Position numbers and translations under genes: made by a program. Shown one piece after another: positions 1-64,000 of a stretch of 64,000 bases of DNA (position 1 is its first letter; each line of letters starts with the position of its first letter). The stretch spans positions 165,181,713 through 165,245,712 of the forward strand of contig NC_083337.1 of assembly GCF_019175385.1 (NCBI RefSeq), written 5' to 3'. The notes under the pieces are model-generated. The model saw only the letters and a list, made by a program, of their open reading frames with translations, did no database searches and was not told where the DNA came from. Source of the DNA: Lycium barbarum (lineage: Eukaryota; Streptophyta; Magnoliopsida; Solanales; Solanaceae).

Positions 1-766
1 AACTACACACATTGGGAGAGATAGTATATAGGAGTGGTCCTTTCAAAAGGCTGGTGGTCCATGAAATAAAAAGATTCAGGTCCTTCTCAAGAAATCTTAG
101 GGTACAAATAGGATCAAACTTGATCTATAATCTGAGCATGATGGCCAACGAAGCACTTATTTCCTATCAGTAGCACTGGTGCAAATTTAGCAAACTAAAC
201 CCGTCCAAATGCGTTTGACATGTCAATTGAAGCACTTCCACACAGTGTTATTTACCTTTTAGCTTGCCGTAGCTGCAACGATTTGTAGAGAGTTGGAAAG
301 GAGTGGAAGATACGCACATTGAACAATTAAGAGATTAATAAGCCTTGCCTCTTGGTGCACTCAACGAATATTTGCCGGAGTTAGTTTCATCAACACGTCC
401 AAGATGAATTGTATTGTACCTAGCTAGTTATTCTACGTCCTTTTCAGTGATTTATTGTTATGTCTGGTTCAATATGCAAGTTGCATGTTGCTGCATAATA
501 ATGTGATACAATGACACTACTCAAAAGATTTTTAACTTTTCTTAGAGAGTGACATGTTTTTTAATAATGGAATAAGCACTAGAATTCTTTTATGGAATGC
601 CCTAGTTAAGTTTTGATGTTTTACTATTTTCTTGGACAGTTGTGTTGATGGATTGGGTAAGATTGGAGAGTAAAGGAGATGCAGCGTAAAGAAAACAAAG
701 CTTAATATTAGTACTTATGCTGGAGATTTGTACTAGCAATGTTTTAATAGTAGTTTAACTTATATA
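1..766. other. Intergenic, no gene seen
   Basis: AT-rich sequence with stops in all frames. I find no conserved protein segment, RNA gene or clear repeat end. It borders the pogo-like element at 767. Confidence 0.6.
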
Positions 767-1769
767 CAGTCAAACCTCTATCTGAGTGGACCTCTCTATA
801 ACGGCATCTGCTTATAACAGCACCTCTCTATAATAGCTAAAAAAATTCGGAACCGATTTTTTATATTATATTTTACTTCTCTATAGGAGTATTTTACCTA
901 TAACAACAATAGCCAACTTTATAACAGTATGCTCTTTGTAAAGTTACCCCCCATATAACAGCTATGTGCATTTTTTGGTAATATAATTATTAACCATCTA
1001 AATAAAAATAGACTACTATGATTATCAATAATAAGTAGTATAGATTTTGACCAAATATTTAATTTGATACTTTAGTATATTGTATTTATGATAGAATATT
1101 ACATATGAATACATATGTGGAGCTTGACTGCAACACTTCCTATCATTGAAGCTTTCACTGATGAAGAGATTACTGCCCATGTCATTGGAGTGGAAGAACA
1201 AGAGCCAAAGACGACAATGAAAGTGCTGACGAAGAACCTCAACCCATTGTTACTTAGACTGGGTTAGAAGATTCGACAGTTTAACTCTTAGATTCCCTTC
1301 AAGGAAAAGCAATTAGATACCCGTTTGCTGAAATTTTAGACGCAAATCTTTGTAAATACAAGTGTTATATCACCACTAAGAGATTGGATTCTACGAAACA
1401 AGCTACAATTATAAATTTCTCCCATCAATCTTGAAAGAATTTAATTTCAAGTACTGTTGATTTAAAATGTGTGCCTTAGAGCTTAAAACTTTATACATTC
1501 AATAATGAATTTATTGAAATTGTATTAACTTTCTTTATTGTTTAGTTAGTGAATCATTCATATCTTTGAGATTTAAAATTTAAATAATTTGTTATTTCTT
1601 TACAACATTAAAAAATAAAAATAAAAAGATTTTATGTACCTTTTTTGCCTATAACAGCCAACTATTATTTAAATGACAAATGCTGTTATAGATGTATAAC
1701 AACAATTCTCTATAACAGTTAAAAAAATTCGAACCCAATAATTCTGTTATAGAGAGGTCATGTACTTTG
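767..1769 (+). mobile_element. Decayed pogo-like (Tc1/mariner superfamily) element
   Basis: The left end reads TA then CAGTCAAACCTCTATCTG, followed by CCTCTCTATAACGGC. The right end, read in reverse complement, gives CCTCTCTATAACAG, and both sides carry a matching AAAAAATTCG..CC block. CAGTCAAACCTC ends with a TA target are known for plant pogo/Emigrant-like elements. The inside is mostly non-coding but retains a transposase tail. The outermost right bases are eroded, so the right border is approximate. A related terminus lies at 63742. Confidence 0.6.
1110..1258 (+). pseudogene. Remnant of pogo-type transposase C-terminus
   Basis: Translation gives an acidic stretch containing EAFTDEEITAHVIGVEEQEP, and in an adjacent frame NDESADEEPQPIV. 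That resembles the acidic tail of plant pogo/CENP-B-like transposases, after the DDE domain. No DDE domain or helix-turn-helix region remains and the frame is broken. The call rests on character and on position between the pogo-like ends. Confidence 0.4.
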
Positions 1770-1877
1770 TATACTACAGTCATTTAATCAGTTATAGTGA
1801 ATAGTTTGTCTTAATTTCAAAATTACAAATTTCACTTCATATGGGCCTGGACTAGTCCAAAACCCACCTCACAGGCA

Positions 1878-1886
1878 ATTAAGGTA
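1878..1886. repeat. 9-bp target site duplication, left copy of the MULE
   Basis: ATTAAGGTA directly precedes the left end of the 18-kb element and recurs identically just after its right end at 19956. Nine base pairs is the standard duplication length for Mutator-like elements, so the two copies fix the borders. Confidence 0.85.
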
Positions 1887-1967
1887 GGGCAATTGGCGCG
1901 AATGCCCCTCTTTTGGGCTAGTCTTTAGATTTTGCCCCTCAAAATGGTGGTCTTTAATTATTGCCCT
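1887..1967 (+). repeat. MULE left terminal inverted repeat
   Basis: GGGCAATTGGCGCGAATGCC, then CTTTTGGGCTAGTCTTTAGA, TTTTGCCCCTC, TGGTCTTTAATTATTGCCCTTCC. Pairs with 19867-19955. The same GCGCGAA..GTCTTTAATTTTTGCCCC theme recurs in the small elements at 22621, 23163 and 61014, so this is a family terminus. Confidence 0.85.
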
Positions 1968-2039
1968 TCCGAGCAAAACTAACATAGTAAAAAGACATTA
2001 CTACCCCTAACCGTTACATATAAAACACGACAAAAATCG

Positions 2040-2153
2040 TTATTCTCAAATCCAGCCCAACTTCGTTCCCAAACCAGATTTTCTCAATTATTCAAATCGT
2101 TGTTTCAAGCCAGATTTCTCCATTGATTTTGCTGCTACAACGTCAGTAAAAGG
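2040..2153 (+). promoter_or_regulatory. Probable 5' leader and first splice donor of the transposase transcript
   Basis: A pyrimidine-rich leader-like stretch inside the left terminus ends in AG|GTACAAAATC, a plausible donor. An acceptor such as TTTATGCAG at 3977-3985, just before the transposase ATG, would remove the repeat-rich 2154-3985 as a 5' UTR intron. The mirror arrangement at the right end (AG|GTACGAATTTGG on the minus strand near 19720) supports this. Inference only. Confidence 0.35.
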
Positions 2154-2449
2154 TACAAAATCTTAATTCAACTCAATTTAACGATTTTATTGAGTTTAGA
2201 TTGTTAATATTTGAAAAAGATCATCTTCTACGACCTGATTATTAAGAAACAGATGACATACAACTCAGATTGAACATTACGCATGATAAAATTATTCAGC
2301 AAAATAGAATCGATTGGATTTAATGCTTTGTTCTGATTTTAATTACTTTATACCTTAATTAAATTAGTATACAGTGCTTATTTACTTGAAATTGTAATTA
2401 TAGTAAATTCAATTTAAATCAGGCAATGCTTATCGATTTAAACTTGAAT

Positions 2450-3240
2450 TAAGGTAAACTGTGTGCAAATTTAGAACAAGTATGCCGGAGGAGGCAAAAG
2501 TTCAATTTACAAAAGAGTAGAGTATGCCGTTAACGACAATGTTTTGAACCAATTTCATAACAAGTATGCCGGAGAAGGCAAAAGTTCTGGTTTATGTAGA
2601 AGTATAAATTAGTCCAGTTGCGTCAATCCTCTAATTGGAATAACTGTTGCAGGCATTTGATTTAAATTGGATGAAGGTAGAGGAGGTTTTCATTTTTTTT
2701 TAAACCAAAAACAGTTACTGCATTATCATCAGCAAAAAAAAAAATTGATTCTGTCGGAGGAGGCAAAAGTTCAATTTACAAAAGAGTAAAGTATGCCGTT
2801 AACGGCAATGTTTTGAACCAATTTCATAACAAGTATGCCGGAGAAGGCAAAAGTTATGGTTTATGTAGAAGTATAAATTAGTCCAGTTGCGTCAATCCTC
2901 TAAATTGGAATAACTGTTGCAGACATTTAATTTAAATTGGATGAAGGTAGAGGAGGTTTTCATTTTTTTTTATTTTTTTTAACCAAAAACAATTACTGCA
3001 TTATCATCAGCAAAACAAAAAGTGCTTATGTCGGAGGAGGCAAAAGTTCAATTTACAGGAGTAGAGTATGCCGGAGAAGGCAAAAGTACAATTTACAAAG
3101 TAGTAGAGTATGCCGTTACTGGCAAAGTTCTGAACAAACTTCTGAACAAGTATGCCGTAGAAGGCAATACTTCTCTTTAGAAGCCATTAAAGTAAAATTC
3201 TACAAACCTAAAGAAACTTACACTTCATTAACATATATTT
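2450..3240 (+). repeat. About 269-bp tandem duplication containing dyad motifs
   Basis: The block from TATGCCGGAGGAGGCAAAAG through GAAGGTAGAGGAGGTTTTCA at 2481-2740 is repeated nearly unchanged at 2750-3010, with a third partial copy to about 3180. Each copy carries three TATGCC dyads (at 2481, 2523 and 2565 in the first). A diverged relative of the second half lies at 3650-3740 and another at 15660-15760 near the other end of the MULE. Short ORFs here are repeat read-through. Confidence 0.8.
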
Positions 3241-4005
3241 AAACATACAAAACATAAAATCCGAACTTCATAAGTACCAAACTACCATCATCAGTTCTAA
3301 TTTCACGTGTACCCATTGCAAATTGCCCCATCGTCAACTTGGCCAGTGTGCTGGAATAACCTCTGCCTTACAAATCGTAATTCTCTTCGCAGATCATCAT
3401 TTTCTCTACTTAGAGCACCGTAAAGAGCCCTCAGAAAATCTATATCTCTTTTGATATCAGCAATTTCATGAGTAATTTGCAAATTTGCAATATTAGGATG
3501 GATTTAGTTATGAGGATGGGCATGTTCATGTGCTTGCCCGTGGCCACCATTAACATGTACAATATGTTGATTTTGGTTCATTTTGTATGTGATTATATCT
3601 GGTTTTCAGAAGTAAAGTGTTTTTTTTTCCTTCTTCAAAGTTGTGTTGGTTTATATAGAAGTATAAATTAGTCCATTTTCAATTGGAATATATGTTGCAT
3701 GGATTTGATTTAAATTGGATAAAGACAGAGGAGGTTTTTCAGTTTCATGAAAATAACTGTTGCAATTTCATTGGAATAACTGTTGCAGAAACAGTTACTC
3801 CGTTTTTAAATAATGCTGGTAGCGGCAGAACTTCTGTTTACAAAATCGTTGAGTATGCTGTTTCAGGCATACTTCATGACTTTACATACAAAGCCTGCTG
3901 GGAAGGGCAAAACTTAAATTTTCAAAACTAACAACTTAAATACATTTCATTTTGGTTTTTTCTCAAGTGAATCTCTCTTTATGCAGGAAGTTTAACAAAA
4001 AAAAA
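3241..4005. other. Transposase upstream region, no gene
   Basis: Spacer or 5' UTR intron of the transposase. It holds a diverged copy of the 80-bp block seen in the tandem repeats (3650-3740), several TAACTGTTGC words, and two weak dyads near 3853 and 3895. TTTATGCAG at 3977-3985 is a likely splice acceptor 20 bases before the chosen ATG. Confidence 0.5.
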
Positions 4006-6942
4006 ATGACACTAAGATGCATTTACGTAGCCTTCAACGGCAAATGGGACGCCGCCTACAATTATGTTAATCATGAAACCAAGCTAATACTTGTCAATGA
4101 TGGTGTAAATTTTCAACAATTCACTCAACAAATATTTGCGGGGCATACACAACATACTCAGCAAAAAGAGGCCAACATATGGTTTGACACCAGTGAGAAA
4201 ACATCCAAAGGGATGCGTGTAACAAACGACATTGATCTTCACACTTGCTTGTACCTGCTCAACAACAATGACAACTTCAGGAATTCCCGTTTCATATTAG
4301 AGTTCGATTCAGCTGATGCGGAGGACAACCCATTACAAGAACATCATAATGAATCTATCCTAATGACAGAAGGACAAACCATAGAGGAAATTGACAGACA
4401 ACTCTGCATTGCTTATGAAGAAGACATGTCTGAAGTTGGATTGGATGACAAACAACACAGCCCTATTGGACATAACCTTGGGATTCCACTTGAGCAGAGC
4501 GAGATAGTAACTCCTAACCAGACACCTCAGCAGCTATAATGGCAACCACCAAACATTGAGCAAGTTGTAAACAATGACCTTTCTCAGCATCCAACTTCAA
4601 TGAATGTTGTATCACTTACTCCGAGCATGACAGTTGAAGAGACACAAACACAGCCATGCAACAAAACAAAGACACTAAAAAGGAAGAGGATACAAAATGA
4701 TACACAAATTTTGACACCTAGTGCATCGATTGATCAAATAGAAGTTGGCATTTTATTCAAAGACAAAGATACCATGAAAAAGTGCATGAATAACATTGCA
4801 ATTACTCGTCATCAACAGTACAAGGTAGAAAAGTCATGCACGCAACGGTATTACATCAGATGTGTTGATCCAACCTGCATTTGGCGTTTCCGCAGTTCAA
4901 GGTTCAGAGGATCAGAACTTTTCAAAGTAGTTAACTTTGAAAAGAGACATAGTTTTTCAATAAATTTCATCACCTCTGACATGAGGAATGCAACTTCAAA
5001 AGTCATAGCGGAATACATTACAGACCTAGTACGCCATACACTACAAGAGATAACACCCAAATTTGTCATTGAAGAAATGAGAAGCAGATATGGCTTGCAC
5101 ATTGGTTACCACAAAGCATGGCGTTCCCTCCAACACGCTTATAATGTCATAAGAGGAAGCCCAGAAAATAACTACACACTTCTACCGCAATATCTTCACA
5201 TGATGAAATTAAGAAATCCTGGAACAGTTGCTAACATCAAATGGACCGCTGACAATAAGTTTAAATATGCTTTTTTCGCGTATGGAGCATCAATTGAGGG
5301 TTGGAAACATTGCAGAGCAGTAATGATGGTGGATGCAACCTTCTTGAAATCAAAATACCGCGGTGTGCTCATGATAGCAGTAGCAAAAGATGGAAACAAC
5401 AGCATATTTCCTCTCGCATTTGGTATTGCTGACTATGAGAATAATGAATCCTACAGGTGGTTCTTCAAACACGTGAAAAAGGTGTTTGGCACGCGCAAAG
5501 ACCTATCAATTCTTTCCGATCGCCACTCGTCAATTGCAACTGCAATCAAAGAGCTGTATCCAGATACCCAGCATGGAATATGCATCTACCACATGGAGAA
5601 GAACTTGCAGAAATATTTCCCATCCGAAGCGATCCTATCACTGTTCTACAATGCAGCAACTACCTACAAACAGGCAGAGTTTCGTACCTATATGTCACAG
5701 ATACAACAAATCGACCCAAAAGCTGCAGAATACATAGAAGAAGAACCACCGGAAAGATGGGCACGTTTATTCCACACCAACAGGCGTTACAACATGCTCA
5801 CAACAAACAATGTCGAGACAATGAATTCTGTATTGAGGAAAGCAAGGGAGTTGCCAATAATGACATATATTGATTACATCTAGAACAAGCTGCAAAATTG
5901 GTTTTACCAGAGAAAATTGGACGCAACAGGACCGTCCCATGACCTGACATGTTGGGCTGAAAAGATTCTGCTTGAAAAGATAAGTAGAGGCTTCACAATG
6001 AAAGTAAGTACATTTTACCAACACACACTTCAATATTAGTTTGGTGAGAAATGCATAGTTTAATTTTAACCAAACACAAAAGTTATGCTGGATAAAGGAA
6101 AAACTATCACCCTATTTTTATACTTCGTTCTGCCGGAAGGGGCAGAAACTTATATTAACTAGCATGGAATTATGCCGGTGAGGGCATAACTATTACACTG
6201 TTTTTATGCTCACAATGAAAGTAAGTAGATTTTACCAACACACACTTCAATCTTAGTTTTATGAGCAATGTATAGTTTAAAATTAACCAAACACAAAAGT
6301 TATGCTGGACAAAGGAACAACTATGACCCTATTTTATACTTAGTTCTGCCGGAAGGGGCAGAATCTTATTTTCATTGTACAGGAAGTATGCCGGAAAGGG
6401 CATAACTCTCATATAATCTGAAAATTGCCACAAAAAATATCACTCATTTATATTGTCAATTTCCACAGGTAGAAAACATGACTCCCGTCAAATTTGTTGT
6501 GAAAGATGAAGGATATCAATACAATGTAGACCTGAAGAATATGACTTGTGAGTGCTTGGAGTTCCAAACTGATGAGTTACCGTGCACACATGCCATGGCA
6601 GTTTTAGACAAAAGAAGTTTGCCAAAATCTACATACTATGCGGACTGGTTCAAGAAACAAGCCTGCCAAGAGATATACAAAGGTGAAATACTATCAGTTG
6701 GAAATCAAGACTCATGGATTATTCCACAAAATATTATGGATATTAAAATAACGCCGCCTGATGTTAAAATAAGACCTGGAAGAAAACAAACAAAAAGATA
6801 TCGCCCAAGAAGAAAATCAACAAAGTACACATATAGATGTGGTAGATGCAAGTTCTTTGGACACACTAGGGCAACCTGTAACCACAATCCAGCTCTCAAT
6901 CCATATTCAAGAAGATACAGGAAGAGGAAATTGTCATCCTAA
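4006..6942 (+). pseudogene. MuDR/MULE transposase with two in-frame stops
   Basis: Cuts and inserts Mutator-like DNA. Two exons, 4006-6003 and 6469-6942 (AAA|GTAAGT, TTCCACAG|GTA). Order: N-terminal region starting MTLRCIYVAFNGKWDA; a MuDR DNA-binding domain from about 4740 with CVDPTCIWRF; the MULE DDE core with Asp in MMVDATFLK (5332), Asp in ILSDRHSSI (5518) and Glu in NNVETMN (5815); a SWIM zinc finger CECLEF..PCTHAM; a CX2CX4HX4C knuckle (CGRCKFFGHTRATC); a basic tail. The frame is interrupted by TAA at 4537 and TAG at 5881, with clear coding on both sides; both could be C-to-T changes from CAA and CAG. The ATG at 4006 is preferred over 3952 because an acceptor lies between. Full reading would be about 820 residues. 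Confidence 0.9.
6004..6468 (+). repeat. Transposase intron with internal duplication and dyads
   Basis: The segment at 5996-6190 starting CAATGAAAGTAAGTA is repeated at 6208-6400. Each copy carries TATGCTGG..AAAGG followed by two palindromes (6129 and 6171; 6345 and 6387), each pair 42 bp apart. The duplication copies the splice donor, so the intron contains a second GTAAGTA. Confidence 0.75.
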
Positions 6943-7691
6943 CATCACATTCTTATACATGGTTTATATGAATTTATCTTATGTTTCTTGACGCATAACG
7001 CACACTCTTCCTGAAAGAAATGGCAAAACTTTGGTATTACTAAGACTGAGACTTCAAGCATCTTATCACTCATTTATTCTTCTGTCCATTCTTTCTTTTA
7101 TTATTTTCTTTTATTAAGTTGTTATCTTCTTGTTGCTGATAATAAAAGACTATATAATAGCAACAGATAAATGTCCCTACATGAAATCTACAATTCTCTA
7201 CCATAAAACATTGAGGAAAAAGAAAAAAAATCATCAACTTTAATTATCCAGTTTTATAATTTATGCCTCCTCTGACAGGTATAATAGTTTTTGCCGGGGA
7301 AAATGGCAAAAAGAAATTGGTATCTCAAAGACTACATCCTGGTAAGTTTAATAAATGTGTGCCTTGCGACATAACAATATTCCTTCTCTATGTTGTTTTC
7401 AAGTTTTACACTTATGCCGGAACTGGCATGTCTTCCGCTTACAAAATAAATAAGTATGCTGTTAGGGGCATACTTATGTGCTTTGTTGTTTATAAAATAT
7501 TTTAAAATGATGAAAAATTGGAAAAAACATTCAGCACAACACAATTAACATTAAGTAAAATATTTCATTCATTCATAGTAAAATTTCATTCATACAAAGT
7601 TTGGAGAGCAACAAAAAAAAAAAAAAAAAAAAAACAAACATAGACTAAAAATAAAAATTCATTCATACTAAAACAAAAATTATGAGCAGAT
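6943..7691. other. Spacer between convergent transposase and B3 genes
   Basis: No gene. Holds dyads at 7292 (weak), 7412 and 7455, the last two 43 bp apart, and an A-run at 7613-7634. It probably includes both 3' ends. Confidence 0.5.
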
Positions 7692-8099
7692 CTAGTCTAT
7701 AACTACAATCTCCTTCTTCTTCTTAACAATAATCCCTATGCCAGCATTGCACTCAACAAGCCTAAAGCATAGAGTATCTCCTTCCTGCAGCCCATTGGTA
7801 TCAACAAAGTCTTTCCACCCCTGGCAAAGGCGCCGATATGCACCAACTTTGTAAGTCATCTTGTAGTAATGCCGACCATAAAGCACATAGGCTTCACATT
7901 TAGAGTTCGGAAGACTGTCTGAGATGTCATTTGGAAGGATCTGCAACGAAATAAACACACAAAATTATTACTAAAAATAAGGATGAATGGAATAAAAACC
8001 CAGATGAAAACAAAAAAGTTTCTTGATAACATTTACACATACAAAGTCATCGTTAAGGACATAGGACCTGCTTAACCTTTTCTCGAAATTCACATCCAT
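7692..8099 (-). CDS. Small B3-domain protein gene inside the MULE
   Basis: Two exons, 8099-8043 and 7940-7692 (TTT|GTATGTG, TTGCAG|ATCC), giving 101 aa. It reads as a single B3-like domain: FEKRLSRSYVLNDDF, then ILPNDISDSLP, a strand YYKMTYKVG, and the family signature GWKDFVDTNGLQEGDTLCFR near the C-terminus. B3 domains are plant-specific DNA-binding folds; the closest style is the REM group. Nothing else is in the protein, so it would act as a bare DNA-binding domain. The frame is intact as read. It lies tail-to-tail with the transposase. A captured host gene is the simplest explanation, but a regular MULE accessory gene is possible. An in-frame upstream reading reaches 8234 without family resemblance, so the 8099 ATG is used. 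Confidence 0.7.
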
Positions 8100-8204
8100 T
8101 GTTATGTGGCAAAAGTTGTATAAGAAAGAGATAAAATGTGAGTGAATGTAAAAATGGTCTAATTTATAGTGTAAAATCATAAGTATAGTCAAAATACATT
8201 TAAT

Positions 8205-9720
8205 TAAAGTTAATAAATGCGTTTGACTGCCCAAATAGTTGGCGTCTCAACTAATCCCAATAAAATGCATTCTGACTGGTCAAAAAAGTTAAAAGGTTTT
8301 GTCTTTGTTGCTGATTGTGGCAAGTTCTCTGAACTTAATTTCTGCCCGAAAGGGCGAAACTTCTATTCATAAAATGACAAAGTATGCCGACCCCGGCAAA
8401 CTCCTATTACATAACCAGCATAAAGTTGTGATGCAAAGGGCATAACTTTGGTTTTCAACAAAATAACAGCATTACGTGACAAATAATCCCCAATAAATGC
8501 ATTTTGGCTGGTCAATAACTTCAAAGGGTTTGTCTTTGTTGCTGGTTTTGGCAACTTTTCTGAACTTAAATTATGCCGTAATGGGCAGAAATTCTATTTA
8601 CAAAATGAGAAACTATGCCGACCCCGACAAAATTCTATTACACAACCACCATGAAGTTGTGATGGAAAGGGCATAACTTGGATTTTCAACAAAATAACAG
8701 CTTTTATGAACAGATAAGTTGAGATTAAAAATGAATACCATCAAATTACAAAGGGGCTTAAAGTTGAAATTTATAACACAAACAAATTATACAAACTTAA
8801 TTTCTGCCCGAAAGGGCGGAACTTCTATTCATAAAATGACAAAGTATGCCGACCCCGGCAAACTCCTATTACATAACCAGCATAAAGTTGTGATGCAAAG
8901 GGCATACCTTTGGTTTTCAACAAAATAACAGCATTACGTGACAAATAATCCCCAATAAATGCATTTTGGCTGGTCAATAACTTCAAAGGGTTTGTCTTTG
9001 TTGCTGGTTTTGGCAACTTTTTTGAACTTAAATTATGCCGTAATGGGCAGAAATTCTATTTACAAAATGAGAATCTATACCGACCCCGGCAAAATTCTAT
9101 TACACAACCACCATGAAGTTGTTATGAAAAGGGCATAACTTGGATTTTCAACAAAATAACAGCTTTTATGAACATATAAGTTGAGATTAAAAATGAATAC
9201 CATCAAATTACAAAGGGGCTTAAAGTTGAAATTTATAACACAAACTTAATTTCTGCCGGAATGGGCGGAACTTCTATTCATAAAATGACAAAGTATGCTG
9301 ACCCCGGCAAACTCCTATTACATAACCAGCATAAGGTTGTGATGCAAAGGGCATAACTTTGGTTTTCAACAAAATAACAGCTTTACGTGACAAATAATCC
9401 CCAATAAATGCATTTTGACTGGTCAATAACTTCAAAGGGTTTGTCTTTGTTGCTGGTTTTGGCAACTTTTTTGAACTTAAATTATGCCGTAATGGGCAGA
9501 AATTCTATTTACAAAATGAGAAACTAAGCCGACCCCGGCAAAATTCTATTACACAACCACCATGAAGTTGTGATGGAAAGGGCATAACTTGGATTTTCAA
9601 CAAAATAACAGCTTTTATGACACAGATAAGTTGAGATTAAAATGAACACCATCAAATTACAAAGGGGCTTAAAGTTGAAATTTATAACACAAACAAACTA
9701 TACAATCTTATAACATTTAC
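8205..9720. repeat. Tandem array of about 455-bp units, three copies
   Basis: Units repeat at about 8340, 8803 and 9250, with near-identical segments TGCCGACCCCGGCAAACTCC, GTTGTGATG..AAAGGGCATA and CAAAGGGTTTGTCTTTGTTG. Each unit has an internal half-repeat holding a second set of dyads. The identical 63-residue minus-strand ORFs in each copy have no coding character and are repeat shadows. Array length may vary between alleles. Confidence 0.85.
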
Positions 9721-12101
9721 AAAAAACACAAAAGGCGCACGAAAAAAAAATTACATGGTGCAAAAATAACTAAAACAAACTATTTTTTTCCTTTCTTCAC
9801 AGATCTAGCTCGACTAAAACAAACTATATTTTTGCTTTCTTCACAGATCTTGCTCTCTTTTTCATCTCATAATCACACTCCATATTGTTATGCTCATGAT
9901 AATCACTTCCAGCTGTATCTGGTGGCGTGTCATAACCCTTTTTCAGCTTATCTTTCCCATGACAAACCAAATTGATTGACCACTCTTTCATGTAGTCCAT
10001 CAAAACAGAACCATCCCAATCAGCAGGATTTTCACCACTCATCAGCATATCAGCAAACTTGATCAAAAAACGACCACAATTATAATCTCTGAAAGTCATA
10101 AAAGAGAGATGTTTTTGAACAACAGAAAACCAAAAACAATAAACAAAAAACAATGGAAAAAGCTAAAAAAGATAAGAATAAAGCGTACGATCCTTGCTTT
10201 GGATAGGCAGCCCAGGTATATGTCAGATTACTGAAGTTATTGAATGATGGTCTGAATAATTGAAAATCATTGACCTCCAACAACTTAGGGATCATACCAC
10301 AGTAGGCCTCGAGATTGCAAACCAAACGATCATCATTATGATTGAGTGAGTTATAAACTACCAATTTATGCTCATCAATCATAAAAACAGCAAGTACATA
10401 GTGAGAAATTGCTTTAGGATCATCAGATCCTGGGCGAATAGGAATTAATACCCTGTCGACATTCTCCCACGATATACCACATTTTCCTCTTTGCCCATAC
10501 ACAATATTACTCAGCAAAAATGCATCATCACAACCGCCAGCATACCAGTGGTAATTAACCGGGTCTTGGTAGTATCTATTGATGTCAAATTGCACAAGCT
10601 GATCAAACATCATATCTACGGTTGTGTACTTAACAGCATTGGCAGCTGGAGGATGATACATCATTTTCTTCCTCAAATAATATAGCATCACATCAATATG
10701 CTGTGTTAAGGAAAAAAAAATTAGCGATTCAACAATAAAGAAAAAAAAAATGCAAAAAGCAATAACTAATAGAAAAATAAGAAAAGAAAAAGTAAAAGAC
10801 AATCACGAACCTCATCATTAAGCGCATAGACATCATGGTACAGCTCCAAAAAAAACATCCTATATTTTGGCTCAACATCACCCAACTTATAAACTTCACT
10901 CAGTTGGTTCAACTTTCCAGGATACATTACCTCATCTTCTTCCCTGATTAAAGAAAAGGGAACAAAAATTAGAAAAATACAAACAGAAGTTTGGTTCACA
11001 GAAAGGAAATTTTATGAATAAGGTTTGCCGGAAGAGGCAAACCTTATGCTTGAAAAAGGGAAAAGTATGTTGGAAGGGGCAAGATTTGGGTTTCAAAAAG
11101 TAAAAGTATGCCGGAGTGGGCAGAAAATAACTTTTAAGAAAGCACACAATAACTAAAAACTTACCCAGTAGGTTGAAATCTACTTGCTGGAAGATTTTGA
11201 GGATTGATAAATTTTTTCCAAAAGTTCACGACAATTTTGCTTTTGAAGTAATGGAATGGGCACATCCTTCTATACTGTTCATCCCAGTCACTTTCGTCCT
11301 TCCGTGACTCAAAAGGAAGATCGTTTCGTCCAGAATATAGCATCCATCCGGGTGCCGGGGAATCACCCACTACTTTCCTTTTCCTCTGGCACCTTGTCTT
11401 CAAGGAAGATAGCACTTCCGCCACTTCAACAACAGGTTCTTCTTCAGCAATAGGAGGGGTTTGACTAACAGTACTCTCTTTTGACAGCGGAAGAAGCGAC
11501 ATTTACAATATCTTCAAAGGACACATATCGAAAATTGTCCTCCATTCCTTGAGAGTTCTCACCCTTTCCATCAACAACAGCGGACTCCCTTGGAGTACTG
11601 ACTTGAACCGGGTCTGCATTGGCTGGTTCGCTCCTCAATGGCTCAACCATATTAATAGGCTCGGGCAGGTCTGCATTGGCTGGTTCACTCCTCAATGGCT
11701 CAACTGCATTAATAGGCTCGGGCATAACCCCAATATGAGGAACAACATCATGTTCATCACCCTCGTTAGAAACTTGAGCTTCAGGTGTTTCACGTCTTAT
11801 ATGCTCAAGATTTTCAAGTGTTGTTTGCTCAAAATTTTGAGCCATATCTCCTTTTGGTGGAGATACAATGGATTCTTCGCAATTGGCGTCACCAAACTGT
11901 TCAACGCCCAATTGTTCCTCCTCAACAACCTACATAAAGTAACAAATTAAGAAACACAACATCCGTCATCAAAGCAAAAATATTAAAATATTAAAATAAA
12001 AAATAAACAAATTCTGCAAGTGGTAAAAGATTGAAAATTATGTCGAAACAAGAAGAAATTAGGTTCACAAAAAGGAAAATTTATGAACAAATTTCGAAAA
12101 A

Positions 12102-12420
12102 TATGCCGGAAGGGGCAAACCTTATGCTTGAAAAAGAAAAAAGTATGCCGGAAGGGGCAAGATTTAAGTTTCAAAAAGTAAAAGTATGCCGGAGACGGCA
12201 GAAAATAACTTTCCAAAAGAGATGAGTATGCCGGAGAAGGCAGAACATGAGTTTCCATATAAAATGTGAAAGCATGCCGGAAGGGGCAAGAGCTAAGTTC
12301 AAAAACTAAAAGTATGCCAGTGTAGGCAGAAATATAACTTTGCGAAAAAAGATAGTATGACGGAGTAGAGAGAAAATGAGTTTGCAATAAAAGGGTTGAT
12401 TATGCCAGGAGGGGCAACAC
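12102..12420. repeat. Phased dyad array A
   Basis: Eight consecutive copies of the TATGCCGG..GGCA dyad or close variants, starting at 12102, 12144, 12185, 12227, 12273, 12313, 12356 and 12401: steps of 42, 41, 42, 46, 40, 43 and 45 bp. The sequence between copies is AT-rich and less conserved. It lies in an intron of the Ulp1 gene. Confidence 0.85.
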
Positions 12421-12886
12421 TATCATTTGCATAAGCAAAACAGAAAAGAGCAAACAAAGTGTTAAAAATAACAAAGTATAGAATGTAAATTTACCAAAGG
12501 CAATTCAGCCTCAACATTTCCAGTTGCATTTCCTTCAGCTTGAGATACAATGGATTCATCATGATGAGGCGACACCAACGTATCACCCTCTTCTATCCTA
12601 TCATCTCTGGCAGGAGATAAATCTCGTTCGAGATGATCAGAAACCATCACATCTTCATCTTGAATTTGCTCAAGATTTTCAAGTATATGTTCTTTTGGTG
12701 GAGAAACGTTGGATTCTTCACGATTGGCGTCACCAAACAGTTCAATGGCAAATTGTTCCTCCACAACAACCTACATAAAGTAACAAATTAAGAAACACAA
12801 CATCCATCATCGAAACAAAAATATTAAAATAAAAAATTAACAAATTCTGAAAGTGGTAAAAGATTTATGAACAAGTTTTGAAAATA

Positions 12887-13160
12887 TATGCCGGAAGGGG
12901 TAAACCTTATGCTTGAAAAAGGGAAAAGTATGCCGGAAGGGGCAAGATTTAAGTTTCAAAAAGTAAAAGTATGCCGGAGTGGGCAGAAAATAACTTTCCA
13001 AAAGAGATGAGTATGCTGGAGGAGGCAGAACATGAGTTTGCATATAAAATGTGAAAGTATGCCAGTGTAGGCAGAAATATAACTTTGTGAAAAAGGTAGT
13101 ATGCCGGAGTAGGCAGAACATGAGTTGCAATAAAAAAAGGGATTATGCCAGGACGGGCAA
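12887..13160. repeat. Phased dyad array B
   Basis: Seven copies at 12887, 12929, 12970, 13012, 13058, 13100 and 13144: steps of 42, 41, 42, 46, 42 and 44 bp. It is the duplicated sister of the array at 12102. Confidence 0.85.
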
Positions 13161-15169
13161 AACTATCATTTGCATATGGGGAAACAAAAAAGAGCACACA
13201 AAGTGTCAACTACCAGAAAAGTGTGCCAGACAACATAGATTTAGAAAACAACAAAGTATAAATGTAAAATTACCGAAGGCAATTCAGCCTCAACATTTTC
13301 GGTTGCATTTAGAGATTAAACTTGTTCAACATCTGTCTCCATGGGACATGTCACATTTGCTTGGCCTTCTCCAAAAACATCTTCAAATGCCACATTTAGA
13401 GAAGCATTTGCATCTTGTAATGTTTTGCGTAATTTTCTTCTCTTGTAAAACAGGATTTTGCCTCCAACTCTGTGTCATCAACGGTTCTTTCACTAGAACC
13501 AGCTTGCACATCTTCCATCTGAATTTCTTGATTACTTTCACCCTCAACATTAGACAAATCAACACCGTTGCCCCCCTCATCTCCGGTGGCAGTTTCAGAT
13601 TCCCAAAATGCCTGTTCAAGATCAGCAACATCTTCCTCAACATCAGACTGCACCGATCTTCTTCGTTGCCCAACGGAAGATTGATCAACATTTTTAGGAG
13701 GCATGGCTTGTTTAGTTTTCCTTTTAGCAGCAGCACTTTTACGAACATATCTTATGCTCTTGCGCCTACCCTTTTCAACATGACGAGGAGAATCAACATG
13801 TCGACGAACATTTTCAGCATGAGAAGCAGTTTGGGATTCAAAATTTAACCCTGCTTTTTGCAAAGCAGAAATCAGCTGATCCATCCGGGCCTTCTCCTTC
13901 TGTTGATTATTCAAACTCCTATCCAATTTAACATCACAAACATTTTCCAGGAACTGTGAATATAAACAAATACAGCAAAGTGTTAAACTCAAGAGAAAAA
14001 AAAAAGGAACAAAACTTTTACAAGAAAAACAGAGAGGACCCGTGAGAAATACCTCAATGCGACGCTCTAGAGAAGAGCTTTCACTGGATTTGCCAGCAAT
14101 ATTGGCATCTTCAGATTCACTTTCATCAGCACTTGAATTGTCCGGAGATTCATCAACCACCCCTTTACCTCGCTATTGAAATAAAATCCATACAACAATA
14201 ATAATAAATAATGACATCAAAATAGAAAAAGAAAAACCACATTAAAAGTTAAACGAAAAGTAAAGGGCAATAAACACCATTACCTTTCCACTCGTGTACT
14301 CTTCAGATACAAGCAATTTCTTCACCTCATTGAAATGTGGAGATTTCTTGCTGACATACGACAACATCAGAGGTTCACGACAATTGCCAATAATATCAAC
14401 ATATTGTTTGCGATAGTCATTGAACCTAGACCAAACCCAAACACTAAAGCCAAAAACAAAACCAACAACACCATAATCAATGGTATGTCTGTTTGTCCCT
14501 TGGTAATATATTGATTTGAAACACCTCAGGAGTTCGGCAAAACACAAAGACCCCCAATTAAACTGCTCAAACAATTCAGTGTCCTCTATGTATACAATAT
14601 GCTGCCACAACACCTTTTTATCAATTCTACCGCCCAATAAAACACGACCAAGAATGTATACCTCTGCTAGCATCACCGCATCAAGGTCATCTTCAAACTA
14701 CATTTTCAGCACTCATCACATTCTTCAAAATCCTCATTTCCAAATTCCTTTTACCATCTCCAACACCAAAATATCTTCTCAAAAGACGACTGCCATTGGT
14801 TTTGTTATATTTAGCATAGAAAGATCTAGGAGGTTCAGTAATTGATAACCCAATGACTCTCTTAAATGATTGCTCTGTAAATGTCACAAGTTTATCTTGT
14901 ATATTAAAATGCATTTCATTGGTTTCAGAACACTGAACTTCCGACAACAACATAAAATTCACCAAGATACCCGGCATTTTTATATTATGTAATTCCATAA
15001 ATTTCCCAAAAGGACGATTCTTCAAAATTACCAACTGTTCTTTTGTAAGAAATTTCTCAACAAATTTAACAAACTTTTCATCCCCTCGCCATACAGCACT
15101 GATGCATATGTCCGTCCACTCTTCCGGAGGAATATAATAGTCAGCAACTTGTCCAAATTGTCGTCTCAT

Positions 15170-16498
15170 GATTTAGCATACTGACATGAGCAAAACATAA
15201 AATTCAATCAGGAAAAAAAAGGAAAAAAAAACACATAAAAAACATTACCAACAAAAATACATTACCAAAATGCATTACCAAAAACGTAAAAAGGAAAAAA
15301 AAATAAATAGAAAACCCTATTCAAATAAAATACAGACACAAACAATTGAAGGAAATAACTTATCAACAAGTAATGAAATAGTAACTAATAACTTACAGAT
15401 GAAATTGAAACCCCACTAAGAGAAATCAATGAATGATAAAGATGATATAGGAAATGTGACAAAGCAACTGCCTTCTTCAACTTTAAAGTGAACAAACGAA
15501 TATAAAAAGTAAAATACAGGAAGAGCGGGCAATATATATTGAACAATTTTTTTTTTTTAAAACTGCACACGTGCTAACCACGTGACAAACTTATGCCGAA
15601 AGCGGCATAATATAAGTGTGTTAGGAATAAAAGTTTGCCGTTGTAGGCATAACTGTGTGGCTTTATATAGAAGTTCAAATTAGTGCATTTTAAATTGGAA
15701 TAACTGTTGAAACGATTAGATTTCAATTGAATGAGGATACAGGGAGTTTGAACTGAGGTAACTGTTAGTGAAATTTGAATTGAGGTAACTGTTGTAATTA
15801 TTGACAAAAATACAAAGAGTTTCAGTTTTTTCTCTTTTTTTTTTTTTTTAAAAAAAAAGAAAAGAATTAATACATTTTCAATTGGAAGTAAATGTAGAAA
15901 TACCTATTAGAGATATTGGGAATAAGAGTCACTTTTTCATTATCTTTTTTTATTTCTAGCGGAAAAAAAAACTGTTACTACGAATTTAGAAGTATGCCGG
16001 AAGGGGCATAATTTCTGTTCCCAACGGGTAAACTTATGCCGGAGGCGGCAAGATTAAAATTATTGATTTTTGTTTTTAAAGCAAAAACAGTTACTAAAAT
16101 TTAAATTGGAGTAACTGTCGCAACTATTGACAAAAATACAAAGAATTTTTCAGTTTTTCTTTCCATTTTTTTAAAAAAACAAAATAATTAATACATTAAT
16201 TGGAAGTAACTGTCGCACTTATTGGAGATGTTTTGGAACAAGAGTCACTTTTTAATTATCTTTTTTATTTTTAGGAAAAACAGTTACTTCCATCTTAGAA
16301 GTATGCCGGAAAGGGCAGAACATCTATTGAGAAAATGGCAAAAGTATGCCCGTTAAGGCAGACTACAGAACACAGTTTGAAAAAGTGAAACTTCATTATA
16401 TGTACAGAAATGAAAGACCAATTTACATATACATCATTCGAAAAAGGGAGAAACACAATAACATAACACTTGCCGTAAATAACAACAAAAAAATCAAT
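15170..16498. other. Spacer between the two DUF1985 genes
   Basis: No coding region. Dyad pairs at 15592/15634, 15993/16035 and 16302/16345 (42, 42 and 43 bp apart), including TATGCCGAAAGCGGCATA. AACAGTTAC and GTAACTGT words recur between 15690 and 16290, and an 80-bp block matching 2600-2690 and 3650-3740 lies at 15660-15760. Confidence 0.6.
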
Positions 16499-18999
16499 TC
16501 ACTTTCCTAACTCTTCTGCAGTACAGTATATATCTTCAGCAGCAGAACTCAACCGTTTCTCAACTGGAGTACTGCTTGGTGTAAGCAAATACCAATTAGG
16601 ATAACCATCATCCTCTTTGTTTCTATCTTCGCATCTCGGACGTTTTCTAGTACCATCTTCTTCTTTGTTTCCATCTTCGCATCTTGGACGTTTTCTACTA
16701 TTTTCAACAGCAGCTGCTACTTCATTTACATTTTGTGATGCTTCATTAGAAGAAAACAAAATATCTCTGCGTGGAAAAGCATCATTAATTGCAGCAATTT
16801 CATTAAGTGCTTCTTTTTTTGCGCGGTCTTTATTTTCTTTCACATATTCCTTTTCAAACTGAGAAATAGTTTGAGTTTTATCAGACAATTGACTTGATGA
16901 AGAAACAACAGCATCACAGAGCATATCGAGCATGGGAGATGTCTCATTTTTTGTAGACCTTGCTTTACAAGATTTCTTTTCGCTATGCAGTCGAACTAAA
17001 CTTTCAACACAATGCATCACATAATCAAATTTACTTTCCAAACTGTCAAGTCTACTTTCTAAACAAGTTCTTTTAGCACTTTCAGAAGCTGCTACACCTG
17101 ACTTTGTTTCATCATGTACACGAACTAAGCTATCCACAGCATTAATCGCGCCAACAAAATTTTTATCCAATTCTTCGAAACGGCTATCCAAAGACTACAA
17201 AAAAACGAAAAAAAAAAAATTAAACAAAGAAGAAAATAAAATGAGAATAAACAAAAACAACAAATGCAGCATGCAAAGTATACATATCATATTAACAAAC
17301 TCAAAAATAAAAAAATAAAAGGCCATACCTTTACTTGATTGACAATTGTAGATCGTTCATCATCAAGTTGCTTCTTCACACCAGACAAAACACCCTGTAT
17401 AACAGATCAATAAAACAACACATTACTTTTGATGTCACTAAATTAATGTTGAACAAGTATGCCGGAACCGGCAGAACTGAAGTCTGAAAATGAAAACAGT
17501 TTGCCGGTAGGGGCAGAATTCAAATATGAAAGGAGAACTGTATGCCGGAAGAGGCAGATTTTAAGTTTGCAAAACAAAAAAATATGCCTCAAGAGGCATA
17601 AACTTTCATTTCCAAAACCAAAACAGAGAAGACTGCAAAATGTGTTACCTACAAAAATTAGTCTCAAAATGAGAACAGTATGCCGGTAGGGGCAGAATTG
17701 AAAATATGAAAGGAGAAATGTATGCCGGAAGGGGCAGATTCTACGTTTGCAAAACCAAAAAGTATGGCTCAAGGGGCATAAACTTTAATTTCCATAACCA
17801 AAACTGAAAAGACTACAAAAATGTCTCCTACTAAAATACTATACCACAAAGCCTCTAACTCAGAATTCAGTTAAACAACCAAAAACACAAAAAGCAAAGT
17901 ACAACTTACATCAACTATCTGAGAAGTAACTTCAAATGGCAAAACCGCACGGGAAGAACAAGGGCCTGAATCATCAGGAAATTTAAGTGCAACTGGATAA
18001 TCCAGCATCTCTTGTTCTGTACCAACAACAACAGCATGGACAATAAATTTCTTGAATCTCTATAACACAATATAAACACATCAATTTAGACAAAAACACA
18101 AAAAATAACAAGAGGGAAAAAGAACCAAGAAAAAGAAGCATCAACAAAAGGGGAACACATACTTTTTCAGCATGGAAGAAATTATCAGTAATAACTTTAT
18201 AATCAACTTGCTTTGAAGGACCCCAAGACAACATACGAGGAGACTTCAGACCATGAAAACTTGAAAACCCTCGAAAGATAGGGAAAACCTCCAACAGCCA
18301 CACATTTAAAGCGTAAGGGAAACCACTAATCATATAACGTGTAGATGGCGTGCTCTTGAAAGTCTTCACACAACCACGAATCGACCGTACCAACCAATTA
18401 AAACTAAGAGAACCCCAAGGATAAGACACCCGAAGACTGTCATCGTCAATTATCTTCATTAGATGACCTTTAACAACACATTTCTCGTTACGACCCAACA
18501 AAACCCTCTCCAATATATAGACCTCAGCAAGTCTAACAGGATCACTAGATCTTTCCCAAAAACCACCAGTACGATTACTTGACTTGATCTGTAAAAAACT
18601 CCTGAGATCACACAACCTTATTGTATCCTGATTTGGAAAATAAAGTCTCAACAATCTATTTGGTCTGCTAGACACAACACTAAAATCGCCAACACAAGAA
18701 TCCAACCCAGTAATAAGATGGAAAGACTCGGAATCAAATACACACACGCGATCAAAAATCTTAAACTTTAACACACTATCATTACTAGATGTAAGTTGCG
18801 ATAAGATCAAGCAATGGAAAATATTATCACTCAGGCGGACATCAACCAAATCCATAAACTGTCCAAACACACCCTTTTTCAACAACTCCAATTGAGAGAC
18901 ACTCAAAAAGGACAAAATCAAACTCCGAAAATGAAAATCACCACTCCACATGCCACCTCCTTCAACCCAATGTTTAAACTTAACCAAGGGATGTTCCTC
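16499..18999 (-). CDS. DUF1985-like protein with coiled-coil-like tail, MULE-borne
   Basis: Exons 18999-18163, 18059-17910, 17394-17329 and 17194-16499 join in frame with standard splice sites. The first exon, from EEHPLVKFKHW, aligns with the DUF1985 region of the neighbouring Ulp1 gene (DPVRLAEVYILERVLLG here, DAVMLAEVYILGRVLLG there; YPWGSLSFNWLVRSI against FNWGSLCFAELLRCF). The rest is polar and heptad-like (SLDSRFEELDKNF, LESRLDSLESKFDYV) with a duplicated basic motif RKRPRCED that could be a nuclear signal. No protease domain follows. The start is uncertain: the first exon begins after an acceptor at 19000, so the ATG lies further upstream. Function unknown. Confidence 0.65.
17458..17780. 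repeat. Phased dyad array C, duplicated
   Basis: Copies at 17458, 17500, 17541 and 17583 (steps 42, 41, 42), then at 17679, 17721 and 17763 (42, 42). The two groups are copies of one block; compare TGAAAACAGTTTGCCGGTAG with TGAGAACAGTATGCCGGTAG. It sits in an intron of the DUF1985 gene. Confidence 0.85.
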
Positions 19000-19866
19000 C
19001 TATAAAAGAAAAATTAATGTCAACAGAATCCAAGAGTTTAGATAAGAATAAACCAAAAATGAGAATGAAAATAATTAACATATACCATAATAAAAAATCA
19101 ACCCCTAGACTGGTACACAAATACCTGCATAATAGAAGAAAGAACCAAAACACATAAGATTGCATAAAAGGCCAACATTATTAACAAAACAACACCAAAA
19201 CACATAAAGATTGCATAAAAACCAAAATTATTAACAAGACAACACCAAAAAACCAAGACACACATAAATTAACTTAATTCATGAAGTTATGCCGGAACAG
19301 GCATAACTTTATGCCGGAACCGGCATAACTTCAGTTTCAAAAAGCAACAACTCTGCCGGACCCGGCATATGTTGCCTCAGACAAACACATTCTTCACAAA
19401 ACCTAGATTACTAAACAAAAACAACAGCAACAACATAAAACAGCTGTTCACAGACAAAACTTCAAAGATTCAACAAAGAGAAAACCAAAACGCATATCAA
19501 AATCAACTAAAACATATTACAACATTCATAATACGACATTCAAAAAACCAGAATATATACATGGGGAACGAAACTAGAGTTCAAAAAATCATACAGACAC
19601 TGTAACAAAAACACTATAATTTTAAATAAAAAAGGATCAATTAAATATAAAAAACGATGAAGACAAAGATATCAATTCAACATAAAAACAAATATTGAAA
19701 CGAGCAAAATATCCAAATTCGTACCTAAATTTTAGAACAGATAAGACAGACACAAAACAGATGAGGAACGAAGAAGCAAAAAAAGAAAAGAAAAGGGCAA
19801 ATGACGAAATAGAAAGGGTTTTAATGGGGTAAGAGTAATTTCGTCAAAAAATATTCATTAAACAGG
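19000..19866 (-). other. 5' region of the right-hand MULE gene
   Basis: No convincing exon. The three dyads at 19288, 19310 and 19352 are the most symmetric of all, with steps of 22 and 42 bp; TATGCCGGAACCGGCATA at 19310 is a perfect palindrome. AG|GTACGAATTTGG near 19720 on the minus strand is a possible leader splice donor that would pair with the acceptor at 19000. Confidence 0.5.
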
Positions 19867-19955
19867 CGGCAAGGGCAAAAATTAAAGAAGGCATAAATGA
19901 AGGGCAAAATATAAAGACCAGCCCAAAAGAAGGGCACTCCGCGCAAAAAAAAAAG
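19867..19955 (-). repeat. MULE right terminal inverted repeat
   Basis: In reverse complement it reads GCGCGGAGTGCCCTTCTTTT, GGGCTGGTCTTTATATTTTG, then CCCTTC. It matches 1887-1967 with scattered differences and has an A-run (T-run in reverse complement) at the tip. Confidence 0.85.
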
Positions 19956-19964
19956 ATTAAGGTA
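19956..19964. repeat. 9-bp target site duplication, right copy of the MULE
   Basis: ATTAAGGTA, identical to 1878-1886. The empty site would read GGCA-ATTAAGGTA-ACCTC. Confidence 0.85.
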
Positions 19965-21284
19965 ACCTCTAAGTGCCACTAGACAACCATATGGTGCTAA
20001 AAAAGCTCATAACCACCACTTGGTATTTCCACGTTACAGGAAATCGTTCTCTCGTAAGAACTCCTATTTCTAATCCGTATTGTGATCTATAGACCGAGAG
20101 CTCTCTTCACTAATTAGCTTTCTGCATGTATACTATTCGAGGAGTGCAACTCTTATGATCAGTCAATCTATTTATTAGCTCAAATATTATCTATTTCAAG
20201 GGGAAAAAACTATTACCATAATCTCAAATTTAAATTAGTTAAGGTCAGCTAAGTAAATGCCACTGAAAAAAAGTTCTACTGGGCCATGGAAGAAGAAATG
20301 AGGGAAGCGTTATTGCTATGGAAAAATGACCCAGTAATACTAGTTAAGACTCTATATTACAAAACATAAGGATAATTTTTCTTATTTATAAAACATACCA
20401 ACTTAATTACAAAACATAACAGATCTGAGAAAAATAAAAGCCCACCCTTCCCTTCTCCTTTTCCCCATTCTCTGTTTCATCCAAAACAGAGCTACCCCAC
20501 CCTTCCTTTCCCCTTCTCCCTATTCTCCGTTTCCTCTGAGAAATTCACCGCCCTACCCTTCTCTTCTTCTCTGACGTCTTCTTTGGCGAGTTCAAGCCAC
20601 GCTCTGGTGAAAAATTTAAACAAACACGATTTGGAAAAACACAGATCTGAAAAAAGGCAGATCTAGAAAAAATTAATCTGCCCGTCTTAGGGTGAAATAC
20701 AAATCCCATCAGCTTCCTCTTCGTTCACTGCAGTGCAAACTAGGGTTTCAGATTGAAGTTATCAACACTAAATTTCTCTCGAATAGTTGCTAGTCGAGCA
20801 ATCTAAGTGGTGTGGTTGCATTTGGGCTAACGATGAAAGAAAGAAAGAAGAAAGCAAAATGGTACAAGGATAAGAAGAAGAATGTTGAGTTTGTATGATT
20901 TTTATTTCTATTTTTTAAAAAGTTTTATATGTTGTTGTAGTTGTCTTAAATTTGTATTAGTATTGTATGAAAGTTGTATACAATGTTGTTAGTTGTATTA
21001 AATTTCCAAAAACCTAACATGAACTTTTACAAATTTTATACAGCTATACATATTTCATACCATTTCTATACCGTTTTCATACATGAAAAATATGAGAATT
21101 CTAAGCCTTGAGCGAGATATACATATTTTATACAGTTTTCACACACAAAAATTGATCGAAATATTTAAGCCTTGAACGATATATACATATTTCATACACA
21201 AAATTCTAAGCGAAAATTTTAAGCTTTGAGCGAGATATACACATTTCGTAAAGTTTTCATACACAAATTTCTTTGTAAATATAC
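19965..21284. other. Intergenic, no gene identified
   Basis: A pyrimidine-rich stretch at 20450-20560 looks like a plant 5' leader, and a 20-codon lysine-rich reading starts near 20833, but no conserved protein follows. At 21100-21270 a unit of about 60 bp (GCGAGATATACATATTTTAT with ATACA..TTTTCA) is repeated about three times with drift. Confidence 0.5.
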
Positions 21285-22521
21285 TCTATTCTTATTACTA
21301 TTATATATAAGAGCAAATGTGGGGACTTTTGTAGTCCTCACAATAATTTCCCAATTTTTTTAAAACTTTCTAATTAATTACTTTTAGGTCCTAATATTGT
21401 TTATTTAAGTCAATTTTTTGTTTTTGTTTTTAAGATCTACTTTTCAAAAGCTATCGAACCTGGGGACTTTTGTAGTCCTCACAATAATTTTCAAAATTTT
21501 TTAAAACTTTTTAATTAATTACTTTTAGGTCCTAATCTTATTTATTTAAGTCATTTTTTTTTTTGTTTTTAAGATCTACTTTTGAAAAGCTATCGAACCT
21601 CCTACCTCATTTTTCATGTTCTTTGGTTTTCTGGTTGGTGCTCGATATCCGCATTTGAGCCCAATTCATCCAGATAATTCGCACTGTATCGCGCCTATTC
21701 GGGGGGAGCGCTTCCTCCAAAGATTTTTTCCATATTCATGTTCGAAACCCTAATCCCTAATTAAGAGAGGAACAGCTCCATCCGCTGCACAAGTTAAATT
21801 ATGTATTTGTCTTAAAAGTTCATTAACTCTGTATAGATTATTTATTTAAAACTAAATAACTTCAGAAAATTAGGATACATAAGTTATAAATGTCAAATTC
21901 TGGCTCCACATTTGATTTGAAGTAAATAATTTCATCAAAATGGAAGTTAAAATATTAAAGGAGTGGAATGAAAATTTTGCTTTGATATAACTACCCACTT
22001 GTGGGACTACAATGGGTATATGGTTGTTGTTGTACACTTGTAAAAAAAAATTGTATACAAGTAGTGACTTTGTAAGTTAACTGGATCCATATAAAAGTGA
22101 CCTGGGGAGGATGTTTCCCAAACCTTTAACTCGTTTGTATTTAGTTCTTCACACAATTCAAGTAATATAATTAATAGTGAAAGTACAGTAACTCAACCAG
22201 TGTAGATAAATATACTTTCGAAGTGGATACCATAGATATCATCATGATTTTTGTAGTTTCCTCTTTAATGGGATAAATGAGAAATTGTGCAATGGAATTG
22301 TCTCTTTTGACGATTGCTGTAGCATTAGGTAACGGTAATAAGGCATAATAGTTGTTTACCTTCTAAAAAAGAAATAGTAACTTTTTTAGAATGTTTACTC
22401 AAAATCCTTGCGGGTTAAGCTCATATTGTTTTATGTTTATAGTTTTGTCTGCTGAAAAAAGTGCGATAAATTTTTATATTTTGAGTTTGGGCTCGGGCTT
22501 AGCACGGGCCTGCCATAACTA

Positions 22522-22522
<1 letters not shown>
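21285..22522 (+). mobile_element. Helitron-like non-autonomous element, copy 1
   Basis: Ends in a GC-rich potential hairpin, GGGCTCGGGCTTAGCACGGG, followed by CTAG and then T, which is the usual Helitron 3' layout. A second copy at 62030-63117 has the same inside (CCGCATTTGAGCCC, CATCAAAATG.AAGTTAAAATA) and the same end. The 5' side has a 130-bp tandem duplication (GGGGACTTTTGTAGTCCTCA at 21332 and again at about 21462). A worn SINE tail with TTG repeats lies near 21990-22035. No protein coding. The 5' border is approximate. Confidence 0.5.

Positions 22523-22573
<51 letters not shown>
22523..22573. repeat. (TA)n microsatellite
   Basis: About 25 uninterrupted TA units directly after the CTAG terminus of the Helitron-like element. 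Confidence 0.95.
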
Positions 22574-22574
<1 letters not shown>

Positions 22575-22620
22575 CTATTCTCCCGCTATGCTATTAGCCT
22601 TAGCCCAAAGTCTTTTAGTC

Positions 22621-23162
22621 GGGCCTTTTTTGCGCAAATTGTCTATATAAAATGGTCTTTGATTTTTGCCCCTCAAATTGCTGGTCTTTAATGTTTGTCA
22701 TTGCTTCTCATTTAATGAAAAATTGTGGGCCAGAGTACCCTTATTCGCTGGTCTACGAAATCATAGATTCTGGGTTTGATCCTCAGTAAAGGTGATGAAT
22801 TCGTTGTTTTCTTACCCAAAAAAAAAAAAAATCGCAAGGCATAAGTTTAGTGAAATTTTGTCTTGTTCGGCATAAGTTCTGCAGGAATTAAATTATCTGG
22901 CATATGTTGTGTAATAACTAATTCTGTCGGCACTAAATAACTAATTAGCCAAAAAACTTAATTCCTATAGAACTTATGCGGGACAAGGCAAAGGTTCTAT
23001 ACCTTGCAAAATTAGGTCATAAATAAGGGTAGATCGATTTTTTTATTATTATTTTTTTGACCACTTTTTGTTGCTTAAATTGTCTTAGGACAAAAATTAA
23101 AGACCATTTGATGAGCAAAAGTTAAATACCACCCCAAGATAGGGCATTTGTGCGAATGACCC
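22621..23162. mobile_element. MULE-like MITE A
   Basis: Left end GGGCCTTTTTTGCGCAAATT then GGTCTTTGATTTTTGCCCCT; the right end in reverse complement shows GCACAAATGCCCTATCTTGG and GGTATTTAACTTTTGC. Same terminal theme as the 18-kb MULE, without coding. It also has dispersed GGCATAAGTT words. Borders are approximate. Confidence 0.55.
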
Positions 23163-23652
23163 TTAGGCAGGTCCTAAAAAAGGACAATCTGCAGGAATGG
23201 CCTTCGTTGGGGGTGGTCTTTAACTTTTGTCCCTCAAATTGGTGGTCTTTAATTTTTTTCCTTCGCTTAATACCTCAAGGTTCTGGGTTCGAACCCAGTC
23301 TCAATAAAAAAAATAAAAATTCGCAAGACATAAGTTTAAGGCATGCTTCTACTCAAAATTAGGCCTTAAGGTAGACCTGGCCTTATGGCAGAGGTTTGCA
23401 AAATTTCAGCAAAGTAATTTTTTTCCCTTAAGGAAGAGTTTGAAACCCAACTTAAGACATAAGGCATAAGTTTGAAATCCAACTTAAGGCATAGGTCCAA
23501 CTTATGCCTTGCGAATCCTAACTTATGCTTTGTTATTTTTTTTAATTTTTAACTGAGCGGGAGTTCAAACCCGAAACAAAAAGTTTTGCTATTTGAGGCG
23601 CAAAAATTAAAGACCAATCCTTTTGAAGGACATTTCGCGCAAAAAAAGCCTA
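23163..23652. mobile_element. MULE-like MITE B
   Basis: Left GGTGGTCTTTAACTTTTGTC; the right end in reverse complement is GCGCGAAATGTCCTTCAAAA then GGTCTTTAATTTTTGC. Both arms contain a TTCGAACCC or TTCAAACCC box next to the TIR. Adjoins MITE A, so one may have inserted beside or into the other. Exact border unclear. Confidence 0.55.
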
Positions 23653-23975
23653 AAAAATTCAAAACCCGAGTTTGCAATCGGATACAATGCTCTGACTATC
23701 TAGCTGCTTTCCAATTGGTACGGCGAATCAAGGATATTCCAACCCTCAGAATGCACATAATCTGTTCGATGATTTGTTTCAAAGAGCCCTCAGATTCATA
23801 TACCCCCTTTTAATTGCTCTTTCTCTGTTTGTATTTAACTAAATCTTTGAGTGGGTTCAATTAACAGCATTCGCAGTCCTTATTTTGTGACTTATTATCA
23901 TTTTTACTCCCTGCTTTACCATAATTGATAAATTTCAATCCTCCTGAGTGACAATTTGTTTGAAGTTTGAAGAAG

Positions 23976-25040
23976 ATGCTTATAAAACGTTTCTTTTCAT
24001 CGTCGTCGTCCGCTTCCCCGAATTTGTTTAAAATAGGAAGCATTTTGAAGCAAGCTAGGACATTTACAGATGCCGATATTCTTGATTATTCTAAGTTGAC
24101 ACACGATGCTAATCCATTGCATTTTGATGCTGAATGCGCCAAGAATGCTGGTTTTGATGACTGCATTGTTCATGGGATGCTTGTTGCTTCCTTATTTCCC
24201 AGGATTTTTGCTACCCATTTTGTAAGTTTTATTAGACTCCTAAATCCTGCCCCTTTAATTTTGATTCAATGACAGGGTAAAGATGTATATAAAAGTCCAA
24301 TTACAGGTAAACCATGTATCGTAAAAGTGGATTATTAATCGGGAAATGATGGTAAATAATCTGTTGCAGTGATTAAGCTATACACCGTTAGTGTATCTAA
24401 TCTAACCAAAACTTCATAATACTTTGCCAAGATACGATACTTTTATAGAATGATAAGATGAATATGATTTTAACACTATCATCAGGTTATTTAAAAGCCA
24501 AGTAGAAGTGTACAATCAGTTAACCTACACACTGCACAGAGAGCTTAACTGATATTCAAACTTTTTGTGTATATAGCGTAAATCTGAATATGATGATATA
24601 TTTCTTAAACTAGCAAAATATGCCATATTGTTGGATGGAGAAGGTGCCATTTAGGTCTAGTTTTATGTTGAACAATTCCTTAGTGTAACTCTAATTCTTG
24701 TTGTTTGGTTACTTCTCCAGCCCGGAGCTATATATGTCTCACAAACCTTGCAATTCAAGTTGCCTGTTTATATAGGAGATGAGATCATTGCTGAGGTACA
24801 AGCAACAAGCATAAGACAAATAAAAAACAAGTACATGTAAGTACCTATTGGCTGATGATTGATATCGACACAAAGTACATAGTTCGTAGCTCCTAATTGC
24901 ATTGCTCTTTGTGGTCCAGCGCAAAACTGTCAACAAAATGTATCAAGCATGACGGTCCTCTGGTAATCGATGGTGAAGCAACAGCAGTTTTACCATCTCT
25001 GGTCATGGAACCACCTCACTTGTCAAGTACTTCCAGCTAA
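23976..25040 (+). CDS. MaoC-type hot-dog dehydratase, probably mitochondrial 3-hydroxyacyl-ACP dehydratase
   Basis: Exons 23976-24221, 24721-24836 and 24920-25040 (TTT|GTAAGT, CTCCAG|CCC, AT|GTAAGT, GTCCAG|CGC), 160 aa. The hydratase-2 motif is present: DANPLHFD, with Asp44 and His49 as the expected catalytic pair, then IVHGMLVASL. The second exon gives a hot-dog strand, GDEIIAEVQATSI. The N-terminus MLIKRFFSSSSSASP is basic and Ser-rich, as in a mitochondrial presequence. In plants a protein of this size and layout dehydrates 3-hydroxyacyl-ACP in mitochondrial fatty acid synthesis. The ATG at 23976 is the first in frame. It faces the chaperonin gene tail-to-tail. A peroxisomal enoyl-CoA hydratase is less likely because no PTS1 is seen. 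Confidence 0.82.
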
Positions 25041-25811
25041 TCAGTAACACCTTAGCTCGTCAGCAAAAGTATCCTGAAGGTGCACGAGCATCTCTTAAGA
25101 AATACAAAGGGAATATCCCAGAGTTAATTGCAATCCTGGATCATTTGCATCTATAAGTTGCACAGCATACATGAGATGGTAGTGTTTGATGTCATTCAGT
25201 TCAGAGCCTTTAGGTTAAGTTAGTACTAGTTAGCAACTGCTGATACACATTAAAGTTACATTTGATTGCTGTACTTGGTGCCAAACTTTGTCCTTGGACT
25301 AGCACTTGTCATTGGAGTGTGACAGCGTTTGAGCTGTAAAACCTATGGAGTATTAAATTTTGATTCCTTCCTGCTGAATATACTAGTAATGGCTTAAACA
25401 TATCAAGCAATGAAAAGTAAAAACGTATTATTTGAGGCTGATTCCACCAATAGAGATACTGCCCTTTGAGAAAAATGAAGTAGGCTGCAAGAGAAAAACA
25501 CAACATCTGACTAATAGAGGTTTATTTGCAATCTGATGTTCGTACATTGTAATGATATATATTTTGCAAATATCGTTCTTAATCACATTAGTTAATATGT
25601 ATTCTCACATCAATTTATCATTTATAATCATGTCCAATTAACAGATGAGTCTACAATTCAACTCACTAGCACTAGCATAAACCGCTTCCAGTGCCATTTT
25701 GAAAGGAAAAGGATGAAGACTGTTTTACATGCGCAAGAATTTGCCATCCGAAGTACGAAAGTCCCACTCCCTGCGTAATAAGCAAAGAAGAAAGAACCAC
25801 TAAATAACGTA
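25041..25811. other. 3' flank of the dehydratase gene
   Basis: No coding beyond the TAA at 25040. Probable 3' UTR followed by intergenic sequence. Nothing else recognised. Confidence 0.5.
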
Positions 25812-26105
25812 ATAGTTTGTTTGGCCAAACTTGTTTTTTCCAATAAGTGTTTATTTAAAAAAAGTGAGGTGTTTGGCCAAGCTTTTGGAGAGTAGCAAAA
25901 ACAACTTTTTAGAAGCTAAAAAAATAGCTTTTGCTTAAAAACACTTTTGAAAAAAATACACTTATAGAATCACATTTTAAAAGCTTGACTAAATATTAAT
26001 TGTTTCTCAAAAGTGTTTTTTAAATTAAATGACCAAACACAAACTACATTTCGCCACAAGTAGTTTTCATAATAAACTGATTTTAAAAGCTTGGTCAAAC
26101 AAGAA
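25812..26105. mobile_element. MITE with GTTTGGCCAAAC-type inverted ends
   Basis: Left AGTTTGTTTGGCCAAACTTG, right AAAGCTTGGTCAAACAAGA, inverted to each other, about 290 bp between, internal AAAAACACTTTT repeats. No coding. A common structure in Solanaceae intergenic DNA. Confidence 0.6.
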
Positions 26106-26510
26106 TGAGAACAAAAATCACTAAAAGTTTGCAAAACATTATACACTTCACAATTCACTTGCACGCGTGATCGAGTTTGAAATTTTGAAGCTCCTGTATT
26201 CAACCTTTTTCTTTCCAAACTCTCAATTCCCTTTAATTGTATTCTCCTTTCCTGGTCAATGATTAAACAAATAAACCGCAGAAAAAACAATTCATAACTC
26301 CACGAAATGGAACGTGAATAACTGAAAATTTTATTAATCCTCCATGGAAGAAGTTTACAGCTAGTCCCAGAGCCAATGCACTTTTTATGTCAGCTTACAT
26401 TACAGCTAGAGAGCCAGCTGAAAATAACATGGCCTTCTCTTTTAGTCCTTCAAGCATGATCAACAATAATCTTTGTCCTAAATACCTGACTACTACTGTA
26501 TAATTATCGA

Positions 26511-29500
26511 TTACATCATGGGAAGTCCTTGAGGAGGAGCGAATGCAGGTGCAGCATTAGGCATTTTCTTGTCCACGACAATCGCTTGTGTAGTGAGTAC
26601 CATTCCTGCAACTGAAGCTGCATTCTGCAAAGCACATCTTGTTACCATTGCTGGATCAATAACACCAGCTTCTACTAAATCCTCATACTTGTCAGTCATT
26701 GCATTGTAACCCATCTTCCATTTGCTAGCCTTTATCTTCTCCACTACTACTTCCCCTTCAACCCCAGCATTCTGAGCTATCAAAGATGCTGGAGCTACTA
26801 ATGCCTGCAACCACAATTAAGATTTTAAAAAGAAAGAAGAAACAAGAAATCTTTATTGCTTTTGATAAGAGACTCATCCCAATGCACACTGTTCAACAGG
26901 CTTTCACTAGTTACAAACTTGATTTTTGTCCAATAAGGAATCATAATAAAGGACAAGAAAAAGAAAAAAAAACACGGTCCGCTACTACATATGCAGTAAG
27001 TGCTCAGTACAGTTATGTCTAATTGGATATTTTCCTATTAACGAAGGGCGGATATGCTCAATTTCGCATACTTTAAGGGCAAATTTGGCACTCTTGCTTA
27101 TTAATAAGCTAATTAGGTTAATTGGGACCTCCAGTTAAATTAAGGGCACATTTGGACCAACCATTGAACAGTAAGGGCATATGTGAGCTAAATTATTAAC
27201 GAAGGGCATATCTACTCAATTTAGAATACTTTAAGGGCATATTTGGACCTTTTCCGTAATCTAATAGGTACCCACAACTCAACTTCAATACATATTTGCA
27301 AAATAAAATAAATAACGAGGAGCTTCTTGATAGAAGTAAATTGACATTGTTTACCTTTTGCACAATGTCAGCGCCCAACTTCTCATCAGGATCTTCAAGA
27401 TTGTCCTTAATGGAGGGGACGTAAGTTGATAGATGAACCAAAGCAGCACCGCCACCAGGTACAATTCCCTCTTGAATTGCAGCAAAAGTTGCATTTTTTG
27501 CATCCTCAATTCTAAGCTTGCGGTCCTCAAGCTCAGCTTCTGTTGCAGCTCCTACCTTTATGACAGCAACGCCTCCAGACAACTTAGCAATTCTCTCAGC
27601 AAGTTTTTCGGAGTCAGTCACTGAATCTGTATTGTCCAACTCCTTTTTAATCTGAGAAATCCTAGCCTGTACCTCGTCTTTCAACACATTTTCAGCAAGG
27701 ATGGTTGTTGAGTTCTTGGTGATATTCACCTTTCTAGCAAAACCTAGTGCTTCAACTGGGGTATTCTCAATATCCATACACAAATCAGATGCCTGATACT
27801 CCGCTCCTGAAAGTATACACAACCAGCACTTTAGGAAATGTTTCCTTGTAAGGTAGACACATAGCAGCACTAACCAAATTCTCTTAAAAAAGAATTGCTA
27901 AATAAGCTGACTGGAAAATTGTATAAATTCAAGGAGAGTAAAATTACACATATTATCTAAGTATTCTATTGCTTAACATCCCACCAGTATCGGGTATAAC
28001 TTCCTCCCTCTTTCCTCCTCAAATACACATCCAAAATAGAAAATAAAAGAGGAAAAGAAGGACATTTCTTTGAAGACAAGGTACTATGGTTCTTCCATTT
28101 ATCTAGTTCAAGATTATGCTTCCACTTTCTTTATGCTTCCACTTTCTTTATTTACTTTTAAGATTATTCTAAAGGCGTCTAATCACACCAGAATGATGCT
28201 AACAATCTTAAATGAACATCTCCATTGGACAAATGCCTTCTATATATGCCTGACAAAACACAGACAGGTTCGGAACTAGTTTACTCTAACCAATCTACTA
28301 TTATCACATTTGTGAAGTGGTACAACTAGGTCAAGCAAGTTCAACTACCTGTTACAATGGCAATATCTTGGAGAAGAGCCTTCCTCCTTTGACCAAAACC
28401 AGGTGCTCTGATGGCAGCGACATTCAGTATACCTCGTAGCTTGTTCACAATAAGAGTAGCCAAAGCTTCTCCTTTTACGTCTCCAGCAATAATGAGCAGA
28501 GGGGCTCGTAATTCAGTTGCCTTCTCCAAGAGGGGCATAATATCCTTGATTGCTGAAATCTCGTGATCTGTAATCAACACTCTAGCAAACTCAAATTCAA
28601 CGATTAATTTCTCCTGGTTGGTGATGAATTGTGGGGATATATATCCCTTATCAATCTGCAAATAACGGAGCAAAGTTTGGGTTAACATACATTACAGGCA
28701 GTGGCAGAACCATAGGGGGTTATCGGTTCAACAGAACCCACAGTTTCCATCTCAAACCCTACGTATTATGTGATAACCAAGTCTTACTTAGAGTTAGATA
28801 TATATTTCGTAACCCACATTCTCAATTCAGAACCCACAACATCTAAACCTCGGATCTACAACTGTTTACAGTTGAACTACCCGCCAAATAGAAAAGAGAT
28901 TGTTTCATTCTTGGCCCATTGGCCGAAATTAATTACGGGTGCTAGCCAAAATATACCAAACCTATGCTGATTATGTATATTATATGTATGTTTGTACTTG
29001 ATATACATTAAATATGCATTAGCTGGCTATTATTTTCTAGAGTGGTCCAAAAAGGTAATTATCCCTAGAAAAAAACAGTAGAGAATACATTCTTGTCTAA
29101 GTAGGTGCATACCTCCATCCCCTCTTCAACACGAACAGTTGTTTCAAAGGAAGAGGATGACTCTATCGATAGAACACCATCAGGACCAACTTTGTCAATT
29201 GCATCAGCAATCATGGTTCCGATTTCATCATCATTTCCAGCAGAGATAGAAGCGATAGCTGGTGGGAAGACAATTATTTGTAAAATACTTATTGTCATCC
29301 ATTTTAGCAATAACAAAAGAAGGAAACTTAATAACCTTTGATGTCATCACGACCTTTAACAGGCCGAGCCCTCCTTTCTAGCATTGCAATCAAAGCATTT
29401 ACAGTTTTGTCAATGCCCTTCTTCAGAGAGACTGGATTTGCACCAGAGGTAACACTTAAAAGACCAAGTTTAATGATTTCCCGGGCAAGAACTGATGCAG

Positions 29501-31883
29501 TTGTTGTCCCATCACCAGCAGAATCATTGGTTAGGCTTGCAACCTTAACCATAAATTCCAAATTTTCAGTACACAAATCAAGGAGTATGATAAATAAGAC
29601 AATTGTTCTTACTGTCTGTCCTTAGAGCAATTAAACAGATTCAGGACAGATTTAACAATGATCTTCATGGAAGAAAATAACCAACCTCTCTGATAAGGGT
29701 AGCGCCTGCATTTTCCATGGCATCAGCTAGCTCTATGGCGCGAGCAATCGTGACTCCATCATTAACCACTTTCGGGGTATCATATTCATCTAAAACCACA
29801 TTCCTTCCTATAAGAAAGTAAACACGTCATCACGAGTTAAAATCATATGAACCAAGCTTATTTTCTGCCTCAATTATTTCTAGTTTGCTAAGAAATGAAA
29901 GAAAGCCGAGGGTCTATCGGAAACAGCCTTCCTACCTCCCAAGGTAGGGGTAAGGTCTGCGTACACTCTAACCTCCCAGACCCCACCTAGTGAGATTATA
30001 CTGGGTATGTTGTTGTTGTTGCTAAGATATGAAAGAAAATAGCCCATAAAGGAAACAAAAAGGTAACACAGAGCAGTACAAAGCCATAGAGCACCCGTTT
30101 TAATGTTCCCAAGGGCGCAACTACAAGTTATCATTAAAAGTAAAAGGACTTGAGTACTCATAATTGGGTTTTAAGACATCAAGAATTAATAAAAACTACG
30201 ACTATGTTTTATATGAAGATGAATATCATTTTCCAGCAAAATGTTTTTTACAAGGAAGTCATTTTCCGTCAAAAGGGGGAAAATGGCTTGCCTTACCTAT
30301 GAGTGAAAGTCATTCTCCTTACGATTATCTGAACTTCAACTAACACTAAGACATTATAATTGACATCTGGTACTAAAAAAATTCATAAAAGCACTCTCCA
30401 ATTTGCTAAGTATCTATATCTATATATAATATAAAGCTAGACATAGACAAGGTGATGTGGCACCTCTCTATGGCCACCATTCATATTTATCTTTTTTCTC
30501 CTTTTTTTTTTTTTTTGACATTTTCCCTCCATTTCTCTATCTAATAAAATAATAATCTATTAACTAATTGAATTATAAAGAGCCTCATCCATGCACGTTT
30601 AAACCAATTTATTGCATTTCAATGACCATTATGATTGCATATCAGTTAGATACCTTTTCACCTCCCCACTTTTCCCTATTCTCATAAACTCACACATTTA
30701 GTGTTCTATTATAAATGCCTACTAAGATGGTGCTGAAAGGTAGTACATTCCAAGTTAGTTTCCAATCCCATTTATTGAGAATCCCATCGTGTTCAATTGC
30801 TTCCTATTTTCTTCTGCTTCATGTTATTGATATGTTTCTCAATGTCCTATATTCTGATGAAACAAATGCAGGTTGTCCGGTAAGAGTTAGCATAATCAAG
30901 AGAAATAGAGTTTCAATATAAGCAAGTGTTTTTACTATTTTAATTTACGTATACTTACGTGTAACGTCGTATCTGAACTCTTACATAAAAGTAATGCATA
31001 CTGTTTCTTTCATGTTTAATTTCATTTTTGTCGTTTGGAATTTGCATGAAGTGGTTACTTTTAACAACTATTGATAGTATGGAGATTGCATCATTCATTT
31101 TCACTCCATCAGAAGAAAGGTATATATGTCCTACTTCTTTTTATACTATTTTTTCAGTGAAAGATCTAACTAATCTTCATTGCTTTCTTGCATGTAGCTT
31201 TAATATTTCCAAATGGAAAAGGATTAGAGAGAGTGTAAGATCTATTTCCTGAACAAATTTATTTATGAAAAAGAGTTTTAAAAAGAGTTGTCGTAAAATG
31301 AAGTTTGGTGCCTATTTAAAAGAATAGTGTGAGAAGAGCCAGAAATTCTTATTATAATAGGTTATATGACAAGCTCCACATACTTGAGTTTTAATATTTT
31401 CTTGATAAGTCATCTTAAGAAAAAAACTAAATTCATATGAAAATTAATTAGTGTTAGAACTTAGAATTACTTTTTCCATATAAAAATGTTTTGTAAGTAG
31501 TTTTCTTAATCAATATGTTTACAGTTGACAAACGTAATTGTCGACTGTCATTCAACTTTTACGTTACTAATTCCACTTACATTTCGTAGATAATATAACA
31601 AAAAATTTAATGCATATACTAAGAAGGAATTTTTACATGATATAGCTAAATATATAGGAGGTACTTAAGTATAATAACTACACTTTAATTTTGTTACAAA
31701 CTGTAGCTATAAGGTATTTGTATTTACAACTCATAACTATAAAGTATATGCATCTGGCTTACTGTATTTTTTGGCAAACTAGATGTATTTGACTGTATGT
31801 GTTGTTTGACTGATCTATATACATATGCATTTCGCTGACTGTATTTTGGCAATGTAGAATATTTGACTGTATGTGTTGTTTGA

Positions 31884-31943
<60 letters not shown>

Positions 31944-34183
31944 TATAGATATATATTTGGCTGACTATATTTTAGAGGGGTATATTTCAATACACCCGAA
32001 TACGCGCGAAACAAGTAAACCATAACTACAAATTGTAATTATTATTTGAATTCAATGTATAATCAACACGGTGTTAATTTGGAATGGAAACAGTTTTCTT
32101 TGAAAATAAAAAATAAAAGTTATAATATAATATTTTAAAATAAGTATTATAGTAATGAAATTCTATACCTTTTGCATGAGAAATAAAAAGACCTCGATGG
32201 TATGAAAATGAAAATGCCAAAAATTGCACATACATATATAAGAATAGATAACTAAAAATAAAGAGAAAAAATTTACACTAACTTTATTTTTTAAATATAC
32301 GATTTAATTAGATTTTTTAAAAGTTAAACCAATAAGAATGTAATTTTTGTGTTATTTGTGTAATTATATTTTAATGTGGAAAGAATATGTTGTTTAATGT
32401 GGAAAAAAATATGCTATTTAAAAAACCTTGAATTTGAATAGAAAAATTAAATTACTTGAAATTTAATTTAAATTGAAAGATAATATATTTGAATCTAGAT
32501 TAAAAAGAATATAGATTTGAAAAAGTGGCTTAATAAAAAGTATGGTTTGATTCTTTTGCCGCTTTTTAACCATGTGATATTTAATTGGGTATAAAATATG
32601 AATTTGATGAGTTAAATATGTCTATTATTAAAATAAAAAAAAATGGGGCTTTAGTGACATGGCATGCCAACTAAGAGAGAAAGAGACTTTTGAGGTGTTT
32701 AGGTATTTTTTGAGAAAAATAGTGATATTTGAGTGACCTTATTGTCCTAAATGAAATAAAAGTAACTTTTGTAGGAAATACCCTAAACTTGGGTGACCAT
32801 CCAAGGATTTATACCATTTTATAGTTCTTGTGTTGTGCCTTTTAATTACCTACCTCTCGTCTTAAGAACTTTCTCAATCAACTATTCTTCTTCTTTTTTT
32901 CATATTTTTTTATTTTCTTGCTGTCTATTTTTTTCTCAGCTATGTTATTATTTTTTAATGATTCTAATGTTAAAATTTATTAAGTGAATAAACAGGTAAG
33001 ATCTTTTTTTAAGAGCCTGAAGTTTGAGATTTTTATCTAAACTTCTGTGTATTCTCTTCACCTTTTTTTTAAATTTATTAACATATGCACATAAAAGATC
33101 ACTTTCTTCCTTCTAAATGCTTTTTAAATAAAAAAATAGAAAATAATTTCACCTATATTAATCTATTTAGAATTTGAAGATAAAAAGAATATCAAGATTT
33201 TTTGTTTTTGCAAGATATTTTAATATTTTGCTATTTTAACGTTCAATGTCATATTTTATTACTGATATTTTAATATTTTGCTACGTATTACTTATAAGTA
33301 TTAATCTTGAATATACTTTTTTCTGCAAAAAATTTCCACTCACTAACCAAACACCATGGAGAATGACTTTCTTGATAGCAAAGACATTCTACCTCAAACC
33401 CCCAAAATTAATCTAGTGGTTATATGAATCCACTGTATCAAAAACAATTATCTTACTTTTGAATAGCTTTACTCTTACCATCAACCTGCTGTACTTTGCA
33501 ATATCCATAAACAATAAAAAGGAAAACTTTGATTTATCTAACATACCCCGAGGACCAAGAGTAACACCAACAACATCGACAAGCTTATCAATTCCTGCCT
33601 GAAGGGCAGCTCTTGATTTCTGGTCAAATGCAATTTCTTTAGCATTTGCCCTTACTACTAATCTGCTCTTTGAACCTTTATTGTTGAATTTCTGGCCTTG
33701 CAATTGATTCACCCTTCTTTCCTTCAAACCCTCCTGCATTAACACCCCAATAGACCAACAAACACATAAAGATCACAACTTTAAGCAGATCCCAACAAAA
33801 AAGATAAAGATCAGTAGATCAAAAATATATACTCACTCCATTTCATTTTTTTTTTTTTGTCTTACTTCCTTTTCAGTCTATTTAAAAAATAACGTCTCTT
33901 TACTTTTTTCTTTGACAACTTTTCACGTGATACGTTTAAGACCACGAGAACTACAGTCATTTTGTTACATTCTGTATATCTTCAGTTTAGAAGCACAAGA
34001 TTCAAAAATCTTTCTTTATTTTTTAGGACCCTTACTTTTATAAAATTTGTGGCAAGTTAAAACAAGACAAACAAATTGAAGTGGAGGGAGTAACAAAAAA
34101 AAAGATCCCAAGAAACAGATGAGTACCAGTTTAGAGGAAGAAGGAAAGATAGATGCGGTGGAGATAGCATTAGCAGATGCCAT
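26511..34183 (-). CDS. CPN60A: Chloroplast chaperonin 60 subunit alpha (RuBisCO large subunit-binding protein alpha)
   Basis: Plastid GroEL-type chaperonin that folds imported and newly made stromal proteins, RuBisCO large subunit among them. Exons 34183-34127, 33733-33547, 29807-29686, 29543-29336, 29258-29113, 28655-28349, 27806-27355 and 26804-26511 join without a break to 590 aa. Ser-rich transit peptide ([18 protein letters not shown]), then [19 protein letters not shown]. Hallmarks: [40 protein letters not shown] (nucleotide site), [36 protein letters not shown] (apical), [21 protein letters not shown]. Ends in [11 protein letters not shown], with no GGM tail. Some substitutions (ASLTND, IAGDVKG) suggest a diverged paralog, but the alpha assignment is firm. 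Intron 2 is 3.7 kb and TE-filled. Confidence 0.93.
27020..27255. repeat. AAGGGCATATTTGG-type repeat in CPN60A intron 7
   Basis: AACGAAGGGC.GATATG.TCAATTT and ATACTTTAAGGGCA.ATTTGG occur twice, at 27038-27095 and 27192-27245. A duplicated terminal segment of an unclassified element. Confidence 0.5.
28690..29062 (+). repeat. Unclassified interspersed repeat, copy 1
   Basis: Lies in CPN60A intron 5. Holds CCGAAATTAATTACGGGTGC, AAAACC..CTGATTATGTATA and TAGCTGGCTATTATTTTCTA. A second copy with the same order lies at 40318-40530 in the transporter gene. Its start, GGCAGTGGCAGAACCATAGG, resembles ends of non-LTR or SINE-like plant repeats. Superfamily not determined. Confidence 0.55.
29887..30038 (+). 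mobile_element. SINE with TTG tail, in CPN60A intron 2
   Basis: Body 29903-30021: GCCGAGGGTCTATCGGAAAC, AGGTAGGGGTAAGGTCTGCG, TACACTCTAACCTCCCAGAC, tail GGGTATGTTGTTGTTGTTG. Flanked by a target duplication, GCTAAGAAATGAAAGAAA before and GCTAAGATATGAAAGAAA after. TTG-tailed SINEs of this sequence are abundant in Solanaceae (TS-like). Confidence 0.85.
30413..32790. other. TE-derived filling of CPN60A intron 2
   Basis: The start TCTATATCTATATATAATAT followed by AAGGTGATGTGGCACC looks like a Helitron 5' end, but no matching CTAG hairpin end was found. At 31680-31990 GTATTTGACTGTATGTGTTG is repeated. No coding region. The remainder to 33546 is AT-rich with nothing recognised. Confidence 0.3.
31888..31940. 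repeat. (TA)n microsatellite
   Basis: About 26 AT units in CPN60A intron 2, followed by AGATATAGATATA. Confidence 0.95.
33831..34092. mobile_element. Stowaway-like MITE in CPN60A intron 1
   Basis: TA target, left CTCACTCCATTTCATTTTTT, right (reverse complement) CTCCCTCCACTTCAATTTGT then TTGTCTTG, TA after. About 260 bp, no coding. Tc1/mariner type. Confidence 0.7.
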
Positions 34184-34375
34184 TATTGGAAGAAAGAGTA
34201 GAGTGAAGAGGGTGTAAGTAGCTGCTTCCTTCTACTAGGAATAAGGAGTGGGTGTTAGGTGGGGTTTTGGAGGTAGCAATAAGGTTTAAGCCTGCCTGGT
34301 TAGGTGAAGTCTCCCAAAAGGCTATTAAATTCTTCGTTTAGTTTTGACCAAATGTTACACTACAACTTCTTTAAT

Positions 34376-34733
34376 AATCCTTCCGTTCACTTTTACTTAT
34401 CCATTTTGAATTTTTCACGCTATTTAAAAAATAATAAATGAAGTATATAATTTATCAATGTATTTATATTAATTGGTGCATATTTTTATTGAATTTGAAA
34501 AATGCTTTGAAGTGAGTAATTAATACAACAATAACAATAACCCAGTGAAATCCCACAGCGTAGGGTAGAGTGTACGCAGACCTTACTCCTACCAACGTGA
34601 AGTGAGTAATTAATACTATGAGTAAACTAGGAAAAATAAAATTATCTTATCTTTGATATGTTAAAAGTGACAAGTAAAAATGAAAATCTATTTTTAAAAA
34701 AATGGACAAATAAAACTGACCGGAGAGAGTAAC
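34376..34733. mobile_element. Stowaway-like MITE interrupted by a SINE fragment
   Basis: Left CCTTCCGTTCACTTTTACTT ATCCATTTT; the right end in reverse complement is ACTCTCTCCGGTCAG with TTTATTTGTCCATTTTT. A SINE fragment sits in the middle at 34531-34600 and splits it. Lies about 200-550 bp upstream of the CPN60A start codon. Confidence 0.65.
34531..34600 (-). mobile_element. Truncated TTG-tailed SINE
   Basis: On the plus strand: ACAACAATAACAATAACCCA, then GTAGGGTAGAGTGTACGCAG ACCTTACTCCTACC. Flanked by direct repeats TGAAGTGAGTAATTAATA (34511) and GTGAAGTGAGTAATTAATAC (34600), the target duplication. Truncated by about half against the other copies. Confidence 0.75.
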
Positions 34734-34770
34734 TACGTACTACATGTCAATCCAATATACTAAGTTAATA

Positions 34771-35477
34771 GAGATAAGGGTCAAAAAGACACCCTAACTA
34801 TCATTTTTTTTTTTAGTTTCATACCTAAACTATCATAAAGTTGAGAAAACTACCTAAACTATTACTGTCTAGTTTGCAAAACACACCTGAACTAAATGTG
34901 TGAACTCACTCTCCAAAAGACAAGTGAAGCTGAAATTTTCTCAAAAAATTTATTCACATGACATAAATAATGCTATGGTGGCACTTACATGGAAATTAAA
35001 AAATAATATTTTTTTATTAAAAAAACTGCATTATTTTTTTTAAGAAAATCAACATTTAAAAAAAACAAATCTGGATTTTTAAAAAAATCAAAAATTTAGA
35101 AAAAATGGATTTTTTTTTTTTTTTTTAAAGTGTGAAAACTAAACAATCAGTTTTTTTTTTTAAATAACTTTTCCATTTTTTAAACTATTTTTTTTTACAA
35201 ATATTATTATTTTTCAGTTTGTTTTTTAAAACAAATAGTTTTCTTTTTAAATTTTCATGTAGGTGCCATTGTGACATTATTTATGCACGTGGAAAATACT
35301 TGGCAACATTTTTATATAAAATGGAGAGTGTAGATCACATGCCATTCAAGAATAATTTGAGGTGTGTTTTGCAAACTAGATAGTAATAGTTTAGGTAGTT
35401 TTCTCAACCTTCTGATAGTTTAGGTATGAAACTAAAAAAATAGTAATAATTGAAGTGTGTTTTTGACGCTTATCTTA
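34771..35477. mobile_element. Inverted-repeat element of about 0.7 kb
   Basis: Left GATAAGGGTCAAAAAGACAC CCTAACTATC, AGTTTCATACCTAAACTATC, CTACCTAAACTATTACT; the right side is its inverse (GATAGTTTAGGTATGAAACT, TTTTGACGCTTATC). Arms are about 130 bp. The centre is A/T-rich without coding. Non-autonomous DNA element, superfamily unsettled. Confidence 0.7.
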
Positions 35478-35739
35478 GGTTAATATCAGCCATAATATCC
35501 CTGTTTTTCATATCATACACTAGATGTACAAAATTTATTTTTTTATATAATTAACCAATCATTTGTATAGTGTTTTGACAAAGAAAAAAGAAAATTTGTA
35601 ATGCGATCATTTTTGCTTTGCCTTTTAACTGAAATGTCGTGAAGAACGTGCGTCAAAATATGGATTTGATGTGTTGAATGTTGAGCAACATTTCTATTGC
35701 ATTTCCTTTTCTTTCTTGCTATGTCATAAATCTAAGGGC

Positions 35740-36790
35740 CTGTTTGACCATGCGAATTTTTCACTTTTTTTAGAAAAATTATTTCACTTTATTTGAAAAT
35801 TAATTTGAAGTTGTATTTGAAATTTAGAAAATAACTAAAATCTTATTTTCACATTTTTCACTTTCAATATATTCAAATAACTAAATATTCTTTACAAAAA
35901 ACTATAATCAAACACAAATTCATCTTCAATTCCAACTCTAATAGTTGTAAAAAAATGATTTTTTTTTAAAAACAAGTTTTTGGTCAAACGCTGAAAAGTG
36001 AAAAAAGTGAAAAAAAATTCCGGAATAAAGTGCATAATTCTTATGGTCAAACGCCTACATAGGCCACGTTTGTCCATAGATACCAGAAAAAATTCATTTT
36101 TTTTTTGGAATTTTAGAGTTAGAGTTGGAGTTGTGTTTGACCATAATTTTTTAAATTGTAGTTTTTGGTGATATGTAGTTGTAAAAAAGTGAAAAAAATA
36201 TTTTTTTAAAAAAATAAGTTTTTTGAGTTTTTGGTATTCCGGAATACAACTTCAAGTTGTATTCGGAATTTTCATGGCCAAACGCCGATTCCGGAAAAAA
36301 GTGAAAAAAAATTCCGGAATAAAGTGAATAATTCTTATGGCCAAACGGGACGGTGCCGTTTGGCCATAAAAATTATTCACTTTTTTCGAGTTTTTTTTTT
36401 CGCTTTTTTCACTTTTGGGCGTTTGGCCATAAATATTTCGAATACAACTTGAAGTTGTATTTCGGAATATCAAAAACTCAAAAAACTTGTTTTTTTAAAA
36501 AAAATCACTTTTTCACTTTTTTATAACTACATTTTCACCAAAAACTACAATTTCAAAAATTATGGCCAAACACAACTCCAACTTCAAAAATTCCAAAAAA
36601 AAGTGAATTTGTTTTTGGTATTTATGGCCAAACGCCTACTATATTTCACTAAAAACTACAATTTCAAAAACTATGGCCAAACATAACTCTAACTCCAACT
36701 CCAAAATTCTAAAAAAAGTTAATTTTTTTTTGTATCTATAAATAAACAGGGCCTAAAATTTTAAATAAAGTAAAAAATATTTAGTTTTCA
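35740..36790. repeat. Foldback cluster with about 290-bp arms centred near 36350
   Basis: Sequence either side of the point CCAAACGGGACGGTGCCGTTTGG is inverted: left arm about 36060-36345 (GTTGGAGTTGTGTTTGACCA, TTCCGGAATA), right arm about 36355-36640 (TGGCCAAACACAACTCCAAC). Opposed ORFs on the two strands across the centre translate to near-identical peptides, which shows the symmetry. Further partial copies flank it at 35745-36060 and 36640-36760. No gene. Confidence 0.8.
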
Positions 36791-36954
36791 TGGACAAACG
36801 CCTACTAAGTATTATAATTCCATCGTGGCCCTCTATTAATTGTCTGTTTCTCAGCTTTGTCTGCATGTGAATTCTGTCAACCTTTAATGCATGGTTAATG
36901 CACTCCTCGTTTTTCAAAATCCCAACCATGTGCGTCGATTAATACTTTATTCAT

Positions 36955-37250
36955 TTAAAATTACCCCTGAACTTTAAAAAATAGTTTATTCATACTCTTG
37001 ATTATACTTTAGGGTCAATTATATCCTTACAGTTATACTATGGGGTCAATTATACCCTTATGTCTAACTGCTGCCACGTGGCATCATCCCAGCCCTTCAA
37101 AATTATTTACCCTCAAATAGTTTTTTACCCACTAAAATAACTCAACTCGACCCGATTTTTTTTTCCAGCAAAAATAATACGGATAATTTTTCTAGCAAAA
37201 TAAAATAAAAATAATTTCGTATTATTTTTCAAAGTTCAGGGGTAATTTTG
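36955..37250. mobile_element. Small inverted-repeat MITE
   Basis: AAAATTACCCCTGAACTTTA at the left and AAAGTTCAGGGGTAATTTT at the right, inverted. About 290 bp, no coding. Confidence 0.65.
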
Positions 37251-37439
37251 GCCCTTTTCCGTTCTATCTTATCTTTTACTCTGCTTAACAAAGATATCTA
37301 ACGATCTTCATCATAGCAATATTTGATTTTGTTAAAGGTTCATTTTATTAGCACTTTTTTTTTTGGTGGAATATTAGCACTTCATTATTATATTGAACTA
37401 GCAAAAGTATATTTAAAAAGATTATTGTAATGAACAAAT

Positions 37440-37545
37440 TATTTTACATAAGAATCTAGTAGCTCAGTTGATTGGCTACCTGAACTTTCACTTTATTTGT
37501 GAGAGTTCGAATCCCCACGTTGTAATCCCCTCCCCTATTTTTTTT
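37440..37545 (+). mobile_element. tRNA-like SINE fragment
   Basis: TAGCTCAGTTGATTGGCTAC resembles a pol III A box and GAGAGTTCGAATCCCCAC a B box, followed by a pyrimidine stretch. Anticodon and acceptor stems do not form, so it is a SINE head and not a tRNA gene. Confidence 0.45.
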
Positions 37546-38847
37546 ATTAAAAAAACTTGTTTTACTAAAACGAAAAATGTCTTAAAATAAGTTTGATTTG
37601 TCAATCAAATTACTTCAATTTTTACTTTTGCAGAATCAGTTGCACTACATATTTAAGCTAGCTTGAAGTATTATTTCTTTTCGAATTGCTATCTTCATTC
37701 CTTTTATTCGTCCTTGTTGTATTTACCTCTCATGTCTTTTGAATTTTATTGGATGTTCCTAAAAAGACTTTCTTTGATATATATATATATCAAATCTATG
37801 ACCAATTTTTTGAATGCTATCGGAAAAAGATTGACCTTTGTAACACATATTCAAAATCATGTTAAAAGTTAAAACATCACTTTACAAATTTAGGAGTTTG
37901 AGAAAATATAAATGAATTAAATTTAATATATTATCAGAGCGTACGTGAACAAGTGCTAATCCTTGCAGTAGAAGAGACTGTGTTAATCTTTTCGAATTCA
38001 ATAAGGTCCCTAAAGTCGGAGAGATACCAATTACATATTCAATGTTTGAGACTAGTTTCAGAGAAGCCCTTGACCTTCTCGTCCGTGTAATTTCTACTCC
38101 CTCCGTTTCCTTAATTTGGCACTTCGTTTAAGAAATCATTTATTAGGAGATTGTTTTATTAAACTCCCCATATTAATTACTCCCTCTGAGTAAAAAACTA
38201 TTTGTACACCCCTTAAGAAAATACTAACTCCTAAACTAAAATAAGTAATTTGACTAAACCGCTCTTAATTAAATATATATTGGAATTTGATCACAGAACA
38301 CTTCGTAAAGGTAAATTTGAAAAATAAGGTTAATGTTGTCTTGATTTGATAAGTGAACACTTTTTTTATTCAAGAAAATAAGGCTAAGTGGATACTTTTT
38401 TTACGAGTACTATACTTTAGAAGACGAAATTTGATTATAAGTACACTGTAAAGCTACTTAATGATAAGGAAGCGACCTAGGAAGCAAAGATTAGAAATTA
38501 CTCAATCTTATATAACTATTTTATTTGTGAAATTCATCGAGCAATTGGAATGAAAATAAAAAAAACCATTACCATTTCATAAAACAAATCTTATATTTTT
38601 GTTTTTATTTCCTCTTATTATTCACAATTTTAAAAGACAGGTAGCCGCAAAATTCGAACTCAAATACAGTTTCTCCCTTTCCTATATCACCTCCCCGCCA
38701 TTTCTTTTCCCCAAAAAAAAAAAAAAAAAAAACCACTTCTCATTTTATCATACCAAACTTTCTCTTTCTTACAATTTTTTGCTTCTTCAAAAATCAGACA
38801 GAATTTTCCAATTTATTTCAATTGATTATCCTTTTAATGAATGAAAA
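37546..38847. other. Upstream region of the ABCG gene
   Basis: AT-rich. CTCCCTCCGTTTCC at 38098 and a second CTCCCTCTGAG at 38183 are Stowaway-like ends without clear partners. A pyrimidine-rich stretch at 38670-38770 suits a 5' leader. No other gene. Confidence 0.45.
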
Positions 38848-41588
38848 ATGTGCAGATTAAAACAAGGGAACCCCAACAATGTATTCATACACATCTTTTT
38901 ATCCTTTGCAATTTTGCTTGTTATGGCGAATTTTGCTTATGGGCAGCAAACTACTAGCAATAATTCAATGGGGATGACACTAGTCAAGAGTGTTCTTGCT
39001 TCACGTATCAAAAATTTGTCCACCATTATGACCAAAAATTTGAAAGGCCAAATGGATTTTTGCATCGAAAATGTGTACGTCATTATATTTGTTCTCTCCT
39101 TACTTATAATTTATAAATTGGGGTTCAATGAACGTAACTTTTTGTACATGCATAACTTGCATAGGATCACGGTACATTAAATTCTCTGTTAATTATGCTT
39201 ATATGTAATAGAAAATTATGCCTCAAATCCAAATTAGTTGTGGTCGGCTATATAAATTCTCTCCGACGCCCTTTTCTTTTTGTCAATAATAAAAAAAATT
39301 CTTCTTTTTTAATCATAGTAGCAGAAATAATAATGGTGTGATGCATATGTAGTGCCATAAAGAGCAGATTCTTCTGCTCTTCTGTTATTAAATATACTCG
39401 AATGAGTAAGATATGGTGAAATTATCATATATTCTAGACTGAGAGGAGCAATAAGAAGTTACTCCCCCCGTCCCAATTTATGTGGCATCATTTGACTTGG
39501 CACGGAGTTTAAGAAAGAAAGGAAGACTTTTGAAATGTGTGGTCCAAAACAAGCCTTATATAAATGTGTGGCTGCAAATCATCTCGTAAAGTTAAATTAT
39601 TTCTAAATATAGAAATGTGACATTTTTTTTGGGACAGACCAAAAAGGAAATGGTACCACATAAATTGGGACAGAGGGAGTCGTTTTTAAAGATTCTGCAA
39701 ATAATCTTGTGGTATAGGGGAATGTAATTGGTTTTCTTCTCGTAAAATTTGTTTCATTTTTTGTGATTGTTTTGATGATTCAAATCTATGGAGGGTCACT
39801 ATTAGAAATAGAGGTTTTTCCCACCGACATTTAGTGGGAAATTTGTGCTACAAAACATGATTTTCCCACCTCATTGGGAAAACGCATGGTGGGAAACAAA
39901 TTCCCATTGAAACGCTGGGAAACTTCTTAATTTTTTCATGTGAAAACACTACTATTTAGGTTTTTCCCACCGACATTCAATGGGAAATAGCCACTGAACA
40001 TTTTTTGGAAATTCAGTGGAAAATAGAGATTTTTTGGTAGTGGGTAACCATTTGGTGTCAGTTGATAACTTTTGATTATGTTACAGAGACAAAGAGTGGG
40101 ATGCTGCTTTCAATTTCTCCGATAACTCAGGCTTTTTGGAAGGGTGTCTTAAACAGACAAAAGGTATGAGGTGCTGGATAAAATTCTCCGAAACACTCAC
40201 CTTGCCTTGTCGAGCTTGAAATTTGCTTGTGTAGTTCATAAGGGTCCATCTGGATTACCTTTAAAATCTTTCAGAATGATGTTACTATATAGGACTACAG
40301 TTTCTGATCAATTACTTAATACGTCTTTTTTCATTTTGGCTCGTTGGCTGAAATTAATTATGGGCGCTAGTCAAAATTTACAAAACCTATACACTGATTA
40401 TGTATGTTATATGTACATTCTGTGTATACAATATGTATATTATATGTATATTTGTACGTAATATGCTAAACCTATACATTTACTAGCTAATATTCTCTTG
40501 AGCAACCAAAAAGTTAATTATTCCTCCATAATAGGCCTTTTCTTTTTGGTAATTTGAATAATTGATTCACTTTTCTAGTGAGTAGTTATCAATTTCTGCG
40601 ATGCAATGGAGTTGTTAATGACATTTTGTTAAGCTCCCTTCTCATCTTTCAGTCTTTATATTCACAATGTGTTTGGTGGCCTGATAGGGGGTGTTCAGCA
40701 GCGCTTATGTACTGTAGCAGAAATAAAGTTCTACTCTACTAGTTTACTGGAAGTGGCGGATGAAAGTGGAGCAGCAAGAAGTTCTAATTACCTGAGACCG
40801 AACAAGAACTGTAATCTATCATCATGGATTTCTGGATGTGAGCCAGGTTGGGCTTGTAGTGCTGGAAATGACACGAAAATTGACTTTGAAAATGATAAGG
40901 AGATTCCATCTAGAACTCTAGATTGTCAATCTTGTTGTGAAGGCTTCTTCTGTCCTCATGGTCTCACCTGCATGATACGTAAGTATCTGGATTCTGGAAG
41001 TTAACAATGACTAACAAGCTTATGCAGTTACTGAAAACTTGTTTGTTATCTGGACTAGTTATTTATCTCAAATCAGTTGATCAGCAACCAAAATTTTGGA
41101 AAAGCTCAAAAAATTTGATTTTTTTTTTCTTGAGCTGCTTGGGTTCATTTGCTGTCTCTAAGGTCCAACAGCAAGCTATGATATTTGTTAGACCTTTCTG
41201 ATTATTCTTTTTCTTTTCCTTTTTATTCGTCTGTTTGTTTTGGTTTTCCAATTATTTAGCTCGAAGCAATTGATCATAGCAAACCACAACCTATAACTGC
41301 TTAAAAGATGAGCCAATATGTACACCTATTTAATTTTCATCTTGAGCTGCTTTATGCATTTATTTGCTCTAAAAATTAATCAAAAGCTGTGACATTTAGT
41401 ATAACTTTCTGATAATTCTTCTTTTTTTCCCCTCTTGTTGATTTGTCTTTTTTGGTTTTCCTTTTCTTCCCTCGAAGCCTGCCCGATGGGTGCTTATTGC
41501 CCTCTTTCAAAACTCAACACGACCACTGGTATATGTGATCCGTAAGTTTCATATTTCCTGCTGTAGTTGCTGTTGTTTTGTTATTATC

Positions 41589-41661
<73 letters not shown>

Positions 41662-44600
41662 TTTTTACCTACACAAACACACATTCACTTTCTTGTTCTG
41701 ATATTACCTGCCTGAAAATATGCAGCTACCGCTATCAACTTCCTCCTGGAGACGCCAATCATACTTGTGGTGGAGCAGATATGTGGGCTGATTTTATGAG
41801 TGCTACTGAACTTTTTTGTTCAGCAGGATTTTACTGTCCAACTGCTGTCCAGAAGATTCCTTGCAATAAAGGGTATTTATTTTTCTCCCCAAAAAGTAGC
41901 TCATGTATGCTTTCCCTTTTTCCTTTGCAAGTTTAGGCAGCGATGACATAATGTATTCTACAGCTAATTTATGCATTTTTCAGATATTACTGCAGAGCTG
42001 GTTCAACAGAACAAACAAGTAAGTCTCTCTCTTGAATAACAGTCAGTTTTATTTCAGTATTGAGTTGCTTTCTATATTGGTTGCTTATATTATATATGAA
42101 TGTCAGAAAATGAATCAAGTTTGATGTTTCTAGACACATAGTACTGGTGAAAATCACTTGTCAAATCTCTTCCCATTTGTTGTCTCAGTTCACTATATAT
42201 TTCTGAAATAAAGAAGAAAAAAAAGTAACAATATTGTTGGGGACTGTGCAGCTTGTTGAACCAATATTGTTGGGGAGATGACAACATGCCTAATTTGGAT
42301 CTGAGTATCCAAGTATTTATCTCAGATCCAAATTAGGCATGTTGTCATCTCAATGATTGTCTTTCCTTAATCTGATGTCTACCATATCAATAAGATCAAA
42401 TAAATTGAAGATATAATAATAATGGCTGGAAAGATCCAGGACATGTCAGGATGTGAAAATAATTGATCTACTTCGCACACTTCAACAACTTGCTTCGAAT
42501 TCTTTCTCCTAAGAGGGTGGTTTATTAGAGCTCCTTTAGCTGTCGTGAGGTTAGAATATCTTCTTGTTTTGAAGCATATATTATTTTAACTTCAAGACAA
42601 TACCACTTGTTTTTGCTGCTGCATTTCCAGTTGACAAAATGGATGTATATTAAGTAAGAATTTTTGCATGTGATATTTTGATAATTGAACATGCCAAATT
42701 AAAAAAAAAAATGTGTAACAGTTATGTATTCACACGCAGGCTGCTATAAATTTGCAACTTGTGAACGTCAGACTGCAAACCAAAATATCACTTATTATGG
42801 TATCATGTTGTTTGTAAGTGGTCATCTCATTCTTAAGTTATCAATGACTATCGATTTAATTGTTGTGCTTATGAAAATATTAGTTGGTTAGCGTTGCATG
42901 TCTATGCATGTTTTATTTGTTAGGCTTGAAGTGGGTGCATGTGGTTCATGCGAAACTGATAGAAAGAGAAACCACAAGGGGAGATTTATATCTTTCGGCT
43001 CACCAATTCATTTGAGACGAGGGAGGAGTGGGAACAGGATATTGTATCTTCCGTCTCAGGTTGACCATTTCCTTTTAGAAGAGGGAAAAGGGGAAGGGAA
43101 GATCAAGATAATCCATCTATCCATCTTTCGTTTCGCTTACCATTTCTCTTCATAAGCAGGAGGAAAGGGGAGAGATACAACTGGACATAATTTGATATCC
43201 TTCTATCCCAATGGTGGAGTATTGAAGCACTAAAACCACACAAACAACAAGGAAACACGTACCAAGATAATACATCTTGTAGTTGCTTCTCTTCAAATTT
43301 TCATCTTCGCAAGTTACAACTAGCAAGAGGCTTCTGATAAAATAGTTTTTTTTTTTTCTTCTTTGGAATTCTTTTCATTCAAGTAACTTCAATTATTGGG
43401 AATATTTCCCCATTGAGACATCTGAAGGAACTGTTAAAATAGAGGAAATAAAAGATAGTACTCCAATTGGACTGGTTGTTGACAATATACAAGAGACTCC
43501 TTCTATAAGAGTTTAGGCTACAAGAAATAAGAAAATTTGGAATACATGAATAATAAGTGAGGAAAATTACCTAGACTCTGATATTCCTAATCATAACATA
43601 ATTAGAACTTAGAAGAGACCAAGAAGACCAATGTTGTAACTATGATTATAATAAAATTAGAAGAGACCCAGAAGAGGTGGCGTCACCAATAGAGTTACAA
43701 GAAATAGAGAAGACCAATAAAATTATGAAAAGAAGGAAAAATATAGTCCAGATAGGCGACATAAGCTGTCTACCAAGTAACTACTTGCATTTTTATCAAG
43801 ATCCTAAAAGTTATGATGCTATCTTAAGCTAGACCAAAGAGACTGAGTGCTTCTATTGAATTGGTTATAGATTATATACAAGAGTACTCCTTATTTAGGA
43901 GTTTCGGCTACTAGAAGTATGGTAAGTTAGGCTAAATGAATTAGGGAAAGTTATCAAATAAGGAAAGTTACCTAAATACCGAGGTTTCTAACTATTACAT
44001 AATTTGAGTGAATATTCTATACTGTTACCTCAATATATTCTAATACCTTGACTTTCAACAGAATCAATGTTTGACCTTTTAGTTTCTTGGTGATTCATCA
44101 GAGGATTTGTCATCAACTATGGATACAGAATCTAGTACATATTTCATTATAATACTGACATTCAGACTACATCAACTGAGCCATGTGAATACAGAGTTGT
44201 TTGGGCCTGGTATTATGCAATGGATGTCTATTTGGGAGCTGTAATTTGGAGGTTTTGTGTTAATGGAACTTCAAAATGTTCTCTTAAGTAATTATCTAAC
44301 AGATTCTCCTTTTATCTGAAAAAAAAAAATGCTGTATCCTCAGATTTGCATACCTTTTCATTCTGTAGAGATATTGGATTTCTAATATATATGGTTTTCT
44401 GTTCAAGTATTTTTCCACAATCAAAGATACACATATTTGTTATTTATACAGACGTAAGATTCAGATTTTACATAAAAAAATTCTGAACAGGTTTTTTCAT
44501 TTTCAATAGGGTGCAATCATGCTTATACTTCTCATTATATACAACTGTTCTGACCAAGTTCTGAGCAGTAGAGAACGAAAACAAGCCAAGTCCAGAGAAG

Positions 44601-47600
44601 CCGGTGCAAGAAGTGCAAGGGAAAGTGCTCAGGCACAAAACAACTGGAAATCTAACCTTGCTAGCATGGGGTCTCAATTGTCGAAGACATTCTCCCGTAG
44701 AAAGTCAACAAGGCAGGACGTGCAGAAGGATAGTGATCAATTTAAACCTGGTAAAGATTCTGGCTTGCCCTTGCCCCCAGGTATGTCTCAGGCAAAAGCA
44801 AAGAAGCAACACAACCTCAAGAAGATGATCAATGCATCTGAAGAGAACCCTGATAGTGAAGCTTCCAACATTGAAACTGGGGATAAAAAGTTTAAAAAGG
44901 ACAAGGGTAAACAATTACATTCAAGGACTCAAATTTTTAGATATGCATATGGGCAAATCGAGAAAGAAAAAGCTCTGCAGGAGCAGAACAAAGATATGAC
45001 CTTTTCTGGAGTAGTCAACATGGCAAGTGAGTTTGAGATAAGGCCCAGGCCTCCTATTGAGATTCACTTTAAAGATTTGACACTAACTTTGAAGGGGAAA
45101 AACAAACATCTATTGAGGTGTGTAACTGGGACATTATCACCTGGCCGTGTTTCTGCTGTTATGGGCCCATCTGGTGCTGGAAAGACAACATTTCTATCTG
45201 CATTGACTGGAAAAGCTGCAGCAGGGTGTACTACAACTGGTTCCATTCTCATAAATGGAAAGTCTGACTCTATTCAGTCATACAAGAAAGTTATTGGCTT
45301 TGTTCCTCAAGATGATATAGTGCATGGAAATTTGACAGTGGAGGAGAATCTTTGGTTTAGTGCTCGGTGCAGGTATGCCACAATAGCTTTGTTACTATTC
45401 TACCTAAAGCTTAGTTATTGCTGACTCAATATCTTCCAAGTTGCCATATTTCCTGAACTTGAAGTAGTTGTCGATTTCAAGTCGAATAGTGAATCTTTGA
45501 CTTTTCCGAAAAAGTTTGATTTTGTTGTCCGCATGTTCTGAAAAATATGTTTGCAAGTTACCAAATTTCAATTCTGTCTTTTTGCATGTTCCTTCATACC
45601 ACGAGTCTTCTATTTCAGAGGTTATAGAGTCCAGTAATTTGGTGTTTCCAAAAAGTTATGCTTTCTTTGTCCTAATTATTGAATTGCTGCATGATATATA
45701 TGGTTATGTTAGAAGCAACTCTCAGATGCTTCTTAACTCCATGTTTTGCAATGGATTTTTTAAAGTACTCATTTTGAGGGTCTGAAATCTATGCACTTCA
45801 CGGTATTTGAAAAAAAATTAGGAAACAAAAGAACTAAGTGCCTGTTTTTATTATCTGGAAAAGAGTTAGTCTTGCTTCTTGTTTCTGTTTGTTGCAGTTA
45901 TATTTCTAGTTTGCCGCTACTTGCTTCACATTATTCTTATCTGCTCGTCAATGTCCAATCGTTCTTCCAGATTGGCTGCTGATTTGGCAAAACCAGAAAA
46001 GGTTTTAGTTGTTGAAAGAGTCATAGAGTCCCTGGGATTGCAACAGGTGAGAGATTCTCTTGTGGGGACAGTGGAGAAGCGAGGCATTTCTGGGGGTCAG
46101 AGAAAGCGAGTAAATGTTGGGCTCGAAATGGTTATAGAACCTTCTTTGTTAATTTTAGATGAACCAACTTCTGGTCTGGATAGCACTTCATCTCAGTTAT
46201 TGCTTAGAGCACTTCGTCGTGAAGCTCTTGAAGGAGTGAATATATGCATGGTGCTTCATCAACCAAGGTAATGTTTGCAATCATAGTTTCTTCTCTTTGG
46301 TCTTCCAATCAAAATGCTGATTGTACTATATATTGGAATGTCTTCCGATATAACAACCGAAATACTTGGTCTGGAAACCTGAAGCATGGTAGTGAAGAGG
46401 TTTCTAGCAGTAATAACAAAAGGAATTTTGCTCTCCGTTCCTATATTCTCAAACAACATTCTGACTTTGGGTCTCATCTTATAGTACTTCTTTATTAATT
46501 CTGTTTCGAGAGAGGCTAGAAGTAAGAGAATAACATATCTATAGCTAGATTTTCTCACAAAGTCATTTCTTAATTTCACATTCACATATAAAATACAACA
46601 ACAACATACCCAGTGTAATCCCACAAGTGGGGTCTGGGGAGGGTAGAGTGTACGCAGACCTTACCCCTACCTTGGAAGGTAGGGAGGCTGTTTCCGAAAG
46701 ACCCTCGGCTCAGGAGAAAGCATGACAAAAAAGTTAGACAGGGATTGAAGAAAATTAAGAAGCCATGGCAAAATAGTATAGATAAGCACTATGAAGAAAA
46801 GTAACAGTAAATGCAACAAACTAATATGATAATCGAAGTACCAGAGATAGCAAATAGTAACAAGGAATCGAAGGATAGGAAACTACAAAGGTAATACTAC
46901 GCCTACTAGTATAAAAAATCTTTGTCACTTTTTGTTTGTAGAAGTAATAGAATAAGTTATATTTTGCTAGATTTCGTAACAGATAGTTGTTTGTTAATTG
47001 CTGATCGCCATCCTTGATTTATTAGATTAATAGTCCTGCTCTGTATCTAATTATAAACGTGTTAGCCAAAGTTGTATTCTCCTCACACTAAATGACAGAA
47101 AATTTCTTGTTTCAGCTATACTTTGTTTAGGATGTTCGACGATTTTATACTTCTAGCTAAGGGTGGCCTTACAGCGTACCATGGACCAGTATCAAAAGTT
47201 GAAGAGTACTTTTCAGGACTTGGAATCAATGTCCCAGATCGTGTTAATCCTCCAGATCACTTCATTGATATTTTAGAGGGAATTTATAAACTTCCAACAA
47301 GTATAGGAGTAAGCTATAAAGATCTTCCTCTTAGATGGATGCTTCATAATGGTTATGCAGTACCACCAGACATGCTAGGTTCTTCGGGATCAGCAGCTTC
47401 CTCGGCTGGTGATAATTCAGCTCACGGAGGAAGTTCTGCAGCTATTGGTCCTGATCAATCTTTCGCAGGAGAGTTATGGTCGGATGTCAAATCCAATGTT
47501 GAACAGAAGAAGGACCATATACAGCATAGACTTTTGTCATCACATGACTTGTCGAACCGGAAAACACCTGGTGTCCTACTCCAATATAGGTATTTCCTTG

Positions 47601-49705
47601 GAAGGTATGACTCGCTCCCTTCATTTCCAATACTACAATTTTTATTTATTTATTAAGATATATGCTAGCAAGCTCAGTCATGTATTTTGTTCTTCAATTC
47701 CTGTGTTAGAATATTTTGAAGTTGTCCAGTGTGATTTTCCATAGACTATATATATTTATGTAGTAGCTAACATGTCCAAGAGCCTGACAAGCAGTTTTAT
47801 AAATATTATGAGGTATTTAAGTCAGAGTTTATGAGGAAAATATGTGCACAGTATGTTCTTTGCTTTATGAATATTTCAAGTTAATCTGTGATATTCGATG
47901 AATGGCATCTACTAACAATTTAGTACTGCAATGTCAGACTCGGCAAGCAGCGACTGCGGGAAGCGAGGATACAATCTGTCGATTATCTTATACTATTACT
48001 TGCTGGGATATGTTTAGGAACACTTGCTAAAGTGAGTGATGAAAGCTTTGGGGCACAGGGTTACCTTTACACAGTCATTGCAGTTTGTAAGTTAAAACTT
48101 CGAGACACCAGATATACACTTGTCTTATTTTGCTTCAGCATGTACAATTAGTAAAATGACATTTAACTTGAAGTCTAAGACAGTTAAATTTTTACTCACA
48201 CTTCTTGAGAGAGAAATGCCAAAAAGGAAGTTTACAAGTTTTATTAGGTTCAAAAAATTTTGAGTTCTGCTTGAGAAATTTGCAGAACACAGATCATGAT
48301 TTCTCGTAGCAGTTTATCTCTAACTCATCCCAAATAACTCCACTTCTTTCTTAATAATTTTAAAGGGTTTTTTCAAATACAATATATGCTGCACTTGGAG
48401 ATTAGCATAGTGTGTAAATTATCATATCAAGCTGGCCAACTCTTTTCTAGTTGAATAAAGTAGTTCCTAGCTTGCTGTTTGTTTGAACTTCATTACTATT
48501 CACATCATTATTACTAACAGAGACATAATATCCTGAATCTCAAAAAGGGAAGATACAACGCAAACTGATATAAGTGCTAAAGTTCCATGAATTCTAAAGT
48601 CGCAAGTTTAGATTAAAAACTTGGATTAATGATTAAGCATGGTATCTGTTGCTCTAAAAGTATGTCTTGTCTACATGGTAGAAAACCATGGAACTTTTAA
48701 AAATAAATTGTGTATGTTAGTTCCTTCCTTTGTGAAAAGATTTTAACTGAAATCCTGCAATTAGCCTTTTTCATATGTGCTAAAACCTTGTTCTGATCTA
48801 ACATGATGTTTATTCCTTACTTCCAGCTCTCCTTGGCAAGATTGCAGCATTGAGGTCATTTGCTCTAGATAAAGTATACTACTGGAGAGAGAGTGCATCC
48901 GGCATGAGCAGCTTGGCTTACTTTATGGCCAAGGATACACTTGACCATTTCAGCACAATTGTAAAGCCTGCAGTTTATCTATCAATGTTCTATTTCTTCA
49001 ATAATCCAAGATCCACTATTTGGGATAATTACATTATCTTGCTTTGTCTCACATACTGCGTTACGGGAATAGCTTATGCTTTGGCCATCTACTTTGAACC
49101 TGGTCCAGCCCAACTGGTGGGTGTTTTGGACTTAAACAGTGATATAATATGAAATCTTTACTGTGATTCTATACTTAACAAACTAATTTTGTCCGTCAGT
49201 GGTCGGTGTTGCTACCAGTTGTTTTGACTCTCGTTGCAAACCAGGATGGCGACCCACTTATGGCAAAAATAGGCGATTATTGCTATCCTAAGTGGGCTTT
49301 GGAAGCATTTTTGCTTGCAACAGCTAGAAGGTATGGTACATCCTTTCCCTCTTTGTATCTAATATGTCAAAATGGCTTACTCCTCTATTGTTTATGATCA
49401 GCTTGTCATTAACCATCAGACATTAGTCAAATGCTTCTGGTCTTTGGCACTTGGCACTAAAAAGGTTCTTAAAGCCAAATCTGAACAATGTTAAAGAAGT
49501 TGTTCAAGCGTAAAATTCCTGCTCTTTTTTTATTTATTTTGGTTGCAGGTACTCTGGTGTGTGGCTGATCTCAAGATGTGGTTTACTAAAGTCAAGGAAC
49601 TATGATCTTAATGACTGGTATTATTGCTTGCTATACCTCATCCTTGTGGGCATTCTCAGCCGCTGTGTAGCATTCTTCTGTTTGGTGATGTTCCAGAAAA
49701 AATAG
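38848..49705 (+). CDS. ABC transporter G family half-transporter, ABCG24/ABCG28-like
   Basis: Fourteen exons join in frame to 1096 aa: 38848-39074, 40087-40163, 40688-40978, 41478-41541, 41726-41872, 41984-42018, 42740-42813, 44510-45372, 45971-46267, 47116-47604, 47938-48086, 48827-49116, 49200-49330, 49549-49705. An N-terminal signal ([17 protein letters not shown]) is followed by a long Cys-rich outer segment ([24 protein letters not shown]), a membrane helix ([10 protein letters not shown]), a basic linker, and the ATPase: Walker [10 protein letters not shown] near residue 524, signature [15 protein letters not shown] near 632, Walker [13 protein letters not shown] near 656. Membrane segments of the ABC2 type fill exons 11-14. 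The Cys-rich extension marks the plant clade holding Arabidopsis ABCG24 and ABCG28; substrate not evident. All splice sites are GT..AG. The first ATG giving the signal was used. Confidence 0.93.
39461..39685. mobile_element. Stowaway-like MITE in ABCG intron 1
   Basis: CTCCCCCCGTCCCAATTTAT GTGGCA at the left; the right reverse complement is CTCCCTCTGTCCCAATTTAT GTGG. About 225 bp, no coding. Confidence 0.75.
39794..40045. mobile_element. CACTA-type MITE in ABCG intron 1
   Basis: Element 39797-40042 begins CACTATTAGAAATAGAGGTT and ends TTTTTTGGTAGTG, flanked by GGT on both sides (3-bp target duplication). Internal TTTTTCCCACCGACATT is repeated twice. CACTA..TAGTG ends with 3-bp duplications define the En/Spm superfamily. 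No coding, so non-autonomous. Confidence 0.85.
40318..40530 (+). repeat. Unclassified interspersed repeat, copy 2
   Basis: CTGAAATTAATTATGGGCGC, CCTATACACTGATTATGTAT and a variable number of TATATGTAcATT units. Same family as 28690-29062. In ABCG intron 2. Confidence 0.55.
41590..41660. repeat. (ATT)n microsatellite
   Basis: About 23 perfect ATT units in ABCG intron 4. The reading frame through it gives a poly-Ile run that is not protein. Confidence 0.95.
42275..42351. repeat. Perfect 31-bp inverted repeat in ABCG intron 6
   Basis: GAGATGACAACATGCCTAAT (42275 onward, to 42305) and its exact complement at 42321-42351, separated by a 15-nt loop. No mismatch in the arms. The flanks also carry a direct repeat, AATATTGTTGGGGA, at 42231 and 42263. 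The transcript would fold into a stable hairpin. Confidence 0.9.
42814..44509. other. ABCG intron 7, no gene inside
   Basis: 1.7-kb intron. Direct repeats of ACAA.AGA.TACTCC.T..TA.GAGTTT and GGAAA.TTACCTA at 43480-43630 and 43870-44000 suggest a worn repeat, unclassified. No coding potential supported. Confidence 0.45.
46595..46716 (-). mobile_element. TTG-tailed SINE in ABCG intron 9
   Basis: On the plus strand: ACAACAACAACATACCCAGT, GGGGTCTGGGGAGGGTAGAG, TACGCAGACCTTACCCCTAC, GGCTGTTTCCGAAAGACCCT. Same family as 29903 and 62507. Inserted antisense to the transporter gene. Confidence 0.85.
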
Positions 49706-52620
49706 GTCTTCCCTGTTCTCTTACTTCATTGCTTGGCATTCTAGCACAACCATGGAAGAATGCAGGTTTGCAGACTTAATTGACATAATGTTGGGTCCCT
49801 AATCAAAAACCATTGTACAAGAACTATGTATACGAGTATACGACTGTCTTCTCACCACAATGTAAAAACAGTAAATATGTTTGTGGTGGCAACTGCAAGT
49901 CAACAATTTTTGTGTAAATGTACATATGAGCTATATAAGTTTAGTTTCTTTGGAAGTGGTGTTACCTTGCTTCCAGAATCTTGTAATTAGCTATGATCCT
50001 TCAAGAGAAATGGCAGAATGCTGTCTTGACTACTGTACTCAATTTTTCTTCCATATCCTTTGAAAGTTGACAAGGAGATCATTGTGCAACTACTGCTCAG
50101 AAACTGGAGGGACAAAGGTACCAAATATTAATGTGAATTCTGGAAATACTATAGCTATGCTGCAAAACAATAATGCAAGAGCTGGGGATGTTGCACAAAA
50201 ATTAGTAACTAGTGTAGTTATAGACAGCACATTTTGTAAACCACCGCCCCCCCCCCCCCCCCCCCAATAGCATGGTATGGTCATTGTTTCAGAAAAATAT
50301 ATTGCCTGTAATGGCAGCTATTTCTGGAGCCAAAAGGAAATAATTGCCAATCTTCCACACTCATTGGGTTTAACTTGAGTGCTTGTGAAAGCAATAAGAA
50401 TTAGCAAGTTTAATTGAACAAATGGGAAAGGGTTTATTTTATGGATGGTCATCCAACTTTAAATTATTACACCAAAGTTGACTTTAAACCCTTTCCAGCA
50501 ATCTTCATTCACATGATTTTAGGTATACCTCGTGTTTCGTTTTACATGGTCAAATCAATTCAGAAGGCCTTTCATTTCCTTATTATTACGACACTGATCT
50601 ATGAATACTGTGACACTGTGTTGTCCTCAAATTCAGGCCATTCGTGGGGTTTGGAAGTTCTCTCTTTTTTTTTTTTTTTTTTTACGAGTTAACTGATTTC
50701 CCTTTTGACTAGCTGAATTTCTTAGTCACCGATTTTTATAATAATAAAAATATCATTATGCCAAAAGTGCATCCACTGTCACAACAACGTTGAGGAGGTT
50801 GTTGTCTTGTTGATACACAAATAACATCACTTTTCCCATCCTCTTTTTTTCACTCTCTTTATTTTACTCATAATAATATCTAGAAGACAGTATAATAGGG
50901 AGAAAGAAACACATCATGAAGTGGGTCATACAAGTAGTTGATGGAATAACAACTTTTTGTTGTTATTTTCTATGGTAAAAAAGGTTAAAGGGAATAACCT
51001 AAACCTTTTTCCCACTGCAATCACATGGAATATAGATTCGACGAGATGTCCAAAAGTTAGTTTGATTTATAACTATTGCAAGATTCTCCCCTCATACATC
51101 ACTAATGAAGTCACCAATAAAAGTATTTAGGTGTTCGTATTACTGAGCGCTTATATTTCATTCTTTTAGTTCTGATATAATGATAAAAATAAACAAACTA
51201 CCCATTCTATTAAATTAATATCCTGATTTCAGTTGTTTTAAGGATGCGTTCTTTTTGTAAAAATAAGACATCAGACGATGGTATCTACACTCAAAACAAT
51301 AAAAATTCAATTAATGACAACAGATAACTATGATTTTTATAACTTTATCAGTATCTAATTGCAACTGCACGTAACGGAGATACTAACACTCAGATTAAGA
51401 AATTAGGTACTTTACCTAATCTTGAGTTAATTTTTATGTCAAAAGACTATAAATTTTCTCTTTATGTATGCCTATGATTTCATCGACTTCCTTTTCTTAT
51501 CATTTAATGACATTTTTGACATTGTCTGTCATAGCATTTAACTGTGTTGTGAGTATACTGTAGGGATTGAATTTTTAACATGAAATCTTTGAAAAAATAC
51601 GAACTAAATGTCACTGTATGCACTTTGATAATGACATCAAACTAAAAGACTCATATGCTGACTTTTTTGTGCTCAAAGTATTGCATATTGGATCTTTTTT
51701 CTTTTTATTTTTGGCGGATTGTTCTTTACATCCATTAGAGTTCAAAGTCAACGGAAGACCCTCCCTCAAACTTCAAACCTACGTATTGAGTGAATAAGGA
51801 GATCTTATGGGTTATTATTTATTTGGGTCCGGTTTAAATGATAGAGCGGGTTTAAAAAATGATTTCGAATGTTTTGGGGGATAATTTCCATCAAGACAGA
51901 GATATATTTGAAAACGTTAACGATGAGAGGGATATTTTTTACCTAAGATAAATTCGAAGGATATTTTTAATCCTTTTTCAAAGTAGAGGGGTATTTTTGA
52001 CCTTTTTCCCTAAAGATAAAGCAATGCAAATGCCAGAAAATTCTTTGGGCGTATCCAATTAAAGGTAGGCGTGTTGATCAATTCCAAAACTTTCAAAGCT
52101 TAGATTCAAGTAAAAGACTTCCTCAATTACGCCATGTCATCTAGTAAAAAACAAGTGCTACTTTATTTACCATTGTCATCTTGATCAATTCGAGAGATTT
52201 TTCATATGCCAATGAAGTTTATTTAAAGACAATATCTTACATGTAAAAATTGCATAAAAAAATACTACTACAAACTACGAAGTTTAAAAAAGTTCAAACT
52301 AAACTATGGAATGTCTTGTTGGTCTATGATGCAAAAAGTAAGACTTGATCCATCAAACAGTTCAAAGAAATTAGACATGACACTAACGTCCCTCCGTATG
52401 GGCACCCACTTTACAAGGATTCTGTCCCCGGTTTCTGCGATTAACTTCAACGTCAACTGGTGGCCATATTAACAGAATAGGTTGGAGAAGATATTATATT
52501 TTCCGGAAACAAATTAAATATGCAGCTACAGTATATCCTCCTAAAATGACCATCTAGAAAGACCCAACTATTGTATGTTAAAGAAATACTCTAAACCTTA
52601 AGCTTAACTCAACATTAAAA
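49706..52620. other. 3' flank of ABCG and intergenic DNA
   Basis: The region to about 50070 is plausibly 3' UTR. A 20-nt C run lies at 50247-50266 and a T run at 50668-50685. No coding region recognised in the rest. Confidence 0.5.
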
Positions 52621-52624
52621 ATTA

Positions 52625-52827
52625 TACTCCTTTCGTCTCAAAATACTTGTCACGTTTATTGACTAATTTACGGAACTAAATTGATTTAATATTTTAAAAT
52701 TAAAATTTATATATTAACAAACTATACGTAAAGTAATATAAGTTGCAATATTGAATGTTAGTTAAAATTTATATATTTTGACTTTCGATAAGTTAAACGT
52801 GACAAGTATTTTGAAACGAAAAAATAA
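52625..52827. mobile_element. Stowaway-like MITE
   Basis: CTCCTTTCGTCTCAAAATAC TTGTCACGTTT at the left and AAACGTGACAAGTATTTTGA AACGAAAA at the right, inverted. About 200 bp, no coding. Confidence 0.75.
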
Positions 52828-53706
52828 CTCATTAAGTGAGGATCAATCAAAATCATTGAATGAGATCTTCCTATCCTAGTGAGCGGATGTGGGACTCAAC
52901 AGTTGCAAATGCATCTTCCGATATATTCTTTGCTTCGACTCTTGTTCATTTAAGTTATTCTTTCTATTTCATTTTACGCAATAGTATTATTTTATTATTA
53001 GTCTGTTTAAAAGGCATCACATATTTTAATGAGAAGAACAAGGAGTAGGATCTTACAAAGGTTTGAAGGAAGGGTAGTAATAACAAACACGAAGCAATAA
53101 CCAGAAGCGGTCAACTAATAAAAGGTCATTTCCTAGTTGGTAGACTCCTGTCATTTTCAACATCAACCTTTATTACGAGTCCCTTCGCTTTTTTCCAGGA
53201 TACAAACCCAAACTGCTAACCTCGAAGCATCTGCTATACCCCACACTTCCTAATTTATTAAGCCGCTACTCACGCCTACCTTAAGTTTAATTCGACTAAC
53301 GAATCATTAATTTCTTAACCTTTCCCCTTTCATCATTCATCACCAATTCTTTGACTCGGTTTTCGTACTGCTCCTTTTCCTTTCTACCCAGTCCATTCAA
53401 TCCCCAGTTCATCACATCATTCAATTCAAAACCTTCTCTCTTTAACTATATATGTCTCGTGAAGTTCCACTGTTTTAGAAACCTGGTTCTAAGAACGTAG
53501 CAGTATGGACAAAACTTAAGTAACATACCTGAATGTCATACGAATCAGCTTCTTTGATTGATTTCCTGATTCGTTTTTTCCCGATTGGTCATAAGAACCA
53601 GGTTCTTTGACTGATTTCCTGATTCTTTTTTCCCGACTGATATGATTTTCAGTAGATAAACGGTAACCAAATTCTCCAAAATCCCCAAATTTTCATCCCA
53701 TTCTTT
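52828..53706. other. Upstream region of the pseudokinase gene
   Basis: No gene. ACTATATATG at 53443 is a possible TATA element about 255 bp before the ATG. Between 53480 and 53625 the words AACCTGGTTCTAAGAA and ACCAGGTTCTTTGA, and TTGATTTCCTGATTC twice (53556 and 53608), form a short local duplication. Confidence 0.4.
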
Positions 53707-55273
53707 ATGTGTAAAAAGAAAATGGCAGTTAATGCTGCACAACCCGTTTCAACAACCCCAAAAAGATCCTCTAGACCAACACAATCTCAATCTTCAACAT
53801 CTTCTACACAACCACCAAAATCCCCAATTTCTCAACCCGGCCCATCAAACAGCAGCAACCGGGTCAGTTACGCATCCAATTCAGGCTCCGAATACCGCCT
53901 CGACACCTCCGTAGCAACCACATCAGTTTCCAGCCAAGCATCTCTTTCCAGCTTCCGAACATCATTACCTGATAATCCACAAGTCTACGATTTCTCCGAT
54001 ATCCGTGCAGCCACTAACAACTTCCTTGCAAAGCGCTACTCCTCCACGTCATCATCCCAATCATGGCGATGCACTCTCCATGGCAAAGATGTAATTATCT
54101 TCCAGCGAAGAATCCACAAATCAATGGAGAAATCTGAATTAAGAGCGAAATTATCAGTTATTTGTAGAAGTCATTATAAAAGTATAATTAAACTTCTCGG
54201 CGCATCAATTTCCGGTGATCACATTTACTTAGTATACGATTTCGTTATCGGTTCTAACCTTTCTCTATGTCTCCGAAACCCTAGAAACCCTAGCTATACG
54301 ATTCTCTCCACTTGGATGTCTCGAATGCAAATCGCTGCTGATGTAGCTCAAGGCCTTGATTATATACACAATACTACCGGTTTGGAGATAAGTCCAGTTC
54401 ATAAATATGTAAAGAGCAGTGGAATCATCGTTACAGAGCCTTCTTTTAACGCAAAAATTTGCCATTTCGGAGCGGCAGAGCTTTGCAGTGTAACCCAGAA
54501 CAAGGCCGTGACAAACGTCGGTGAGATAGGCGAGGAGCTATCGGCTAGTAAACCTCGCGAGTTTGAAGGTATTCTTAGGGTTTTTATCCTTATTTTTTTT
54601 TACTATTATATTTGAGTAAATTTATAATTTTACTGAAAGGAAATTCTTTTAGCTATTCGTTAAATTTTTTGGACATCTAGATATTTTTTTCACCACTAAG
54701 ACACATTAGCATTTAAAATGTACTCGTTTAGAGATTTTGTTTTGGCCAAACCGTATTTTAGGATACTTTTCTTTGTATTCGATTTACCATAGTTAGCTTC
54801 CGCATGATTTCCTGATTTTTACAATCCCAACAGGTGTGAGAGGTTACATGTCGCCGGAGTTTCAGCTGACCGGAGTAGTGACACAGAAATCCGATGTGTA
54901 CGCATTTGGAGTTGTTTTATTGGAATTATTTTCCGGGGAAGAGCCTGTGAGGTTTAAGTACGACAAGGCAACTGGAAATTACAGTAAAATATCGGTGATA
55001 GAGACGGCGAGGCAAGTAGTTGATTGCGGTGGCGATGACGTGGACAGGCGGTTGAGGAATTGGGTGGACCGGAGGTTGAGTGATTCGTTTCCGGTTGACG
55101 TGGCAAAGAAGGTAATTCGATTGGCGTTGGATTGTTTACACGTGGAGCCTGATGATAGGCCAGATATGCGCCGCGTGGCGGGTAAGATATCGAAGTTGTA
55201 TTTAGAGTCTAAATTTTGGTCGGATCGGGTCAAAATGCCCACAGAGATATCCGTGTCATTAGCAGCTCGATGA
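53707..55273 (+). CDS. Receptor-like cytoplasmic pseudokinase
   Basis: Two exons, 53707-54568 and 54834-55273 (GAAG|GTATTC, CCCAACAG|GTG), 433 aa. A Ser/Thr/Pro-rich N-terminus of about 90 residues is followed by FSDIRAATNNF and a kinase fold: LLGASISGDHIYLVYDFV, AADVAQGLDYIH, GVRGYMSPEFQLTGVVTQKS DVYAFGVVLLELFSG, DRPDMRRVAGKI. Key positions are lost: no Lys in the beta-3 strand (VIIFQRR, from residue 129), HRD is HKY at 232-234 with the later Asn replaced by Gly, and DFG is HFG at 253-255. The fold resembles LysM-receptor-like and related plant kinases, but no ectodomain or membrane helix is present. It is likely a binding partner or scaffold. The frame is intact, so this is not a pseudogene. 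The second ATG at 53722 is an alternative start. Confidence 0.88.
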
Positions 55274-57470
55274 GATGATTGATTCTTTATTTGAGGTGAA
55301 ATGTACTTTTTCAAGAGAATATAGTTTGGCACAAATCCACCAATTATTTTAAAGGAGAATATCTTTTAGGCTGCTAATTTTGTCATTTTTCAATTATGAT
55401 TGTGACGCAACTGGTAGATGATATGGTATAATAGAAAATTAGATGCAAGATAATGAAGGAAGACATAGAACAAATATTTTATAGTAGTGTCTTTTAGTTG
55501 ACCCACATTATGAATGTTTATTTATTGCTATACTATTTTAGTAGTACTAAATTGGATGATTTCTTTTTGTAATTACACCAAGGACGGGGAGAGGAAGGTT
55601 GGTTGGCCTTTCCACTTTAACGGTACAGTCATGAAATTTACCAAGTGAGCTCTCAACCCCTCATTTTATGAAAGATAAAAAAGTTATTAGTAAGATCAAA
55701 TTGGTAATTTTTATTATTAAGGAAAACAAAAGTTTCAAAGTAATCATCGCAATTTATGACATACTTTTTGTTTTGTACTACCTTATTTAAAATATCTTAA
55801 CAAAAAATTTTCATTTTTATTCTTATAGTTTATAATCACATATGTATTATGATTCGTTTTGTATCATAAATTTTAAATATTTTTTCTTAAATTTTATGCT
55901 CAACTAAATACTGCCATGTAAATTGGGGCGGCGGCAATACTAGTTTTGTATGAACCTTCTCGGAGAAAAGAAGAAGAAAAAGTAGTAGTATGAAATAGAA
56001 ATAGTATTTTTCAATTATTGATTGACGTGACTGACAATCTGGCCTATTGATAAGTTTTTTTCATTTTATTTTTCACTCAATAAATTATGAAAATAAGAAA
56101 AAGCAAGCCCTAGCCCCTAAGTGAAGGTTAGATATTATTTTTCAACTATTGATTGACGGGACAATCATGCAGTTTTTTCATTTTATTTTAAATTAATTAT
56201 GAAAATAAATTTCTGTGACACAAAGGATGTGCTAGACCCCCTCTTCCTTAGTCCACTGCACTAAACTATTTTTCCTCTGTGTTGAATCAAACGAATCAGG
56301 TCTAATTTACCCTGAAAAGCTTAGCCGAGTTAACATGCCCCTCTTTAATATGTAAATAAAATGAGAAATAAGTGCACCAAAAATAACGACAGCATAATCG
56401 TAACTTGTAAGTGTTGAAAAAATCAACGTTTAATTTGGAATATGACACTGAAGAAACATTCATGGCTTGTAGTTTGTAATAAATTCTTTCTACCTAAAAA
56501 AAAATGCACGGGCTTGAATCATTCATTCTGACAAATATTTTATTGATAAATTTGGCTGTAAGCTAAGCATTAGGATATTGTATGTTGCAGGATCCACGGG
56601 ATCATGTTCTCATTGGTCTCACTTACCTAATGATATATGTATTATTATTCAGAATTCATCACATTTAGTTGTTAATTAATCTCCTTTCCAGTTTAGCCAT
56701 GGTCAGGTGACTTCATCAGATACATGACTAAACTTTCATTTTCCATTTCCAATCTTAATTAATTATTGCGCAATCAATTATTCTCTACGTCGATGAGACG
56801 ACTTTGATTTAGTATTTTCTTTGCTTTGGGACCATCATTTATGTGGCCATTCACAGGTGTCCAGATAAGGAAAATTGTTTGTTTGAACCTAATCAATTAT
56901 CCTGGCTTAACTTGCTCGGCCTTAATATGTATGCATTTAAATAGAAGTTGTAAATGCTTGAAATTGACGAAAGAGAACAGCAAGAGTTAAAAATATGTTG
57001 AATTGCAAGGATGACATCCATCTCATAGAGGAAAAGACCTATTTATTGAGGCAGGACAAATCATTGTGGGCCTAAACTCCTTTCTTATGGAATTTCCTCT
57101 TTTTATCAATATTAATTTTAGAAATTTTATATGGCATAACTAACTCTAAGAGGTATTTATGGTTAGTAACTGCTATCTAAGTTAATTACATTTTGTAGCT
57201 ACAATTTTCATTTCGTAGCTATAAGCAGTTGTATAAATGCATTTGAATGTATTTGGTTTACGTACTGCAAAAGCTTAATACAATTGTATGTGCATTTATA
57301 TACATACGTGTATTATGACTTTATGTTTGCCAAATGAATTGAATTTTTGATTTTATGTGTTATTTGTTTCATTTATATACATATGCAGATGCTTATGCGC
57401 TCGACATTCGAACGCAATCTAAACCTAACTTGATTATTTTGGGTTCAATTTGGCTGTTGCATCCACTATT
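55274..57470. other. Intergenic, no gene seen
   Basis: AT-rich. Two similar stretches with ATTTTTCAATTATTGATTGACG.GAC at 56007 and 56135 are a short duplication. TGTAGCTACAATTTTCATTT and GTATTTGGTTTACGTACTG at 57195-57270 resemble the repeat at 31690-31860. Confidence 0.45.
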
Positions 57471-57479
57471 CTTCAACTT

Positions 57480-58050
57480 TCTCTGATAATATTTTCACCA
57501 ACATCTAATTTTCTTTTAACTATAGGTACGAGAGATTCGTTGGCTATACTTGGGTTGTTGATAATTTGAAAAAACGTCATTCGATAGCTAAATATCAAAG
57601 ATTGGACATGCCTCTTTTGTAGTATGATCAACGTACTCATTACAATTCGACTGGCCAAACCTATGTAACACTGGCTTAAAAACCTCTTGAGTTGAGCAAA
57701 AATGGCACACGAGCGCACAATCATCATCATCATCAATTAGAATATCGCCTAGTTTCAAATTGCAAAGAACCAGGAAATTGGTGTCCACTAGACGCAAGAC
57801 ATATGTGATTTCCCGTAACAACTTCAGTGTTGTTGGCCAATTCAATGTTTGGATATTTTCCAGTAGATCCCCTTTTTTTTCGCAGGAAAACCAAGAATAT
57901 TATTACCTCTCCATCATGACTCAGTTTGTCATGCCCTTCTAGTTTGAGGAAAGATCTATATAGAAAGTCTCTGTGCATTGTAAGCTCATTGTCAAAGCTC
58001 AAGCTAGGTTCTTTGGTCACTTTCAATACATACTCGCCCTAAGGTAAGCG
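57480..58050 (-). pseudogene. Unidentified coding-like remnant
   Basis: Minus-strand readings KVTKEPSLSFDNELTMHRDF and NWPTTLKLLREITYVLRLVD look protein-like but lie in different frames, with stops between. A donor-like GAGAG|GTAATA follows the first. I do not recognise the family. It could equally be chance. Confidence 0.2.
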
Positions 58051-59231
58051 TAATGGATTTGGGGCACCATTGCTACAATATCCATAAAGCGAGACGCGAG
58101 TTCTTGTGACCAAAATTTCTTCTGAAAATTAACTTGGGGCACTCAAGCGCTCAAGATAGGCCCTTAAATTTAAGTGCCCCTCAAGGCTTCACATACATTA
58201 GCGTGATACAAATTGTCATCTTAAATGATAATGTTTAAGTGAAAGAGCCAAATTAACAAGTAACATTTAAATTTTCTACTAGTATTTAATGTTTAAGTTG
58301 CTTACATGCGTTCGTCTTGCATTCTCTGTTGTTTGCAGATGAAAACTCTAGCAGCTCTACTATTGGACCCAAACCGAACCCATCAAGAAAAGGTCAACAA
58401 TAAAAATGTACTACTTAACACTTCACTAGAAATGAAAGTTGTTAGTGACATAAAGAGGAAACTGAGGGCCGGATTAATAGGACAAAACTTACCTTTTGCA
58501 CACTTGCATTTCTGGTTTATAGGGACAAAAATGCAAATGACCCCCATTCAAAAAGGTTTTGATTGAATCGAATTATCACATGGTAAAATCTGTTCAACTG
58601 TTTTATGTTTGGACGTTGGACTTGTAACACATTTACGCCTAATTCCTTCAGGAGAATATCAGTATTTTAATAGATGATTTACTAGGATGGTTTTGGAGGT
58701 GATTGACCATAATTTTTTTTAAGTTAAACAAGTTTTGACTTTGATCTAGAACGCTTGCCCATGAAAAAAACGACATCAAAAGTCCAAGGCCACCTATTTT
58801 TAAAACTATTGGGCGTAATTTTCTGTTATTTTTAAACAAAACTCATTTTCTACCAAGGACATCCATTGCACCCTATAATCGACTCACGTCAAATCTCGGA
58901 TAATTGGTAAGAATATTGCATATCTACATTTCTTATTAGATAATATTAATAATTTCGCTTTCAATTACATATGTTGAAAGAAATTTATAACAGTGAAATT
59001 AATAAAGTCTTACCTAAGATGAAAAATTAAATAAATTAGTTATACTGTCAATTGAATTTAAGAAATACTAAATCTTTGCATGCATCTCAGAAAGTTGGGA
59101 GAAATAATTCAAATAAAATTAAAATATAGATTTTATTAAATAAATCTTAGGCTTGTAATTAGGAATTGACTTTAGGTTATTTATTTCATTAGTTGTCCCC
59201 AGATATCGAACCGTGTGAGAAAAAAATGATA
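58051..59231. other. Intergenic, no gene seen
   Basis: No family resemblance in the short ORFs and no clear repeat ends. Confidence 0.45.
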
Positions 59232-60787
59232 CGCTCATATAAACATGTCAACCGGTGCGGTTGAACCGGTTGAAACCAGTGATCGGAACCGGAACCGGAG
59301 ACGGATTACCGATTACTAATTGACGGTTAATCGTTTCAGCCGGCCGGGTACGATTTTGTATATTTGGAACCGGCGGACCGGTTAACCGAGAGTACTTTAA
59401 CTCTTACTGAAAATTATTGGAAGTCTTCTTTGAAGGAAGAGAGATGGGTTAGAAGAGAACTTGGGATTGTCGATCTCTTCCTTAAAGATTGGGATGAGTC
59501 GATGTCGATCGATGACCCGGCCGGTTGGCCTACCGATTAACCGGCCAATTTTTTTTATTTTTTTTAATTTGGGTCAGATGTAGCCGTTGCCCAATGGACC
59601 ATTTTGCAAAAATGGCAGTTGGCAACAGCCTAAAACGGCTATTTTGGCCCCCCCCCCCCCCCCCCCCCCCAACCCCCCAAAACTTTTTTATTTTTAACAC
59701 TTTAACCCCTCCCCCACTCCTATATAAATCCCTCTCCATTTTATTTTCACCCACACCAATTTTCTCTTCTCAATTTCTCTCAATTATTAGCTATTTTGCA
59801 ACAACTAGCCACTTTAAAATTACAATTTCTCTCAATTATACATTATAAAGTATAAAAGTTTTCCTTCAAGTTTTAATTTTATATTTTGCAATTATACAAA
59901 CAAAGTGTTAGTGGAGTTGGTGGATTTGCAATTCTAGCCGCCTTCAACAACGGCTGTATTGTCGGAATTTATTCCGGCAATTTGGTACATTCATTCCAAT
60001 TCTATCTTTAATTTTCGCAATTTAATTTCTTGCAATTAGCCGGTACTTGCAAGAATGACTCGGTATATCCTTAATGTTCAGATATCAACCGTGGCCCCAG
60101 AAAGTGCATTTAGCCAAGGAAGACAACAAATTGGAGACCATAGACACTCCTTATCCGGATTTAGCTTGCAAGTTCTAGTTTGCATTCACGATTGGATTAG
60201 ATCGGAGCGGCGCAGCCAAAGTCTAGCAGCAGTGGAAGGCGAAGAGCACAAGATTGAAGTTTTAATAGCAAGTGAAGAAGACCAAATTAAAGACATGGAA
60301 GATATCTCAATGGATGAATATGATATGGCAAACATTGCCCAAATGGTTGAAACAATGTGATTTTATTCTTGTACTACTTAGTTGCAACTCATGTATTATT
60401 TGCAAGTTAAAAAAAATTACAACTTGCAAATAAATGTTATCCATTAATGAATAAAATATATGGCTCATTGAGCTTTCTTCTATTTACTTGTGTTCGTATT
60501 CTTACAAATATTCAAGTTCATATTACTTATATTATGTTAGGAATATACCTACAATATACATCTACTTAAATTATAAAATAGAAAGTTATAACTTTATATA
60601 TTTATAAATATACAATCTTGAATTTTATAATACTCATGAGTTATTAGTAGATATAAAATTTAAGTTATAAAACATATAACTTAAACATATATACCTACAA
60701 TATACTTATAATATATATATACTTAAGTTATAAAATAAAAAGTTATATACCTAGAAAAAAACAATAAGTTATATGATACATATCACT

Positions 60788-60826
<39 letters not shown>

Positions 60827-60972
60827 CCGGTTCCAATTTTAGTATTTTCAACCGGATAACTGGCCCCGGTTAATAGGTAGCCATGGCCGGTTTTTTAACT
60901 GGCAACCGACCAGTTGGGTCAACCGGTGCCGGAACCAGGCCGGGTTTCTCAGTTAACAGGTTTACGCACATA
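59232..60972. mobile_element. Deleted hAT-superfamily element
   Basis: Element 59240-60964 begins TAAACATGTCAACCGG and ends GTTAACAGGTTTA, imperfect inverted ends. Flanks CGCTCATA and CGCACATA are an 8-bp duplication with one change; 8 bp is the hAT standard. Subterminal DNA is rich in AACCGG and CCGGTT words on both sides. Only the last part of a transposase remains. Also inside are a C run at 59648-59670 and (TA)n at 60788-60826. Confidence 0.75.
60055..60360 (+). pseudogene. hAT transposase C-terminal dimerisation fragment
   Basis: ISTVAPESAFSQGRQQIGDH followed by LVCIHDWIRSERR matches the hAT C-terminal motif (STVASESAFS.GGR, then ..CG.DW) that lets transposase subunits pair. An acidic tail ends at TGA 60358. 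The DDE core and BED finger are absent, so it cannot be functional alone. Confidence 0.85.
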
Positions 60973-61013
60973 TAATAATGACATTTATAGGAGGAGAATG
61001 ACAGAAATTAAAA

Positions 61014-61395
61014 GGGGCACTTCGCAGGAATGCCCTTATTTTGGGTGACCTTTAATTTTTGCCCCTCAAATTGGTGGTCTTTAATTTTGACCCTTCGCCT
61101 AATACCATGAGGTTTGGAGTTCGAACCCCGGCTCAGTCAAAAAAAAAAAAATCACAAGGGAGAGTTTTGTAGCAAAGTTAGGCCTATTCGGGCCAAAGTT
61201 AGGTCTGCAAGGCAGAATTTTGACCTTGCGAATCTGAACCTCTGCCTTACGAAATTCCTTCTTTTTTTAACTGAGCTAGGGTTCGAACCTAGAACCTCGG
61301 GGTATTAGGTGAAGGGAAAAAATCAAAGACCACCAAATTGAGGGCCAAAAATTAAAGACCACTCCAAAAGAAGGACAATCCGTGCAAAAAAATGA
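61014..61395. mobile_element. MULE-like MITE C
   Basis: Left GGGGCACTTCGCAGGAATGC CC, GACCTTTAATTTTTGCCCCT, TGGTCTTTAATTTTGACCCT; the right reverse complement is TTGCACGGATTGTCCTTCTT TTGGAGTGGTCTTTAATTTT. Same terminal family as the 18-kb MULE. Both arms contain GTTCGAACC boxes beside CCTAATAC and GGTATTAGG. No coding. About 380 bp. Confidence 0.7.
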
Positions 61396-61951
61396 ATAAA
61401 AATTTTGGTCCATGAATGCAACTCTATAAACTACATGAAGTTTGGGTATACATATGGATTATATAAGTTGTATTCATTGGCAGTATAATTTAACCTATAA
61501 TAGCAAATTAATTACGAATTATTTATACAAAGCTATAATTTATACCTTGTAATGACCTCATGATCGTCTTAATTAATCTTATTTACAATGTACACACATT
61601 AGTGTACATAAAACTTAAACTCTGGCCATATATATACACAGGGCCGACTCAACAAGATTTGGGGCCTAAAGCCAATTTTTTTTTTTAAAAGGAAACTTTA
61701 TATTTTTATTTAAAGTCTACATTTCTAGTGTTTTTATATGCAATGTCATTAATTACAGTTTTATAATTGATTTGTTCTAACAATTCCTTTTCAATTGATA
61801 ATATAACTAATCCAAATTAATTAGTTCTTCAAATTTTCACCTTTTTTCCCTCTTATTGCATGACTGGATTCATATTTTCTAGTTGACATATTTAATTGAA
61901 TAAATACAAATAATAACTAAAAAAAAATTCTTTTGAAATTTAATAGAAAAC

Positions 61952-62025
<74 letters not shown>

Positions 62026-62029
62026 TATA
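61396..62029. other. Intergenic with compound microsatellite
   Basis: No gene. (AC)n at 61954-61982 runs directly into (AT)n at 61983-62014. Confidence 0.7.
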
Positions 62030-62506
62030 TATTACTGCTTTTGTAGTCCTCACAAAAGTTTTTAATAAAATTTTAAACTTTTCAATTAATTACTTCTAGG
62101 TCCTAATCTTATTTTTTAAAGTCAAATTTATTTTTCGTTGTCGAGGTCTACTTTTCAAAAGCTGTCGAACCTCTTAACTAATTTTCCTTGTTGTTGTTTT
62201 TTCTTGTTTTCTATTCGGTGCCCGATATCCGCATTTGAGCCCGATTCATCCAGATAACTCGCATTGCGTAGCACCCATTTGGGGGGGGGGGGGGGGGTTG
62301 GAAGCACTCCCTCCAAAGTTTTTTTTCATACCCAGGTTCGAACCCGTGTCCCCTGATTAGGGAAGGAGCAACCCCATCTGCTGTACAAATTCTGTATTTG
62401 TCTTAAAAGTTCATTAACTATTTATAGATTAGTAATTTAGAACTAAATAACTTTTAAAAAATTAGGATCCAGAACTTATAAACGTCAAATTTTGGCTCGG
62501 CATTTG

Positions 62507-62635
62507 CAACAACAACAACGTACCGAGTAAAATCCCACCAGGTGGGGTCTGGGGAGGGTAGAGTGTACGCAGACCTTACCCCTACCTTGTGACAGGTAGG
62601 GAGGTTGTTTCCGATAGACCCTCGACTCAAGGAGA
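62507..62635 (-). mobile_element. TTG-tailed SINE nested in the Helitron-like copy
   Basis: On the plus strand: CAACAACAACAACGTACCGA, GGTGGGGTCTGGGGAGGGTA, GACCTTACCCCTACCTTGTG, GGTTGTTTCCGATAGACCCT. Same family as 29903 and 46595. In copy 1 of the host repeat the flanking segments are contiguous. Confidence 0.85.
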
Positions 62636-62828
62636 ACTAAAAAAAGCATCAGTAATAATAGTGTGTGTATATATATATAAGTAGTAATAGCAGCAAAATA
62701 ATAAAATAACAGAGTGAAATAATAAATCAGATAGTATAATTTCATCAAAATGAAAGTTAAAATATTAAAGGAGTGAAATGAAAGTTTTTCTTTTATATAT
62801 TGAAAATATACTTATATGAAATTTGAAG

Positions 62829-63006
62829 GGGAACCTTTGAGTAACCAGTAAAGTTGTTGCCATGTGACCAGGAGGTCACGAGTTCAAGCCATGGGAATAG
62901 CCTCTTGTAGAAATGCAAGGTAAGGCTACGTACAATATGCCCTTGTTGTCCGGTCCTTCCCCGAACCCCGCGCATAGCCGGAACTTAGTGCACCGGGCTG
63001 CCCCTA
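62829..63006 (+). mobile_element. Au-like SINE nested in the Helitron-like copy
   Basis: A box region TTTGAGTAACCAGTAAAGTT, B box GGTCACGAGTTCAAGCC, body AATGCAAGGTAAGGCTACGT and GGTCCTTCCCCGAACCCCGC, end CACCGGGCTGCCCC. Flanked by TATACTTATATGAAATTTGA and TATACTTATGTGAAATTTAA, a 20-bp target duplication. Confidence 0.85.
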
Positions 63007-63418
63007 TACTTATGTGAAATTTAATTATTACTAACATAAATTATATTTTTTTAATTAAAATATCTACTTTATATCTTGGGTTTGGGCCCGGACTTAGCAC
63101 GAACCTCACGTAACTAGTGTAGGATATATTTGGGAAAAAGTGGGCCCCGCCATTGCTTCACTTGCCTTATAGTTCAGGTGGCACGGTTAGTACACATACA
63201 AGGTGAACGATCGTGAAGTTTTTGGTAATTACAAAAGTTAGACAAAGCTTTAAAATATACTCCAACAACAACTTCACTTACAATAGCCAAAGCAAGATCA
63301 TAATACATACTTCAACTACCATATTTACATAAGGTCAAACATGCAGAGATGAGTTTTGACCACACACAGCTTATTCCCATTCACTAATAGATATACGTCC
63401 ATATACCTACGTTGTATA

Positions 63419-63623
63419 TTAGAACTTTCCAGCATCTGTGTTATCTCCTTTAGGAGTAGCACCTCCACCACCATAATTGTTATTGAATTCTTGCCTACTC
63501 ATATAATTGTGGTTATCCATAGTTCTTCTTCCTCCAGTCTGCTGCTCATTATTCTCACTCCTACTTGTAGTAGCCATGCAAAGTCATCACCAACATAACT
63601 AAAACAACAACAATGAGTCTCAT
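63419..63623 (-). pseudogene. Small secreted-peptide-like gene with a 1-nt frameshift
   Basis: From ATG 63623 the minus strand reads a signal-like stretch MRLIVVVLVMLVMTLHG, then stops after three more codons (YYK). In the +1 frame it continues as SRSENNEQQTGGRRTMDNHN, then a Gly-rich segment, DAGKF and TAA at 63419. Signal followed by a short polar tail with a basic pair (GGRR) and a conserved-looking C-terminus is the plan of plant secreted signalling peptides. One base change near 63575 would join the two. The family is not identified. Either a broken gene or a sequence error; an independent 52-residue reading from ATG 63577 is also open. Confidence 0.45.
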
Positions 63624-63741
63624 TTTTTCACACTTCCTTTGAACTCCTCCTGCCATTTGAGGATAAAAAAATACCGAATTTGACTTATATATATATAATT
63701 TTTACACTATGATTGTATTTAGCTGATTATAGCCGATTATA

Positions 63742-63925
63742 CAGTCAAACCTCTTTATAACGGTGTCGCTGTCTGGATACTTTTTGGTAATTTTAGTAAA
63801 ATTAAATGTTATTATAGAGAACATATAGTGTAACATGACATGAAAGATATAGGTTCCACAGAAAACATGGTTGTTATAGCGAAATGTTGTTATATAGAGT
63901 TATTTGTTGTTGTAGTAATTTTGCC
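63742..63925 (+). mobile_element. Second pogo-like terminus
   Basis: TA then CAGTCAAACCTCTTTATAAC GG, with internal GTTATTATAGAGAACATA and GTTGTTATATAGAGTTAT as its inverted side. Short and worn, MITE-like. Same termini as the element at 767. Confidence 0.5.
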
Positions 63926-64000
63926 TGATGTTTTAAAAAAAGGATCAAAACTATCAATGCACAGACGACGTTAGATCAGAATTAACTTAAATAGCTGTCC

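Follow-up and report, generated by a model that had tools for sequence, protein, structure and literature searches.

Rows of an imperfect dyad at a four-turn step in a Mutator-like element of wolfberry: putative landing sites for a DUF1985 protein of the VANC type

Introduction

The closest described system is VANDAL21 (Hiun) of Arabidopsis, a Mutator-like element (MULE) with a DUF1985 protein, VANC21, and tandem repeats bearing the word YAGTATTAY; many copies of this short word lie in a single orientation in introns and intergenic DNA, the word differs among related families, and of the two domains marked in VANC proteins one is DUF1985 (PMC5735166, in part). VANC6, with the words AGTTGTCC and AGTTGTAC, is likewise a case of a second word for a related protein, and its word occurs also in AT9TSD1, an element unrelated to VANDAL; these words are unlike the wolfberry dyad in sequence, and the excerpts of the same paper mention neither a dyad nor a fixed step. 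The recognition by VANC proteins of many kilobases of their own element, and its change between families, are called enigmatic there (PMC5735166, in part). The arrangement described below, in which a long dyadic word recurs at a fixed step of four turns, makes this recognition directly testable, and short elements that share both the word and similar ends could reveal in what way protection is borrowed by non-autonomous copies.

A more distant parallel is TnpA of En/Spm, which binds a repeated subterminal word and is linked to methylation loss; it resembles the present case in that an element protein goes together with repeated words, and differs in belonging to another superfamily and in having its words near the ends. 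Literature searches at the level of titles and opening lines of abstracts gave no VANC-type word or step for Solanaceae or Lycium; Sasaki 2022, on eudicot systems, might report one.

Results and Discussion

The element and its genes

The window, a stretch of 64,000 nucleotides from Lycium barbarum (wolfberry), contains at 1887-19955 an 18,069-bp MULE, which ends in inverted repeats and is flanked by a target duplication of 9 bp. Ends and predicted genes are as follows.

1878..1886, no strand: target-site duplication ATTAAGGTA, left copy (9 bases identical on both flanks)
1887..1961, plus: left terminal inverted repeat (aligns to the reverse complement of the right end; similar ends on non-autonomous elements)
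4006..6942, plus: MULE transposase gene (Pfam MULE, DBD_Tnp_Mut, SWIM; tblastn with P0010, P0011, P0013, P0020)
7692..7964, minus: B3-like exon (PF02362, E 1.3e-6, 28.6 bits, slightly under the cut-off of 30.1)
9824..10802, minus: Ulp1-like reading frames (label from a catalytic motif; 40% identical region in sister element)
14242..15172, minus: start of second DUF1985-related gene (PF09331, E 5.8e-6 and 1.5e-3, both under the bit cut-off)
16499..18999, minus: VANC-like gene (PF09331, E 5.7e-11, 43.0 bits, cut-off 35.1)
19881..19955, minus: right terminal inverted repeat (aligns with the left end; similar ends on non-autonomous elements)
19956..19964, no strand: target-site duplication ATTAAGGTA, right copy (matches left copy)

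The terminal repeats align over about 75 bp, by which the wolfberry MULE differs from the VANDAL clade in the narrow sense, where such repeats are absent or short and degenerate; some VANDAL-clade elements do possess them (PMC6446971, in part). The transposase gene consists of exons at about 4006-6006 and about 6466-6942 with an intron between, and the window copy carries in-frame stops at 4537-4539 and 5881-5883. In the VANC-like gene the DUF1985 exon occupies 18163-18999, others lying at about 17898-18059, 17332-17403 and 16499-17194 (tblastn with P0003, P0004 and P0009). A homologue search with the short B3 piece found none.

The second DUF1985-related gene is 29-31% identical to P0003 (tblastn, E 2e-21). 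The frames at 9824-10802, which we take to be Ulp1-like from a catalytic motif, gave no Ulp1 match in a Pfam search; they are possibly the end of this second gene, membership of a single gene being assumed. Ulp1-carrying VANC genes are described from eudicot MULEs, Kaonashi and KIU (excerpts of PMC13317346), and the wolfberry gene is likewise followed by Ulp1-like frames, unlike those in the basis of the label and in the assumed unity of the gene.

Number, orientation and spacing of the dyads

The word GTATGCCGGAAGRGGCANAACTT occurs in 70 copies within the MULE and in 1 copy in the remainder of the window. The first-pass annotation had put the number of short dyads in the MULE above 60; the present figure was obtained with a matrix derived from strict matches (threshold at least 12 bits, plus strand), which gave 71 sites in the window, while 40 first-order Markov resamplings of the MULE gave a mean of 0.175 sites and a maximum of 2. 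All dyad positions listed in that annotation were recovered, with a constant offset of two bases (numbering here refers to the T of TGCC). The majority are imperfect dyads, exact TATGCC-n-GGCATA being found only 7 times in the window. The plus orientation scored higher in 69 of the 70, with one tie (16347); one extra dyad, seen on the minus strand only, lies at 1959 in the left end of the MULE. The sites found by the matrix scan are grouped as follows.

2480..3169, plus: 10 dyads in three rows (2483-2567, 2752-2836, 3029-3153), upstream of transposase gene
3811..3912, plus: 3 dyads immediately upstream of transposase reading frame
6128..6405, plus: 4 dyads in two rows, transposase intron
7412..7473, plus: 2 dyads between transposase and B3-like reading frames
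8340..9587, plus: 17 dyads, within repeat blocks of 231 and 462 bp
11023..11125, plus: 3 dyads
12101..12419, plus: 8 dyads, likely noncoding
12886..13162, plus: 7 dyads, likely noncoding
15591..15652, plus: 2 dyads between the two DUF1985 genes
15992..16053, plus: 2 dyads
16301..16363, plus: 2 dyads
17457..17601, plus: 4 dyads in VANC-like gene, likely intron (also tblastn exons)
17678..17781, plus: 3 dyads in VANC-like gene, likely intron (also tblastn exons)
19287..19370, plus: 3 dyads upstream of VANC-like gene, steps 22 and 42

Steps no longer than 50 bp number 48; of these, 44 fall within 40-44 bp, and the commonest value is exactly 42 bp (42 bp, 29 times; 44, six; 41, four; 40, three; 43 and 46, two each; 45 and 22, once each), in agreement with the step near 42 bp and the single 22-bp pair near 19288 that had been reported. 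The peak persisted when the arrays were collapsed to 11 sites, with a step of 42 bp in 10 of them and 43 bp in the other. The dyads had also been said to be absent from exons, and 0 of the 70 lie in open reading frames judged coding (8578 of 18,069 bp); this judgement is our own, is backed by homology for the transposase and DUF1985 genes, and leaves out row-overlapping frames of at least 90 aa, e.g., 3659-3931, 11983-12399, 12837-13142 and 17443-17784.

Ancestry and length of the spacers

Spacers of different sites inside the MULE share an identity of 0.46, against 0.29 for shuffled ones, and thus the arrays probably arose from one 42-bp unit; tandem copying is, to judge from these alignments, part of their cause. 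The earlier argument against tandem copying as the whole explanation therefore has to be corrected; a constraint on the step is favoured by other evidence, namely by the occurrence of the 42-bp step in spacers of other elements and by less change in length than a neutral model gives. When spacers of other elements were compared with those of the window, p was above 0.05 in 11 of 12 comparisons; one window spacer class resembles F3 across its entire length. Of the spacer comparisons, a fraction of 0.54 showed equal length and 0.94 a difference of no more than 2 bp, whereas the neutral model with the measured indel ratio gave 0.10-0.17 and 0.31-0.41, respectively; in this test the 22-bp step was excluded, divergence was taken from 42-bp spacers only, and a single indel ratio was assumed; with a ratio of 0.03, the model gave 0.44-0.55 and 0.65-0.73, respectively. 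The suggestion that all dyads face the same side of the helix fits inside a row; it does not extend across gaps of 96-359 bp, where a shared helical phase was not seen (R 0.28, n = 11).

Among 30 recent copies, purifying selection on the dyads was not seen: diversity was 0.082 in dyads, higher than in spacers (0.062) and other noncoding DNA (0.056). At A/T sites, a restriction which excludes most loss of methylated C, the values were about equal (0.044, 0.040 and 0.039, respectively).

Related elements

Short elements with both ends similar to those in the window were found at 4 of five fetched loci (677-1234 bp; end-match scores 52-108, the best of 30 shuffles being 30). These four non-autonomous MULEs carry both the dyad and the 42-bp step, with 30 dyads inside and 1 outside under a relaxed pattern, and their spacers are mostly without detectable relation to those of the window.

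A sister MULE (L044/L053), whose transposase DNA shows 80% identity across 2079 bp, has another word, consisting of AAACTCTGCC half-sites, in similar kinds of places. ACTCTRCC half-sites number 44 in 13.2 kb of the sister and 2 in the window MULE, whereas ATGCCGG or its complement occurs 0 and 29 times, respectively; the word change between related families is represented by this one sister element. It resembles the change from VANC21 to VANC6 in Arabidopsis. The pieces covered of the sister copy, which seems truncated, are separated by 7 kb and contained no DUF1985 gene.

Possible binding proteins and rival explanations

It appears fairly probable that the 70 dyads are bound by a DUF1985 protein of the VANC type, which would land on them as dimers in four-turn rows and shield the element and its short relatives from silencing. 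The MULE is predicted to encode such a protein; by analogy with VANC21 and VANC6, its dimers may occupy the dyads, cooperatively along rows with a spacing of about four helical turns, and bound rows could protect the MULE and short relatives with similar ends, with loss of DNA methylation as the presumed outcome. The 42-bp unit would have spread through tandem copying, its length later being held by the need for register.

Two other proteins of the element come into question, and the DUF1985 protein fits better than either, because the dyads occupy introns and spacers deep inside the element, a distribution also shown by VANC21 sites. Repeated subterminal motifs are known in other plant DNA transposons (Ac/Ds, En/Spm), the transposase has DNA-binding domains (Pfam), and dyads accompany the terminal repeats of the short non-autonomous elements; sites aiding excision or synapsis nevertheless seem unlikely, since they occupy the middle of an 18-kb element, including introns, and not the ends alone, and since the sister MULE has a different word in spite of its closely similar transposase DNA. 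The B3-like exon could belong to a regulator of the element's transcription, and inverted half-sites are known targets of certain plant B3 proteins, but binding of the dyads by this protein is very unlikely, given one exon scoring below the cut-off (28.6 against 30.1 bits) and a short piece for which no relatives were found.

The rows might also be passive, functionless tandem repeats, with a step which is merely the length of the first duplicated 42-bp unit. The common ancestry of the MULE's spacers and the lack of conservation among recent copies speak for this, but it is quite unlikely in view of the position of the dyads outside frames judged coding, the recurrence of dyad and step in elements with mostly unrelated spacers (as far as detectable), the kept spacer length, and the other word at similar places in the sister family. 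That the rows mainly serve the host, as palindromic repeats giving rise to small RNAs and targeted by RNA-directed methylation, would be in line with the noncoding repeats of VANDAL elements, which are such targets (PMC10398659, in part); this is extremely improbable, as it leaves both the fixed step and the same word across unlike elements unexplained.

The wolfberry MULE shares with VANDAL/VANC-type anti-silencing MULEs the transposase gene, the 9-bp duplication and a DUF1985 protein, as well as a dense short word in one orientation in noncoding DNA with tandem repeats, which differs between families. The best reading of the sequence would appear to be landing arrays of the known VANC type in a new, dyadic four-turn layout. 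It differs from VANDAL21, as excerpted in PMC5735166, in its terminal inverted repeats, its 42-bp rows, a word common to four short elements, and the length of that word (about 20 bp and dyadic, against 9 bp); the wolfberry dyads are putative binding sites.

Comparison of the DUF1985 protein with VANC21

Five sequence searches matched VANC21 (chain 9lnj), always at its segment of about 176-284: weakly with the window DUF1985 protein (E 0.27, rank 5), part of it (E 0.11, rank 1), P0004 (E 0.029, rank 1) and P0003 (E 0.3, rank 2), and with alignment A3 (E 0.021, rank 5, four chains scoring above it). E-values of this size can mislead, since an unrelated leucine-rich-repeat chain reached 1.5e-5 with A3. 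With alignment A1, VANC21 was missing at E up to 1; two further queries, P0006 and a fragment of the second DUF1985 gene, did not match it at E up to 10. Two structure predictions of the DUF1985 exon (mean pLDDT 43 and 39) were too poor for fold comparison.

Dyads elsewhere in the genome

Genome-wide, 2150 dyad pairs with steps of 29-59 bp were counted (control, 1), of which 1181 have a step of exactly 42 bp (control, 0). Perhaps, and this is offered tentatively, dyad and four-turn step form a portable anti-silencing address, on which VANC-type dimers would line up in helical register, clan-wide in autonomous and short MULEs, and families splitting by a change of half-site while the dyad is kept.

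A third type of dyad was observed in nine stretches around TATGCC-n4-GGCATA sites; each contains one or more end-like matches with a score of at least 58, and these 9.9-kb stretches are not counted here. Other steps recur elsewhere in the genome, namely one of 48 bp, seen in 18 of the first 78 pairs, and one of 37 bp, half a turn off the 42-bp register.

The element and its genes

The near-palindromic words (dyads) occur in rows in a MULE, whose inverted-repeat ends, according to an alignment of both, are ~75 bp long, and which is bordered on both sides by the 9-bp duplication ATTAAGGTA. The following features were recognized in the window:

1887–19955: MULE, 18,069 bp, with inverted-repeat ends and 9-bp duplication
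within the element, plus strand: transposase gene (domains MULE, DBD_Tnp_Mut and SWIM)
7692–7964, minus strand: B3-like exon
9824–10802, minus strand: putative Ulp1-like frames, from a motif only
15172 (start), read to 14242, minus strand: second DUF1985 gene, weaker match
16499–18999, minus strand: DUF1985 gene (43.0 bits, cut-off 35.1)

This transposase copy contains two in-frame stops (4537–4539 and 5881–5883); another copy, at locus L015, has a longer open frame of 698 aa without internal stop. The frames at 9824–10802 are presumably Ulp1-like. Among named DUF1985 relatives, the best came from Lycium. The B3-like exon is situated within a MULE.

Dyads and the 42-bp step

A matrix scan (at least 12 bits) yielded 70 sites inside the element versus 1 in the remaining window, and Markov resamplings of the element gave a mean of 0.175 sites. 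The consensus was GTATGCCGGAAGRGGCANAACTT, with TGCCGG-n4-GGCA as strongest core, preceded by AAGT and followed by ACTT; sites found by a matrix agree with it by necessity, and their conservation alone is no proof. The plus orientation scored higher for 69 of the 70 dyads (the remaining one being a tie), whereas the genes are located on both strands; one extra dyad, on the minus strand only, was present in the left end. No dyad of the 70 lay inside open reading frames judged by us to be coding (8578 of 18,069 bp), frames overlapping the rows not being counted as coding.

Among 48 steps of up to 50 bp, 29 measured 42 bp, 35 were within 1 bp and 44 within 2 bp of it. The first-pass annotation had proposed a step near 42 bp for which tandem copying would not be the whole cause, and the peak persisted when duplicated arrays were collapsed: of 11 sites left, 10 showed a step of 42 and one of 43. 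The spacers at different sites have a common ancestor, since their identity was 0.46 versus 0.29 for shuffled sequences (42-bp spacers only). From spacer distance and an indel-to-substitution ratio of 0.095, measured among 30 copies, equal lengths would be expected under neutrality in 0.10–0.17 of comparisons and lengths within 2 bp in 0.31–0.41; the observed values were 0.54 and 0.94, respectively (22-bp step left out). With a true ratio of 0.03, expected values would rise to 0.44–0.55 and 0.65–0.73, and the argument for a kept length would be weak. Over the gaps of 96–359 bp between rows of the element no shared helical phase was found.

Occurrence in the genome

On the forward strand of the genome, 2150 pairs of ATGCCGG-n4-GGCA were found at steps of 29–59 (control 1), 1181 of them at exactly 42 (control 0) and 83 at 29–40. 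The first 78 distinct pairs listed comprised 44 at 42, 18 at 48, 7 at 41 and 9 elsewhere; in the loci read, 48-bp steps enclose one more dyad. At L048 (1402–1518), dyads at steps of 42 and 48, with the extra dyad within the latter, form a layout which by eye looks like a piece of a large palindrome.

Ten representative 42-bp spacers, including six window classes, were compared. Five of these six were mutually related, as were F2 and F3, two groups from other elements, to each other; between F2 or F3 and the window classes no relation was detected in 11 of 12 comparisons (p 0.05). The exception paired F3 with window class M, which were related over the whole spacer (0.52, p below 0.001) but not in the middle 14 bases (0.29, p 0.33). 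A further group, F4, has steps of 41 and 42; L051, the only F4 locus read, showed no ends resembling those of the window's MULE. This stretch without MULE-like ends (C1:30865000–30866900) contains TGCCGCTTCCGGCA at a 41-bp step. TATGCC-n4-GGCATA, often present as TATGCCTTAAGGCATA with shorter centre, is a third dyad type (402 in the whole genome versus control 15); MULE-like ends are near it in the stretches read (L001–L013).

From 4821 first candidates, 94 transposase matches were scored, and 4.3 kb around the best 30 as well as 4.5–5.2 kb around four more diverged copies were read. At least three dyads were present in 33 of the 34 copies, and 148 of 184 steps of up to 60 bp were at 42, these copies being homologous and not independent. 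Row length varied from copy to copy. In the 30 recent copies, conservation of the dyads did not exceed that of spacers or the remaining noncoding DNA, and their overall diversity was higher than that of both. Such a result would be expected from decay of most copies once inserted, yet it gives no support.

Related elements

Four of five loci fetched (L048, L049, L050, L052) contain elements of 677–1234 bp, both ends of which resemble those of the window element. Their target duplications were exact over 9 bp in two cases and 8 of 9 in two, the latter of which could be explained by chance in A/T-rich DNA. With a relaxed pattern, 30 dyads were found inside and 1 outside, and each element had at least one 42-bp step; they had been chosen for their dyad pairs and provide no measure of dyad frequency among all elements with such ends. 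In the window, a short MULE remnant, or perhaps two, lies at 22600–23620, with end words similar to those of the window element and one dyad-like site at 22977; a frame at 23964–24272 resembles, by eye only, the start of a MaoC/hot-dog hydratase.

A sister element (C12:38668331–38673531), with transposase DNA 80% identical to that of the window element, contains a single weak dyad; its AAACTCTGCC-type half-sites form rows upstream, in the intron and near the Ulp1-like frames. ACTCTRCC half-sites, a word picked by eye from the sister itself, numbered 44 in its 13.2 kb read versus 2 in the window element. For ATGCCGG or its complement, the counts were 0 and 29, respectively. The half-site distances include 19, 34, 38, 51 and 123 bp, and thus the 42-bp step is not retained there. 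No DUF1985 gene was found within the parts read. Likeness to the window element stops early in L054, which resembles a truncated copy.

Comparison with VANC systems

According to a study of Arabidopsis VANDAL elements (PMC5735166), VANC21, an anti-silencing protein with a DUF1985 domain, binds YAGTATTAY words. In VANDAL21 these are dense and share a single orientation within introns and spacers, and DNA methylation is removed when VANC21 is expressed. The words of VANC6 are different. Words spread through tandem repeats, and an element unrelated to VANDAL but with VANC6 words was also affected. The anatomy of the window element has counterparts to these features. A review describes Ulp1-carrying VANC genes in VANDALs and conservation of Ulp1 within the eudicot clade of such MULEs (PMC13317346). 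VANC21 (structure chain 9lnj) gave a weak match, always in the same segment, in five sequence searches, in three of which unrelated chains outranked it, and no match in three others. On balance, we are inclined to regard the window element as a VANC-type system, a kind of system which is already known. For its dyads we infer a DUF1985 protein as binder, which would act as a dimer and in cooperation, and would lead to demethylation. An account of the dyadic word, the fixed four-turn step and their sharing with similar-ended short elements was not found for this plant group in the portions of the literature compared, a 2022 eudicot study standing outside the comparison.

The two DUF1985 genes (14242–15172 and 16499–18999) are diverged and reside in one element; they might recognize different words.
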